A DNA stretch of 50,530 nt from assembly GCA_030835025.1 (NCBI GenBank), contig JAUQWS010000031.1, positions 1-50,530 of the forward strand. The letters run 5' to 3'. The translations under genes and the position numbers were made by a program. Shown here in pieces: positions 1 through 50,530 of this stretch (positions are counted from its first letter, which is position 1; each line of letters begins with the position of its first letter). The notes beneath the pieces were generated by a model that saw only the letters and a list, made by a program, of their open reading frames with translations, searched no databases and was not told where the DNA came from. The DNA comes from Ignavibacteria bacterium. Its GTDB lineage: Bacteria > Bacteroidota > Ignavibacteria > Tepidaquicellales > OLB5.

Positions 1-45
1 GGACTTGGTGCTCTTTTGTATTACTTGCTTATAGATTGAACGGAT

Positions 46-789
46 TCAGACTCTTCCGATTTTCATCTTTAACTTCCACTTCACGTCTTTCTTCTCTTCC
101 TTTTTTCCCCATGCAATTTCAAATTCATCTGATATCAGGTCAAGCGGATTAGTTCCGTTTGTCTTAATATAGTTTTGTGTTGAGGACCATGTATAAAGGA
201 AATTCAGATATTCTTCAAGGTTCCACTCCATATGGAGTACAAATTCCGGGGCTGTAATTAACTCAAAAGGGAATGAAATACTGTTTTCAAAATCCAATGC
301 TCTTTTGTTATCTGCAGGCCAGTAACTTTCCACAAGCTCGTTGATGTATTTTGCTGAAACGCGGTCAACATTTTCGCTTATCATGTTGTCATAATACACC
401 CAAACTGCAATAACTCCCCCCGGCTTCAGAACACGCTTCACTTCTTGGTAGAACTTATCGGTATCAAACCAGTGAATTGCCGTAGCTACGGTCAAAAGGT
501 CAATAGAACCGGTCTCCAGCATGCTGTTTTCTGCTGTTGCAACCCTGTACTCAATCTTAGAATGCGGAACAGCATGCTCAAGCTGCGAGGAGCTTGCATC
601 AGTTGCAATAACCTTTTTGAAAAACGGTGCGAGGCCAATAGCTGCCTGTCCGCTGCCTGTGGCACAATCCCATGCAGTTTCATGAGCAGTTACCAGTGAA
701 CTGAGATACTCAAAAAGTTCAGGCGGATAGCCCGGCCTGTAACGGGAGTACTCCTTAGCCTGTGCCGAAAAGTGGTCCTTAAATTCCAA
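46..789 (-). CDS. Class I SAM-dependent methyltransferase
   Basis: A 247-residue protein of the Methyltransf_11 type. It opens with a 'F..QAKEYSRYRPGYP' segment common in this family. SAM-binding motif I follows (DCATGSGQAA, about residues 41-50), then an acidic residue after strand 2 (IATDAS), a motif around 'ATAIHWFD' (about 104-111) and 'VLKPGGVIAVW' (about 121-131). The C-terminal 'KMKIGRV' also fits the family. The start is TTG at 789, directly after the TAA stop of the upstream esterase (790-792), so the two are probably co-transcribed and translationally coupled. It is the last visible gene of a minus-strand run that includes obgE and surE. The substrate cannot be read from the sequence; the enzyme is soluble with no signal peptide. 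Confidence 0.85.
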   Translation of the reverse strand: MEFKDHFSAQAKEYSRYRPGYPPELFEYLSSLVTAHETAWDCATGSGQAAIGLAPFFKKVIATDASSSQLEHAVPHSKIEYRVATAENSMLETGSIDLLTVATAIHWFDTDKFYQEVKRVLKPGGVIAVWVYYDNMISENVDRVSAKYINELVESYWPADNKRALDFENSISFPFELITAPEFVLHMEWNLEEYLNFLYTWSSTQNYIKTNGTNPLDLISDEFEIAWGKKEEKKDVKWKLKMKIGRV

Positions 790-1806
790 TTACCTGTGGG
801 AAAAATGATCCGAAATATACTTAAAGCTTACATCATACCTGTACTGCACATTCATATGCCCGTCGTTGAATTCAAGATGAGTATATTTGAAGCCGTTTTC
901 CCTCAGTTTCGAACAGTATATTCTTGCCCCTGCCTGAAGATTAAACTCATCTTTCACTCCGCAATCCACGTAAATCAGCTTAAGCTTCCCGAGATTCTTT
1001 TTGTACTTGCTAACAAGCCTGACGGGGTCAAATTTCTGCCATTTTTTCCAGATCTCCGGGATTATCTCTGCAGTGTAAATATCAAACGGAAGGTCAAAGT
1101 TATATTCTTTTCTTTTTGGATTAGGAGAGTAGCATGCTGCCATTCCAATAGTGTTCAAGACGTTATGAAAATCGCTGTTTTTCGGCTGCCGTTGATCAAG
1201 CTGGGTTTTGATGAAATTCGCAACAGCCTTATGCCCCTTGCCGTAACGCTGGATCTGTATCACAAAAGGTGCGAATCCATAGCTATAGCAGTATTCAAAG
1301 GCTGAATCACCCGAGTGGGTAGCCATTAAACCGAATACTTCAGGGTGACGCATTGCAAGCCACATTGCTCCATAGCCCCCCGAAGATTTGCCTACTATGC
1401 AGCGTGAAGCAGCTTTTGGTATTGTATTGAATACTGAATCAACAAACGGTACAATTTCCCTGACAAGATAGTCTTCATATCTTCCGGTTGCCGAAGAGTT
1501 CACATACTGCGAGCCGCCGTATTTTGTGAAACAATCGGGCATTACAACTATCATTTCTTTAATTTTGCCTGTCTTTATCAGCCTGTCAAGCCTCTGCTGA
1601 ATATTCTCTGAATATGCAGATACATTCATGTTCATAGCCCCGAAACCGGTGAATCCCATTATTAAGTAAGCAACAGGATATCTCTTTCTGAATTTGCGGT
1701 ATGATGGCGGCAGATAAACCAGCAGATTTCTCCGGTAAGGATCTTTAAGCGGATTGTTTTTGAGTATCCTGCTTGAGTGCTTGATAACTACAACTTCGCT
1801 TTGCAT
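790..1806 (-). CDS. Alpha/beta-hydrolase of the esterase D / enterochelin esterase-like family
   Basis: A 338-residue hydrolase. Near the N-terminus is 'NLLVYLPPSY' followed by 'RYPVAYLIMGF', the usual start of this family's core sheet. The nucleophile elbow is G-K-S-S-G at residues 139-143, making Ser141 the likely catalytic serine. A His near the C-terminus ('FNDGHMNVQYR') is the likely base. There is no clear signal peptide, so it is probably cytoplasmic, unlike many family members. Four bases separate it from surE upstream and none from the methyltransferase downstream, so it belongs to the obgE-surE transcription unit. The substrate is unknown. The family includes S-formylglutathione hydrolases, mycolyltransferases and siderophore esterases; nothing here selects among them. 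Confidence 0.82.
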   Translation of the reverse strand: MQSEVVVIKHSSRILKNNPLKDPYRRNLLVYLPPSYRKFRKRYPVAYLIMGFTGFGAMNMNVSAYSENIQQRLDRLIKTGKIKEMIVVMPDCFTKYGGSQYVNSSATGRYEDYLVREIVPFVDSVFNTIPKAASRCIVGKSSGGYGAMWLAMRHPEVFGLMATHSGDSAFEYCYSYGFAPFVIQIQRYGKGHKAVANFIKTQLDQRQPKNSDFHNVLNTIGMAACYSPNPKRKEYNFDLPFDIYTAEIIPEIWKKWQKFDPVRLVSKYKKNLGKLKLIYVDCGVKDEFNLQAGARIYCSKLRENGFKYTHLEFNDGHMNVQYRYDVSFKYISDHFSHR

Positions 1807-1810
1807 ATTC

Positions 1811-4850
<3,040 letters not shown>

Positions 4851-4887
4851 CTGACCGGTTATACCTCCTTATGATGATATATCTCTC

Positions 4888-5595
4888 TTACAGCTCTCTG
4901 TTGGATAATTCTTTTTTCAGCTGAGAAATATGCCATGTTATGTTGATTTCCTTGGGGCATGCTTCGATACAGTTGAATATGGTATGGCATCTCCAGATTC
5001 CGTCGGGAGTATCAATTATATCCAGCCTTTCGTCAGAAGCATCATCTCTTGTATCGAATACAAATCGATATGCCTTCAAAAGTGCAGCGGGGCCGATGTA
5101 ATTCTCGTTCGTCCAGGTAGAAGGGCAGCTTGTTGTACAGCAGGCACACAGAATGCACTTTGCGGATTCAAACAGTTTTTCGGCATCTTCATTCGATTGC
5201 AGTCTTTCGGAATCAGAAGGTACAGGGCTCTTATTGATAAGGTATGGTTTTACCGCAGTGTACTTGTCATAAAAATCCGTCATATCCAGGATAAGATCCT
5301 TTACGATAGGCATTGAAGGCAGAGGTTCTATCACGATCGGCTTTTTTGTATTAAGGTCTTTAAGGAGAGTAGAACACGCAAGGTGGTTCTTGCCGTTTAT
5401 TCTCATTCCGTCAGAGCCGCATACTCCGTGCGCACATGAACGCCTGAACGCTAGCGTTCCGTCATGTTCCCATTTTATCTTATGGAGGCAGTCAAGAACC
5501 GTCATGTTATCCTGTCCTTCGAACCTGTAACTTTCGTAGTGAGGCTCTTTATCCTTTTCAGGGTTGAATCTGAGTATTTTAAATGTTACTTCCAT
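4888..5595 (-). CDS. sdhB: Succinate dehydrogenase iron-sulfur subunit
   Basis: A 235-residue iron-sulfur subunit passing electrons from the flavoprotein SdhA toward quinone. The [2Fe-2S] site has Cys54, Cys59, Asp62 and Cys74 (CAHGVCGSDGMRINGKNHLAC region). Asp replaces the third Cys, as in E. coli SdhB and unlike typical FrdB. The [4Fe-4S] motif is 'CILCACCTTSCPS' (Cys147, 150, 153, 157), and the remaining cluster ligands include Cys203, 209 and 213 in 'CHTIFNCIEACPK'. It lies 50 bp after sdhA on the same strand. No cytochrome b / anchor gene (sdhC) is adjacent on either side. Confidence 0.94.
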   Translation of the reverse strand: MEVTFKILRFNPEKDKEPHYESYRFEGQDNMTVLDCLHKIKWEHDGTLAFRRSCAHGVCGSDGMRINGKNHLACSTLLKDLNTKKPIVIEPLPSMPIVKDLILDMTDFYDKYTAVKPYLINKSPVPSDSERLQSNEDAEKLFESAKCILCACCTTSCPSTWTNENYIGPAALLKAYRFVFDTRDDASDERLDIIDTPDGIWRCHTIFNCIEACPKEINITWHISQLKKELSNREL

Positions 5596-5645
5596 TTTAG
5601 ATATGACTTAATTTTCTCTTTATTCTGATTTTATGTTAAGCCGGT

Positions 5646-7403
5646 TCAGTATTTTCTTTCCATCGGCTGGAACTGCGTTATTTTGACCTTCTTATACTCT
5701 ATTTTGGGTTTGCCCGTTTCGCTTTTCCAAATGAAAGTATGTTTCATCCACTCAGCATCATTCCTTTTTGGGAAATCCTCGCGGGTATGTGCTCCGCGTG
5801 ATTCATTTCTGTTTAAAGCACTGTCATTAATACTTTCTGCTATATCAAGCAAATTGCCAAGCTCAATTGCTTCAATAAGATCTGTATTAAATACCTTTGT
5901 TTTATCCTGAATGGAGATGTTCTTGTATCTTTCTTTCAGTTCTTTGATATGAATCCTGTTTTCTGCAAGCTCTTTTTCATTCCTGAAAATGCCGCATTTA
6001 TCCATCATGTTCTGCTGCAGTTCTCTTCTTATTACCGGGACCTTTTCATTTCCGCTCTGGTTCAAAATCTTCTCTTTCAATTCCTTCGTCCTTTCAAACG
6101 GGTCAGCCTTGAATTTGCTGTACTCTGCTGACTTAAGGAACTCTCCTATTTTCTTGCCGCCTCTTCTGCCGAAGACAACTATATCAAGAAGCGAGTTAGT
6201 ACCAAGCCTGTTTCCGCCGTGTACAGATACACAGGCGCATTCACCTGCTGCATAAAATCCTGAAACTGTTTTACCGGTATTATCTGCCAATACTTCCGTA
6301 TCATAATTCGTTGGAATTCCTCCCATTGCATAATGTGCAGTAGGCTGGATAGGCACGCATTCCTTAGTGGGCTCAACACCCAGGTAAGTTCTTGCAAAGC
6401 CAGTTATTTCAGGGATCTTCTCATCGATGACCTTCTTACCCAAATGGGTAAGATCAAGATTGATGTAATACGTTCCGTCACTGCCAAGTATGCCTCTGCC
6501 TTCTCTGATCTCAGATATAATTGCCCTTGAAACCATGTCCCTGGGAGCGAGGTCTTTCACGCTTGGTGCATAGACTTCCATGAACGGTTCGTTAGCATTG
6601 TTCCTTAGTATTCCGCCTTCGCCTCTTGCAGCTTCTGAAACCAGTATTCCAAGTCTCCACAAACCGGTCGGGTGGAACTGGAAGAACTCCATATCTTCAA
6701 GCGGCAAGCCTGCCTGGTAAACCAGGGCACAGCCGTCACCCGTACCAACGTGGGCATTTGAGGTTATCCTGAAAGCTCTTCCGAAACCGCCTGTTGCAAA
6801 CATAATTGCTTTTGCGTGGAAGACGTGAATCTCTGAGGTCGCCATATCAATAGCCGTGAGCCCTTTACAAACACCGTCTTCAATTATAAGATCTGTAATG
6901 AAATATTCTGAATAGAAATTCACGTTATTTTTTATGCAGTTCTCATACAGAGTTTGAAGCATAACGTGCCCGGTTCTGTCCGCTGAATAGCATGCACGGT
7001 TAACCGGAATTCTCTTGGAATTAGGGTCATTTGGATTTTCTAGCTTAGTATGCCCGCCGAATTTGCGCTGTGCAATTTTTCCCTCCTTAGTTCTTGAAAA
7101 GGGCATACCCATATGCTCCAGCTCAATAATAGCCCTGGGTGCATCCTGGCACATTATTTCAATGGCATCCTGGTCGCCCAGGTAATCTGAGCCTTTTACC
7201 GTATCGAACGCATGATCAAGCCATGAATCGGGCTCCTCGTTGGATAGTGCTGCACAAACACCGCCCTGTGCAGTACCTGTATGCGAACGTGTCGGGAAAA
7301 CTTTTGATATGACTGCGCAGGAATATTCTTTTGGGATCTCAACCGCTGCACGGAGTCCTGCACCGCCCGCACCAACTATTACAACATCAAATGTGTGTAT
7401 CAT
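5646..7403 (-). CDS. sdhA: Succinate dehydrogenase flavoprotein subunit
   Basis: A 585-residue FAD subunit of complex II that oxidises succinate to fumarate. The dinucleotide-binding motif is 'VIVGAGGAGLRAA' (about 8-20). The likely covalent FAD attachment is His41 in 'TRSHTGTAQGG'. Other family blocks are 'EFFQFHPTG', 'ARGEGGILRN', 'PRDMVSRAI', 'TAHYAMGGIPTN' and 'AAGECACVSVHGGNRLGTN', which carry substrate-binding and proton-transfer residues. The C-terminal helical domain ends normally. It is cytoplasmic and membrane-associated through partners. Gene order is protease-sdhA-sdhB rather than sdhC-A-B. Fumarate reductase is an alternative label, but the B subunit favours SDH. Confidence 0.95.
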   Translation of the reverse strand: MIHTFDVVIVGAGGAGLRAAVEIPKEYSCAVISKVFPTRSHTGTAQGGVCAALSNEEPDSWLDHAFDTVKGSDYLGDQDAIEIMCQDAPRAIIELEHMGMPFSRTKEGKIAQRKFGGHTKLENPNDPNSKRIPVNRACYSADRTGHVMLQTLYENCIKNNVNFYSEYFITDLIIEDGVCKGLTAIDMATSEIHVFHAKAIMFATGGFGRAFRITSNAHVGTGDGCALVYQAGLPLEDMEFFQFHPTGLWRLGILVSEAARGEGGILRNNANEPFMEVYAPSVKDLAPRDMVSRAIISEIREGRGILGSDGTYYINLDLTHLGKKVIDEKIPEITGFARTYLGVEPTKECVPIQPTAHYAMGGIPTNYDTEVLADNTGKTVSGFYAAGECACVSVHGGNRLGTNSLLDIVVFGRRGGKKIGEFLKSAEYSKFKADPFERTKELKEKILNQSGNEKVPVIRRELQQNMMDKCGIFRNEKELAENRIHIKELKERYKNISIQDKTKVFNTDLIEAIELGNLLDIAESINDSALNRNESRGAHTREDFPKRNDAEWMKHTFIWKSETGKPKIEYKKVKITQFQPMERKY

Positions 7404-7416
7404 TATAGTAAAAAAA

Positions 7417-9027
7417 TTAGTTTAATTCTCTGATCGCTTTAAGCAGGTCAGCTTTCTTCTTGTTCTCTTCGGGTGAATATGAATATATGCTTTTCAGATC
7501 CATGTAATAGATCATAGCTTCAAACTTCTTTCGCTCTTTAACGGCTATCATTCCCAGATAGTAAGGAATATCGAGAAAATAAGTGGAACCGTAAAGGGTC
7601 ATTTCTTTTTCATACGCCGTTTCAATATACTTCTTTGCTTCTCTGTAATCGTTGTATTTATTATAATAGATCGAGCCGATCTGAATATAAGCCTGTGTAT
7701 AAGACGGGTCTTTTTTCAGGACCTTTCTGTATTCTCTGATGGCACTTTTATTCTTCCCCATGCTTTCGTAAATAGTGCCTATCTGATAGCGGAGGTAAAT
7801 ATCTGAAGTGTCTTTTGCAGACATTTTTTCGTAAAACTCAAGAGCTTTCTTGTATTCCTTTGATGACGTGTAAGCGCTTGCCAGGCTTGATGACAACAGA
7901 CTCAACAGACTATCGGACTGGAAACGGGTCTTGATCGAGTCGTACAGCCCCTCTGCTTTGTTGAAACTCTCACAGTAAACGTAAAGGTCCATCATTTCCT
8001 TGTATACGTTGAATGAATCGGGTGCAATGCTTAAACACCTGTTGTAGAAGCTCTCAGCTTTGTTGAAATTCATTCTGGCAATTGAATCCTGCTTCACTAC
8101 AAACGTATCAAGGACCTTCATTGTGTCCTTCTGTTTCACATAGTACCAATTGTAAGTAGCCTCTGACTTGTAGTTATTTGCAAGCCTTAGATTTGAGAAA
8201 TAAAGGCTTTCCTCGCGTTTCTTCTTTGCTTCTTCGTTGTTATCAATGTTGGCAAGATCAACCGAATTCATAAAATAAACAAAGCTGTTCAAAGCTATTG
8301 CAAAATTCAGGTTGCCGTAACCTGTGTATGTGTATGTTGTGATACCGACTACCTCACCCTTGCGGTTGAAGAGCGCCCCGCCTGAATTACCCGGTGAAAT
8401 TGCAGCTGTTATCTGTATGACTTTCTCAAAATTCTTTTCGATGGGCATATAAGTTACTGGGTCTGTAAAAGACACCTTCTCATTTTCCCTGATGCCTGCA
8501 ACAATACCCTGTGATATCGTATATTCATATCCCAGCGGGCTGCCTATTGCAAAAACTTCCTGCCCCACCTTAAGTGCGTCTGAATTGCCGATCTTTATTG
8601 TAGGGAATTTAGCGCCATTGGAGTATTTTATCCTCAAAATCGCCATATCATTCTTTTCATCTATTATGAGCAGCTCAGCATCGTAGAATTTCCCGTCGCT
8701 TGTCTTAATTAATAGACTGTCTATACCGTCAACTACGTGGTAATTGGTTCCAATAAGTCCGTCTTCGGAGAATATGAAACCGCTGCCGTTAAGCAGTGTA
8801 GTATCAATTGTTGTATATGAATAATAGGAGTAATAATTATTAGTATGATACCAAATAGAAACAAGCGCAGGTTTATTCATTTCTATGATCTCTTCAGCGT
8901 TGAAGTAATGCGCTGTATCCTTCAGGGATTTGTTGTGCAGAGGCGCTTCCTGTTTTTTATCCTGTGCTGTTGAAACCGCAAACATCAAAACAATTGCCAG
9001 TACTGCTGTGATAATATTTCTTGTCAA
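7417..9027 (-). CDS. Exported HtrA-like (S1C) serine protease with C-terminal TPR repeats
   Basis: I place the start at TTG 9025-9027. This gives a clean signal peptide (MTRNIITAVLAIVLMFAVSTAQ), whereas the longer open frame (to 9105) also begins with TTG and runs into the upstream crotonase gene. The mature protein has a trypsin-like domain with His97 (GTNYHVVDG), Asp127 (EKNDMAIL) and Ser215 (SPGNSGGALF). No PDZ domain is visible. From about residue 310 there are tetratricopeptide repeats, including 'ALEFYEKMSAKDTSDIYLRY' and 'AIREYRKVLKKDPSYTQAYI'. It is probably periplasmic, with the TPRs binding clients or partners. It sits 13 bp upstream of sdhA in the same orientation; no functional link to SDH is apparent. 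Confidence 0.85.
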   Translation of the reverse strand: MTRNIITAVLAIVLMFAVSTAQDKKQEAPLHNKSLKDTAHYFNAEEIIEMNKPALVSIWYHTNNYYSYYSYTTIDTTLLNGSGFIFSEDGLIGTNYHVVDGIDSLLIKTSDGKFYDAELLIIDEKNDMAILRIKYSNGAKFPTIKIGNSDALKVGQEVFAIGSPLGYEYTISQGIVAGIRENEKVSFTDPVTYMPIEKNFEKVIQITAAISPGNSGGALFNRKGEVVGITTYTYTGYGNLNFAIALNSFVYFMNSVDLANIDNNEEAKKKREESLYFSNLRLANNYKSEATYNWYYVKQKDTMKVLDTFVVKQDSIARMNFNKAESFYNRCLSIAPDSFNVYKEMMDLYVYCESFNKAEGLYDSIKTRFQSDSLLSLLSSSLASAYTSSKEYKKALEFYEKMSAKDTSDIYLRYQIGTIYESMGKNKSAIREYRKVLKKDPSYTQAYIQIGSIYYNKYNDYREAKKYIETAYEKEMTLYGSTYFLDIPYYLGMIAVKERKKFEAMIYYMDLKSIYSYSPEENKKKADLLKAIRELN

Positions 9028-9067
9028 ATTGATATTAATTAGTTCGTATGTAAAAAGCGGAAATCTT

Positions 9068-9868
9068 CTATTTACCTTTCCACTTCGGTTTGCGTTTTTC
9101 AACAAAAGCGCCCATGCCTTCTTTCATATCCTCAGAAGCAAAAAGAAGGTAAAATGCTTTTCTTTCGTATTCAAGCCCGCCTTCGATTGTAGTATCAAAC
9201 GCTTTCAGGATTGAATCTTTGGCCATCTGAAGGGCAATTGGAGGCATTGATGCAATTTCCTTTGCAAGCGCAACGGCTTCCTCAATAAAAACTTCATCAT
9301 CAGCAAGGCGGCTTACAAGCCCGGCTTCATACATTTCGCGTGCTGAGTACATTCTGCCTGTCAATATCATTTCCATTGCCCGTGCCTTGCCAATTGCGCG
9401 TGTCAATCTCTGCGTTCCCCCGGCTCCCGGAATGACACCAAGCTTTATCTCCGGCTGTCCGAATTTAGCTGACTCTGCGGCGACGATCATATCACACGCC
9501 ATCGAAAGCTCGCATCCGCCTCCGAGAGCAAATCCGGATACCGCTGCAATTACAGGTTTTTTTATCTTCCTTATCTTATCCCATACTGCGAACTGGTCGC
9601 GGATATGCATATCTATGGCGCTTTGAGTTGCCATTTCTTTTATATCTGCTCCTGCCGCAAAAGCCTTTGCGCTGCCTGTTATGATTATGCAGCCTGTTTC
9701 ACCATCTTTATCAAATTTTTGTAAGGCGTCCAGCAGCTCACCCATTAGTTCAATATTCAGCGCGTTCAAAACATCAGGGCGGTTGAACTGGATCTGCCCG
9801 ACTTTTAGGCCGGCAGAATTATCGATTTTTGTAACTATTATGGTTTTGTAGGCAGGCAATTCTGACAT
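9068..9868 (-). CDS. Enoyl-CoA hydratase/isomerase (crotonase) family protein
   Basis: A 266-residue crotonase. The oxyanion-hole segments are 'AFAAGADIKEM' (about 69-79) and 'GFALGGGCELSMACD' (about 112-126). The two hydratase glutamates correspond to Glu120 and Glu140 ('GQPEIKLGVIPGAGGTQRL'), with the usual 20-residue spacing, so water addition to 2-enoyl-CoA in beta-oxidation or a related route is plausible. The C-terminus 'FVEKRKPKWKGK' is also typical. A candidate minus-strand TAttTTTG promoter box lies at 9899-9906, 30 bp before the ATG. It heads the minus-strand run through the protease and sdhAB. Exact chain-length specificity is unknown. Confidence 0.93.
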   Translation of the reverse strand: MSELPAYKTIIVTKIDNSAGLKVGQIQFNRPDVLNALNIELMGELLDALQKFDKDGETGCIIITGSAKAFAAGADIKEMATQSAIDMHIRDQFAVWDKIRKIKKPVIAAVSGFALGGGCELSMACDMIVAAESAKFGQPEIKLGVIPGAGGTQRLTRAIGKARAMEMILTGRMYSAREMYEAGLVSRLADDEVFIEEAVALAKEIASMPPIALQMAKDSILKAFDTTIEGGLEYERKAFYLLFASEDMKEGMGAFVEKRKPKWKGK

Positions 9869-9898
9869 GAAATAAACTGATTTTGCTTAATTAATTAG

Positions 9899-9906
9899 CA
9901 AAAATA
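9899..9906 (-). promoter_or_regulatory. Candidate Bacteroidota-type -7 box (TATTTTTG)
   Basis: On the minus strand this reads TATTTTTG, matching the TAnnTTTG consensus, about 30 bp upstream of the crotonase ATG in an AT-rich intergenic region. I do not see a convincing -33 TTG at the right spacing, so it is only a candidate. Confidence 0.3.
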
Positions 9907-9966
9907 CAGAAAATGTGAGATAGTTACAATATAATAACGCTTTTATGGCTTTTTAAGCTTTGCTTT

Positions 9967-10278
9967 TCAGCTATTCTTGGACTTATATAGAGCAGAATTC
10001 TTAATCTTTTCTTCATCACCTTTTTCGATGACCTCCAGTTTTCCAAGGAACTCAACATTTGCTCCGCTTTCAATTTTCACTCCGCCTTTTATGGTCACAT
10101 TGGAGCTTTTTCCAAAGACTACATTTGCGCCTTTGCCTATTATGACTTTGGGCTGCTCGGTTTGTACGCCTTTGACCATGAAAACCGTTCCGCAGTAACT
10201 GCATTTGATCTTGTTCTCTTCAAGCTCGTTCAATTCATTGGAACCGCATTGAGTACATTCAATTTTTTCCAGATCCAT
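9967..10278 (-). CDS. Small zinc-ribbon protein with beta-solenoid-like tail
   Basis: A 103-residue protein of unknown function. Residues about 5-33 form a zinc ribbon with two Cys-x2-Cys pairs ('CTQCGSNEL' and 'CSYCGTVF'). From about 43 to 87 there is a run of short Val/Ile/Gly turns ('VIIGKGANVVFGKSSNVTIK', then 'GVKIESGANVEFLGKLEVIE') that looks like three or four rungs of a beta-helix, somewhat like bactofilins but much shorter. The tail is charged. There is no signal peptide. It lies 12 bp downstream of the EamA transporter gene on the same strand and may be co-transcribed. A metal-binding adaptor or small assembly protein is possible; neither is demonstrated. Confidence 0.75.
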   Translation of the reverse strand: MDLEKIECTQCGSNELNELEENKIKCSYCGTVFMVKGVQTEQPKVIIGKGANVVFGKSSNVTIKGGVKIESGANVEFLGKLEVIEKGDEEKIKNSALYKSKNS

Positions 10279-10290
10279 TTGTGATTATAT

Positions 10291-11166
10291 TTATTCTATT
10301 ATTAAAGTCTTTTCGCGTTTGCTGAAATTGCGCCAGATGATAGCTCCGAAAATTATGGCTCCTCCTATTATTGAGTATACGGAGGGAGTCTCGCCGATCC
10401 CTATGAATACCCATATCGGGTTAAACATAGCTTCAAGTGTGGCAATTATCATCGATTCTGTAGCCGAGACATATTTTATTCCTTCATTGAATATTATGTA
10501 ACTCACTCCGATTTGTATTGCTCCCATATAAAGAAGTATGAGTGATTGTGTTACATCCAGCGTGAAATCAGGAAAAATAATAAAGAAAGCAATTACTGCA
10601 ACAAGTGTATTGCCTGTAATAACAAAATACAGTGTATTTTCTGATCTATGCTTAACTTTCTTGTATTTAAGAAGCAGACTGAACATTGCAAAGCAGATAC
10701 CTGAACAGATAGCTAACAGGTTGCCGTAGATATTTCCAAGCTCCAGTTTGCCGAAGAAAAAGAGTATCATTCCTCCAATACAAATCAGAATGGTTATGAC
10801 ATTCTTTGGCTCGAATTTTGTTTTCAACACCAGTGGTTCAAGAACTACAAGGTAAACCGGAGCTGTGAACTGAAGGAAGATTGCGTTTGCGGCAGTCGTC
10901 ATTTTGGTCGCAATCACAAAAAGAATCAATATACCTGCATAAAAAACCGCAGCAAGGTTGGAGACCTTGTCAAACTCAAATTTAAGGTGCTGCCTGCGGA
11001 TAAGAGTAATTGCATAAACCGTCAGTGCGGCTATCAGCGAACGGAAAAATGATATCTGGAAGGCATTTATGGTAAGGTACTTGATGAAGAAGCCGCTGGT
11101 GCTCCATAAAAACGCTGTGAACGAGATATAGATAAGGCCCTTACGATGTTCAGGAATCATACTCAT
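10291..11166 (-). CDS. EamA (DMT superfamily) transporter
   Basis: A 291-residue inner-membrane protein with about ten hydrophobic helices in two EamA repeats. The first repeat opens 'GLIYISFTAFLWSTSGFFIK' and the second starts near 'NIYGNLLAICSGICFAMFSL'. The conserved Pro/Glu near the end of the second repeat ('LEAMFNPIWVFIGIGETPS') is present, as is the 'GGAIIFGAI' final helix. The family exports or imports small metabolites such as amino acids and nucleotide sugars; the substrate here cannot be read from the sequence. It is transcribed divergently from the DUF3667 gene, with 33 bp between the starts. Confidence 0.9.
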   Translation of the reverse strand: MSMIPEHRKGLIYISFTAFLWSTSGFFIKYLTINAFQISFFRSLIAALTVYAITLIRRQHLKFEFDKVSNLAAVFYAGILILFVIATKMTTAANAIFLQFTAPVYLVVLEPLVLKTKFEPKNVITILICIGGMILFFFGKLELGNIYGNLLAICSGICFAMFSLLLKYKKVKHRSENTLYFVITGNTLVAVIAFFIIFPDFTLDVTQSLILLYMGAIQIGVSYIIFNEGIKYVSATESMIIATLEAMFNPIWVFIGIGETPSVYSIIGGAIIFGAIIWRNFSKREKTLIIE

Positions 11167-11199
11167 TCTGCAATATCCTGTTAAATATAAAGTAATTCA

Positions 11200-11976
11200 A
11201 TGAAATATCTTTTATATTTGGAAATGCTTAAGTGCAGGAATTGCGGTGCTGAATCCGCGGGAAAATATTGCGTTAAGTGCGGCCAGGAAACGGAACCGAA
11301 AAGGCTTGCTGTCAGAACTATCCTGAATGATGTTACCCACGGAATTATCCACTGGGAAAACAGTATTCTGAAAACATTTAAGAACCTCGTATTTTCCCCG
11401 GGGAAGACTGCTTCAGGTTATATCAACGGGGCGAGAAAGAGCTTTGTAAAGCCTTTTACATATTTCATTTTTATTCAGACTGTATATGTTATTGTGTTTC
11501 ACTGGATGAGCGGCAAATTCTTCGCGTTTTTGAATCTGGCGATGAACAATCCGCAGAACATACAGGAAGCAGCCTCAAGATTTCAGCAGATCATCAACAC
11601 GTATGTTAATTATCTCAATTATTTTATGCCATTGGTCTTTGCATTTTACCTTTGGCTTTTCCTTAGAAAGAAGACCGGTTATAATTATGCGGAGTTTATT
11701 GCCGCAGCACTTTACTGGATTGGTACTACACTTGTTTTCGGAATAATATTGATGCTTCTTGCATATATTGATATAAGGATTTGGAACGTGCGGTTTTTTG
11801 TGAACCTTATTTACCTTATGTTCGCTTTCAGCCAGTTTTCGGGTTCCCCAAACTTTTCTTCTCTGCTTAAAGGGTTCTTTGCTGTTGCGCTGAGTTATAT
11901 AACATTTTCGCTGCTTGTTACCGGACTAGTTGCATTGTATTTTCTTTTCACAAGCGGCAGGGTATCATTTTCTTAA
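11200..11976 (+). CDS. DUF3667-type zinc-ribbon membrane protein
   Basis: A 258-residue protein with an N-terminal zinc ribbon ('CRNCGAESAGKYCVKCGQE', two CxxC pairs) followed by 'ILNDVTHGIIHWENSILKTF' and 'SPGKTASGYINGARKSFVKP', a signature I associate with DUF3667 proteins of Bacteroidota. About five hydrophobic helices follow, so it is an inner-membrane protein with a cytoplasmic zinc ribbon. An ATG at 11224 (starting MLKCRNCG, with 'ttggaa' upstream) may be the true start rather than 11200. Its stop shares the bases TTAA with the stop of the convergent methyltransferase gene (11973-11976). The role is unknown. Confidence 0.8.
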   Translation: MKYLLYLEMLKCRNCGAESAGKYCVKCGQETEPKRLAVRTILNDVTHGIIHWENSILKTFKNLVFSPGKTASGYINGARKSFVKPFTYFIFIQTVYVIVFHWMSGKFFAFLNLAMNNPQNIQEAASRFQQIINTYVNYLNYFMPLVFAFYLWLFLRKKTGYNYAEFIAAALYWIGTTLVFGIILMLLAYIDIRIWNVRFFVNLIYLMFAFSQFSGSPNFSSLLKGFFAVALSYITFSLLVTGLVALYFLFTSGRVSFS

Positions 11977-12788
11977 TTCTTCTTTCCTGCAATGTTTGCT
12001 ATGGTAGGAGAAAAGAATACTGAGTCAGGATCGTTCCTGTGGTCAACCCAGTCTTTCAGCATTTCATCTCCGAGCTCCTGTGTAGTGATACCCATATCAA
12101 CCATTTGCTGAACGTGAACAGTAAAGAACTTATCAGCCCACCTGAAGACACCGCTATCGGGTCCGCCGCACTGGCCTACGGGATAGTACTCAAATACGCT
12201 TAGATTCCTTTCCTTGAACATTTTCGGCAGCTTCGCCCCGATATAAGGGTCTCCTCCACCGTGCCTCCAGTATGACCTGACAGTCTCAGCCATTTTATCA
12301 AACGCACCTCCATTGGGGTAAAGCAAGAGCCCTTCGTAAGCATAATCCATTATTGCCAAAACACCACCGGGCTTCAGTGTTCTTGTTAGCTTTTCCAGAA
12401 ACAGGCCCGGATCGGGGACAAATGCAATTACCCATCTGGCAAATATCATATCATATTGGTTATCAAGAAACTCGGAATCTTCAACCGTGCCCAAAACAGC
12501 GTGCATATTATTCCAGTTGTTCTTAAAACATTCACCCCTGAAATAGTCCAGGTACATTTCCGAAGGCTCCAGTGCTGTAATTGCACCAGTGCTGCCAACT
12601 CTTTGTCTTAGGTCAAAAGCCGCAAACCCCGGTCCGGAACCCACATCAAGTACTTTCCAGCCTTCTTTAATCCCAAGTTTATCAAAAAAACCCTCTGTGA
12701 TCCCTTTCCACACGCCGTGCTGAAAACGCAGGCGCTCAAGTTCGTATTCGCTGATACCCAGAATATATTCTTCAGATTTTTTCTTCAT
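11973..12788 (-). CDS. Class I SAM-dependent methyltransferase
   Basis: About 271 residues from the ATG at 12788 (MKKKSEEYIL). A longer frame to 12836 would run across a candidate promoter box (12805-12812), so I prefer the shorter form. SAM motif I is 'VLDVGSGPGFAAFDL', followed by 'ITALEPSEMYLDYF', 'DMIFARWVIAFVPDP' and 'RTLKPGGVLAIMDYAY', a ubiE/Methyltransf_11-like layout. The C-terminal third has an aromatic-rich region that probably recognises the substrate, which is unknown. It is monocistronic and convergent with the DUF3667 gene, sharing four bases of stop codon. Confidence 0.86.
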   Translation of the reverse strand: MKKKSEEYILGISEYELERLRFQHGVWKGITEGFFDKLGIKEGWKVLDVGSGPGFAAFDLRQRVGSTGAITALEPSEMYLDYFRGECFKNNWNNMHAVLGTVEDSEFLDNQYDMIFARWVIAFVPDPGLFLEKLTRTLKPGGVLAIMDYAYEGLLLYPNGGAFDKMAETVRSYWRHGGGDPYIGAKLPKMFKERNLSVFEYYPVGQCGGPDSGVFRWADKFFTVHVQQMVDMGITTQELGDEMLKDWVDHRNDPDSVFFSPTIANIAGKKN

Positions 12789-12804
12789 TGATTGATTATT
12801 TTCA

Positions 12805-12812
12805 CAAATATA
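12805..12812 (-). promoter_or_regulatory. Candidate -7 promoter box (TATATTTG)
   Basis: Minus-strand TATATTTG, matching TAnnTTTG, lies 17 bp upstream of the chosen methyltransferase ATG. The same octamer occurs upstream of two other minus-strand genes in the window (19837-19844 and 30247-30254). No clear -33 element is seen. Confidence 0.35.
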
Positions 12813-12859
12813 CCTGTGTTTGTTGAGTGTTGCCACCGATAAATGAACATTAAATAAAA

Positions 12860-12883
12860 AAAGGTGATAATCACATCACCTTT
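12860..12883 (-). terminator. Rho-independent-type terminator after the YncE-like gene
   Basis: A 9-bp perfect stem (aaaggtgat / atcaccttt) has a 6-base loop. On the minus strand it is followed by a T-rich run. It lies 28 bp past the stop of the propeller lipoprotein gene and before the methyltransferase start, so it separates the two units. Confidence 0.75.
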
Positions 12884-12910
12884 ATAAATAAATTATTTGA
12901 ATATTCTGAT

Positions 12911-13915
12911 TTACCTGTTATCAACAAACATGCTTATCGGATTTGAGGCAACATCAATACTTTTTACAATTTCAAATTCTTTAAGATCAATTATTGAAAG
13001 TTTTGCCGCTCCCTGGTTTGATACAACTGCAAAATTACCATCCTTTGTTATGACAACAAATGTAGGCATAAGCAAGCCGTGAACTGTTTTATAGACCTCG
13101 TCTTTAAGAGCATCAATAATTGTCAGTGAATTATCTTTCACATTGGTTACCAGTACATACCTGTTATCCGGAGTGATAGTGATTCCGCGGGGGGAAGGGA
13201 TATTTTTTATTTTAAATATTACGGAATCCTTTTCTATATCTATTTTAGCAACTTCAGTAGAATCATAATTCGCCAGGTAACCGAATCTGTTATCCGTTGT
13301 GAAAGCCATTGCCATCGGTCTTCCGCCTGTTTCAATTTTACCCGTAATTCTGTTTGTGAGAGGATCCAGAACATAAATGTAGGGATTAAATATCTGCGGC
13401 ATATATATTTTACCTTTATTTTTAAGGTAGTACATCGGACCAGTACAAAATTCACTCGATTCTGAAGCGGAATTATTTTCGGTATTTAAAATAAACAGTC
13501 CGCTTGCTGACTGGTGGGTTATCAGTACCTTTTTTTGCTCCGGAAGCTCAAGAAGTGCTGAAGGTCTTTCACCTGTTTTTACAGTGGCCACTGTTTTATT
13601 TGTTTTCGTGTCATACACTGTCACATCATTTGAATTAAAATTTGCAATATAGCCCCTGGTGCCGTCACTTGAGACGATCGATACATCAGACCCCTTGCCG
13701 CATGGTATCTGTCCAATCATCTTCATTTCGGCGGGATCAAGCACAGTAACAAAATCATTCGATATATGTGAAACATAAATAAGCCCGGGCTGAGATATCT
13801 TTTCATATTTATCTGGTAAAGTATAACTCTTTTGCTCTTCTGTGAATTTTTCTGAAGCGCATGAAGCGAAGAATATTGAAACAAGAACAAGTATAAAGCC
13901 GGTTATCTGTTTCAT
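12911..13915 (-). CDS. YncE-like beta-propeller lipoprotein
   Basis: A 334-residue exported protein. The N-terminus is a lipoprotein signal (MKQITGFILVLVSIFFASC) with a lipobox ending at Cys19. The rest consists of about 40-residue repeats of the form 'GYIANFNSNDVTVYDTKTNK', 'KVLITHQSASGLFILNTENN', 'GYLANYDSTEVAKIDIEKD' and 'YVLVTNVKDNSLTIIDALKD', as in YVTN-family / YncE seven-bladed propellers. Such proteins bind ligands or partners at the cell surface or in the periplasm; no catalytic residues are evident. It lies 10 bp downstream of the BNR-repeat T9SS gene in the same orientation and is followed by a terminator, so it is probably the last gene of that unit. Confidence 0.85.
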   Translation of the reverse strand: MKQITGFILVLVSIFFASCASEKFTEEQKSYTLPDKYEKISQPGLIYVSHISNDFVTVLDPAEMKMIGQIPCGKGSDVSIVSSDGTRGYIANFNSNDVTVYDTKTNKTVATVKTGERPSALLELPEQKKVLITHQSASGLFILNTENNSASESSEFCTGPMYYLKNKGKIYMPQIFNPYIYVLDPLTNRITGKIETGGRPMAMAFTTDNRFGYLANYDSTEVAKIDIEKDSVIFKIKNIPSPRGITITPDNRYVLVTNVKDNSLTIIDALKDEVYKTVHGLLMPTFVVITKDGNFAVVSNQGAAKLSIIDLKEFEIVKSIDVASNPISMFVDNR

Positions 13916-13925
13916 ATATTTGGTA

Positions 13926-15509
13926 TTATTTTAGAAGAACCATCTTATTTACTTTAGAATAATTCCCTGATGTTAATTTATAAAAATATACGCCGCTGGG
14001 GTAATTTGCTGCATTCCATTCAACTTCATATGTTCCCGGCTGTAATTGTTCGTTAACAAGGGTGGAAATTTCCCTTCCAAGAGCATCGAATATTGACAAT
14101 TTAACAAGATCCGATTTTGGAATATCAAAGCTTATCATTGTAGAAGGGTTGAAAGGGTTTGGAAAATTTTGGTACAATGAATATGAGACTGGGACAATAT
14201 TAAAGCCCGTACTTATTACCGGTACAGGATAATCAAGAATAGCAGTCCATATGCTTAATGAGCCTGACTGAAGCCGTGTCCAGATAGGACGGACAATACC
14301 CCTGTGCGCTGTGATGTTAATGTAATCACCGAAGAAAACACCTGACGATGGGGTAAAAGGCGTTTCACTTACCCTGAAATCAGAAAAAGTTGCTCCGCCG
14401 TTTGTTGAACGGGCAACAAACACATCTGTCCGGGTATCATTGTAATTGCGCCTGTCATAAAATACTATATAAATATAGCCTGTGTACTGGTCAACTGCCA
14501 TCCATGTAAAGAATTGTTCCTTTCCGGTTTCATCATAATTAACTTTTACAGGCGCTGACCATGTCAGCCCCTCGTTTGTGGATTTAATCAGCTTAACGTC
14601 ATGATCACCGGGAGCAACTGAATCCACAAAGTTTATGTAAATCGTTCCCCTGTAGGGGCTGTTGCTGATATCGCAAATGGTTACAGGCATTCCGTTTGCA
14701 CGCTGTATGCCAGCAATATCCTGGTCCCAGCCGCCTTTCTGGTCACAAACATAAATATCATCTGTGAGCCATGTGTTTCCCCCGTCCGATGATTTATCGA
14801 AGAAAATTCCGTAAATGGAATTTCTAACCTTTGGTCCTGCCCATGCAACATACAAATTACCATTAGGTCCGACAGTTGGAACAGCGCCTTCTACAGTATT
14901 ATCACCGTCAATTCCGTCACCCCCAATTTGGTTGATTCTAACCGCGGGGTCAAGCCATGAAATTCCGCCATCTGTCGAACGCGAGAACAATATGTTAGAG
15001 CTATCCGCCGAGCCATAGGAATTAAACTGTGTCCATGTTGCATAGAGCCAGTTACCTCTCGTACCTCCTGTCCAATCCACACAAGCCCATTGTTTATCCT
15101 GGTCTTTTGGCGGATTTAAACCCATATAACTTCCCGGATTATTCCATGTCATGCCTGCATTAGTTGATTTCTGGCAGACTATCCTGTCAATCCAGCTTCC
15201 CCCTGAAGAAGGATTTGAAAGATGAAAAAAGTAAAAATTTCCAAGAGTATCGCATATAATTGTGGGGTCACCCCAAACGCCATACTGGCTTGAAACAAGC
15301 GTCCCGCTCGTCCAGTTGAATCCGCCATTTGTGGAATAATAGAAGAAGTTAATGTTAGCCCCTGCAACAAGCTGGTTCAGGTTTTTGGGATTAACACAAA
15401 TACTTACCTCTTCAGGTCCCCCTGTATTGCTTATCATAACGTTGATAAACGGCTGTGAGCTAAGGCTTACAGTTATTAATACAGCCAGAATAAGTGTAGA
15501 ATATTTCAT
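13926..15509 (-). CDS. Secreted BNR/sialidase-fold protein with T9SS C-terminal sorting domain
   Basis: About 527 residues from the ATG at 15509, which gives a signal peptide (MKYSTLILAVLITVSLSSQ). The upstream extension to 15641 is only open frame through the neighbouring gene's tail. The body contains several Asp-box (BNR) turns: 'STNGGFNW', 'STDGGISW', 'SSDGGNTW', 'STNEGLTW' and 'STNGGATF', implying a six-bladed sialidase-like propeller. Sialidase catalytic Arg residues cannot be assigned, so enzymatic activity is uncertain. The last ~80 residues are a type A T9SS sorting domain ('[19 protein letters not shown]' ... 'GVYFYKL'), so it is exported and anchored or released at the outer surface. 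The gene follows the M14 peptidase by 26 bp. Confidence 0.87.
   Translation of the reverse strand: MKYSTLILAVLITVSLSSQPFINVMISNTGGPEEVSICVNPKNLNQLVAGANINFFYYSTNGGFNWTSGTLVSSQYGVWGDPTIICDTLGNFYFFHLSNPSSGGSWIDRIVCQKSTNAGMTWNNPGSYMGLNPPKDQDKQWACVDWTGGTRGNWLYATWTQFNSYGSADSSNILFSRSTDGGISWLDPAVRINQIGGDGIDGDNTVEGAVPTVGPNGNLYVAWAGPKVRNSIYGIFFDKSSDGGNTWLTDDIYVCDQKGGWDQDIAGIQRANGMPVTICDISNSPYRGTIYINFVDSVAPGDHDVKLIKSTNEGLTWSAPVKVNYDETGKEQFFTWMAVDQYTGYIYIVFYDRRNYNDTRTDVFVARSTNGGATFSDFRVSETPFTPSSGVFFGDYINITAHRGIVRPIWTRLQSGSLSIWTAILDYPVPVISTGFNIVPVSYSLYQNFPNPFNPSTMISFDIPKSDLVKLSIFDALGREISTLVNEQLQPGTYEVEWNAANYPSGVYFYKLTSGNYSKVNKMVLLK
13981..14162. repeat. Copy A of a near-identical 182-bp T9SS tail sequence
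   Basis: This segment encodes the sorting domain of the BNR-repeat protein. It matches 15603-15784 at a constant offset of 1622 bp with about eight differences counted by eye, far closer than the rest of the two genes. Confidence 0.9.
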
Positions 15510-15535
15510 TGTAATTAGATTAAAGTTTTTAATTA

Positions 15536-17272
15536 CTATTTGATTAAAATCATTTTTTCCGTTTCTGAAAAACCTTGTCCTGATTCTCCTGCGGTCAGCC
15601 TGTAAAAATATACACCGCTGGGGTAATCCGCTGCATTCCACTCAACTTCATAAGTCCCCGGCTGTAATTGTTCGTTAACAAGGGTGGAAATTTCCCTGCC
15701 AAGAGCATCGAATATTGACAATTTAACAAGGTCCGATTTTGGAATATCAAAGCTTATCATTGTAGAAGGGTTGAAAGGGTTTGGATAATTCTGATACAGC
15801 TCAAATTTATCCGGCAGCTCATTATTTGAAGTAACACCTGTTGTGATGGGTCTTAGCTGCACATTAAGCGTTGTTGCGGAATCATTCTTTGCGAAAACAT
15901 TATTGACCTGTTTTGTGTAGTACCCTGGAGCTGAAAACGACAGGCTGTAAGTTCCCTGGATTATCATTCTGTAGTACCTGCCAAATAAGCTATCCGAATA
16001 TACCTCGGAGCTGTCCATATCAAAACCGGGAATTGTAACTTTTGCTTTCACAGGCAAACCCGTCAGGGAATCCGTAACTGTTCCTCTTATACCATATAGA
16101 GTCTGTTCTATGTATCCAAGCAGTGACCTGTAATTATACTCCCAGTGAGCGGGAAGCTGTGCCGGGGGCAGAAGCTTTGTATCTGAAATTTCTATTGTTA
16201 CTTCTCTGCCGTGCCTGTAATAGATCTGGTAATCCTGCCTTGAGCCGTGAACATAATACCACGCATAACCGTTCGTAATTCCGTTTACAAATTCATTCAT
16301 GTAGTTTGAAGGGGCATGCGCGTGGACCGTATCAGCGTATTTTCTGCTTACTCTTACCCACCATCCGTCATCTGAAGAAAGCCTTGCCCAGCTATCCCAG
16401 GGATAATTTACTACTTCTGCTCCGCCGTGAAAATTAGCCGAGAGCCTGAAGTAATTGGTTCCGGCTATATTCATAAAAACCTGTGTTTCAGCCTGCAAAT
16501 TCGGATTGCCGGGGTAATCAACTCCCGGATAATTCCTGTTAAGATCAACATTGTTTGCATTATAGCGCACGGCACCATTTACGGTCCCGTTCCCTCCGCG
16601 GTAAGTGCCGTCGGGATTGCCGTTCGGGTTTATCCATATTTCAACATTGTTAACAAGCTCAGCAATCTTTGGATTAGCCGGATATTGCGTCAAAAGGTAA
16701 TCTACCAGTCTCAGCATTAATACATAACCGGTTGTTTCATCACCGTGCATTGTTGATGTGTACATGAACTTTGGCTCGGGCTCGGGAGTATTTACATTAT
16801 CAGAGATTACTGCAAAAATTATCTGCCTGCCCTGAACGGTTGTGCCTGCATTAACAATTCTGCAAAGGTTTGGATAAGTTGCGGCAAACTGGTTCATCAT
16901 CGCAACGTATGCCTCATAAGTAGGGTATGAATCCCATTCCATTATTTCATCCGGGTCACTCTTCATGTTCGGGTCAAACTCAATTTCTCCGGGGTGCTTT
17001 AGAACTTTGAAGCATATGTTAAGTTTAAGAAAATTCTCAAACTCAGTTGCGTTGGCGTATGCGAAGACAGTACCGGACTTCAGATTATCAACAGAAATGA
17101 TCCTTGATATCTCATTTATTCTTGCCTTATCAAATACCTCAAATGAAAAGTAAACTTCTCCCTTGGTTTCAAGATACTGATATGCTTTGGTCTTTTCGGA
17201 AGTAATATCCTGTGTTGAAATGAACTGCGCAAGAGAAACTGTGCAAAATAAATAAATCATCAAATTTTTCAT
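15536..17272 (-). CDS. Secreted M14 zinc carboxypeptidase with T9SS sorting domain
   Basis: A 578-residue exported metallopeptidase. A signal peptide spans about 1-20. The M14 domain (about 115-395) carries the zinc ligands His176 and Glu179 ('MHGDETTG') and His282 ('NFHGGAE'), Arg245 in 'VDLNRNYPG' and the catalytic Glu361 in 'REVTIEIS'. A CarboxypepD_reg-like beta-sandwich follows ('[20 protein letters not shown]', about 395-475), as in D/N-type carboxypeptidases. The final ~85 residues are a T9SS type A sorting domain. It would remove C-terminal residues from peptides at the cell surface. Two palindromes and a terminator lie upstream (17301-17440), so it probably starts its own unit with the BNR and YncE-like genes. 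Confidence 0.93.
15603..15784. repeat. Copy B of the near-identical T9SS tail sequence
   Basis: Encodes the sorting domain of the M14 peptidase and matches 13981-14162 with about eight differences by eye. Most differences are synonymous or lie near the distal end. Confidence 0.9.
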
Positions 17273-17300
17273 AGTAGTTTTTGGAAATTATAAAAAACAC

Positions 17301-17316
17301 TTATCCTTAAGGATAA
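17301..17316. promoter_or_regulatory. 16-bp perfect palindrome upstream of the M14 peptidase gene
   Basis: TTATCCTTAAGGATAA is a perfect palindrome 29 bp before the peptidase ATG, a position suited to an operator. About one perfect 16-bp palindrome is expected by chance in a window of this size, so this is only a candidate. Confidence 0.3.
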
Positions 17317-17354
17317 AATTACCGTTTTGCAGAAAAATAGCCTATGATTTACTG

Positions 17355-17368
17355 CATATTTAAATATG
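17355..17368. promoter_or_regulatory. 14-bp perfect palindrome upstream of the M14 peptidase gene
   Basis: CATATTTAAATATG lies about 54 bp from the 16-bp palindrome in the same leader. It is AT-rich and could be chance, but the pairing in one short intergenic region is worth recording. Confidence 0.25.
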
Positions 17369-17413
17369 ATTAAAATAGCCGTATAAACAGCAAAAAATTA
17401 ATAATTTAAATGA

Positions 17414-17440
17414 AAAAGCCGGGAATCAATCCCGGCTTTT
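17414..17440 (-). terminator. Rho-independent terminator after the TonB-dependent receptor gene
   Basis: An 11-bp perfect stem with GC-rich core (aaaagccggga / tcccggctttt) and a 5-base loop lies 23 bp past the receptor stop. The minus-strand transcript would end in a T run. The structure is symmetrical and could work in both directions, but only the receptor transcript reaches it. Confidence 0.88.
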
Positions 17441-17462
17441 AATGCATCAATTGAAAGGCAAC

Positions 17463-19748
17463 TCAAAATTCCGCGCTAATTCCGATTGTTGGCAAGATTC
17501 CAAGGTTCCTGTTTTCGATAACCTTTCTTTCAAAAGGATCCCACCTGTACTCAAACAGATTCTCTTTGTTATAAATATTCTGAATATCTATGTAAGTTGT
17601 AAGTGCCCATGCATTGAACATCCACTTCTTTTCTGCGCGCACATCAAGCCTGTGGTAAACGGGGAATTTTTCAGAATTGTACTGATCATAATTTATGCTG
17701 CCGTCAGCCGGATTTATCGGAGTATACGGTCTGCCGCCTGCAAGCCTGAACTTTGCGCTCAGCTCCCACATTTTTCCGGGTTTATATCCTGCATTAATAT
17801 TGAAGACAAAACGGTTATCCCAGTCAGAACGTCTTTCAATTCCATCAAGCGCCCTGTACTTAACATCACTGTATGAAAAGCTTAAGCTTCCGTAAAAGTT
17901 ATTTTTTAAAGCCTTCTGCAGGAAAAGTTCAAATCCTTTCGCATTCCCCGAACCTTCGCTTAGGAGTTTTTCCAATCCAAATGAATTTTCAGATTCAAAG
18001 CTCGCATTATTGGCAAGGATTACGTATGGTCTCCTTTCGCTGACAGGGTAATACTTATAATCCTTATAATATATTTCAAATGTTAATTTCGTGCTTTCAT
18101 CAAACAGATATTCCATACCTGCTATATAATGATCTGCCCTAATATCACGCAGTTCTTCGTTGCCCGGAACTCCAGCGATCCATATGTATGATGGTGCCTG
18201 GTGAAAAATTCCGTAAGCCAGATTGAATGTAAGTTTTGGGCTCGCTGTAAATGAAATGCTTGTTCTGGGAGAGAAATAGTTTTTCCTGTTCAGCATTTCA
18301 ATAAAATCGTACCTGATGCCCGCGGTAAATTTTAATTTTCCGAAAAGAGTCCGGATTAATTCAAAATGCGCCGATGCTTTGGAAGTCCTTTCATTCAGCA
18401 GTACAGATACAGCGGGCAGTACAAGATAATTTCCCGTATTAGGGTCAATAACCGAAAGGGTATCCGCCGATTTGTTGATATCGTAATTCAGAAGGATCGT
18501 TTTAAAAGTTGCGCCGGCTGAAAAGAGTGTGCCGTTCTTCAGGGTATGGTAATACTCAAGTTTAAGCTGTACATCTCCTTCTTTGGAAGAATTCCTGAAT
18601 GTTTCGGTGAAATTGGAGTCCCTTTTTGAAAAGAAATATTTTGTGAAGTTTCTTGCAACTGATGTTCTGAGGTATGAACTGCTGCTGATCAATGATTTCC
18701 ATGCAATGCCTGAGGAATAACTGTTTTGATTATTCGTCAGGATTCTCAGGTTATCCTGCTTGTTCTCTTCTGTATTGTTGTTGAAGCGAACCTTATCCAG
18801 CGCTGCAAAGGAATTGAACTCAATGTAATTCCTGTCGTTAAGCTTAATATCTGCTTTTGCCTGAAAATCAGTGTACTCGGGAATGAACGAAAAACCGGCC
18901 GCGTTGAAAATAATATCCAGGTAACTTCGCCTTGCTGAGATCAGCCAGCTGGACTTGGTTTTTAAAGGCAAGGGACCTTCGAAGTTAGCCCCGAATCCGG
19001 TTCCGCTGAGATTTATCTTGCCGTAGAATTTCTCTGAATTTCCCGTTCTTTGATTGATCTCTACAACAGATGAAAGCTTGTCACCGAATTTTGCGCTGAA
19101 ACCACCCGTAAGGAAATTTACTTCCCTGACAAAATCCAGGTTAAGTATGCTGACGGGACCGCCCGTTGCCCCCTGTGAGCCGAAATGGTTAATATTATTC
19201 ACTTCAAAACCGTCCACCACAAATAGGTTCTCTGATGGCGAGCCTCCACGAACCAGTATATCATTCCTTCCGTCTGATGACAGCGAGATTCCCGGAAGTG
19301 ACTGGATCACTCTGCCTATATCTTCAAGTCCGCCGGGGTAACGTCTTATCTCTTCGAATGTGAGTGATTTGTATGAGGTTGAAACATCCTGCGGCTTCTG
19401 AAAGCGCGCATCTTCAACAAGAACCTCCTCAGTTGATACGCCGATAAGTTCAATGAATAACTCTCTTTCTGAACCTGTTGAAATAACTACATCGGTCTGG
19501 ATGTACGGCTGGTATGATACCGAAGTGAATTCAATTTCATAATCTCCAACAGGAATGCCGGTTATTCTGAAACTGCCGTCTTCCCTTGTTTTTGTAAAGA
19601 GACCGGTCCCGATTATTTTTACATTAATATCCGGGAGTAAGTTTTGGGTATACTTATCTACGACAATCCCGGTGAGTAATCCTCTTTCCTGGGAGGAGGC
19701 AGAAACAGCAAACAGGAATAACAGCAATGCTGCAAAAAGCGTTTTCAT
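17463..19748 (-). CDS. TonB-dependent outer-membrane receptor with CarboxypepD_reg-like domain
   Basis: A 761-residue outer-membrane protein. After a signal peptide (about 1-19) comes a CarboxypepD_reg-like domain ('LLTGIVVDKYTQNLLPDINV', about 24-105). The plug follows at about 125-240 ('GRVIQSLPGISLSSDGRND', 'ILVRGGSPSENLFVVDGFEV'), then a beta-barrel ending in 'GISAEF' with a terminal Phe. It is shorter than SusC-type receptors (~1000 residues) and has no SusD partner nearby, so it is not a classical SusCD pair. The ligand is unknown; the surrounding secreted peptidase makes peptide uptake one possibility. A minus-strand TATATTTG box lies about 90 bp upstream and a strong terminator downstream, so it is probably monocistronic. 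Confidence 0.92.
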   Translation of the reverse strand: MKTLFAALLLFLFAVSASSQERGLLTGIVVDKYTQNLLPDINVKIIGTGLFTKTREDGSFRITGIPVGDYEIEFTSVSYQPYIQTDVVISTGSERELFIELIGVSTEEVLVEDARFQKPQDVSTSYKSLTFEEIRRYPGGLEDIGRVIQSLPGISLSSDGRNDILVRGGSPSENLFVVDGFEVNNINHFGSQGATGGPVSILNLDFVREVNFLTGGFSAKFGDKLSSVVEINQRTGNSEKFYGKINLSGTGFGANFEGPLPLKTKSSWLISARRSYLDIIFNAAGFSFIPEYTDFQAKADIKLNDRNYIEFNSFAALDKVRFNNNTEENKQDNLRILTNNQNSYSSGIAWKSLISSSSYLRTSVARNFTKYFFSKRDSNFTETFRNSSKEGDVQLKLEYYHTLKNGTLFSAGATFKTILLNYDINKSADTLSVIDPNTGNYLVLPAVSVLLNERTSKASAHFELIRTLFGKLKFTAGIRYDFIEMLNRKNYFSPRTSISFTASPKLTFNLAYGIFHQAPSYIWIAGVPGNEELRDIRADHYIAGMEYLFDESTKLTFEIYYKDYKYYPVSERRPYVILANNASFESENSFGLEKLLSEGSGNAKGFELFLQKALKNNFYGSLSFSYSDVKYRALDGIERRSDWDNRFVFNINAGYKPGKMWELSAKFRLAGGRPYTPINPADGSINYDQYNSEKFPVYHRLDVRAEKKWMFNAWALTTYIDIQNIYNKENLFEYRWDPFERKVIENRNLGILPTIGISAEF

Positions 19749-19836
19749 TTTGTTGATCAGTTGAATTAAGATGAGATACCAGAAAGAACGTATACAAACT
19801 CTCGAAAAGTTCCAATATGACTGTGGAATAACTTAA

Positions 19837-19844
19837 CAAATATA
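19837..19844 (-). promoter_or_regulatory. Candidate -7 box (TATATTTG) for the TonB-dependent receptor
   Basis: Minus-strand GTTATATTTGT contains TAnnTTTG and lies about 90 bp before the receptor ATG, a reasonable leader length. The same 11 bases occur upstream of the penicillin-acylase gene. Confidence 0.4.
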
Positions 19845-19863
19845 ACTATTTTATCAGGCATAT

Positions 19864-20727
19864 ATGAACATCTGGTTAGGAGAAAAAAGAGGATACCTCG
19901 CCGATTGGATCACGCAGAAATGGGTGATATTAACAGGCAGGGAAATTGACCCCGAAACCGAAGAATGGCTTCAGGGATTGAGAGGCAGCACACGCTCAAT
20001 TGGTGAAGATTTCTATCTTCATACGCCTGAATCACACTCTCTGAAAGCACTTAAGAATGCAGAAAACACCGGTTTGCTTGAGAACCTTGACATTCTTAGA
20101 AACGGTTCGCCTGATACTTTTAATGCCGCAGTAAAGGATTTTTATGAAAATACTGTTAATTTCGGTTTTGACGTGTGGTCAGAATGGAGCGGGATGTTCA
20201 AGCCCTTCGGCAGGCTGCTTGCATTTATCTTTTCCAGGAGACTTGAGCAGCTGAACGTTCCATTGAACCCGATGGATACAAGCAGGGGAGTCGGCAGCGA
20301 AGTCATTTTACTAAAAGATAACGAAACAGGCGAAACGAAATACAGGATATGGATGAGAAAGAAAATCGCAGAAGGACAGGTTATCTATGCAGGTTGTTAC
20401 GGCTGGACGAAGACTCCGAATTACGAGCTGAATTGCATTAAAGTTGTATTCCCGCTGCCAAACGGGAATTGTATTGTAACGATGAAACCAACTGTAGGAA
20501 CTGACGGCTCACTTTTACTGGAGTCGGACGCAAAAAGGTTTGGTGACCCCGGATTTTATTTCACCTGCAGAACCCCAGGCGGGAAAACCTACGCAAGGCT
20601 TGTGAGAACGATGAGGGAAAGGATACATGTCTACACTGATGAACAGGGAGTATTGAGAACAGATCATGTTTTGACTATCTGGAAAAGGACTTTCTTGAAG
20701 CTCCATTACAAAATATACAAAAAGTAA
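19864..20727 (+). CDS. Hypothetical protein, no recognised family
   Basis: A 287-residue protein I cannot assign. It starts 'MNIWLGEKRGYLADW' with no signal peptide or clear membrane helix. A hydrophobic patch 'GRLLAFIFSRRLEQL' lies near residue 120. The second half is predicted beta-rich with short strands ('KYRIWMRKKIAEGQVIYAGC', 'IKVVFPLPNGNCIVTM', 'GFYFTCRTPGGKTYARLVRT'). Gene-like composition and full length argue it is real. It is transcribed divergently from the TonB-dependent receptor (115 bp apart) and converges on the Ycf48-like gene with 7 bp between stops and no visible terminator. A soluble cytoplasmic location is likely. Confidence 0.75.
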   Translation: MNIWLGEKRGYLADWITQKWVILTGREIDPETEEWLQGLRGSTRSIGEDFYLHTPESHSLKALKNAENTGLLENLDILRNGSPDTFNAAVKDFYENTVNFGFDVWSEWSGMFKPFGRLLAFIFSRRLEQLNVPLNPMDTSRGVGSEVILLKDNETGETKYRIWMRKKIAEGQVIYAGCYGWTKTPNYELNCIKVVFPLPNGNCIVTMKPTVGTDGSLLLESDAKRFGDPGFYFTCRTPGGKTYARLVRTMRERIHVYTDEQGVLRTDHVLTIWKRTFLKLHYKIYKK

Positions 20728-20734
20728 ACGGCAG

Positions 20735-21967
20735 TTATTTTACAAGAACCATTTTGCCTGAAGCTGTAAACTCACCTGCGGACAACTTGTAAAAATATAC
20801 ACCGCCCGGATATTGACCTGCATTCCATCCTGCCTCATAACTTCCGGCATTCAGCTCCTCATTTACCAGAACTGCAACTTTCTTTCCGAGAACATCGTAC
20901 ACTTCAAGTTTTACGAATGATCTTTCCGGCATTTGAAATTTGAGCTTTGTCATTGGGTTAAAAGGGTTTGGATAATTTTGGTGAAGTTCAAAAGACCGGG
21001 GAATTTCTCCGCTTATGGAATTTAATCCAAGAAATATAGTTCCACCGCCGTTTGTGGTCTTAACTATGGTACCGTTATTTCCAACGGCATATCCCGTGTT
21101 GCTTAGGTAAAAGAATATAGAGTTGAGGTCGTGCGTAGTTGTACTGTTCTGGAATCCCCAGTTAGTGCCGGAATTTGTCGATTTTAAAATTGTTCCGCCC
21201 GCACCGCAAACAAAGATTATCGTTGTATTATTTACTGAATACTCCACCGATCTGAGTGTAAAAGTAGTATTGCTGTTTTGCGAGAACCAGTTCACACCGA
21301 AGTTTGTACTTCTCCATATCAGGCCGGCAGTGCCAACTGTTATATCTCTGCTTCCGAAAAGCGGCACGCCGTATAGATTGGCAGAAGTCCCGCCGTTCAT
21401 AGCTTCCCAGTTTGTGCCGGGGGATTGGGATCTTAGCACCGTTCCGTTATCACCAACTGCGTAGTATGAAAAAGTACAGGCAACAGCGTTCAGATTCTGT
21501 GTAACAGGGCTTGTTACAACCGTCCAATTCAATCCCTGGTTTGAGCTTTTCAGAATTGTACCGCTATCGCCTACAATCACAAAATTGAAATCACTGATAT
21601 CCCTAAGTGTGCGCGTTGTTGGTGAAGGTACGTTCAGCCAGTCAAGCCCGTTGTTAGTTGTTCTCAGTATTGTTCCGCCTTCACCAACTGCAAATACAGG
21701 TCCGCCGGAAATTTCCATAAAACAAACTGCATACAGGTCGTTCGCAGTTCCTGTATTCTGCTGAACCCAGCTCGTGCCTCCGTTTGATGTATGCAGCATT
21801 AAACCGTTTACTCCGCATGCCCAGGCAATATTTTCATTTCCGTGATGTGAGTTTACATTTTTTAGCTGCTGTGTTGTTCCGCTTACCTGCTGAAACCACT
21901 GTGCATTTATGCTAATTGCTGTAGTCAGTAAAATGGTAATTGTTATGCAGATTGATCCTTTGATCAT
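20735..21967 (-). CDS. Secreted Ycf48-like beta-propeller with T9SS sorting domain
   Basis: A 410-residue exported protein with a signal peptide ending near 'SINAQ' (about residue 22). The body holds about seven repeats of the form 'AVGEGGTILRTTNNGLDW', 'VGDSGTILKSSNQGLNW' and 'CGAGGTILKSTNSGTNW', the Ycf48/BNR-like propeller pattern. The end is a T9SS sorting domain ('[19 protein letters not shown]' ... 'GVYFYKLSAGEF'). The ligand is unknown; despite the Ycf48 name there is no reason to link it to photosynthesis here. Its ATG overlaps the stop of the SBBP-repeat gene (ATGA, 21964-21967), so the two surface proteins are co-expressed. Confidence 0.87.
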   Translation of the reverse strand: MIKGSICITITILLTTAISINAQWFQQVSGTTQQLKNVNSHHGNENIAWACGVNGLMLHTSNGGTSWVQQNTGTANDLYAVCFMEISGGPVFAVGEGGTILRTTNNGLDWLNVPSPTTRTLRDISDFNFVIVGDSGTILKSSNQGLNWTVVTSPVTQNLNAVACTFSYYAVGDNGTVLRSQSPGTNWEAMNGGTSANLYGVPLFGSRDITVGTAGLIWRSTNFGVNWFSQNSNTTFTLRSVEYSVNNTTIIFVCGAGGTILKSTNSGTNWGFQNSTTTHDLNSIFFYLSNTGYAVGNNGTIVKTTNGGGTIFLGLNSISGEIPRSFELHQNYPNPFNPMTKLKFQMPERSFVKLEVYDVLGKKVAVLVNEELNAGSYEAGWNAGQYPGGVYFYKLSAGEFTASGKMVLVK

Positions 21968-23592
21968 TTTATCAGTATCATTTTTTTAGTTTCGGTATAA
22001 GTCCCGGCGCTTAATGTGTAAAAATATACACCGCTTGGGAATTGAGATGCGTTCCAGTCTGCCTCATAACTTCCGGCTTTCAGCTCTTCATTTACAAGAA
22101 CATCAACATTCTTCCCCAGAATATCAAACACTGCTATTCTAACGAATGATCCTGCCGGTATCCGGAATCTGAGCTTTGTCACTGGGTTGAAAGGATTAGG
22201 GTAATTTTGCTCAAGAGAATATTCTTTTGGGATCAACTCTGTAATATTCTGCAAACCAATAGTTGATGAGTATTTGATAGTGATAAAATCAGTGTTCTCA
22301 GCATTGTCGCTTCCGCCTGTTACATAAACATTTCCCTGTCCATCCACCCAAAGGGCGTTGCCGCTATCGAACTCATTGCCAGGTCCGTTATAGGTTTGCA
22401 GCCACTGCTGAACTCCGGCGGAATTATACCCGATAGTAACAATGTTTTCCGGATTGCCGGTGCCGTCACCGACAATCCCTGTAACGTAAACATTTCCGGT
22501 CGGATCAACAACAACCCAGTTGCAGTAATCATTGCTGATACCGGGACCCGCATACCTTGAAACCCACTGTTCAGCCCCGCTATTATTATATTTTATTGTG
22601 CAATAATCATCTCCCGTACCTGTTCCGGCACTGTTGCCTGTTACATATACGTTACCGGAATTATCCAGAATAACATTAAATGCTTCGTCCCAGCCGTCCA
22701 GACCATCATATCTTGATACCCATTGCTGCTGCCCGCTATTGTTATATTTTATGGTGCAGTAGTCCCGCTCAGATCCGTTTCCAACACTGTAACCTGTAAC
22801 ATAAATGTTCCCAGCAGCATCAATTGCATTTGAAGAAGGGAAGTCCTCGCTGTTACCGGGTCCGTCATAAAAAGTCATCCACAATTGTGACCCGGTAGGA
22901 CCGTATTTTATTGTCACATAGTCAATATCAGAGCTTGATTCTGTGCTTGCGCACGTTACATAAGCATTCCCTGCATTATCTATTACTATGGAATTGCCAT
23001 AATCATCATTATTTGCGGAGCCGTTATAAGTCCTTAACCATTGTTGTACCCCCGAGGAGTTGTATTTGATGGTGCATATATCATCCATTGATGAACCGCC
23101 GTTGCTGTAACCTGTTATGTAAACATTCCCGCTGTTATCAACCTGCAGCGAATATACTTCATCATTTGTATTGCCCGGTCCGTTATATCTTGCAGCCCAC
23201 TGGAAAGCTCCGGAGGAATTATATTTAACCACGCAGTAATCCAAGCCGCTCCCGGTGCCAGTACTTGAACCGCTTACATACACATTGCCGGAATTATCCG
23301 CCTTGACCAGGTAAGCATTATCTTCTCCGTTTCCGGGTCCGTTATAGCGGGCAGTCCACAGTACATTCCCATCGCCTCCGTATTTGATAACCGTGTAATC
23401 AAGATCTGAGCCGGTTCCAGTGCTGGAGCCAGCAATAATTACATTCCCTGAAGCGTCAACAAAGATCGATGAAGCGTTATCGTAACCGTTACCTGTCCCG
23501 TTATAACGTCTTTCCCAAACGGTAGTAACCTGGGATTCTGTAATCATGGTAAGAGTGAAAAGCATTATGATAAAGCAGAATATAGTCTTCAT
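21964..23592 (-). CDS. Secreted SBBP-repeat beta-propeller with T9SS sorting domain
   Basis: A 542-residue exported protein. After a signal peptide (about 1-20) there are eight in-register repeats of roughly 50 residues, each built as 'GNVYVTGxS...DYCTIKYNxSG..QWVxRYNGPGN'. This is the SBBP beta-propeller repeat, and the repeat is also visible in the DNA with a ~150-bp period. Residues after about 455 are a T9SS sorting domain ('[19 protein letters not shown]' ... 'GVYFYTLSAGTY'). It is likely a surface adhesin or binding scaffold, and no catalytic site is evident. It overlaps the Ycf48-like gene by 4 bp downstream. Confidence 0.88.
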   Translation of the reverse strand: MKTIFCFIIMLFTLTMITESQVTTVWERRYNGTGNGYDNASSIFVDASGNVIIAGSSTGTGSDLDYTVIKYGGDGNVLWTARYNGPGNGEDNAYLVKADNSGNVYVSGSSTGTGSGLDYCVVKYNSSGAFQWAARYNGPGNTNDEVYSLQVDNSGNVYITGYSNGGSSMDDICTIKYNSSGVQQWLRTYNGSANNDDYGNSIVIDNAGNAYVTCASTESSSDIDYVTIKYGPTGSQLWMTFYDGPGNSEDFPSSNAIDAAGNIYVTGYSVGNGSERDYCTIKYNNSGQQQWVSRYDGLDGWDEAFNVILDNSGNVYVTGNSAGTGTGDDYCTIKYNNSGAEQWVSRYAGPGISNDYCNWVVVDPTGNVYVTGIVGDGTGNPENIVTIGYNSAGVQQWLQTYNGPGNEFDSGNALWVDGQGNVYVTGGSDNAENTDFITIKYSSTIGLQNITELIPKEYSLEQNYPNPFNPVTKLRFRIPAGSFVRIAVFDILGKNVDVLVNEELKAGSYEADWNASQFPSGVYFYTLSAGTYTETKKMILIK

Positions 23593-23662
23593 CTTAAGTA
23601 TAGAAATAGGATTATTATGATACTAAACTTATTGAAATTTCAACAATTATGCAATAGTAATT

Positions 23663-26600
23663 CTATAAATTACTGATATTTTGAATTAATCCGAAGATTT
23701 CGGTGAGTTTTTCGGGTGAATTATCGGAATTGGTTATTCTGAACTGAATTGAAAGGGATTTTTTAGATTGCTTTACTCTTGCTGAATTATTCAGTGCTGA
23801 GCTAAGGTAATTTACGACCCTCTCAAAAAATCCGCCTGTGAATGTCTCTTCTACATTAAGGTCAATGAAAAGCTCAACAGTATCTCCCGAAATTATGATC
23901 TTCTCAAAAGCCTTTTCTCCAAGCATGAATTTCATCTCAAGGTGTTTAAAGAGCGACTCAACTTCAGAGGGAAGCTTGCCAAAACGGTCAATAAGCTCAT
24001 CCTTTATACCGCTTAATACAGACTGGTTATCAATCTCAGAAAGCCTCTGGTAAATTTCAAGTCTTGTGTTCTCGTCATCAATGTAATGCTCGGGAATGAA
24101 CATACTGATATCCGATTCAAGTACAACTTCGCGCCGTTTTTTTGATTTTTCCCTGAGCTGGGTAAGCTTTTGTACGGTTTCTTTCGGGATATTTTCTGAG
24201 GGGATTGATTCGATATCAAGCTCACTAACCGCTTCATCAAGTATCTGCATATACATATCAAACCCGATTTCAGAAATAAATCCGCTTTGCTCCTTACCGA
24301 GCAGATTTCCTGCCCCGCGGATCTCAAGGTCTTTCAATGCCAGATTCATACCTGAGCCAAGCTCCGTGAATTCCTCAAGCGCGTGGAGCCTCCTGACTGC
24401 CTGCTTGGTCAAAGTGCTCTGCGGTGGAGTGATGAGGTAAGCAAATGATCTGAGATTTGACCTGCCGACCCTTCCCCTCAGCTGGTAGAGCTCTGCCAGT
24501 CCGAAGTTATCAGCGCGATTTATTATTATCGTATTAACACTGGGAATATCAAGCCCTGACTCGATTATCTTCGTGCAAAGCAGTACGTTCGTTTTTCTTT
24601 CCAGGAACCGCATCATGACTCTCTCAAGCTCGGAAGGCTGCATCTGTCCGTGCGCAATTGCCACTTTAGCATACGGTACTATTTCCTCAATTATAGATGC
24701 AAGCTCTGCAAGCCGGGCGATCTTATCGTTGACAAAATACACTTGGCCGCCTCTTTGCAGTTCACGTATTATCGCATTCGATATTACCTTCTTATCGAAG
24801 TTGATAATTTCTGTGTGAATGGGCTGACGGTTTTTTGGGGGAGTGTTAATAATAGAAAGGTCCCTCGCACCCATTAATGAAAAATTCAGAGTTCTTGGGA
24901 TCGGCGTTGCAGTGAGTGTAAGTACATCAACATTCTCACGCATTTGTTTCAGCTTTTCTTTGGCTTTTACACCAAATCTTTGCTCTTCATCAATAACCAG
25001 CAGTCCCAGGTCTTTGAACTTAATATCTTTCGAGAGCAGCCTGTGAGTACCGATAATGATGTTCATCGTGCCGCTTTCCAGTTTTCCCAAAATTTCTTTC
25101 TGTTCTTTCTTTGACTTAAATCTTGAGAGATGATCTACCTCAACTGCCCAGTTCGAAAGCCTGTCTTTAAAAGTATTGTAATGCTGCTCGGCAAGGATTG
25201 TTGTTGGCACAAGCACAACAACCTGTTTGTTATCAAGTACGGCTTTGAATGCAGCCCTTACTGCAACCTCAGTCTTGCCGAATCCAACATCACCGCATAC
25301 AAGCCTGTCCATCGGGTGGTCGGACTGCATATCTGATTTAATTGCCTCTGTTGCGGATATCTGGTCCGGAGTATCTTCATACATAAAGCTTGCTTCAAGC
25401 TCCTTCTGCCAAACCGAATCTGTTGAAAACCTGAATCCCTTTTGAGCCTTGCGCTTAGAATAAAGAAGTATCAGATCTTTGGCAATATCCTGAATTTTCT
25501 TCTTTGTGCGCTGCTTTATCCTGTCCCATTCGCTTCCCCCAAGTTTGTTGAGCTTTGGCGTTACACCTTCCTGAGCAGAGAATTTCTTGATCTGGTTAAG
25601 TGAATTCAGGTTTACAAAGACCATATCGTTATCTTTGTAAAGCAGCTTTACGACTTCCTGTTCAACCCCGCCAGTAGTTATCTTCTTCAGCCCCGCATAT
25701 TTGCCGATACCGAAACTCTGATGCACCATAAAATCACCGTAATTGACTGAGCTTAGCTCTTTAAAGGTAATACCGCCGAGTTTACGCTTCCTTTTTGTCC
25801 TTCTGAAATATCTCCCGAATACCTCATGCTCGGTGTAGAGGGCGATCTTACTCTGCGGAAGTATGAAACCCTCGTGGAATGAATTATCGAGGTATGTTAT
25901 GACTGAAAGAATGCCTTCTTCATCATGCTCCTCAATGAGCTCCCTAGTTCGCTTCACCTGGTAATCATCAGTACAGGTTATGAAGATGGAGTAGCTCTGT
26001 GCTGCAAGAGATCTCAGGTCCTCTAAAAAGAGCTTGATATTAGACTGAAAAGGCGGCTGAGAGCGCACTTCGAAGACGATCTCTTTAATAGAAGGCTTGA
26101 CATCATCGCTGATCGATTCACTTTTCACCAGCGGGAATCCGGAAAAGTAAGAACGGTTGTAATTGCAGAGTGAATGAAACAGCCTTTCGTTCTCGTGCCT
26201 GATGATATCAGGTTCATCCAGTAACAGGATCGTATCGCTTTTCACGTAATCAATAAGCTTATCAGTGTGTGATGTATAGCCTGTTTCAAGCTCAAGAGAG
26301 GGGAGTATCTCTGCTAAGTTTAATTTTGAGATCGAGCGCTGGGTGACAACATCAAAATCCCTTACTGATTCTATCGTATTGCCGTAGAACTCTACCCGCA
26401 CCGGCTGGTCCAGATTCTCCGGGAAAATGTCAATAATACCACCCCTGACTGCGAAGTCATTTTCTTCTTCAACCATTTTCTTCCTGGTGAATCCGAATTC
26501 GCTGAGTTTCCTGACAAGATCTTCAAAAATAAATTCGCTTCCGGGCACCAGGTTTATTATGTTCTTCCTGAATGCATCTTCGGAGATTATTTGCTTTTCC

Positions 26601-26947
26601 AGTGCATCAGGATTTGTGAGCAGAATAAAACTGTCTTCCATCGATAGCCTTCTTAAGGCCCCCGAAAGAGGTGTAACATCAGGCTCAAACTCTTCGTCAA
26701 AACTTCCGAGGTAAATCGAAGCTATCTCTTTGCCCGCAGCAAAGTTTATATCATCTTTAAGCCTGAACAGCTTTGTGGTGTCATTTGAAACAAAAATGAC
26801 CTTGCTTTGAAAGCTATGCATGCAGGTAATTACAAGGCTGTTCAATGAGCCGCGGAGCCCTGTAATGAACATGTCTTTCCCGCCTGCTTCAGAAAGCAGC
26901 CGGAAATTATCTGACCGGAATATTTTCTCTTCGAGTCCTTTTAACAA
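23663..26947 (-). CDS. mfd: Transcription-repair coupling factor
   Basis: A 1094-residue Mfd, the DNA translocase that removes stalled RNA polymerase and recruits UvrA. The N-terminal UvrB-like module covers about 1-220. The RNA-polymerase-interacting CarD-like domain is at about 395-460 ('VNYGDFMVHQSFGIGKYAGL'). The helicase core has Walker A 'GDVGFGKTE' (552-560), a DEEQ box 'VIDEEQRFG', motif III-like 'LTLTATPIPRTL' and motif VI 'YQLRGRVGRS'. The TRCF C-terminal domain follows ('MFIPEHYIDDENTRLEIYQR'). The start is TTG at 26945-26947, overlapping the rsmA stop by 7 bp. Confidence 0.96.
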   Translation of the reverse strand: MLKGLEEKIFRSDNFRLLSEAGGKDMFITGLRGSLNSLVITCMHSFQSKVIFVSNDTTKLFRLKDDINFAAGKEIASIYLGSFDEEFEPDVTPLSGALRRLSMEDSFILLTNPDALEKQIISEDAFRKNIINLVPGSEFIFEDLVRKLSEFGFTRKKMVEEENDFAVRGGIIDIFPENLDQPVRVEFYGNTIESVRDFDVVTQRSISKLNLAEILPSLELETGYTSHTDKLIDYVKSDTILLLDEPDIIRHENERLFHSLCNYNRSYFSGFPLVKSESISDDVKPSIKEIVFEVRSQPPFQSNIKLFLEDLRSLAAQSYSIFITCTDDYQVKRTRELIEEHDEEGILSVITYLDNSFHEGFILPQSKIALYTEHEVFGRYFRRTKRKRKLGGITFKELSSVNYGDFMVHQSFGIGKYAGLKKITTGGVEQEVVKLLYKDNDMVFVNLNSLNQIKKFSAQEGVTPKLNKLGGSEWDRIKQRTKKKIQDIAKDLILLYSKRKAQKGFRFSTDSVWQKELEASFMYEDTPDQISATEAIKSDMQSDHPMDRLVCGDVGFGKTEVAVRAAFKAVLDNKQVVVLVPTTILAEQHYNTFKDRLSNWAVEVDHLSRFKSKKEQKEILGKLESGTMNIIIGTHRLLSKDIKFKDLGLLVIDEEQRFGVKAKEKLKQMRENVDVLTLTATPIPRTLNFSLMGARDLSIINTPPKNRQPIHTEIINFDKKVISNAIIRELQRGGQVYFVNDKIARLAELASIIEEIVPYAKVAIAHGQMQPSELERVMMRFLERKTNVLLCTKIIESGLDIPSVNTIIINRADNFGLAELYQLRGRVGRSNLRSFAYLITPPQSTLTKQAVRRLHALEEFTELGSGMNLALKDLEIRGAGNLLGKEQSGFISEIGFDMYMQILDEAVSELDIESIPSENIPKETVQKLTQLREKSKKRREVVLESDISMFIPEHYIDDENTRLEIYQRLSEIDNQSVLSGIKDELIDRFGKLPSEVESLFKHLEMKFMLGEKAFEKIIISGDTVELFIDLNVEETFTGGFFERVVNYLSSALNNSARVKQSKKSLSIQFRITNSDNSPEKLTEIFGLIQNISNL

Positions 26948-27702
26948 AAACAGTTGCTCAATTCTATGAATTCATCTATTGAAAGAGTCTCAGCTCTTCT
27001 TGAAAAATCAAGATCTGACTTTGAAAGGTCAAGCTCCATAGCTTTAAGGGAGTTTCTAAGTGTTTTCCTTCTCTGTCCGAATGCAGTCTTAACGAATCTT
27101 CTGAAAAAATCGATGTCTTTTATTTCCTTTTCTTTGCTAACGGAAAAATCAAAATAAATTATCCTTGAATCCACTTTAGGCTTTGGATAAAAGCAGTTCT
27201 TTGAAACCTTGAATCTCAGCTCAGGCTTGCTGAAAACCTGCAGCAGTACAGATGGTATTCCGTATTCCTTGGAGCCCGGTCCCGAGGCGAATCTGCGTGC
27301 TACCTCTTCCTGTATCATTAACTGAACGTCGGAAATATTTTCCCTGAAATCGATCAGCCTGAAAATAATTTCTGTGGTTATGTTATATGGTATATTGCCT
27401 ATGACCCTTATCTTGCCGTTTTTATTTTCAAATCGGTACTTCAAAAAATCAACGTTCAATATACTTAGGCCGGGGAATCGTTCCTTAAGGATATCGCAAT
27501 TGCTTTTATCGATCTCTATCACACTCAGGTTCTTTGTCTTTTCCAGCAAGAACCGTGTAATTGCTCCCTGGCCGGCGCCAATTTCTATTACATGATCACT
27601 TTCAGAAATATTAAAAGAAGCAGCAATGTTTCTGCAAATGTTCTCATCAACAAGATAATTCTGTCCGAGTGATTTCTTAGGGTAATTTTTCTTTGCGTTC
27701 AA
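26941..27702 (-). CDS. rsmA: 16S rRNA (adenine1518-N6/adenine1519-N6) dimethyltransferase
   Basis: KsgA/RsmA dimethylates two adjacent adenines near the 3' end of 16S rRNA during 30S maturation. I choose TTG at 27700-27702. It puts 'KKSLGQNYL' about ten residues from the N-terminus, as in known RsmA proteins, and lies 14 bp after the upstream stop with 'aaaagag' before it. The longer frame to 27771 runs into the acylase gene. Motifs are 'VIEIGAGQGAITRFL', 'SVIEIDKSN' and 'VIGNIPYNITTEI' (the catalytic NIPY). The C-terminal helical domain includes 'FGQRRKTLRNSL'. It is coupled to mfd downstream. Confidence 0.95.
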   Translation of the reverse strand: MNAKKNYPKKSLGQNYLVDENICRNIAASFNISESDHVIEIGAGQGAITRFLLEKTKNLSVIEIDKSNCDILKERFPGLSILNVDFLKYRFENKNGKIRVIGNIPYNITTEIIFRLIDFRENISDVQLMIQEEVARRFASGPGSKEYGIPSVLLQVFSKPELRFKVSKNCFYPKPKVDSRIIYFDFSVSKEKEIKDIDFFRRFVKTAFGQRRKTLRNSLKAMELDLSKSDLDFSRRAETLSIDEFIELSNCFC

Positions 27703-27715
27703 AACATTTACTCTT

Positions 27716-30235
27716 TTAGCGGGGAATAAGCACAAGCATGCTGTGTTCTTTAGCCAAAAGTTCCATTTCACTCATTGTGTTCTTCCTGTACTCCCCGTAA
27801 AGCCATTTTCTTGATTCTGCACTGTAATTATCTTCAACCGGCTGGCCTGACTGGCCGGAGGAGTTTATCATCAAAGGATGTTCGATATCCGAAAGATCAA
27901 TTATCATTCTCATAGATGGTCCGACAACTACATCAAACTCCTTGTTCTTCAAAAAGCCCTCAAACCTGTATTCAGTGTTATTTATTGTCGTCTGGTCCCC
28001 TCCAACGGAGTATGGACCTATATTGAATGTCTTATCTAATGCCTCAACAAATCCAAGCGGGTGGCGGAATTTTACACGGTGCAGCTCTCCCCAATGCCAG
28101 GTATTTATATCCTGGTTTGTGAATCTGGATCTAAGGAATTCAATTGCTTCCTCCATGCTTTGCCTTACTATATCAGCCCTTGTTTCGGTTCTAGGTGTAT
28201 TTATATTATCGAACCATATATTCTCATTTTTGTCAATTATAAGTTCCAGCGAGCGGTACGGCATGTTCTGTACTATAAGGAAATCGCTGAATACACTCTC
28301 GCCAAGCTCATCAGCAAATGTATTTTTGATGAGATAAGTGAGAAAAACATTGTAAACCGAACCGATCGATTCGCCGGGCAGCATTTCGCCATTCCAATAG
28401 CTGAATCTTTGCGCAGCCCATTTGATATCCGCATTGCTGTTGTTACTATCCAGATCTTTAGATGCAATTCCTGCAATGCGGCGGGCGTAAGGTGATTCAT
28501 AATTGTTCTGCAAAAGCATGAAATCATCAATATCGTATTTGCTTCTTGATGAAAGGAAACTGCTTATCTTATTCATTCTTGAAGATGATTCCCAAAGGTA
28601 AGATATGTAATACCGCGGCTTTCCATCCTTCAGCCAGTCAAACGGATTTGTATTGGCAGTGGCAATGTATCCTTCTTTTGGATTGAAAGTATTAGGCAGG
28701 TCTTCAAAGTTAACAAACCCTGTCCATTCCAGCTCCCGGTCAGAAGGGAAAAGCCAGTTGTTGGGGTCGCTTGTCCGCCTTATGGGTATCTTCCCTCCAA
28801 CATGATATCCTATATTGCCGTATATATCGGCATAAATAAAATTCTGTGCAGGTACGCCAAAATCTTTCAAAGCCGCTTTGAATTCATCCCAGTTCTTCGA
28901 AATATTCAGCCTGTAGAAACTGAGTACATCATCTGAATTCTCAAAACCTGTCCAGCGAAATGTCATTAACTTGCCCTGTGCATGCTTAAGATCTTTGTTT
29001 TCGGTGTATGCAAAACCGCGTACTTTCAGGTCTGATAAAACGGGACCTATCACTGTAGTCCTTACAACATAGTCGGATTCCATGGAATCCTTAACATATA
29101 TTTTTTCTTTTATGGAATCAGGAGCATAAGATCTGTTTGAGTAAACATATTTCCTGCTGTCAGCAGAATCGTTTTCGAGGATAATGAAATCATTGTCATC
29201 ATTCATTAGGTTCGTTAATCCCCAGGCAACAAACCTGTTATTCCCGATCACAATACCCGGTACACCGGGCAGAGTCATACCGTGTGCATCAAGCTCACCG
29301 CCTTTAATGTTCACTTCATACCACCGCGATGGTGCCTGCATCGCCAGATGGGGATCGTTTGCCAGAATTGGTTTGCCGCTTAAGGATTTATCCGATGATA
29401 CTACCCATGAATTGCTTCCGATATGTGAACCGTTAATACTAAAGAACTCTCTGTAACTTTCATTCAGCCTGAAATACCCGTTTCCGAGTTCTGCAATCTT
29501 CAGCAAATGATCAGTCATACCGGTCTGCTTCTTATCATCAGTTTCGGTTGAATCTTCATCTGCTTCCGGAACGGGTTTCTTGTAGATAGTTATGTTTGTA
29601 TCGGGAAAAATCTCTGAAACTTTTTCAATTCCTGCAGAGTTAATAATTTCGCCTAAAATGTAATCAGTGTACCACGCAATGTTCAGGTCCCAGCCCATCA
29701 TTCTTGCAAGCATTAATGAGTGTTCAGGCTTCCACGGTTCGGGCCTGTAGTCAAGCGCGTCAAACTCTACCGGCATGTTGCGGTAATTATCTTCAATAAA
29801 CCTGTTTACTCCGGCTGAATATGAATCGAGGATCTGTTTGGATTTAGGGCTGATGTTGTTATACCAGTTGTAGCAGAACCTGTGTATTCCTATTGTCCTG
29901 AACAAACGGTCGAAATCAAGCGTTTTTGTCCCGAAAATCTCCGAAAGCCTGCCCTGTGCAACACGCCTTGTCAGGTCCATTTGCCAAAGCCTGTCCCTTG
30001 AATGCACGTAACCAAGCGTAAAATAAGCATCTTCTTCGTTTCTTGCGTAAATATGGGGAATGCCGTAATTATCAAAATTGATATTTACGGGATTTTTTAT
30101 CCCCGATACACTTATTTCCCCGGAAGTCGGGTAAAAGGACTTTTTTGATAAATTGTTGAAAAGCAATCCAAGGATAAGCAGTGCAGGAAGGAAAACAACA
30201 AGAAAGCCAAGAAACGTTTTTAGGTATTTATTCAT
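27716..30235 (-). CDS. Penicillin acylase family N-terminal nucleophile hydrolase
   Basis: An 839-residue Ntn hydrolase of the penicillin acylase / acyl-homoserine-lactone acylase superfamily. A membrane anchor or uncleaved signal lies at about 8-28. The alpha-chain hallmark is 'GIPHIYARNEEDAYFTLGYV' (58-77). Self-cleavage is expected at Gly273-Ser274 within 'GSHIGSNSWVVSS', freeing Ser274 as nucleophile; 'GKPILANDPHL' follows. A spacer with an Asp/Glu-rich stretch (about 222-236) precedes it. It would cleave an amide of some periplasmic compound; beta-lactam, AHL and other acyl-amide substrates are all possible. It has its own candidate promoter and ends 14 bp before the rsmA start. Confidence 0.92.
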   Translation of the reverse strand: MNKYLKTFLGFLVVFLPALLILGLLFNNLSKKSFYPTSGEISVSGIKNPVNINFDNYGIPHIYARNEEDAYFTLGYVHSRDRLWQMDLTRRVAQGRLSEIFGTKTLDFDRLFRTIGIHRFCYNWYNNISPKSKQILDSYSAGVNRFIEDNYRNMPVEFDALDYRPEPWKPEHSLMLARMMGWDLNIAWYTDYILGEIINSAGIEKVSEIFPDTNITIYKKPVPEADEDSTETDDKKQTGMTDHLLKIAELGNGYFRLNESYREFFSINGSHIGSNSWVVSSDKSLSGKPILANDPHLAMQAPSRWYEVNIKGGELDAHGMTLPGVPGIVIGNNRFVAWGLTNLMNDDNDFIILENDSADSRKYVYSNRSYAPDSIKEKIYVKDSMESDYVVRTTVIGPVLSDLKVRGFAYTENKDLKHAQGKLMTFRWTGFENSDDVLSFYRLNISKNWDEFKAALKDFGVPAQNFIYADIYGNIGYHVGGKIPIRRTSDPNNWLFPSDRELEWTGFVNFEDLPNTFNPKEGYIATANTNPFDWLKDGKPRYYISYLWESSSRMNKISSFLSSRSKYDIDDFMLLQNNYESPYARRIAGIASKDLDSNNSNADIKWAAQRFSYWNGEMLPGESIGSVYNVFLTYLIKNTFADELGESVFSDFLIVQNMPYRSLELIIDKNENIWFDNINTPRTETRADIVRQSMEEAIEFLRSRFTNQDINTWHWGELHRVKFRHPLGFVEALDKTFNIGPYSVGGDQTTINNTEYRFEGFLKNKEFDVVVGPSMRMIIDLSDIEHPLMINSSGQSGQPVEDNYSAESRKWLYGEYRKNTMSEMELLAKEHSMLVLIPR

Positions 30236-30246
30236 TTAAATATATA

Positions 30247-30254
30247 CAAATATA
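30247..30254 (-). promoter_or_regulatory. Candidate -7 box (TATATTTG) for the acylase gene
   Basis: Minus-strand GTTATATTTGT, identical over 11 bases to the candidate box upstream of the TonB-dependent receptor, lies 11 bp from the acylase ATG. That distance implies a very short leader, which lowers confidence. Confidence 0.3.
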
Positions 30255-30261
30255 ACCATAT

Positions 30262-30269
30262 TAGATTTG
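30262..30269 (+). promoter_or_regulatory. Candidate -7 box (TAGATTTG) for the thioredoxin-TPR operon
   Basis: Plus-strand TAGATTTG matches TAnnTTTG and lies about 58 bp before the thioredoxin-TPR ATG, in the 92-bp divergent region. No clear -33 TTG is seen. Confidence 0.3.
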
Positions 30270-30327
30270 AACTTAAATTGTTATTTTAATCCGATTAGCA
30301 GTTTTAAGTAATTTCACGGAGAAATAA

Positions 30328-31398
30328 ATGAAAAAAGCTTTGTTACTCTTTGCCCTCGTTTTTGCAGTCCAAACGGCATTTTCCCAGATCAATTTTGAAA
30401 ATGGAACTGTTGCAGAAGTGCTGGCAAAAGCCAAATCCGAAAACAAGCTGGTTATGGTGGATGTTATGACAGAATGGTGCAAATGGTGTGTTGAACTGGA
30501 TAATAAGGTCTATGCAAAGACTGAAATATCTGATTTTGCTAATGCTAACCAGATAAATTACAAGATCGATGCTGAAAAGGGTGAGGGTGTTGAATTTGCA
30601 AAGAAATATAAGATAGAAGGATATCCTTCCATTTTATTCCTCGATGGCGATGGAAATGAAGTTGACAGGATATACGGCTATGTACCGGTAAAGGATTTCA
30701 AGGAAATGATGACAGATTTCAACAAAGGAATCAATACTTTTGCATACCTTAAGGATGCAGTCGCAAAAGACGGTGATAACGTAGAAACAAACCTGAAGCT
30801 GGCCGATAAATACTCAATGTACGGCGAGAGTGATAAAGCAAAAGCTTTGCTTGCAAGAATTATTGAGCTTGACCCTGCAAACTCCAAAGGCAAAACAGAT
30901 GATGCTAAGCTCCGGCTTGCAGGTTTCAGCGAAAAAGAACAGAAAGCAAAAGACCTTGAGTCATTCATAAATGATAATCCAAACAGCGATCAGCTAAGAG
31001 ATGCATATGTATCACTATCTGAAACGTATTTTTATGATCTGAACGATCTTGGAACATCCGAAAAATGGTTCAAAGAAACTCTGAGCAAATTCCCGAGTGA
31101 TGAAAATGTAAATTCAAGCTATGGACAGTTCCTCAATCAGCGCGCTTCCGGTCTTGCAGAAAAAGGCACGGGCGAAGAGGATTACAAAAAAGGATTAAGC
31201 TTCATTGATGCAGCTTTGCCGTATTTGCTGGGTTCGGTAAATGAGGCAAGTTCATATTACATACAGTCAAAACTTTTCTATAATTTAAAAGAATATTCAA
31301 AGGCACTGGAGTCAGTTGATAAAGCATTAAAGATATTTAACAGAAAATTATACAGAGACCATAAAGATAAAGTGCAGAAGCAGTTAAGCTCTAATTAA
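30328..31398 (+). CDS. Exported thioredoxin-fold protein with TPR repeats
   Basis: A 356-residue protein with a signal peptide (MKKALLLFALVFAVQTAFSQ). The thioredoxin domain (about 21-130) has the redox pair Cys51/Cys54 in 'TEWCKWCVELD' and the cis-Pro segment 'IEGYPSILFLDGDG'. TPR-like helical repeats follow ('KALLARIIELDPANSKGKTD', 'YFYDLNDLGTSEKWFKETLS', 'EYSKALESVDKALKIF'). It probably acts on disulfides of exported proteins, with TPRs for partner binding. A good ribosome site ('ggag', 7 bp upstream) supports the start. It leads a plus-strand run through the SH3-like protein, purS and purQ. Confidence 0.88.
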   Translation: MKKALLLFALVFAVQTAFSQINFENGTVAEVLAKAKSENKLVMVDVMTEWCKWCVELDNKVYAKTEISDFANANQINYKIDAEKGEGVEFAKKYKIEGYPSILFLDGDGNEVDRIYGYVPVKDFKEMMTDFNKGINTFAYLKDAVAKDGDNVETNLKLADKYSMYGESDKAKALLARIIELDPANSKGKTDDAKLRLAGFSEKEQKAKDLESFINDNPNSDQLRDAYVSLSETYFYDLNDLGTSEKWFKETLSKFPSDENVNSSYGQFLNQRASGLAEKGTGEEDYKKGLSFIDAALPYLLGSVNEASSYYIQSKLFYNLKEYSKALESVDKALKIFNRKLYRDHKDKVQKQLSSN

Positions 31399-31399
31399 A

Positions 31400-31813
31400 A
31401 TGAGAAGGGCAGTCAGAATATTTTCAAAAGCCCTTGGTTACATAATTCTGGGAATTTCTACATATGCCCTTATAAACAGCTCGCTTGATATATACAACAA
31501 CTTTGTATACGATAAGGCTGTTTTAAGATACACTCCCTACGGATATGTGCCGCTTCTCAACGATCCGAATGATTATCAAAGCTCAAATGCAGAAGTAAAA
31601 GGCGGTGATTTTGTTTATGTTGAAAATTGGGAGTCGGCTGATAATGGCAGGATCGTTTTTGCAAAAGTGAAATCGAAGCTGCACACAGGTTATGTTAACA
31701 GGAGAATGCTTGTAGAAGCAAACCTGAACGTTATGCCTGTAATATCAGTTCTGCTTCTGGGGCTCTTGTTTTTTTACTCTGCGAAAAGATTGTATAACAA
31801 ATTAAACATATAA
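31400..31813 (+). CDS. Small membrane protein with SH3-like domain
   Basis: A 137-residue protein starting one base after the thioredoxin-TPR stop. A hydrophobic segment near the N-terminus (about 11-25) and another at about 111-127 ('VMPVISVLLLGLLFFYSA') suggest two membrane helices with the middle outside the membrane. That middle part ('KGGDFVYVENWESADNGRIV', then 'VKSKLHTGYVNRRMLVE') resembles a bacterial SH3-like domain, which often binds cell-wall peptides. Its stop is 4 bp before the purS start. The function is unknown; the SH3 call rests on pattern only. Confidence 0.7.
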   Translation: MRRAVRIFSKALGYIILGISTYALINSSLDIYNNFVYDKAVLRYTPYGYVPLLNDPNDYQSSNAEVKGGDFVYVENWESADNGRIVFAKVKSKLHTGYVNRRMLVEANLNVMPVISVLLLGLLFFYSAKRLYNKLNI

Positions 31814-31817
31814 AGAA

Positions 31818-32078
31818 TTGTATTTATCAAAAATAAAGATAACACTGCGCAAATCTATTCTTGATCCCCAGGGAAAAGCCGTTGAACACTCAATCCAGAG
31901 TTTGGGATACGGAAACATAAAGGACACAAGAATAGGCAAATTTGTAGAGCTTAAAATAGATGCAGCTTCGGATAAAGAAGCAGGCAGAATAACCGATGAA
32001 ATTTGCAGCAAGCTGCTTGCAAACCCGGTAATGGAAGATTATGACTTTGAAGTTACTAAGCTGAATGGGGTGAAATGA
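31818..32078 (+). CDS. purS: Phosphoribosylformylglycinamidine synthase subunit PurS
   Basis: An 86-residue PurS, the small subunit that bridges PurQ and PurL in the fourth step of purine synthesis (FGAR to FGAM). Recognised by '[20 protein letters not shown]' followed by '[20 protein letters not shown]', the classic PurS pattern, and by its position. The start is TTG at 31818 with 'aaagaa' just upstream. It overlaps purQ in an ATGA junction (32075-32078). purL is not in the window. Confidence 0.93.
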
Positions 32079-32758
32079 CAAAACCTAAGTTTGGAGTAGT
32101 CGTTTTCCCCGGTTCTAATTGCGATCACGATGCTTATAATACCTTGAAGCATGTACTTGATCAGGATACAGAGTTTCTTTGGCATAAGGATTCATCCATT
32201 GGTGACCGAAATGTTATAATACTTCCGGGCGGATTTTCATACGGCGATTATTTGAGATGCGGCGCAATTGCAAGATTTTCTGGAATTATGAATGATGTCG
32301 TGCGTTTTGCAAATAACGGCGGAATCGTAATTGGTATCTGCAACGGATTTCAGGTTGCCTGCGAAGCAGGACTGCTTCCCGGCGCTCTTTTAAGAAATGC
32401 GAGCCTGAAATTTGTTTGCAGAAATGTGACCTTGAAGGTTGAAAATAAAAAGACCATATTCACACGTTCTTATGATACAGGCAGTTATGCTGCGGATAAG
32501 ATATCACTTCCGGTTGCTCATGGTGACGGAAATTATATCTGCGACGAAGATACGCTTAAATCGCTGGAAGATAATCACCAGATCGTCTTCAGGTATGAAG
32601 ATAATCCAAACGGCTCGCTTGATAACATTGCAGGCATCACCAACAGAAAAGGCAATGTGCTGGGTATGATGCCGCATCCTGAAAGAGCTAGTGAAGGTAT
32701 TGTAGGCGGCAGTGACGGAAGATATGTCTTTGAGAGCATAATCAGCTCAATGAATTAG
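32075..32758 (+). CDS. purQ: Phosphoribosylformylglycinamidine synthase glutaminase subunit PurQ
   Basis: A 227-residue class I glutamine amidotransferase that supplies ammonia to PurL. The nucleophile is Cys89 in 'VIGICNGFQ', and the His201/Glu203 pair is in 'MMPHPERAS'. The N-terminus '[15 protein letters not shown]' and the '[18 protein letters not shown]' block are specific to PurQ. It is coupled to purS by a 4-bp overlap, the normal arrangement outside Proteobacteria. Confidence 0.97.
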
Positions 32759-32783
32759 ACTGTAAAGATTTTTAATTAATAAA

Positions 32784-32807
32784 TACGCCTTTTGCGGGCG
32801 TAAGGAG
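32784..32807 (+). promoter_or_regulatory. Hairpin adjoining the tatA ribosome binding site
   Basis: A 6-bp stem (tacgcc / ggcgta, 7-base loop) ends at 32802, overlapping the start of a strong 'aaggag' (32802-32807) that lies 7 bp before the tatA ATG. It could be a processed or attenuating structure, or simply set off tatA from purQ. Confidence 0.4.
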
Positions 32808-32814
32808 CAATAAA

Positions 32815-33000
32815 ATGTTCGGATTAGGAACACAGGAAATAGTTTTAATAGCTTTGGTAATTTTAGTCCTGTTCGGTGCCAAGAAGATACCTGACTTAAT
32901 GTCCGGTTTGGGCAAGGGTATAAGGGAATTCAAAAAAGCATCAAAGGACATTGAGACTGAAATTTCGAGCTCAACAACAGAGGAGAAGAAGCAGAGCTAA
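32815..33000 (+). CDS. tatA: Twin-arginine translocase subunit TatA
   Basis: A 61-residue TatA/E protein that forms the protein-conducting part of the Tat pathway. A single membrane helix (about 3-20, '[18 protein letters not shown]') is followed by the conserved '[20 protein letters not shown]' amphipathic helix and a short charged tail. A strong Shine-Dalgarno (aaggag) precedes the ATG. No tatC or tatB is adjacent. A Tat-type amine oxidase is encoded about 3.8 kb downstream on the same strand. Confidence 0.93.
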
Positions 33001-33003
33001 GGT

Positions 33004-34425
33004 ATGTTCGATAATTATTCTGCTTTACGTTCCGGACTTGATTCAGGAAAAGTCTCTGCGGTTGAAATTGTAAAGCATTATCTTGATAATATCAATAAAG
33101 GAAAGCATTTGAACGCTTTCCTTTCTGTTTTTGAAGATGAGGCTCTTGCCAAAGCAGCAGAGATCGATAAGAAGATAGCCTCGGGCAAAGCAGGCAGGCT
33201 GGCAGGTATGGTAATAGCAGTCAAGGATGTGCTTTCCGTTAAAGGGAAACGAATGACATGTTCATCGAAAATTCTTGAGAATTTTGAGGCGCTTTATACT
33301 GCAACTGCAGTACAAAGATTAATTGATGAAGACGCAATAATAATCGGCAAGACCAATTGCGATGAATTTGCAATGGGTTCATCCAACGAGAACTCAGCAT
33401 ACGGTGCAGTGCTGAATCCCCATGATATTACAAGAGTACCCGGCGGTTCTTCAGGCGGCAGCGCTGCGGCAGCAGCGGCGGACATGTGCATGGTCTCGCT
33501 TGGAACCGATACGGGAGGCTCCATAAGGCAGCCTGCTGCATTTTGTGGTATTGCGGGATTGAAGCCGACTTACGGCAGAATTTCACGCTATGGACTTACT
33601 GCATTTGCTTCATCATTTGATGCCATCGGACCTTTTGCAAAAAACGTTGAAGATGCAGCAAGAGCCCTTTATGAAATGGCAGGACATGATGAAAATGATT
33701 CGACATCAGTGAAGCATGATAAAACTGATTATTACGCAGAGCTTTCAAAGCCGCTCAAAAAAGGGCTTACTGTTGGTATAGTGAAAGAGTTTCTGGATCA
33801 CGGTGTTCAAAAAGAGATAGTTGATGCGGTTCATTCAGTTACAAAGCACCTCGAAAGTGCAGGAGTGAAAGTAAAAGAGATATCACTTCCCAATGCTGAG
33901 TACTCAATTCAAACATATTATATCTTAACAACTGCCGAAGCTTCAAGCAATCTTGCAAGGTACGACGGGGCGAGGTACGGAGTGAGGTCAAAAGATTCCG
34001 CAGTGCTTGAGGATATGTATGTTAATTCTAGGACAGAAGGATTCGGCGAGGAAGTGAAGCGAAGAATAATGCTCGGCACATATGTGCTTTCATCGGGATA
34101 CTATGACGCGTATTATAAAAAAGCGCAGAAGGCAAGAAGGATAATCAAAGACGATTTCCATAATGTGTTCAGCGAAGCTGATCTGATAATAACCCCGACC
34201 ACACCGACAACTGCATTTAAGATAGGAGAGAAAATAAATGACCCCCTTGCAATGTATCTGAACGATGTATTCACAACAACAGCAAATCTGGCGGGAATTC
34301 CCGCGCTCAGCGTTCCTGTTGGAAAAGATTCTGACGGCCTGCCGATAGGGCTGCAGGTAATGGGTAAAGATTTTGATGAAGCAGGTGTGCTTAGCTTAGG
34401 GAATTATATTATGCGTAATTGTTGA
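33004..34425 (+). CDS. gatA: Aspartyl/glutamyl-tRNA(Asn/Gln) amidotransferase subunit A
   Basis: A 473-residue amidase-signature protein, the glutaminase subunit of GatCAB, which converts misacylated Glu-tRNA(Gln) or Asp-tRNA(Asn). The Ser-cisSer-Lys triad is Lys74 ('MVIAVKDVL'), Ser149 ('VPGGSSGGSAAA') and Ser173 ('GTDTGGSIRQPA'). Spacing matches GatA rather than generic amidases. It starts 3 bp after tatA and is probably co-transcribed. gatB and gatC are not in the window. Its 3' end overlaps a convergent small gene by 17 bp. Confidence 0.95.
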   Translation: MFDNYSALRSGLDSGKVSAVEIVKHYLDNINKGKHLNAFLSVFEDEALAKAAEIDKKIASGKAGRLAGMVIAVKDVLSVKGKRMTCSSKILENFEALYTATAVQRLIDEDAIIIGKTNCDEFAMGSSNENSAYGAVLNPHDITRVPGGSSGGSAAAAAADMCMVSLGTDTGGSIRQPAAFCGIAGLKPTYGRISRYGLTAFASSFDAIGPFAKNVEDAARALYEMAGHDENDSTSVKHDKTDYYAELSKPLKKGLTVGIVKEFLDHGVQKEIVDAVHSVTKHLESAGVKVKEISLPNAEYSIQTYYILTTAEASSNLARYDGARYGVRSKDSAVLEDMYVNSRTEGFGEEVKRRIMLGTYVLSSGYYDAYYKKAQKARRIIKDDFHNVFSEADLIITPTTPTTAFKIGEKINDPLAMYLNDVFTTTANLAGIPALSVPVGKDSDGLPIGLQVMGKDFDEAGVLSLGNYIMRNC

Positions 34426-34711
34426 CCAGAAACGCCTCGTACTCGGGAATACTGATCTCAATTCTTTTCTTAAGCTGCAGGTAAATAACTTCCTTATGGT
34501 CGCCAAGGTACCACTCCCTGCTTTTTTTCACTTTAAAATGCTTTAAGATATCCGAATCAAGGATGCTCTTGACCCTGCTTAATTCTTCCGGATTGTTAAG
34601 TACAATAGCTCTTAACTGGCACATTCCCATAAAGAAAAAATAGTCAATCCTGAAATCCATCGAAAGATTCTGAAGCGAAGTTATTGCCTTTGCGAATTGT
34701 TCCTTAGTCAT
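34409..34711 (-). CDS. Hypothetical protein, about 100 residues
   Basis: A small protein starting at the ATG at 34711 (MTKEQFAKAI); the open frame extends to a TTG at 34720. It appears to be soluble and mostly helical with a charged C-terminal half ('KSREWYLGDHKEVIYLQLKK'). I recognise no family. It overlaps the gatA 3' end by 17 bp in convergent orientation, and the overlapping bases code in both frames, which adds some support. It is the only gene between gatA and the repeat region. Confidence 0.6.
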   Translation of the reverse strand: MTKEQFAKAITSLQNLSMDFRIDYFFFMGMCQLRAIVLNNPEELSRVKSILDSDILKHFKVKKSREWYLGDHKEVIYLQLKKRIEISIPEYEAFLVNNYA

Positions 34712-34776
34712 AATCCTCAAAAATACTCAATTTTAGGGTAATATTAAAGAGAGAAAAAGGGTGATGCAAACACTTT

Positions 34777-34850
34777 TTCGTCATTCCGAACTTGTTTCGG
34801 AATCTTGCTTCGGTATCTTTAGGACCCTGAAACAAGTTCAGGGTGACGAA
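34777..34850. repeat. Inverted two-hairpin repeat element
   Basis: Two hairpins, attccgaa-cttgt-ttcggaat (34783-34803) and accctgaa-acaag-ttcagggt (34824-34844), are also inverted copies of each other: the outer ends ttcgtca and tgacgaa pair, and 'gaacttgtttc' pairs with 'gaaacaagttc'. The whole could fold as one long stem. It resembles REP-like dispersed elements. Confidence 0.75.
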
Positions 34851-34910
34851 GGTCATAAATCACTCCTACAGAGTTAAAAACTACGTCACTGAAAGTTTTT
34901 TGCGATCTAG

Positions 34911-34935
34911 TCCCGTAGGGACGTTATGTTTGTAG
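34911..34935. repeat. Short 'CCGTAGG' hairpin repeat, copy 1
   Basis: The 11-bp palindromic core tcccgtaggga is followed by 'cgttatgtttgtag'. It aligns with the copy at 34960-34978, where the stem is ctcc/ggag instead, i.e. with compensating changes. The type resembles dispersed intergenic repeats known from Bacteroidota genomes. Confidence 0.6.
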
Positions 34936-34948
34936 TATTTAGTAAAAA

Positions 34949-34983
34949 GAATCACACGAGCTCCGTAGGAGCGGCATGATTCT
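34949..34983. repeat. Short 'CCGTAGG' hairpin repeat, copy 2, with outer arms
   Basis: The core gctccgtaggagc (34960-34972) is flanked by agaatca (34949-34955) and tgattct (34977-34983), which also pair. This gives a hairpin with an inner and an outer stem. Confidence 0.65.
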
Positions 34984-35105
34984 GTTTCGCTCTGGTTGGT
35001 TTTGGATCTGTGGATTTATTATGACATTTTTGTGGCAAAATAAATGATCATATTTTTTGCCCAATGACTAAATTATTAATTTTAGTATTATTATAATTGA
35101 ACTTC

Positions 35106-35675
35106 ATGCCCGAAAAAATCAGAATAACAGCTATCGGCGGCAGCCTTGAGCCCGTTTCTTCAACAAAGGCGTTAATGGAACTTGCCATTAAAGAGCTTAC
35201 CTCGCTTGGCGCCGAAGTCAATGTATTTGACATCAAAGATCTTGAACTTCCTTTTTTCAGATACCAGGCTGTTAGAGGTAAGAACGCAGGCAAAATAGTA
35301 GAACTGCTCTCCGCCATAAGAACTGCAGACGGATTCCTGTTTGCATCACCCGAGTACCATGGCACAATCAGCGGGGCTTTTAAGAACGTATTGGACTATC
35401 TGGAATATCTTTCAAAAGATGAACCGCCTTACATAACCGGCAAACCTGCCGGACTTATTGCCGTTGCCGGAGCAGAAAGTGCCGGTTCAGGCACTCTTAA
35501 CGCAATGATGAACATAGTCCACAGCTTAAGGGGTATAGTAGTTCCGGGAAGTATTGCAGTTGGTTCTGCTGGAAGCCTTGCAGGTAACGGCGGGGATAGA
35601 TCAAGCGACCAGTTAAAGAGAAGACTTAAACGCCTGTGCCTTGAGCTCTACAGGCTTTCAGGAAAACTTAAATAA
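35106..35675 (+). CDS. NAD(P)H-dependent FMN reductase (flavodoxin-fold)
   Basis: A 189-residue protein from the ATG at 35106 (MPEKIRITA); a TTG nine bases upstream is in frame. The NADPH-dependent FMN reductase pattern is present: the phosphate loop 'GSLEPVSSTKALM' near the N-terminus, 'DLELPFFRYQAV', 'LFASPEYHGTISGAFKNVLD' (about 80-99), then 'GKPAGLIAVAGAESAGSGTL'. It would transfer electrons from NAD(P)H to bound FMN; relatives include quinone, azo-dye and chromate reductases. The stop is only 4 bp before the ligand-gated-channel gene, so both are surely in one transcript. Confidence 0.88.
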   Translation: MPEKIRITAIGGSLEPVSSTKALMELAIKELTSLGAEVNVFDIKDLELPFFRYQAVRGKNAGKIVELLSAIRTADGFLFASPEYHGTISGAFKNVLDYLEYLSKDEPPYITGKPAGLIAVAGAESAGSGTLNAMMNIVHSLRGIVVPGSIAVGSAGSLAGNGGDRSSDQLKRRLKRLCLELYRLSGKLK

Positions 35676-35679
35676 ACTG

Positions 35680-36753
35680 ATGAGAAAGAATTATGTGTTG
35701 TTAAGTCAAAGCAGAAGGATACTGATAATATTGCCTGTTTTGCTTTTCCTTATATTTGCCTCAGGAACAATCTTTCAGGATAACACTCAAAAGATCAGGA
35801 CCGAAGTTCCGCAGGAGAAAGTAAAAGAAAGCGAAACAGATTCTCTTGGAGAAGAGCAGGACGGGTATGCTGATACTGTTAAGATAGGAGCATACATATT
35901 TTCAGTTTACGATCTTGATTTTCGCGGCAATAAAGTTAATGTTGATCTGTATTTATGGTACAATTCAACTAATGACAGTATTAACATGCTGGAGTATCTG
36001 GAACTTATCAATTCAAGCGGATATAACAAAACAGCAGAGACAAATGAAAGAAAGGACGGCTCTGTTTACCAGACCGTCAGAATTAACAGCACAATAAAAC
36101 AGCAGTGGAATGTAGACCGCTTTCCGTTTGATGAACAGAAGATTGAGATCCATATAGAGGATTACGATAAGGATAATTCAAAACTTGTGCTGATACCGGA
36201 TACACTTGCAAGCAAGATCGATAAGGAAGTCCGCTTAGAAGGATGGAAGATAAAAGATTTCGGCATAAAAACGGTTGACCACACGTATGAAACTAATTAC
36301 GGCAATCCCGAAATTCCCCTTGACGGTTATTCATCATACTCCCGTGCAATAGTTTATTTTACAATTGAGCGTGAGGGCAAAGGATTATTCTTCAAGCTTT
36401 TTATCGGGTTGTTTATTTCGGTTCTGATCTCGCTTCTCACATTCTTTGTGAATCCGCTTGATCTTGACCCGAGGTTCGGGCTTTCTGTCGGCGCTATTTT
36501 CGCGGCAATCGCGAGTCAGTATGTAATTACATCGACTCTGCCGCAGAATGAGAGCCTGACCCTTGTTGATATTCTGCACGATATTTCGTTCATTTATATA
36601 TTCATGTGTATTCTTGTTTCTACAATATCACTTCACCTTGTAAAAACCAACAGGGTGGATAAATCAAAAAAACTTGACAGGTACAGTTTCTTTATTTGTT
36701 CCGTAACATATATAATATTGATATTGATCTTTGTAATCAGAACAATTGACTAA
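35680..36753 (+). CDS. Pentameric ligand-gated ion channel (Cys-loop receptor) homologue
   Basis: A 357-residue protein from the ATG at 35680. Its layout is that of prokaryotic pLGICs: an N-terminal signal or anchor helix (about 14-29), a charged linker, and a beta-sandwich extracellular domain (about 65-232) opening 'IGAYIFSVYDLDFRGNKVNV'. The hallmark 'FPFDEQ' loop is at 148-153; the two receptor Cys positions are Gln and Ile, as expected for Cys-less bacterial members. Four helices follow: M1 (236-257), M2 (265-287), M3 (294-321) and M4 (335-354). M2 reads 'PRFGLSVGAIFAAIASQ' and ends in 'TSTLP', aligning with the glycine-receptor and GLIC pore helix. It should sit in the inner membrane as a ligand-gated channel. 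It lies between a flavin reductase and an amine oxidase. Confidence 0.87.
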   Translation: MRKNYVLLSQSRRILIILPVLLFLIFASGTIFQDNTQKIRTEVPQEKVKESETDSLGEEQDGYADTVKIGAYIFSVYDLDFRGNKVNVDLYLWYNSTNDSINMLEYLELINSSGYNKTAETNERKDGSVYQTVRINSTIKQQWNVDRFPFDEQKIEIHIEDYDKDNSKLVLIPDTLASKIDKEVRLEGWKIKDFGIKTVDHTYETNYGNPEIPLDGYSSYSRAIVYFTIEREGKGLFFKLFIGLFISVLISLLTFFVNPLDLDPRFGLSVGAIFAAIASQYVITSTLPQNESLTLVDILHDISFIYIFMCILVSTISLHLVKTNRVDKSKKLDRYSFFICSVTYIILILIFVIRTID

Positions 36754-36771
36754 TCTTAAAATCATAACAAT

Positions 36772-38133
36772 ATGACAACACGCAGAGATTTCCTGAAACA
36801 ATCGGCAATAATTGCCGCCGGCACAGCGGTTATCCCTAATTCATTCAGTATTTTAGCCGGACAAAAACCGAAAGTAATAATAATCGGAGCGGGGTTCGCC
36901 GGACTGGCAGCAGCTTACAGGCTGAAGCAAAAGGGGATTGAGTATGTAATTCTGGAAGGAAGAAGCAGAACCGGGGGAAGAGTATTCAGTCATACAATTG
37001 ATAAGGACGAGAACCTGGTAATTGAACTTGGTGCAGAATGGGTCGGCGCTTCACACGAGAGATTAATAGCAATGTGCAAGGAGTTCGGGCTTGAGCTGCA
37101 GAACAACCAGTTCGAATCACACTTGACATATGCAGGGCAGTATTATTCTAAAGGCGGCTGGGATTATTCAACTGATTGGAAAGCTAAATTTGAGAAGATA
37201 ATCAAGGATTACGCTAATTTCAGGGAAGAAGATAAGAAGAAGCTTGATAGAATGGACTGGTGGCGGTATCTTGTTAACAACGGAATTCAGGAAAGGGACC
37301 TTCAAATAAGGGACCTTTTGGACAGCACCGATTTTGGAGAGAGTATCCGCCACGTTTCTGCATATGCAGCTCTGGCCGAATACGCTGAATCAAGCGAGAA
37401 GAATGAAATGGACTACAAGGTCAAAGGGGGGAACAGCCGATTTACAGAGGCACTGGTTGAAAGAATCGGTGCAGAGAACATAATGCTTAAGCACAAAGTA
37501 ACAGAAGTAAGTCAGACCGACGGGACTGTCACTGTAACCTGCGAAAACGGGAAAGTATTTTCAGCTGATAATCTTATCTGCACTGCTCCGACCTATGCGC
37601 TTTCAAAAATAACATGGAAGCCCGGGCTGCCTGAAGAAAAAATTGACGCTCTTAATGCGCTCCAGTATGCAAGGATAAGCAAACATGCAGTATTGTTTAC
37701 CGATAGATTCTGGAATGATGAAGCGTTTGATATGGTAACCGATGTTTACGGGCATTACTTCTACCATGCAACAAAGAACCAGCCCGGAACTAAGGGTGCG
37801 CTTATCTCTTATACAATTGGCGATAAGGCAGATATTATTGGCAGGCAGAACGATGAATTCAAGTCTGATATGATAACAGCTTCACTTAAGCCGGCATTCG
37901 GAGATATCCGCCCGAAGATTGTAAACCACCTCAATTATTACTGGGGGACTGATGAGTATTCAAAAGGCGGTTATGCGCTGTACGGAGTAGGGCAGTGGTA
38001 CACAATAATGCCCATCTTAAAAAAGAAATTCATGAGTACATTTTTTGCCGGGGAGCATCTTGCAGACTGGCAGGGATTCATGGAAGGAGCTATCAACACA
38101 GGAGAAGAAGCTGCCGATGAAATAGCGGGCTAA
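36772..38133 (+). CDS. Tat-exported flavin-containing amine oxidase family protein
   Basis: A 453-residue FAD enzyme. The N-terminus is a twin-arginine signal ('TTRRDFLKQS' then a hydrophobic run to about 30). The FAD-binding motif 'VIIIGAGFAGLAAAYRL' is at 35-51, followed by 'SRTGGRV' and 'ELGAEWVGA'. The C-terminal FAD block 'FFAGEHLADWQGFMEGAI' is characteristic of monoamine oxidase-like enzymes. It would oxidise an amine (or an amino acid) in the periplasm with H2O2 release, having been exported folded with FAD. It starts 18 bp after the channel gene in the same direction. The substrate is unknown. The stop codon shares CTAA with the convergent lipoprotein gene (38130-38133). Confidence 0.9.
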   Translation: MTTRRDFLKQSAIIAAGTAVIPNSFSILAGQKPKVIIIGAGFAGLAAAYRLKQKGIEYVILEGRSRTGGRVFSHTIDKDENLVIELGAEWVGASHERLIAMCKEFGLELQNNQFESHLTYAGQYYSKGGWDYSTDWKAKFEKIIKDYANFREEDKKKLDRMDWWRYLVNNGIQERDLQIRDLLDSTDFGESIRHVSAYAALAEYAESSEKNEMDYKVKGGNSRFTEALVERIGAENIMLKHKVTEVSQTDGTVTVTCENGKVFSADNLICTAPTYALSKITWKPGLPEEKIDALNALQYARISKHAVLFTDRFWNDEAFDMVTDVYGHYFYHATKNQPGTKGALISYTIGDKADIIGRQNDEFKSDMITASLKPAFGDIRPKIVNHLNYYWGTDEYSKGGYALYGVGQWYTIMPILKKKFMSTFFAGEHLADWQGFMEGAINTGEEAADEIAG

Positions 38134-39065
38134 TTGTTATCGAAGCTCCGGATAAAAGCCAGCACTTCATCATTAAGTGTTTCAATTGAATTGCCGGTAA
38201 TTTTCTCAAGCTGGCTGATACCGGTTTTATCTTTATTGTATGTATCTCTGAATGTTCTGTAGTAGTCTTTAAGTAATCCATTTTGCTGCAGATACATAAG
38301 CAGGTATCTGGATTGCGCGTAGTAGTAAGGTGATCTTTTGCCGTAAAATTCATCATCGTTTGTTTTCATTAAGTGCTCAAGTCCGGTGTAAGTATCTTCA
38401 TCAATTGCCCTTCTGAGCGGAATTATCCTGAGACTGAAATCGCCTTCAAGGTCACCGTTCTTAAAAGTGGATTTTTCATGGAGTGATGACAGGCCTTCAT
38501 CAAACCATGAGGGCATATCAGGGAAATCAGTATTTGTGAACTTGTGTGTGACTTCATGCGGAATGCTTCCTTTCCAGTTCACATAGCGAATGATGATGAC
38601 ATTTTTCGATATCTTGAAAAATCCGTATGGCGAAATGTCATCTTCGGGAATATCGAAATTCTTCAGCACAAAATTCTTGTATGCACCTATCTCTTTGAAA
38701 ATGATCAGGGGAGTAACGGAAGTTGGGGTTTTGTTTACATAATTGCCGGTCATTGCATCTATTGCATTACGAATATCGCTGCCTATCAGATCTGCTGTCA
38801 GTTTCTCATCCAGTTCAGAAAAGATCACAAAATATCTGTATCTTATTGCTTTGAAACCAGAGGGAAGGATCGGCGAATAATCTGAAATCACCGTTTCATA
38901 ATCAAAACCGGCAAATGTTTCTTCGGCGGAATTAAGGTCATACTTTGTATCAGAAGCATTAAGCGAATCAGCCTGTTTCTTGACAGAGAGCGCCTCAGAA
39001 TCATAACAGCCGGCAACCAGTATGGCTATTGCAATATATATCAATATTATCAGGATTTTGGTCAT
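38130..39065 (-). CDS. Lipoprotein with HExxH metallopeptidase (MA-like) domain
   Basis: A 311-residue exported lipoprotein; the lipobox ends at Cys20 (ILVAGC). A zinc-peptidase motif H-E-V-T-H is at 170-174, with a downstream Glu190 in 'PSWFDEGLSS', matching the gluzincin 'peptidase MA' arrangement. The C-terminal half is helical ('SRYLLMYLQQNGLLKDYYRT'). It is probably a periplasmic or outer-membrane-anchored protease; its substrate is unknown. It converges on the amine oxidase gene, sharing four bases, and is divergent from arsC with 64 bp between the starts. Confidence 0.83.
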   Translation of the reverse strand: MTKILIILIYIAIAILVAGCYDSEALSVKKQADSLNASDTKYDLNSAEETFAGFDYETVISDYSPILPSGFKAIRYRYFVIFSELDEKLTADLIGSDIRNAIDAMTGNYVNKTPTSVTPLIIFKEIGAYKNFVLKNFDIPEDDISPYGFFKISKNVIIIRYVNWKGSIPHEVTHKFTNTDFPDMPSWFDEGLSSLHEKSTFKNGDLEGDFSLRIIPLRRAIDEDTYTGLEHLMKTNDDEFYGKRSPYYYAQSRYLLMYLQQNGLLKDYYRTFRDTYNKDKTGISQLEKITGNSIETLNDEVLAFIRSFDNN

Positions 39066-39129
39066 TATTCCGTGGTTTGATAATATAACAAAATCAGATG
39101 ATATTTAGGTTCTACAAATCTTACTTATT

Positions 39130-39558
39130 ATGAAGGCAAAGTTTCTGATATTATGCACGGGCAATTCCTGCAGAAGCCAGATGGCTGAAGGGTTTTTACG
39201 GTCTATTGATCCCGGGATTGACGTATTTTCTGCCGGAACTAAACCTGCACGGAAAGTGAATCCATACGCTGTTAGGGTAATGGAAGAAATTGGTATCGAT
39301 ATATCCGGACAGGTACCGGAAAACGTGGATATATACACTGACAAAGAGTTCGACTATGTTATTACAGTATGTGATAATGCAAGGGAAATCTGTCCTGTGT
39401 TCACAGGCAAAGTAAGAAACAGGCTTCACATCGGGTTTGACGATCCGGCTGATGCCGTGGGAAGTGATGAAGAAATTCTGGCTGAATACAGAAGAATAAG
39501 AGATGAAATAAGGACCGAATTTGCCAAGCTATATGAAAATATCAGTAAGAGTCATTAG
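39130..39558 (+). CDS. arsC: Arsenate reductase, thioredoxin-coupled (LMW-phosphatase fold)
   Basis: A 142-residue ArsC. The phosphatase loop 'CTGNSCRS' places Cys9 and Arg15 in the active site. Cys81 and Cys88 ('VCDNAREICPVF') are the relay cysteines, with the same spacing as the S. aureus enzyme. The conserved 'FDDPADAVGSDEEILAEYRR' and 'RDEI' block follows. It would reduce arsenate to arsenite using thioredoxin. No arsR or arsenite efflux gene is adjacent, so it is a stand-alone copy. Its stop shares TTAG with the convergent kinase gene (39555-39558). Confidence 0.93.
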   Translation: MKAKFLILCTGNSCRSQMAEGFLRSIDPGIDVFSAGTKPARKVNPYAVRVMEEIGIDISGQVPENVDIYTDKEFDYVITVCDNAREICPVFTGKVRNRLHIGFDDPADAVGSDEEILAEYRRIRDEIRTEFAKLYENISKSH

Positions 39559-42128
39559 GTTCTTCTTTTGAATTCTCTTTTTGTAAACGTGATCGTATAG
39601 GTTGTACCGGAATGGTTATGCATGTTTATTGTGCCGTCTATTTGCCCGACGAGAGTGTTCACCAGTTGTAAACCAAGGGATTTAGTATTCCTAAAATCAA
39701 CTCCTTTCGGGAAACCTATGCCATCATCGCTTATTGTAAGAGAGTAATCACAATTATCTTTAGTATCAAGCTCGATCTTTATAGTGCCTTTTCGCTTATC
39801 GGGGAAGGCATATTTAAAAGCATTAGAGATAAGCTCATTAATGATTAGTCCGCAAGGTATTGCAAGATCAATACTCAGGTTTAGCTCTTTAACATTTATA
39901 TCAAGATCGATCAAGCCGTTGTGATCCTTGAAAACATTAAAAAGCTGGTCAGAAAGCTGTTTCAAATATTCGGAGAAATCGATCTGCGAGAGATCTTTGG
40001 ATTGGTAAAGCTTCTGATGTACAAGCGCCATCGAGCGCACCCTGTTCTGGCTGTCGATCAGAATATTCTGCGTATTTTCGTCAGGTGCATTTCCTGCCTG
40101 AAGTTTCAATAGACTTGAGACTACTTGCAGGTTGTTCTTAACCCTGTGGTGAATTTCTTTCAGCAGGAGTTCTTTTTCTTCCAGTGACTGGCTGATCTTC
40201 TGTTCAGCAAGCTTTCTTTCAGTTACATCTATAAGTATTCCCGATAAAAATGATTTATTGCCGTTCGAACTGACTTTAAACATATGATCTTCGATCCACA
40301 TAAATGACCCGTCCTTTTTCCTCAGTCTGAATTCCATCACAAGCATCCCAACTTCATTTCGCTTGTGCCAATCGCTTAAGGATTGTTTCACTTTGGGAAC
40401 ATCATCAGGATGAATAATGCTGCCGAAGAAGTATTTCTGTTTGAGAACTTCAGATGTTGTATAACCCGTCATGCTTTCAAAATTATCCGAAATGAACTCT
40501 TTGCCGTGTCCGGATTGGTAAACAACCAGTTTCGGAAGGTTCTTCAGAATTGCTGAAAGTCTGGTTTCTGTTTCCTGAATGCGTTCCTGTACATTCTTCT
40601 GCTGGGTAATATCGATCATAATACCTGAAAAATACGGTTTCCCGACTGCCGGCACAACTTCGAACATATGGTCTTCCAGCCAGACAATTTCACCCTTCTT
40701 GTTCCTCACTCTGACTTCATTGCTAAGTACACCTTTGGCTCCGGTCTTTCTCCATTCTGTTACTTTCCTGTCATAATTGCCAATGTCTTCTGAAATCATC
40801 AGATTGCTGAAAAGGTGCTCATCTTTCATGAATTCTTCGGCAGGATAACCCAATATATCCATGATGTTCTCTGATACAAAATTGATGCCCTCGCCGTATT
40901 CATATATGGCAACATTTGGCAGGTTATTTAGAATTGTCGATAGCCTTGCCTGAGTAAGCCTCAGTTTCTGTTCTGACTCTTTCCGTTCTGTAAAATCAAC
41001 TACCTGGCAAATATGTCTGAAAGGCTTGCCGTCACTATCTTTCAGAACTGTTATATGAAGCTCAACAAATACTGTTTTTCCGTCTTTGCGAATATATCTT
41101 TTTTCGAAGTGTATTCCCGGCTGGTTTTCCTTCAGGGTTCGGTTGAAAACGTAATCATCTATTTTTCTGTCTCCGGGGTGTGATATCTCCGGGAATGATG
41201 TCTTAAGCAGTTCATCTTTTGTATAGCCCACAATGTCACAGAAAGCCTTGTTAACCTTGACGAAATATCTGTCAAGATCTGTTATTGCCATGCCTATCGG
41301 AGCATTATCAAAGATCATCTGGAGCTGCTGCTCGCTGCCTTTCAAAGCTTCTTCTGCTTTTTTCCTTGCGGTGATATCTCTTCCGACCGTTTGGTATTCT
41401 ACAATTTCACCATCTTCGTTAAAAATAGCAGTATCGGTCCATCTCAGCCAGCGAACCTCGCCGTCTTCCATCACAACCCTGTGTGTAAAATTTCCGATCG
41501 GATTATTCTTATCCAACCCGGCGAAAAATCTGGTGAATCTTTCAAGGTCTTCAACTGGCATCTCAGGTATATACTTTCTGCCGATAAGTTCTTCTCTTTT
41601 CTTTCCGAAGAACCTGCAGAATATATCATTGACGTACGTAAAAGAGCCGTCCGGTTTCCAGCGCGTGATCATTTCAGTCTGCTGTTCTACAAGTGCCTTG
41701 TATCTTTCTTTGCTTTTCAGGAGTTCATCTTCGGTATTCTTTTGTCCGGTAATATCAATGATAACGCCCTGAAGCGTAACGGGAATCCCGTTTTCAATGT
41801 GAACAGAAGTGATATCTTTAAACCATCTTACAGAACCGTCTGCTGCTATCATCCTGTATTCGAATTCATGATCTTTAAGCTTCAGTGTGTTTTCGCGGCT
41901 GAATTGGAGTGCCCAATTTTTATCATTAGGGTGAAGATGGTCTATCCAAAATCCTTTTTGCGTCCAAAATTCCGCAGGATAGCCAAGAATGACTTCAGCC
42001 ATTTTGCTGACATATATGAAGCGCCGTTCCTGAAGGTCAAACTCGTAAGTGATTACGTTGAGTCCCTCAATTAACTTCCTGTATCTGTCTTCTCTGTGAT
42101 TAATTAATGCTGATAAATCGGACTCCAT
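39555..42128 (-). CDS. Soluble multi-PAS sensor histidine kinase (HisKA_2 type)
   Basis: An 857-residue kinase with no membrane helix. There are five PAS domains, starting near 'YRKLIEGLNVITYEFDLQ', 'YKALVEQQTEMITRWKPDG', 'LQMIFDNAPIGMAITDLD', 'LSTILNNLPNVAIYEYGEG' and 'LSAILKNLPKLVVYQSGHG', most followed by PAC segments ending 'DIT'. The dimerisation/phosphoacceptor helix is of the HisKA_2 type ('LLLKEIHHRVKNNLQ', His near 660). The ATPase domain has 'LIINELISNAFKYAFP' and 'ISDDGIGFP'. The fourth and fifth PAS domains are close copies, suggesting internal duplication. No response regulator gene is adjacent. It would sense a cytoplasmic or redox/ligand signal. Confidence 0.92.
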   Translation of the reverse strand: MESDLSALINHREDRYRKLIEGLNVITYEFDLQERRFIYVSKMAEVILGYPAEFWTQKGFWIDHLHPNDKNWALQFSRENTLKLKDHEFEYRMIAADGSVRWFKDITSVHIENGIPVTLQGVIIDITGQKNTEDELLKSKERYKALVEQQTEMITRWKPDGSFTYVNDIFCRFFGKKREELIGRKYIPEMPVEDLERFTRFFAGLDKNNPIGNFTHRVVMEDGEVRWLRWTDTAIFNEDGEIVEYQTVGRDITARKKAEEALKGSEQQLQMIFDNAPIGMAITDLDRYFVKVNKAFCDIVGYTKDELLKTSFPEISHPGDRKIDDYVFNRTLKENQPGIHFEKRYIRKDGKTVFVELHITVLKDSDGKPFRHICQVVDFTERKESEQKLRLTQARLSTILNNLPNVAIYEYGEGINFVSENIMDILGYPAEEFMKDEHLFSNLMISEDIGNYDRKVTEWRKTGAKGVLSNEVRVRNKKGEIVWLEDHMFEVVPAVGKPYFSGIMIDITQQKNVQERIQETETRLSAILKNLPKLVVYQSGHGKEFISDNFESMTGYTTSEVLKQKYFFGSIIHPDDVPKVKQSLSDWHKRNEVGMLVMEFRLRKKDGSFMWIEDHMFKVSSNGNKSFLSGILIDVTERKLAEQKISQSLEEKELLLKEIHHRVKNNLQVVSSLLKLQAGNAPDENTQNILIDSQNRVRSMALVHQKLYQSKDLSQIDFSEYLKQLSDQLFNVFKDHNGLIDLDINVKELNLSIDLAIPCGLIINELISNAFKYAFPDKRKGTIKIELDTKDNCDYSLTISDDGIGFPKGVDFRNTKSLGLQLVNTLVGQIDGTINMHNHSGTTYTITFTKREFKRRT

Positions 42129-42209
42129 TCAAATACCCCTATCTGATTAGAAATCCAATTTATACAATAATTTACGCAAAGTAATTAACGTGATTTTGGT
42201 ATAAGAAAG

Positions 42210-42244
42210 AATCTTAAGTATTTAAATCACAAATACTTAAGATT
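42210..42244 (-). terminator. 14-bp perfect inverted repeat between tonB and the kinase gene
   Basis: aatcttaagtattt and aaatacttaagatt pair perfectly around a 7-base spacer. It lies 34 bp after the tonB stop and 82 bp before the kinase ATG, with a short T/C-rich run after it on the minus strand. It could terminate tonB transcription or act as an operator for the kinase gene. Confidence 0.55.
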
Positions 42245-42277
42245 ATTGAAAGAATAATTGAAATGTACTTTGGGGAA

Positions 42278-43069
42278 TTATTGAAGTTTAAAATTGAAGG
42301 GAACATTCACCCAAACTTTTACAGGTTTGTTACTCTGCAATCCGGGCGTAAATTGAAGGTCTCTTGCTTTATTCTTCACTTCATCGTAGAAGACCTCTGG
42401 TCCTGTTAAACTTCCGGTTTTCAGAACATTACCGTCGGGACCGACAAGAACTTTAATGGTTACTTTTCCCTGAATACCGGCTTCAACTGCAAGTGCCGGG
42501 TACTCCATAGTTGCCTTAACCTGCTGGAGATTTATGCAGTCAGGAACTACATCAACTTCACTTATCGTAAAAACGTCCTTCACAGGGTCTTTCACAACAA
42601 TGTCATCCAGTTTATCCTTGATGACATTATCGTCGATCTTAATGTTGTTGTTATCGCTCATCACTAGACTATCGCCGGTTCTTGAAGTAGTTCCCGTAAT
42701 ATCATTTAACTGGTCCTGAGTCTTGAGGACAATATCATCAGCAATCTCTTTTCTGACGGGTTGAGGCTCCAGCGAAGATAGGTCCTTGATCTTGGAAACG
42801 GGGTCATCCTGTTTTACCGGAGGGATATCATTATCTTCCACGGGTGGTGGGGAATCAATATCAACGAAAAAGATCGGAGTATTGGGATTCTTCGGAATAT
42901 CTTTTGCCTTTGACTCATTTATGTAAGCGAAAAGCATATAAGCAGCAATCAGCCCGATATGAAGAGTTACCGCAATTATGAAACCTTTCATTGTTAATCC
43001 CTGAGCAAGCTTTTTCAGCTCAGGTGCTCCGTAATTATCATTGTTTATGAGGATTATTCCGTCGTTCAT
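42278..43069 (-). CDS. tonB: Energy transducer TonB
   Basis: About 263 residues from the ATG at 43069, which has a strong 'aaaggagg' 9-10 bases upstream; the frame extends to 43114 without such support. One membrane helix (about 29-50, 'GFIIAVTLHIGLIAAYMLF') is followed by a proline/acidic periplasmic linker ('DIDSPPPVEDNDIPP'). A C-terminal TonB domain ('MEYPALAVEAGIQGKVTIKV' ... 'VKVWVNVPFNFKLQ') completes it. It would pass proton-motive energy to TonB-dependent receptors such as the one at 17463-19748. No exbB/exbD genes are adjacent. Confidence 0.92.
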   Translation of the reverse strand: MNDGIILINNDNYGAPELKKLAQGLTMKGFIIAVTLHIGLIAAYMLFAYINESKAKDIPKNPNTPIFFVDIDSPPPVEDNDIPPVKQDDPVSKIKDLSSLEPQPVRKEIADDIVLKTQDQLNDITGTTSRTGDSLVMSDNNNIKIDDNVIKDKLDDIVVKDPVKDVFTISEVDVVPDCINLQQVKATMEYPALAVEAGIQGKVTIKVLVGPDGNVLKTGSLTGPEVFYDEVKNKARDLQFTPGLQSNKPVKVWVNVPFNFKLQ

Positions 43070-43202
43070 GATGCCATCCTCCTTTCGTTTCTGATTATAC
43101 TGAAGCAAATGCAATTAGTTCCGGCATTCGGGGGCCAAAGTGGAATCTAGACTCTTTACAGAATAATAGATGAATTTTGAGGATTTTTAGGGTTTTTTGA
43201 GA

Positions 43203-45269
43203 CTATTTCAATGATTTGAGATACTCGTGGATTTCGTATTGTGACCGACGTTTCTCAGATTCCGGAAGTTCCCTAAAGAGGTTTTGCTGCTTTTCGTCAA
43301 TGACCCTTGCTTTCACATTATCTGCCAGCTTGATATCTATTATGTTTCTTACCTGCTTTTTCAAATCCGGGTCATATATTGGGAATGCCACTTCTATTCG
43401 TCTGCTCAAATTCCTTTTCATCCAGTCAGCCGAGGAGAGGAATATTTTTTCATTACCTGCATTATTAAAAATGTATACCCTGTCATGCTCAAGAAATCTG
43501 TCAACAATACTGATACCGGAAATGTTCTCGCTCATTTCTTTCATGCCGGGGATCAGGCAGCAGATACCGCGCACTATCATAAGTACTCTTACACCGGCTT
43601 CGCTTGCATCATACAATTTCTTAATTATCCTTTCGTCTTCCAGGCTGTTCAGTTTGATAGTAATTGCAGCCGGCAATCCTTTCTTCGCATTCTCAATTTC
43701 ATTTTCAATCAGCGCCTGAAAACCCTGCCTCATGCCGTACTGGGCAACTAAAAGGTGTTTAAACTGATACCCGGGATCCTTGCCTTCAAGGTATTCAAAT
43801 ACTTTTTCAACCTCCTCAGTCAATTCTTCATTAACAGTAAATAAACCGTAATCAGTGTATAATTTTGCAGTCTTTTCGTTGAAATTACCGGTTGAAAGGT
43901 ATGCGTACTTTTTAAGCTTTCCGGCTTCAAGCCTAGTTATGAGTGCGATCTTTGCATGCACTTTCAGACCCGGGAGGCTGTAGAGCACTTTTACTCCTGC
44001 TTTCTGCATTTCTTCGGCACTCTGTATATTTATTTCTTCATCAAAGCGGGCTTTCACTTCTACAAATGCAGTAACATCCTTGCCGCGGTGAGCCGCTTTT
44101 ACAAGAGAATTCACTATTCTCGAATCCTTTGCAACCCTGTATTGGGTTATTTTGATAGATTTAACAGCGGGGTCTTTTGCAGCGTGCGCTATTGCATTAA
44201 CTACATAATCGTAATTGTGATATGGAAAATAAAACAGATGATCTTTCTTTTTTGATGCAGTAAAAACGTTTGTATGTGTCTCAAAGTCTTTGTGTTTAAG
44301 CGGTTTAAGTTCCGTATACTCAAGGCTTTTTATCCCGGGGTTGGGGAACCTGAAGAAATCACTGAAATTATGATATCTCCCCCCCGGATAGAGATCTTCA
44401 TCTGCCAGGAGCAATGCTTCCCTAAGGTATCTCAAAAAACTTGAAGACATATTACTGTCATAAAGAAATCTGCTCGGAGCCCCGCTTCCGCGCTTTGCCA
44501 AACCTTTTTTTATCTTTTCAAGAAGATTACCACTGAACTCGTCCTCAATATAAAGTTCTGCATCGCGTGTCAGTTTGACGGCATATGATTCGTGGATATT
44601 ATATCCATAGAATATCTGCGGCAAAAACAGCCTTATTACATCATCCAAAAATATAATATAATTGTTATTGCCTATTTTGGGAAGCAGAATGAAACGGTTA
44701 ATATGATTCGTTGGTATTTCTACAATTGCATACTTGAACCTGTTTTGCTTTTCTGTTTTTGCCTTTCCCTGCGGCAGTTTTGCAGAGAGCTTTATTGCAA
44801 GATATAACCGCTGATTACGCAAAAACGGTGTGATCTTTTTCTTTACAATTATCATTGGCATAATATGAGGGACAACCTGCTCATTGAATATCTCGGCAAC
44901 GAAATCCCTTTGTACAGGATCCAACTGAGTATGATCCACAAGGAAAATATTGTTCTTTTCAAGCTCAGGTCTGATACCTTTTGTATATATACCGCCATAT
45001 TCTTCCTGCAGCCTGAAAACTGTCTTCGATATCCTGTCGAGAAGTTTGTTGACATCAAATTTAAGTTCTTTTTGGGTCTTTTTCTTCAGATTGACGAGTG
45101 CTCTTAACGAAGCAACCCTTACGCGGAAGAACTCATCAAGGTTAGATGAAAAGATCGCAAGAAATTTTATCCTGTCATAAAGCGGTACCTCAGGGTTGCC
45201 GGCTTCCTGCAGTACCCTGTGGTTGAACGATAACCAGCTTATCTCTCTGTTAAAAAACCTGTATTCCAT
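43203..45269 (-). CDS. ppk: Polyphosphate kinase 1
   Basis: A 688-residue PPK1, which makes polyphosphate from ATP via a phosphohistidine. The N-terminal domain begins 'YRFFNREISWLSFNHRVLQE'. The middle domain has 'PYHNYDYVVNAIAHAA'. The catalytic His lies in 'LPGLKVHAKIALI', and the second phospholipase-D-like half has 'SSADWMKRNLSRRIEVAFP'. Length is normal for the family. It follows sixA by 25 bp, so they are probably co-transcribed. It is membrane-associated in other bacteria. Confidence 0.96.
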   Translation of the reverse strand: MEYRFFNREISWLSFNHRVLQEAGNPEVPLYDRIKFLAIFSSNLDEFFRVRVASLRALVNLKKKTQKELKFDVNKLLDRISKTVFRLQEEYGGIYTKGIRPELEKNNIFLVDHTQLDPVQRDFVAEIFNEQVVPHIMPMIIVKKKITPFLRNQRLYLAIKLSAKLPQGKAKTEKQNRFKYAIVEIPTNHINRFILLPKIGNNNYIIFLDDVIRLFLPQIFYGYNIHESYAVKLTRDAELYIEDEFSGNLLEKIKKGLAKRGSGAPSRFLYDSNMSSSFLRYLREALLLADEDLYPGGRYHNFSDFFRFPNPGIKSLEYTELKPLKHKDFETHTNVFTASKKKDHLFYFPYHNYDYVVNAIAHAAKDPAVKSIKITQYRVAKDSRIVNSLVKAAHRGKDVTAFVEVKARFDEEINIQSAEEMQKAGVKVLYSLPGLKVHAKIALITRLEAGKLKKYAYLSTGNFNEKTAKLYTDYGLFTVNEELTEEVEKVFEYLEGKDPGYQFKHLLVAQYGMRQGFQALIENEIENAKKGLPAAITIKLNSLEDERIIKKLYDASEAGVRVLMIVRGICCLIPGMKEMSENISGISIVDRFLEHDRVYIFNNAGNEKIFLSSADWMKRNLSRRIEVAFPIYDPDLKKQVRNIIDIKLADNVKARVIDEKQQNLFRELPESEKRRSQYEIHEYLKSLK

Positions 45270-45294
45270 TATGCGCCTTGTTTCATTCCTTTAT

Positions 45295-45792
45295 TCAGTA
45301 ATACATCTTTGGATATTTGAAGTAAGCCAGCGTTCCTTTGCTTGACTGGATCGAGTTCCAATCAAAGCCTTTGGTGAAATCTATTCTTACTATTGAGCAT
45401 GTCGGCATGTTGGATATCTCTTCACCTGCTAAATAATTAGCGTAATCAGTAATGCCGTAGTTGTGGCCGACTAACATAAGCTTCTTTATGCTGTGATCAA
45501 CCCCCGAGATCACCTCGGCAAAATCTTCAATTGCTGCCATGTAAAGCTTATCGTTTCGCAAGATCTTTTTCTCATCATATCCGGTTTCGCGGGCTACTCT
45601 CTTTGCCGTACTGAAAGCTCTTTTGGCTGGACTCGAAATTATCAGTCCGGGATTGTCACCAAGTTCTGCAAGTATCTTTCCCATTAGCGGAGCATCGTTT
45701 TTGCCTCGCTTGTTCAACGGTCTTTCGATATCACCAACACCGGGCGATTCCCAGCTTGATTTAGCATGCCTGAGCAGAAGCAGCGATTTCAT
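45295..45792 (-). CDS. sixA: SixA-like phosphohistidine phosphatase
   Basis: A 165-residue histidine phosphatase superfamily protein. The catalytic 'LLLLRHAKSSW' places Arg8-His9 at the N-terminus, with 'DIERPLNKRGKNDAP' and the second catalytic His in 'LMLVGHNYGI'. The 'RHAKSSW' form is typical of SixA proteins, which dephosphorylate His-containing phosphotransfer domains or PTS proteins. It precedes ppk by 25 bp. Whether it acts on phosphohistidine of a kinase or has a role linked to polyphosphate is unknown. Confidence 0.87.
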   Translation of the reverse strand: MKSLLLLRHAKSSWESPGVGDIERPLNKRGKNDAPLMGKILAELGDNPGLIISSPAKRAFSTAKRVARETGYDEKKILRNDKLYMAAIEDFAEVISGVDHSIKKLMLVGHNYGITDYANYLAGEEISNMPTCSIVRIDFTKGFDWNSIQSSKGTLAYFKYPKMYY

Positions 45793-45859
45793 TAATAATC
45801 AAAATTAGTTAAATACATCGTTATTATCAGTGAACTAATACAAATAAATATGCCCAATA

Positions 45860-47605
45860 TCATTTAGTTTTAGCAATCCATTCATCAATTTTCTTTTCAA
45901 GCAAACCAAGCGGAATGGCGCCGTTTTTAAGAACATTGTCATGAAAATCCTTCACATTAAACTTGCTGCCAAGCTCGCGCTCTGCTTTCTTCCTAAGCTC
46001 TTTCAGTTTAAGCTCACCGATTTTGTAAGCCAAAGCCTGTCCCGGCCAGGATATATACCTGTCAATTTCCGAACGAATATCAAGATCTGAGTTCGGAGTA
46101 TTCTTCCTCATGAATTCATAAGCCTCTTCTCTGGTCCATCCTTTTTCATGAATTCCGGTATCAACTACAAGCCTGCATGCACGCCAAATTTCAAATGTTA
46201 ATGCGCCGTAACGCTGGTACAGATCTTCATACATACCGGATTCGTATCCAAGATACTCGGCATATAATCCCCAGCCCTCTACAAAAGCTGTAACTGAATA
46301 ATCTCTTCGGAATTTCGGAAGATCTTTAAGTTCCTGCGCTATTGAGATCTGCAAATGATGACCCGGAACTGCCTCGTGGAGCGCAAGAGCTGTCATGGTA
46401 TAAATAGGTCGCGAAGGCAAATCGTAAGTGTTTACATAAAAATACCCGGGCCTTGAGCGGTCCTCCGGCGCCGAATAATAATAAGCCGCGGGGGCAGATT
46501 TTGCACGGAACTCCTCCATCTCAAACAGGTCATACTTTGCTTCGGGCAATCTGCCGAAAAGACCGGGGAGCTTTGTATCCATTTTTGAAAGGATCGACCT
46601 GAATCCGTTCAGAAGGTCATCTTTGTTTGAATAATAGAATTTGCTGTCTGTTTTTAAGTACGTATTGAACTCATCAAGGCTGCCAGTGAAACCAATTTCA
46701 TTTTTAAGCTTTTCCATTTCCCCCCGGATGCGATCAACTTCTTTCATTCCAAGGTTATGGATCTCTTCTGCAGTCATGTCCAGCGTTGTATAATATTTCA
46801 CTGAATTTTGGTAACGTTCCCTGCCGTCAGGGAGCGAAGAAATGCCCGCATCTTTTCTGCAATTAGGAAGATATTCAGTCTTCACAAATTCATACAGTCT
46901 CCGGTATGAAGCATAAACTTCGTTTTCTACCAGATTTTTGAGTGAGTCTTTGAGCTCGGTTTTCTCTTCAGATGTCAATGAATTTTCGCCGTCAATGGGC
47001 TTGTAGAAAATAGATTCAGCGGCAGGAACATTGAAAATGTTTTCCATTTGCGGAAGTGTCTGTACAATAATAAAATCAGGCGGCATAAGTTTTAAAGCCA
47101 TACCTTTTTTCATGTTGTCAATTGCATCATTCACCTGGTTTTTGAAGGCTCTGAGGCGCTTGAAATATTTCAGGTATTCCTCTTTGGTGACAAGCGGCTG
47201 AACGCGTACAATCTGCGGAAAACCGATATGAATACCCCATTGCTGGCCCAGCGGCATATAATGATATTTGAACTTTTCGCCCTCAAGCGATAATTCCAGT
47301 GACCTCCTGAAGAGGTCATTGTTAAGCTTGTCGTCTTCTGTCAGCGTGGTGTAATCAATTTCATTCAGCCGCCCGAGGAAATAACGGACCTTTTCGTAAT
47401 AAATGGTATTTGCGCTATCTGAATTATCGGAGAGCCTGTCATCGAATCTGTGATCACCCTCGTAAGTGGCGCCTTCGGGATTATTTACACGGTTATACTC
47501 TTCGTAATCATCAAAGATCTGCCAGAGTTTCTTATCATGCTCCTGTGATGAGAGAATTTGTGTCATGGTAATAATTAACAGCAATACTTTGCTTAATTTT
47601 TTCAT
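45860..47605 (-). CDS. Exported DUF885 family putative metallopeptidase
   Basis: About 581 residues from the ATG at 47605, chosen because it starts a signal peptide (MKKLSKVLLLIITMTQILSS); the frame to 47683 adds an unlikely 26-residue leader. The family motif 'ALHEAVPGHHLQIS' (an HExxx-GHH zinc-site type) is present, along with 'VEGWGLYAEYLGYESGMYED' and 'YISWPGQALAYKIGE', conserved in DUF885 proteins. It is probably a periplasmic zinc carboxypeptidase or dipeptidase-like enzyme; activity is inferred from the family motif. It is isolated from its neighbours by short AT-rich gaps. Confidence 0.88.
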   Translation of the reverse strand: MKKLSKVLLLIITMTQILSSQEHDKKLWQIFDDYEEYNRVNNPEGATYEGDHRFDDRLSDNSDSANTIYYEKVRYFLGRLNEIDYTTLTEDDKLNNDLFRRSLELSLEGEKFKYHYMPLGQQWGIHIGFPQIVRVQPLVTKEEYLKYFKRLRAFKNQVNDAIDNMKKGMALKLMPPDFIIVQTLPQMENIFNVPAAESIFYKPIDGENSLTSEEKTELKDSLKNLVENEVYASYRRLYEFVKTEYLPNCRKDAGISSLPDGRERYQNSVKYYTTLDMTAEEIHNLGMKEVDRIRGEMEKLKNEIGFTGSLDEFNTYLKTDSKFYYSNKDDLLNGFRSILSKMDTKLPGLFGRLPEAKYDLFEMEEFRAKSAPAAYYYSAPEDRSRPGYFYVNTYDLPSRPIYTMTALALHEAVPGHHLQISIAQELKDLPKFRRDYSVTAFVEGWGLYAEYLGYESGMYEDLYQRYGALTFEIWRACRLVVDTGIHEKGWTREEAYEFMRKNTPNSDLDIRSEIDRYISWPGQALAYKIGELKLKELRKKAERELGSKFNVKDFHDNVLKNGAIPLGLLEKKIDEWIAKTK

Positions 47606-47731
47606 TTCACGCTGCTGTGTTATGTTAAATAGATTACGTTTCAAAATTTGCTGCGGCATGCCGGAAGGGAAGAACTGATACAATTTTTGTTATAATAAAC
47701 AAATAATCAAGACATCAAAAAGCCTTATTTA

Positions 47732-49195
47732 CTATTCCTTTAGAAAGACCCTGATATCTATTGTTTCCCACGTGGTTTGATCTGCGATCAGGTAATCAAT
47801 AATATCTCTGGAAGTCTTGTATTCATCGCCTTCTTTTCTGTATGCATAAATGGGTACACTTGTACAATTGTTGACAGTATCCTTGTAGTCCTTTACCAGT
47901 CTTATTCCCGGAATGCTTTCTATTTCCTTTAAAGTAACATCTTCATCAACAAACGGCGAGCCTTCCAGATAGCTGCACCAGATTATCAGTGCTTTATCAT
48001 ACCTGTTCACATTTGATTGTGATAATAGAGTGAACTTCTCGCCGCCGGTCTGGGATTCATCAAGTGCATTTGCAAGCTGATGCATGTTCGATATAAGTCT
48101 GTAAGAAGGGTAATTCTCTGCAGCAAACTCTGTGATGTTATCGGATACTTTTTCAATTTCGAATTTGTTATGGAACGGTGTTGAATAAGGGCCGAGTGTG
48201 AACATCAGGAAAAGAAAAACTGCCATAAGAATATACTTAACGGCACTTATCCGAACAGATGTGTAAATAAAGCTTAAGCCAACTGCCGAGATGATCCCGA
48301 ATGCAGGACCCACTACTGCTATATACCTTAGCTGCCCGATACTGCATGTAAGGTTCAGCCCTTTAAGCGCAAGAAGAGTCTGGAGAGCTATTCCTAAAAA
48401 AACATATAATATGAGAAGCGAATAATCCTTCATCTGTTTCTTAAGTAACAGGTAAATACTTCCGGCAGCAAAGAACGCCGCCTGAAGGAATCCGTATATC
48501 TTTGCAGAGTGAAGCAGGTAATAATACCAGTCAACGCCGGCATCTATTTTGAGCAGCCGTGTGTGCAATGTCATATCATAAAAAAACTGTGACGGGTTTG
48601 CAGTAATTATAGTGGTGTAAAGGTACCATGCCGCAGGTCCAAAAAGTACCCATGGCAAAACTCTCCACTCTTTCCTGTAAGCGTATATTAGGAAATAAAT
48701 ACCTGCCGCATAAAAATATTCCGTGCGGAAAATGAAAACTAGCGATGAAGATATCATAGCCGCCCTGGGCATGTTCTTAATGTAATAATAGAATGAGAGG
48801 ATGATCAGGAGTCCCGCAGGAAGCTCTGCAAGTGATGTGTATGATACATTGAACAAGACCGGCTGAAATCCGATAATCGGTATTACCCACTCAGCATATT
48901 TTACGCCTTTTAGATCGAGTATCTTATACGCTATATATATAGTAAGAATGAATAAGAGCGCCGAGGCTATCTGCACTCCTTTTAGCCCTAACTTAGCCGG
49001 CAGTGCGAAAAGCAGGACACGGCCCATCCTGTGCCATGCACCGATGCTTTGACCAAATGAATCCAAATAGTGGCGGTTATAATTGAAATGGCTTGAGTCG
49101 TCAATGAAATAGAATCCATCAGAATTCGCTATCCACACTGCCTGAACGGTGAGCACAACTATCCACAGAATGTATTTTATTCTTGAGCTATCCAA
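47732..49195 (-). CDS. Multi-spanning membrane protein, GT-C glycosyltransferase-like
   Basis: A 487-residue inner-membrane protein with about ten or eleven hydrophobic helices across residues 8-335, then a soluble C-terminal domain of about 150 residues. An acidic pair in the first extracytoplasmic loop ('FYFIDDSSHFNYNRHYLD') resembles the DD/DE motif of GT-C enzymes, which use lipid-linked sugars. The architecture fits that class, but no family signature is decisive. The C-terminal domain ('LISNMHQLANALDESQTGGE', 'ALIIWCSYLEGSPF') would face the periplasm. An O-antigen or lipid glycosylation role is a guess. Confidence 0.75.
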   Translation of the reverse strand: MDSSRIKYILWIVVLTVQAVWIANSDGFYFIDDSSHFNYNRHYLDSFGQSIGAWHRMGRVLLFALPAKLGLKGVQIASALLFILTIYIAYKILDLKGVKYAEWVIPIIGFQPVLFNVSYTSLAELPAGLLIILSFYYYIKNMPRAAMISSSLVFIFRTEYFYAAGIYFLIYAYRKEWRVLPWVLFGPAAWYLYTTIITANPSQFFYDMTLHTRLLKIDAGVDWYYYLLHSAKIYGFLQAAFFAAGSIYLLLKKQMKDYSLLILYVFLGIALQTLLALKGLNLTCSIGQLRYIAVVGPAFGIISAVGLSFIYTSVRISAVKYILMAVFLFLMFTLGPYSTPFHNKFEIEKVSDNITEFAAENYPSYRLISNMHQLANALDESQTGGEKFTLLSQSNVNRYDKALIIWCSYLEGSPFVDEDVTLKEIESIPGIRLVKDYKDTVNNCTSVPIYAYRKEGDEYKTSRDIIDYLIADQTTWETIDIRVFLKE

Positions 49196-49263
49196 TGATC
49201 TAGATTAAACTACAAAGTATACTTATCAAACACTGCTATCTATGAAATAAGGAATTGTTCGGA

Positions 49264-49290
49264 TATCAGGAAAGAATACTATCCCTGATA
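49264..49290 (-). terminator. Weak hairpin downstream of tRNA-Thr
   Basis: A 7-bp stem (tatcagg / cctgata) with a 13-base loop lies 18 bp past the tRNA 3' end on the minus strand. There is no clear T run, so it may be a processing or weak termination signal. Confidence 0.3.
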
Positions 49291-49307
49291 AATGACAAGA
49301 TCTATTG

Positions 49308-49380
49308 AGCTGGTGGGCGGACTTGAACCGCCGACCTGCTGATTACGAATCAGCTGCTCTACCAGCTGAGCTACACCAGC
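49308..49380 (-). tRNA. tRNA-Thr (anticodon CGU)
   Basis: A 73-nt cloverleaf on the minus strand: acceptor arm gctggtg/caccagc, D arm gctc/gagc, anticodon stem gctga/tcagc with loop ttcgtaa (anticodon CGT in DNA), TΨC arm ggcgg/ccgcc with ttcaagt loop, discriminator T. CCA is not encoded. It decodes ACG. It lies between ahcY and the membrane-protein gene, all on the minus strand. Confidence 0.96.
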
Positions 49381-49385
49381 TTATT

Positions 49386-49426
49386 CAATTTACAATTCTC
49401 AATTGTTCATTGCTCATTGTAAATTG
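49386..49426. repeat. 11-bp inverted repeat between ahcY and tRNA-Thr
   Basis: caatttacaat and attgtaaattg pair perfectly around 19 bases that themselves contain repeated 'ttcatt/ctcatt' units. It lies 10 bp after the ahcY stop and could slow or end ahcY transcription, although it lacks a GC core. Confidence 0.45.
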
Positions 49427-49435
49427 ATCATTGTA

Positions 49436-50530
49436 CTAATACCTGTACCACTCAGGCTTGTAAGGACCGTCAACTTCGACGCCGATATATTTAGCCTGTT
49501 CAGGGGTTAATTTCTCGAGCTTAGCACCTACTTTGTCAAGATGCAGTCTTGCAACTTTCTCATCAAGATGCTTTGGAAGTACATAAACCTTATTCTCGTA
49601 ATTGGTATGATTATTCCACAGCTCAATCTGGGCAAGAGTCTGATTTGTGAATGAGTTTGACATTACAAATGAAGGATGTCCCATTGCGCAGCCCAGATTT
49701 ACCAGTCTGCCTTCAGCAAGCACCAGTATTTCTTTGCCGTTTAAGTTGTAAAGATCAACCTGCGGCTTGATAACTATTTTCGTGTTTCCGTAGTTCTTAT
49801 TCAGCCATGCCATATCAATTTCATTATCAAAATGCCCAATGTTGCAAACTATGGCTTTATCTTTCATAGATCTGAAATGCCTCTCGGTGATTATATTAAG
49901 GTTGCCGGTTGCTGTCACCAGTATATCGCAAACCTTTGCGGCTTCATCCATTGTGGTGACCTGGTAACCATCCATAGCTGCCTGCAGGGCGCATATCGGG
50001 TCAGCTTCCGTTACCATTACTCTTGCACCGGCACCGCGGAGTGACTGTGCAGAGCCTTTTCCAACATCTCCGTAACCTGCTACAACTGCGACCTTGCCTG
50101 CCATCATAATATCAGTTGCGCGCCTGATTGCATCAACGAGTGATTCTTTACACCCATATTTGTTATCGAACTTTGATTTGGTGACAGAATCATTCACATT
50201 AATGCACGGAAGAGGCAATGTGCCTTTCTTCATTCTTTCATACAGCCTGTGAACGCCTGTAGTGGTTTCTTCTGATATTCCTTTGATGCCGGCTATCAGC
50301 TCGGGATAGTTATCCAGGACCATGTTAGTCAGGTCGCCGCCGTCATCCAGTATCATATTAAGTGGCTTATCGAATGAACCAAAGAACAAAGTCTGCTCAA
50401 TACACCAGTTGAATTCTTCTTCGTTCATACCTTTCCATGCGTAGACAGGTATTCCTGCTGCAGCTACTGCTGCTGCTGCGTGATCCTGTGTAGAAAAAAT
50501 ATTGCATGATGACCATTTCACCTCTGCGCC
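49436..50530 (-). CDS. ahcY: S-adenosylhomocysteinase, 5' end beyond the window
   Basis: The last 364 codons of SAH hydrolase, which splits S-adenosylhomocysteine into adenosine and homocysteine. The frame stays open to the window edge, reading '[17 protein letters not shown]', so the N-terminal part is missing rather than truncated. NAD-binding '[20 protein letters not shown]', '[11 protein letters not shown]', '[10 protein letters not shown]' and the C-terminal 'PYKPEWYRY' with the NAD-contacting Lys/Tyr tail are present. It recycles the SAH produced by methyltransferases, two of which are encoded elsewhere in this window. Any upstream regulator lies outside the window. Confidence 0.96.

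Follow-up and report, generated by a model that had tools for sequence, protein, structure and literature searches.

An open reading frame of an Ignavibacteria bacterium encodes, as its sequence and predicted structure show, a bacterial relative of the neurotransmitter-receptor ion channels of animals (the pLGIC superfamily), and its sequence places the product in a divergent pLGIC group in which beta3 and loop A are missing and loop C has an extended motif. The gene lies at 35680..36753 (+ strand) of contig JAUQWS010000031.1 (assembly GCA_030835025.1), which we analyzed as a window of 50,530 nucleotides, and it specifies a protein of 357 amino acids from an ATG start.

Several searches connected this protein to the superfamily. 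PF02931 matched at 28.2 bits (cut-off 26; E 1.5e-6), and the transmembrane Pfam model, PF02932, gave no match up to E 10. Two NCBIfam models also matched, LIC (E 2.7e-12) and LGIC_1 (NF033918; E 5.8e-19), both far under their curated cut-offs; for LGIC_1 the score was 68.6 bits against a cut-off of 500, which the canonical pLGIC L051 likewise missed (116.3 bits). A phmmer search of the PDB returned 218 sequences up to E 10 (best E 5.8e-10), and the best 60 were all pLGICs or pLGIC chimeras. When we searched the PDB with a profile of 79 homologues (A2, which underlies all counts out of 79 below as well as the structural model), GLIC was recovered at E 2.8e-19 in a single alignment spanning both domains from beta1 to M4, and it was the closest solved relative among the best 60 matches. 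The AlphaFold2 model of a single chain (mean pLDDT 87.7, pTM 0.74) comprises a beta-sandwich, with strands between residues 65 and 231, and four helices. The 50 PDB matches listed by Foldseek for this model were GLIC entries (one of them a GLIC-GABA-A chimera), GABA-A rho1, RDL and glycine receptors, with probability 1.00 to GLIC, GABA-A rho1 and the glycine receptor, E values of 1.6e-19 to 3.3e-18 and TM-scores by target length of 0.69–0.81. The E values from Pfam, NCBIfam, phmmer, the profile search and Foldseek exclude a chance resemblance. Because the protein neither lacked a profile match nor adopted a different fold, the proposal of a pLGIC homologue in the initial annotation stands, with E values down to 1.6e-19 and with the beta-sandwich and four-helix fold obtained on a single chain.

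The protein begins with a hydrophobic helix (residues 4–32, 35689..35775, from model secondary structure and alignment), a putative signal peptide or membrane anchor, which is followed by a polar linker at about residues 33–63 (35776..35868; pLDDT <50 at 34–56); the length of the N terminus differs between relatives. The shortened extracellular beta-sandwich, delimited by profile, model and alignment, occupies residues 65–231 (35872..36372) and contains the Pro loop FPFDEQ at residues 148–153 (36121..36138), as originally described, together with the loop C motif Y-x-T-x-[FY]-G-[DN]-P at residues 203–210 (36286..36309) and the pre-M1 arginine, Arg231 (36370..36372). The identity to nicotinic receptors that had been claimed for this loop needs correcting, as nicotinic alpha1 reads FPFDQQ here and the superfamily as a whole has only F/YPxD in common. 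The predicted membrane helices, four in number as had been claimed, are M1 (residues 234–256, 36379..36447), the pore helix M2 (262–286, 36463..36537), M3 (295–322, 36562..36645) and, after an M3–M4 connection of three residues in the AlphaFold2 model, M4 (326–356, 36655..36747); all of these features are on the + strand. The only cysteines are Cys310 in M3 and Cys340 in M4, both in membrane helices, which agrees with the reported absence of bridging cysteines from the extracellular domain. The two cysteines flanking the Pro loop that define a Cys-loop receptor proper are thus missing, and by its sequence the channel is a Pro-loop receptor without them.

Conservation among the homologues followed what is expected of the superfamily. 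The available part of PMC4795631 gives F/YPxD as the superfamily-wide Pro-loop feature and lists in its Table 1 the seven most conserved positions, one of which, M1 14', is proline in 77% and glycine in 5% of sequences. All seven of these positions are accounted for in the channel protein, the M1 proline by way of the listed glycine substitution (Gly243). Residues F/Y148, P149, D151, W189 (the aromatic core residue of beta9) and R231 are each kept in 79/79 A2 proteins, as are Y203 and G208 of the loop C motif and D297 and H300 of M3, and the M2–M3 loop proline (P288) is kept in 78. At M1 14' we found glycine in 74, cysteine in 5 and proline in none. In known structures, the pre-M1 arginine and the Pro-loop aspartate form a salt bridge (PMC4795631, available part).

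The extracellular domain is where the protein departs from its canonical relatives. We aligned 31 proteins, of which 24 were non-canonical (short-domain) rows and seven were canonical, namely GLIC, GluCl, GABA-A alpha5, L051, L157, L160 and L161 (L numbers label the loci of relatives, and G numbers label genomes). Counting from the W93 column, the proline of the Pro loop is reached after 56 residues in the query, versus 72–82 in all seven canonical sequences, and the W-x-P of loop A, present in all seven, is absent from the query. In an HMM alignment to GLIC, the missing piece maps to beta3 and the tryptophan of W-x-P. The W93–P149 spacing is nearly constant among the A2 proteins (56 residues in 74, 57 in two, 58 in one and 60 in two), and in the wider group the shortening is graded, with 56–61 residues in 23 of 24 non-canonical rows and 68 in L050. 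A tryptophan at position 93 marks 24/24 non-canonical rows and 0/7 canonical ones, and the loop C motif T-x-[FY]-G (205–208) is found in 22 of the 24, the exceptions being L159 and L054. The position-by-position alignment to known channels that had been claimed holds for M2 and the M2–M3 loop, which match GLIC without a gap from -2' to 23' after a 2-residue indel. It does not hold for the extracellular domain, where 16–26 residues that the seven canonical sequences have after beta2 and ahead of the Pro loop are missing.

In an unrooted tree of the 31 proteins, one branch (support 99/98) parted the 24 short-domain rows from the seven canonical rows, which comprise GLIC, the animal receptors GluCl and GABA-A alpha5 and the ordinary bacterial forms L051, L157, L160 and L161. 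A second branch (98/95) set off 18 core-subfamily rows, with the Azospirillum and Streptomyces rows. The tree was built from columns filled in at least 30% of rows, a threshold that removed most of the loop-A segment, and it left out ELIC, DeCLIC and nicotinic sequences. Because it is unrooted and five of its rows (L054, L159, L050, GLIC and L181) have long branches, we claim nothing about ancestry. As for the value as an outgroup that had been suggested for this protein, the short-domain group would be an outgroup only if the root fell on its side of the 99/98 branch; it may be one to GLIC and the animal receptors.

Relatives of the query were found in several lineages. A phylum search gave matches in 27/395 genomes and a class profile search in 27/197, the query's own genome included in each. 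Among the matches listed for the class were all 10 same-genus genomes and the one other genome of the same family; the list of misses, which is ordered by kinship, starts at the same order and leaves 150 genomes without a match unlisted. A scan of genome contigs yielded 387 relatives; the 80 best came from Ignavibacteria, Chlorobi/Chlorobiota, Kapaibacterium and Bacteroidota groups. Plasmids also encode relatives: of 72,556 records searched, 10 matched, eight from Azospirillum (up to 37% identity) and two from Streptomyces (26%), and their features read "hypothetical protein" or were missing, in a collection whose feature tables are incomplete; L180, L181, L182, L183 and L184, relatives on plasmids of these two genera, are unannotated or hypothetical in their records. 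Several group members also miss the Pfam models, and for these two reasons the group is easily overlooked. A scan of IMG/VR for a virus origin gave 37 pattern stretches, none of which encodes a relative. Canonical pLGICs with a W-x-P loop A and the M1 proline occur in same-order or same-class genomes (L157, L158, L160, L161 and L051; L158 judged by eye), and canonical and short-domain pLGICs thus coexist within the same class.

Comparison with characterized channels sharpened these differences. GLIC, the proton-gated pLGIC of Gloeobacter, shares with the query the fold of both domains, the Pro loop, the pre-M1 arginine, the acidic -2' position and the lack of Cys-loop cysteines, but it has beta3 and the loop A W-x-P, and its Pro-loop proline follows the W93 column after 76 rather than 56 residues. 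In addition, GLIC has the M1 proline, T2', S6' and I9', whereas the query has G243, G2', G6', F9', Y16' and the extended loop C motif. ELIC (Erwinia/Dickeya), which is amine-gated, belongs to the same superfamily and has the same simple architecture of a ligand-binding domain and four transmembrane helices; ELIC entries were among the PDB matches of the canonical L051 but absent from the best 60 for either the query or the profile, and on the ELIC side the best 60 phmmer matches of the query included only the chimera 4yeu (Cys-loop ligand-gated/proton-gated channel). The PDB entry 6v4a, which we take to be DeCLIC, was also among the matches of L051 and not among the best 60 for the query (phmmer). 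DeCLIC is, like the query, a bacterial pLGIC, with a calcium site made of the acidic beta1–beta2 loop and loop F, but unlike the query it has extra N-terminal domains (PMC9897478, available part). Animal GABA-A and glycine receptors matched the query over both sandwich and helices in Foldseek and phmmer, and by our own count in the scheme of PMC4795631 (available part) the query has an aspartate at M3 26', as typical anionic channels do. Unlike them, it has no Cys-loop cysteines, no long M3–M4 loop and no loop A, and in the tree GluCl and GABA-A alpha5 fall on the side of GLIC and the canonical bacterial pLGICs rather than on that of the query. In the same phylum, pLGICs were reported in 2004 for Cytophaga hutchinsonii, and the ART-LGICs of that species and of alpha-proteobacteria resemble the query in being bacterial and partly of its phylum; some carry PBP-I or MCP-N/Cache domains in fusion, which also seems to hold for L159 and L054, and the bacterial matches are said there to span the full length of the animal ligand-binding domains (PMC549065, as far as its available text goes).

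The pore helix combines strict conservation with an unusual composition. The query reads D-2', R0', G2', G6', F9', A13' and Y16' (model and alignment), and among the A2 proteins we found D/E-2' in 76/79, G2' in 78/79, and R/K0', G6', F9', A/G13' and Y16' in 79/79; positions 0', 2', 3', 6', 9', 10' and 16' are each kept in 78 or 79. Glycine at both 2' and 6' makes this an unusual pore. The pattern does not extend to the whole group: L041, L044 and L046 have the M1 proline and L9'; among distant members of the core clade, the two Streptomyces proteins have the M1 proline, glycine at the M2–M3 proline position and arginine at 16'; and L180 of Azospirillum has threonine at M1 14' and phenylalanine at 16'. 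Three M2 sites (query residues 279, 280 and 284) covary: all 67 rows with N14'-K15' have D or E at 19', and the remaining 12 rows, exactly the query and L057–L067, combine S14'-Q15' with T, S or A there. The K15'/acid-19' pair, one helix turn apart, may have been lost together in the query's clade, and because the S14'/Q15' rows form one clade the change may be a single event.

From these features we infer that the protein probably assembles into a homopentameric pLGIC of the inner membrane that binds a periplasmic ligand at its subunit interfaces and has an M2 pore gated at F9'. One gene would supply one subunit (the pentamer follows from homology), the beta-sandwich would face the periplasm and five M2 helices would line the pore. 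A small periplasmic ligand would bind at the interfaces, in a way that dispenses with the absent loop A, and the candidate site comprises loop C (Y203-x-T-x-x-G-N/D), the loop B acids E160 and D165 and the loop D aromatic Y/W91; we take these loop names from the alignment to GLIC and from the nicotinic receptors. Within A2, conservation at the candidate site is high (T/S205, D/E165 and W/Y91 in 79/79, as for Y203 and G208, and E160 in 78/79). Placing the ligand there is nonetheless an evenly balanced call, and the invariant residues of the shortened domain could instead be structural. The signal would pass through D151 of the Pro loop, pre-M1 R231, the beta1–beta2 loop and P288 of the M2–M3 loop to M2, where the F9' ring, by its conservation, is the likely gate and the acidic -2' ring is likely to set selectivity, with cations the most likely ions. 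GLIC provides the precedent for a gate at 9' and for -2' acids as a selectivity ring. We lean slightly toward cation selectivity on the strength of the acidic ring; motifs such as acidic -2' do not settle selectivity in prokaryotes (PMC4795631, available part).

Alternatively, the channel could be regulated by protons or divalent cations, as GLIC and DeCLIC are, with no organic agonist at all and with D297/H300, D78, D174 and D181 sensing pH or calcium, a reading that we regard as possible though unlikely. It draws on the conservation of D78 in the beta1–beta2 region, D297 and H300 (each 79/79) and of the loop F residues D174 (78/79) and D181 (71/79), on GLIC coming out as the nearest solved structure within the best 60 profile matches, and on the calcium site of DeCLIC, which likewise consists of acids of the beta1–beta2 loop and loop F (PMC9897478, available part). 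However, the conserved acids could be structural, and the conservation of loop C suggests an additional site.

The neighbors of the gene may hint at a more specific class of ligand. Upstream, an NADPH-dependent FMN reductase (PF03358; 35097..35675, + strand) ends 4 bp before the channel start, and downstream, a flavin amine oxidase-family protein (PF01593, 215 bits; 36772..38133, + strand) begins 18 bp past the channel stop. The channel–oxidase pair is kept on the same strand in all 11 close relatives (L057–L067), with 6–25 bp from stop to ATG, and also in 11/11 loci of the query's family, a second sample, which contains the window and shares members with the first. In each of the 9 close relatives (of 11) whose contig reaches that far, the FMN reductase is found upstream of the channel. 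The oxidase begins MTTRRDFLK, and its 11 counterparts, read by eye, share an N-terminal M-T/S-T/S-R-R-D/E, a twin-arginine (Tat) export motif. Among solved structures, 7eme is closest to the oxidase, followed by MAO-A/B and others, and putrescine oxidase is also related; in the alignment a lysine of the window oxidase pairs with a lysine of MAO-A that has a catalytic role.

These observations raise the idea of an amine-gated channel whose periplasmic ligand is destroyed (or made) by the neighboring Tat-type oxidase, in the manner of a receptor and monoamine oxidase. Besides the constant adjacency and the kinship of the oxidase, it could appeal to the conserved loop B acids and loop D aromatic, to the activation of ELIC by primary amines (PMC3119659, available part) and to a hypothesis tying ELIC to amino-acid degradation (PMC4795631, available part). 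We nevertheless consider it improbable. The wider block is syntenic in close relatives, including oppositely oriented genes, so adjacency is weak evidence, and PF01593 spans other reactions too. At the thresholds used, and with flanks of about 1.5 kb or longer as contigs allowed, no such oxidase lay beside a pLGIC outside the query's family. In the sister family, 9/29 genomes have oxidase homologues, none beside a channel of the query's kind; the genomes with a full-length channel relative (G459, G474, G481 and G498) have no oxidase at E <= 1e-60, whereas four with a canonical pLGIC (G433, G448, G468 and G479) do have one, on another contig. Finally, in one MAG (G489:C16:15209-16384, locus L064) the oxidase frame is broken into two ORFs by stops inside the match and the channel frame is open. 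The pairing is therefore a lead and not evidence of joint function. Nor did neighbor clustering over 27 wide and 80 named loci reveal a phylum-wide operon partner, as no gene was kept beside the channel across families; two clusters of the named-loci set (c1 and c2), adjacent to the channel in part of the Bacteroidia loci, were rejected as partners, being divergently oriented and resembling ordinary synteny. A low-molecular-weight phosphatase-type protein (PF01451, 72 bits; window 39130-39558) is also syntenic with the channel in close relatives.

The pore bears on whether the protein conducts at all. With glycine at 2' and 6' and without loop A, the protein is unusual enough to raise the thought of a non-conducting membrane sensor or scaffold that has retained the pLGIC fold, but the preservation of M2 positions 0' to 16' described above fits selection on a pore, and we think this reading a poor prospect. 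Less promising still is a receptor that serves chemotaxis toward small solutes, the role that Tasneem et al. 2004 proposed for bacterial members because some are fused to PBP and Cache domains or share operons with them (PMC549065, available part), and one brought to mind by the seemingly PBP-like and dCache-like N termini (below Pfam cut-off) of the distant relatives L159 and L054: the query's own genome (95% complete) yielded no MCP signaling domain and no flagellin, where the same searches of 14 control genomes found MCP in 7 and flagellin in 4, which weakens the published idea for this host.

The channel of periplasmic ligands that we favor sits within a group of which parts were already on record. 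Bacteroidetes pLGICs, PBP-I and Cache fusions and bacterial members without the cysteines had been described (PMC549065, available part), and the 193 eubacterial sequences of PMC4795631, on its available text, may include members of the loop-A-less branch. According to that same part of PMC4795631, as of 2016 a biological role was known for no pLGIC of unicellular organisms. In the literature that we covered, which takes in few subscription journals, we found no description of the loop-A-less branch or of the oxidase pairing. A branch that has kept the coupling residues and the pore but has no loop A offers a test of what the classical ligand site can do without, and an amine-oxidase-family neighbor that is constant in one bacterial family gives a concrete ligand class to try first. 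The most far-reaching reading would be a large, mostly unnamed pLGIC branch (found in Bacteroidota and on plasmids of Azospirillum and Streptomyces) with a reduced, loop-A-less site built around loop C Y-x-T-x-[FY]-G, which in the query's Ignavibacteria family is gated by an amine that the adjacent periplasmic monoamine-oxidase-like enzyme clears; taken as a whole this is a long shot, and if true it would constitute a bacterial pair of receptor and clearance enzyme.

Copy number and domain composition varied among the relatives. The query's own genome has a single match to the channel protein and a single match to PF02931, and we rejected a second copy as a heteromer partner on the basis of that single match. 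Of the 10 same-genus genomes drawn (own included), seven have a second channel match, one of them merely an 81-aa piece. In one Bacteroidetes MAG, the channel ORF is in two pieces (L098:5929-6873), owing to a frame or assembly break. L159:1207-3459 (minus strand), from a same-class genome, encodes 751 aa with an N-terminal PBP-like stretch (PF13458, 20.1 bits, below cut-off) ahead of a short-domain pLGIC module, and in L054:5879-8053 (minus strand), which encodes 724 aa, a short-domain pLGIC-like module is preceded by a stretch that matches dCache_1 weakly (20.3 bits, below cut-off).
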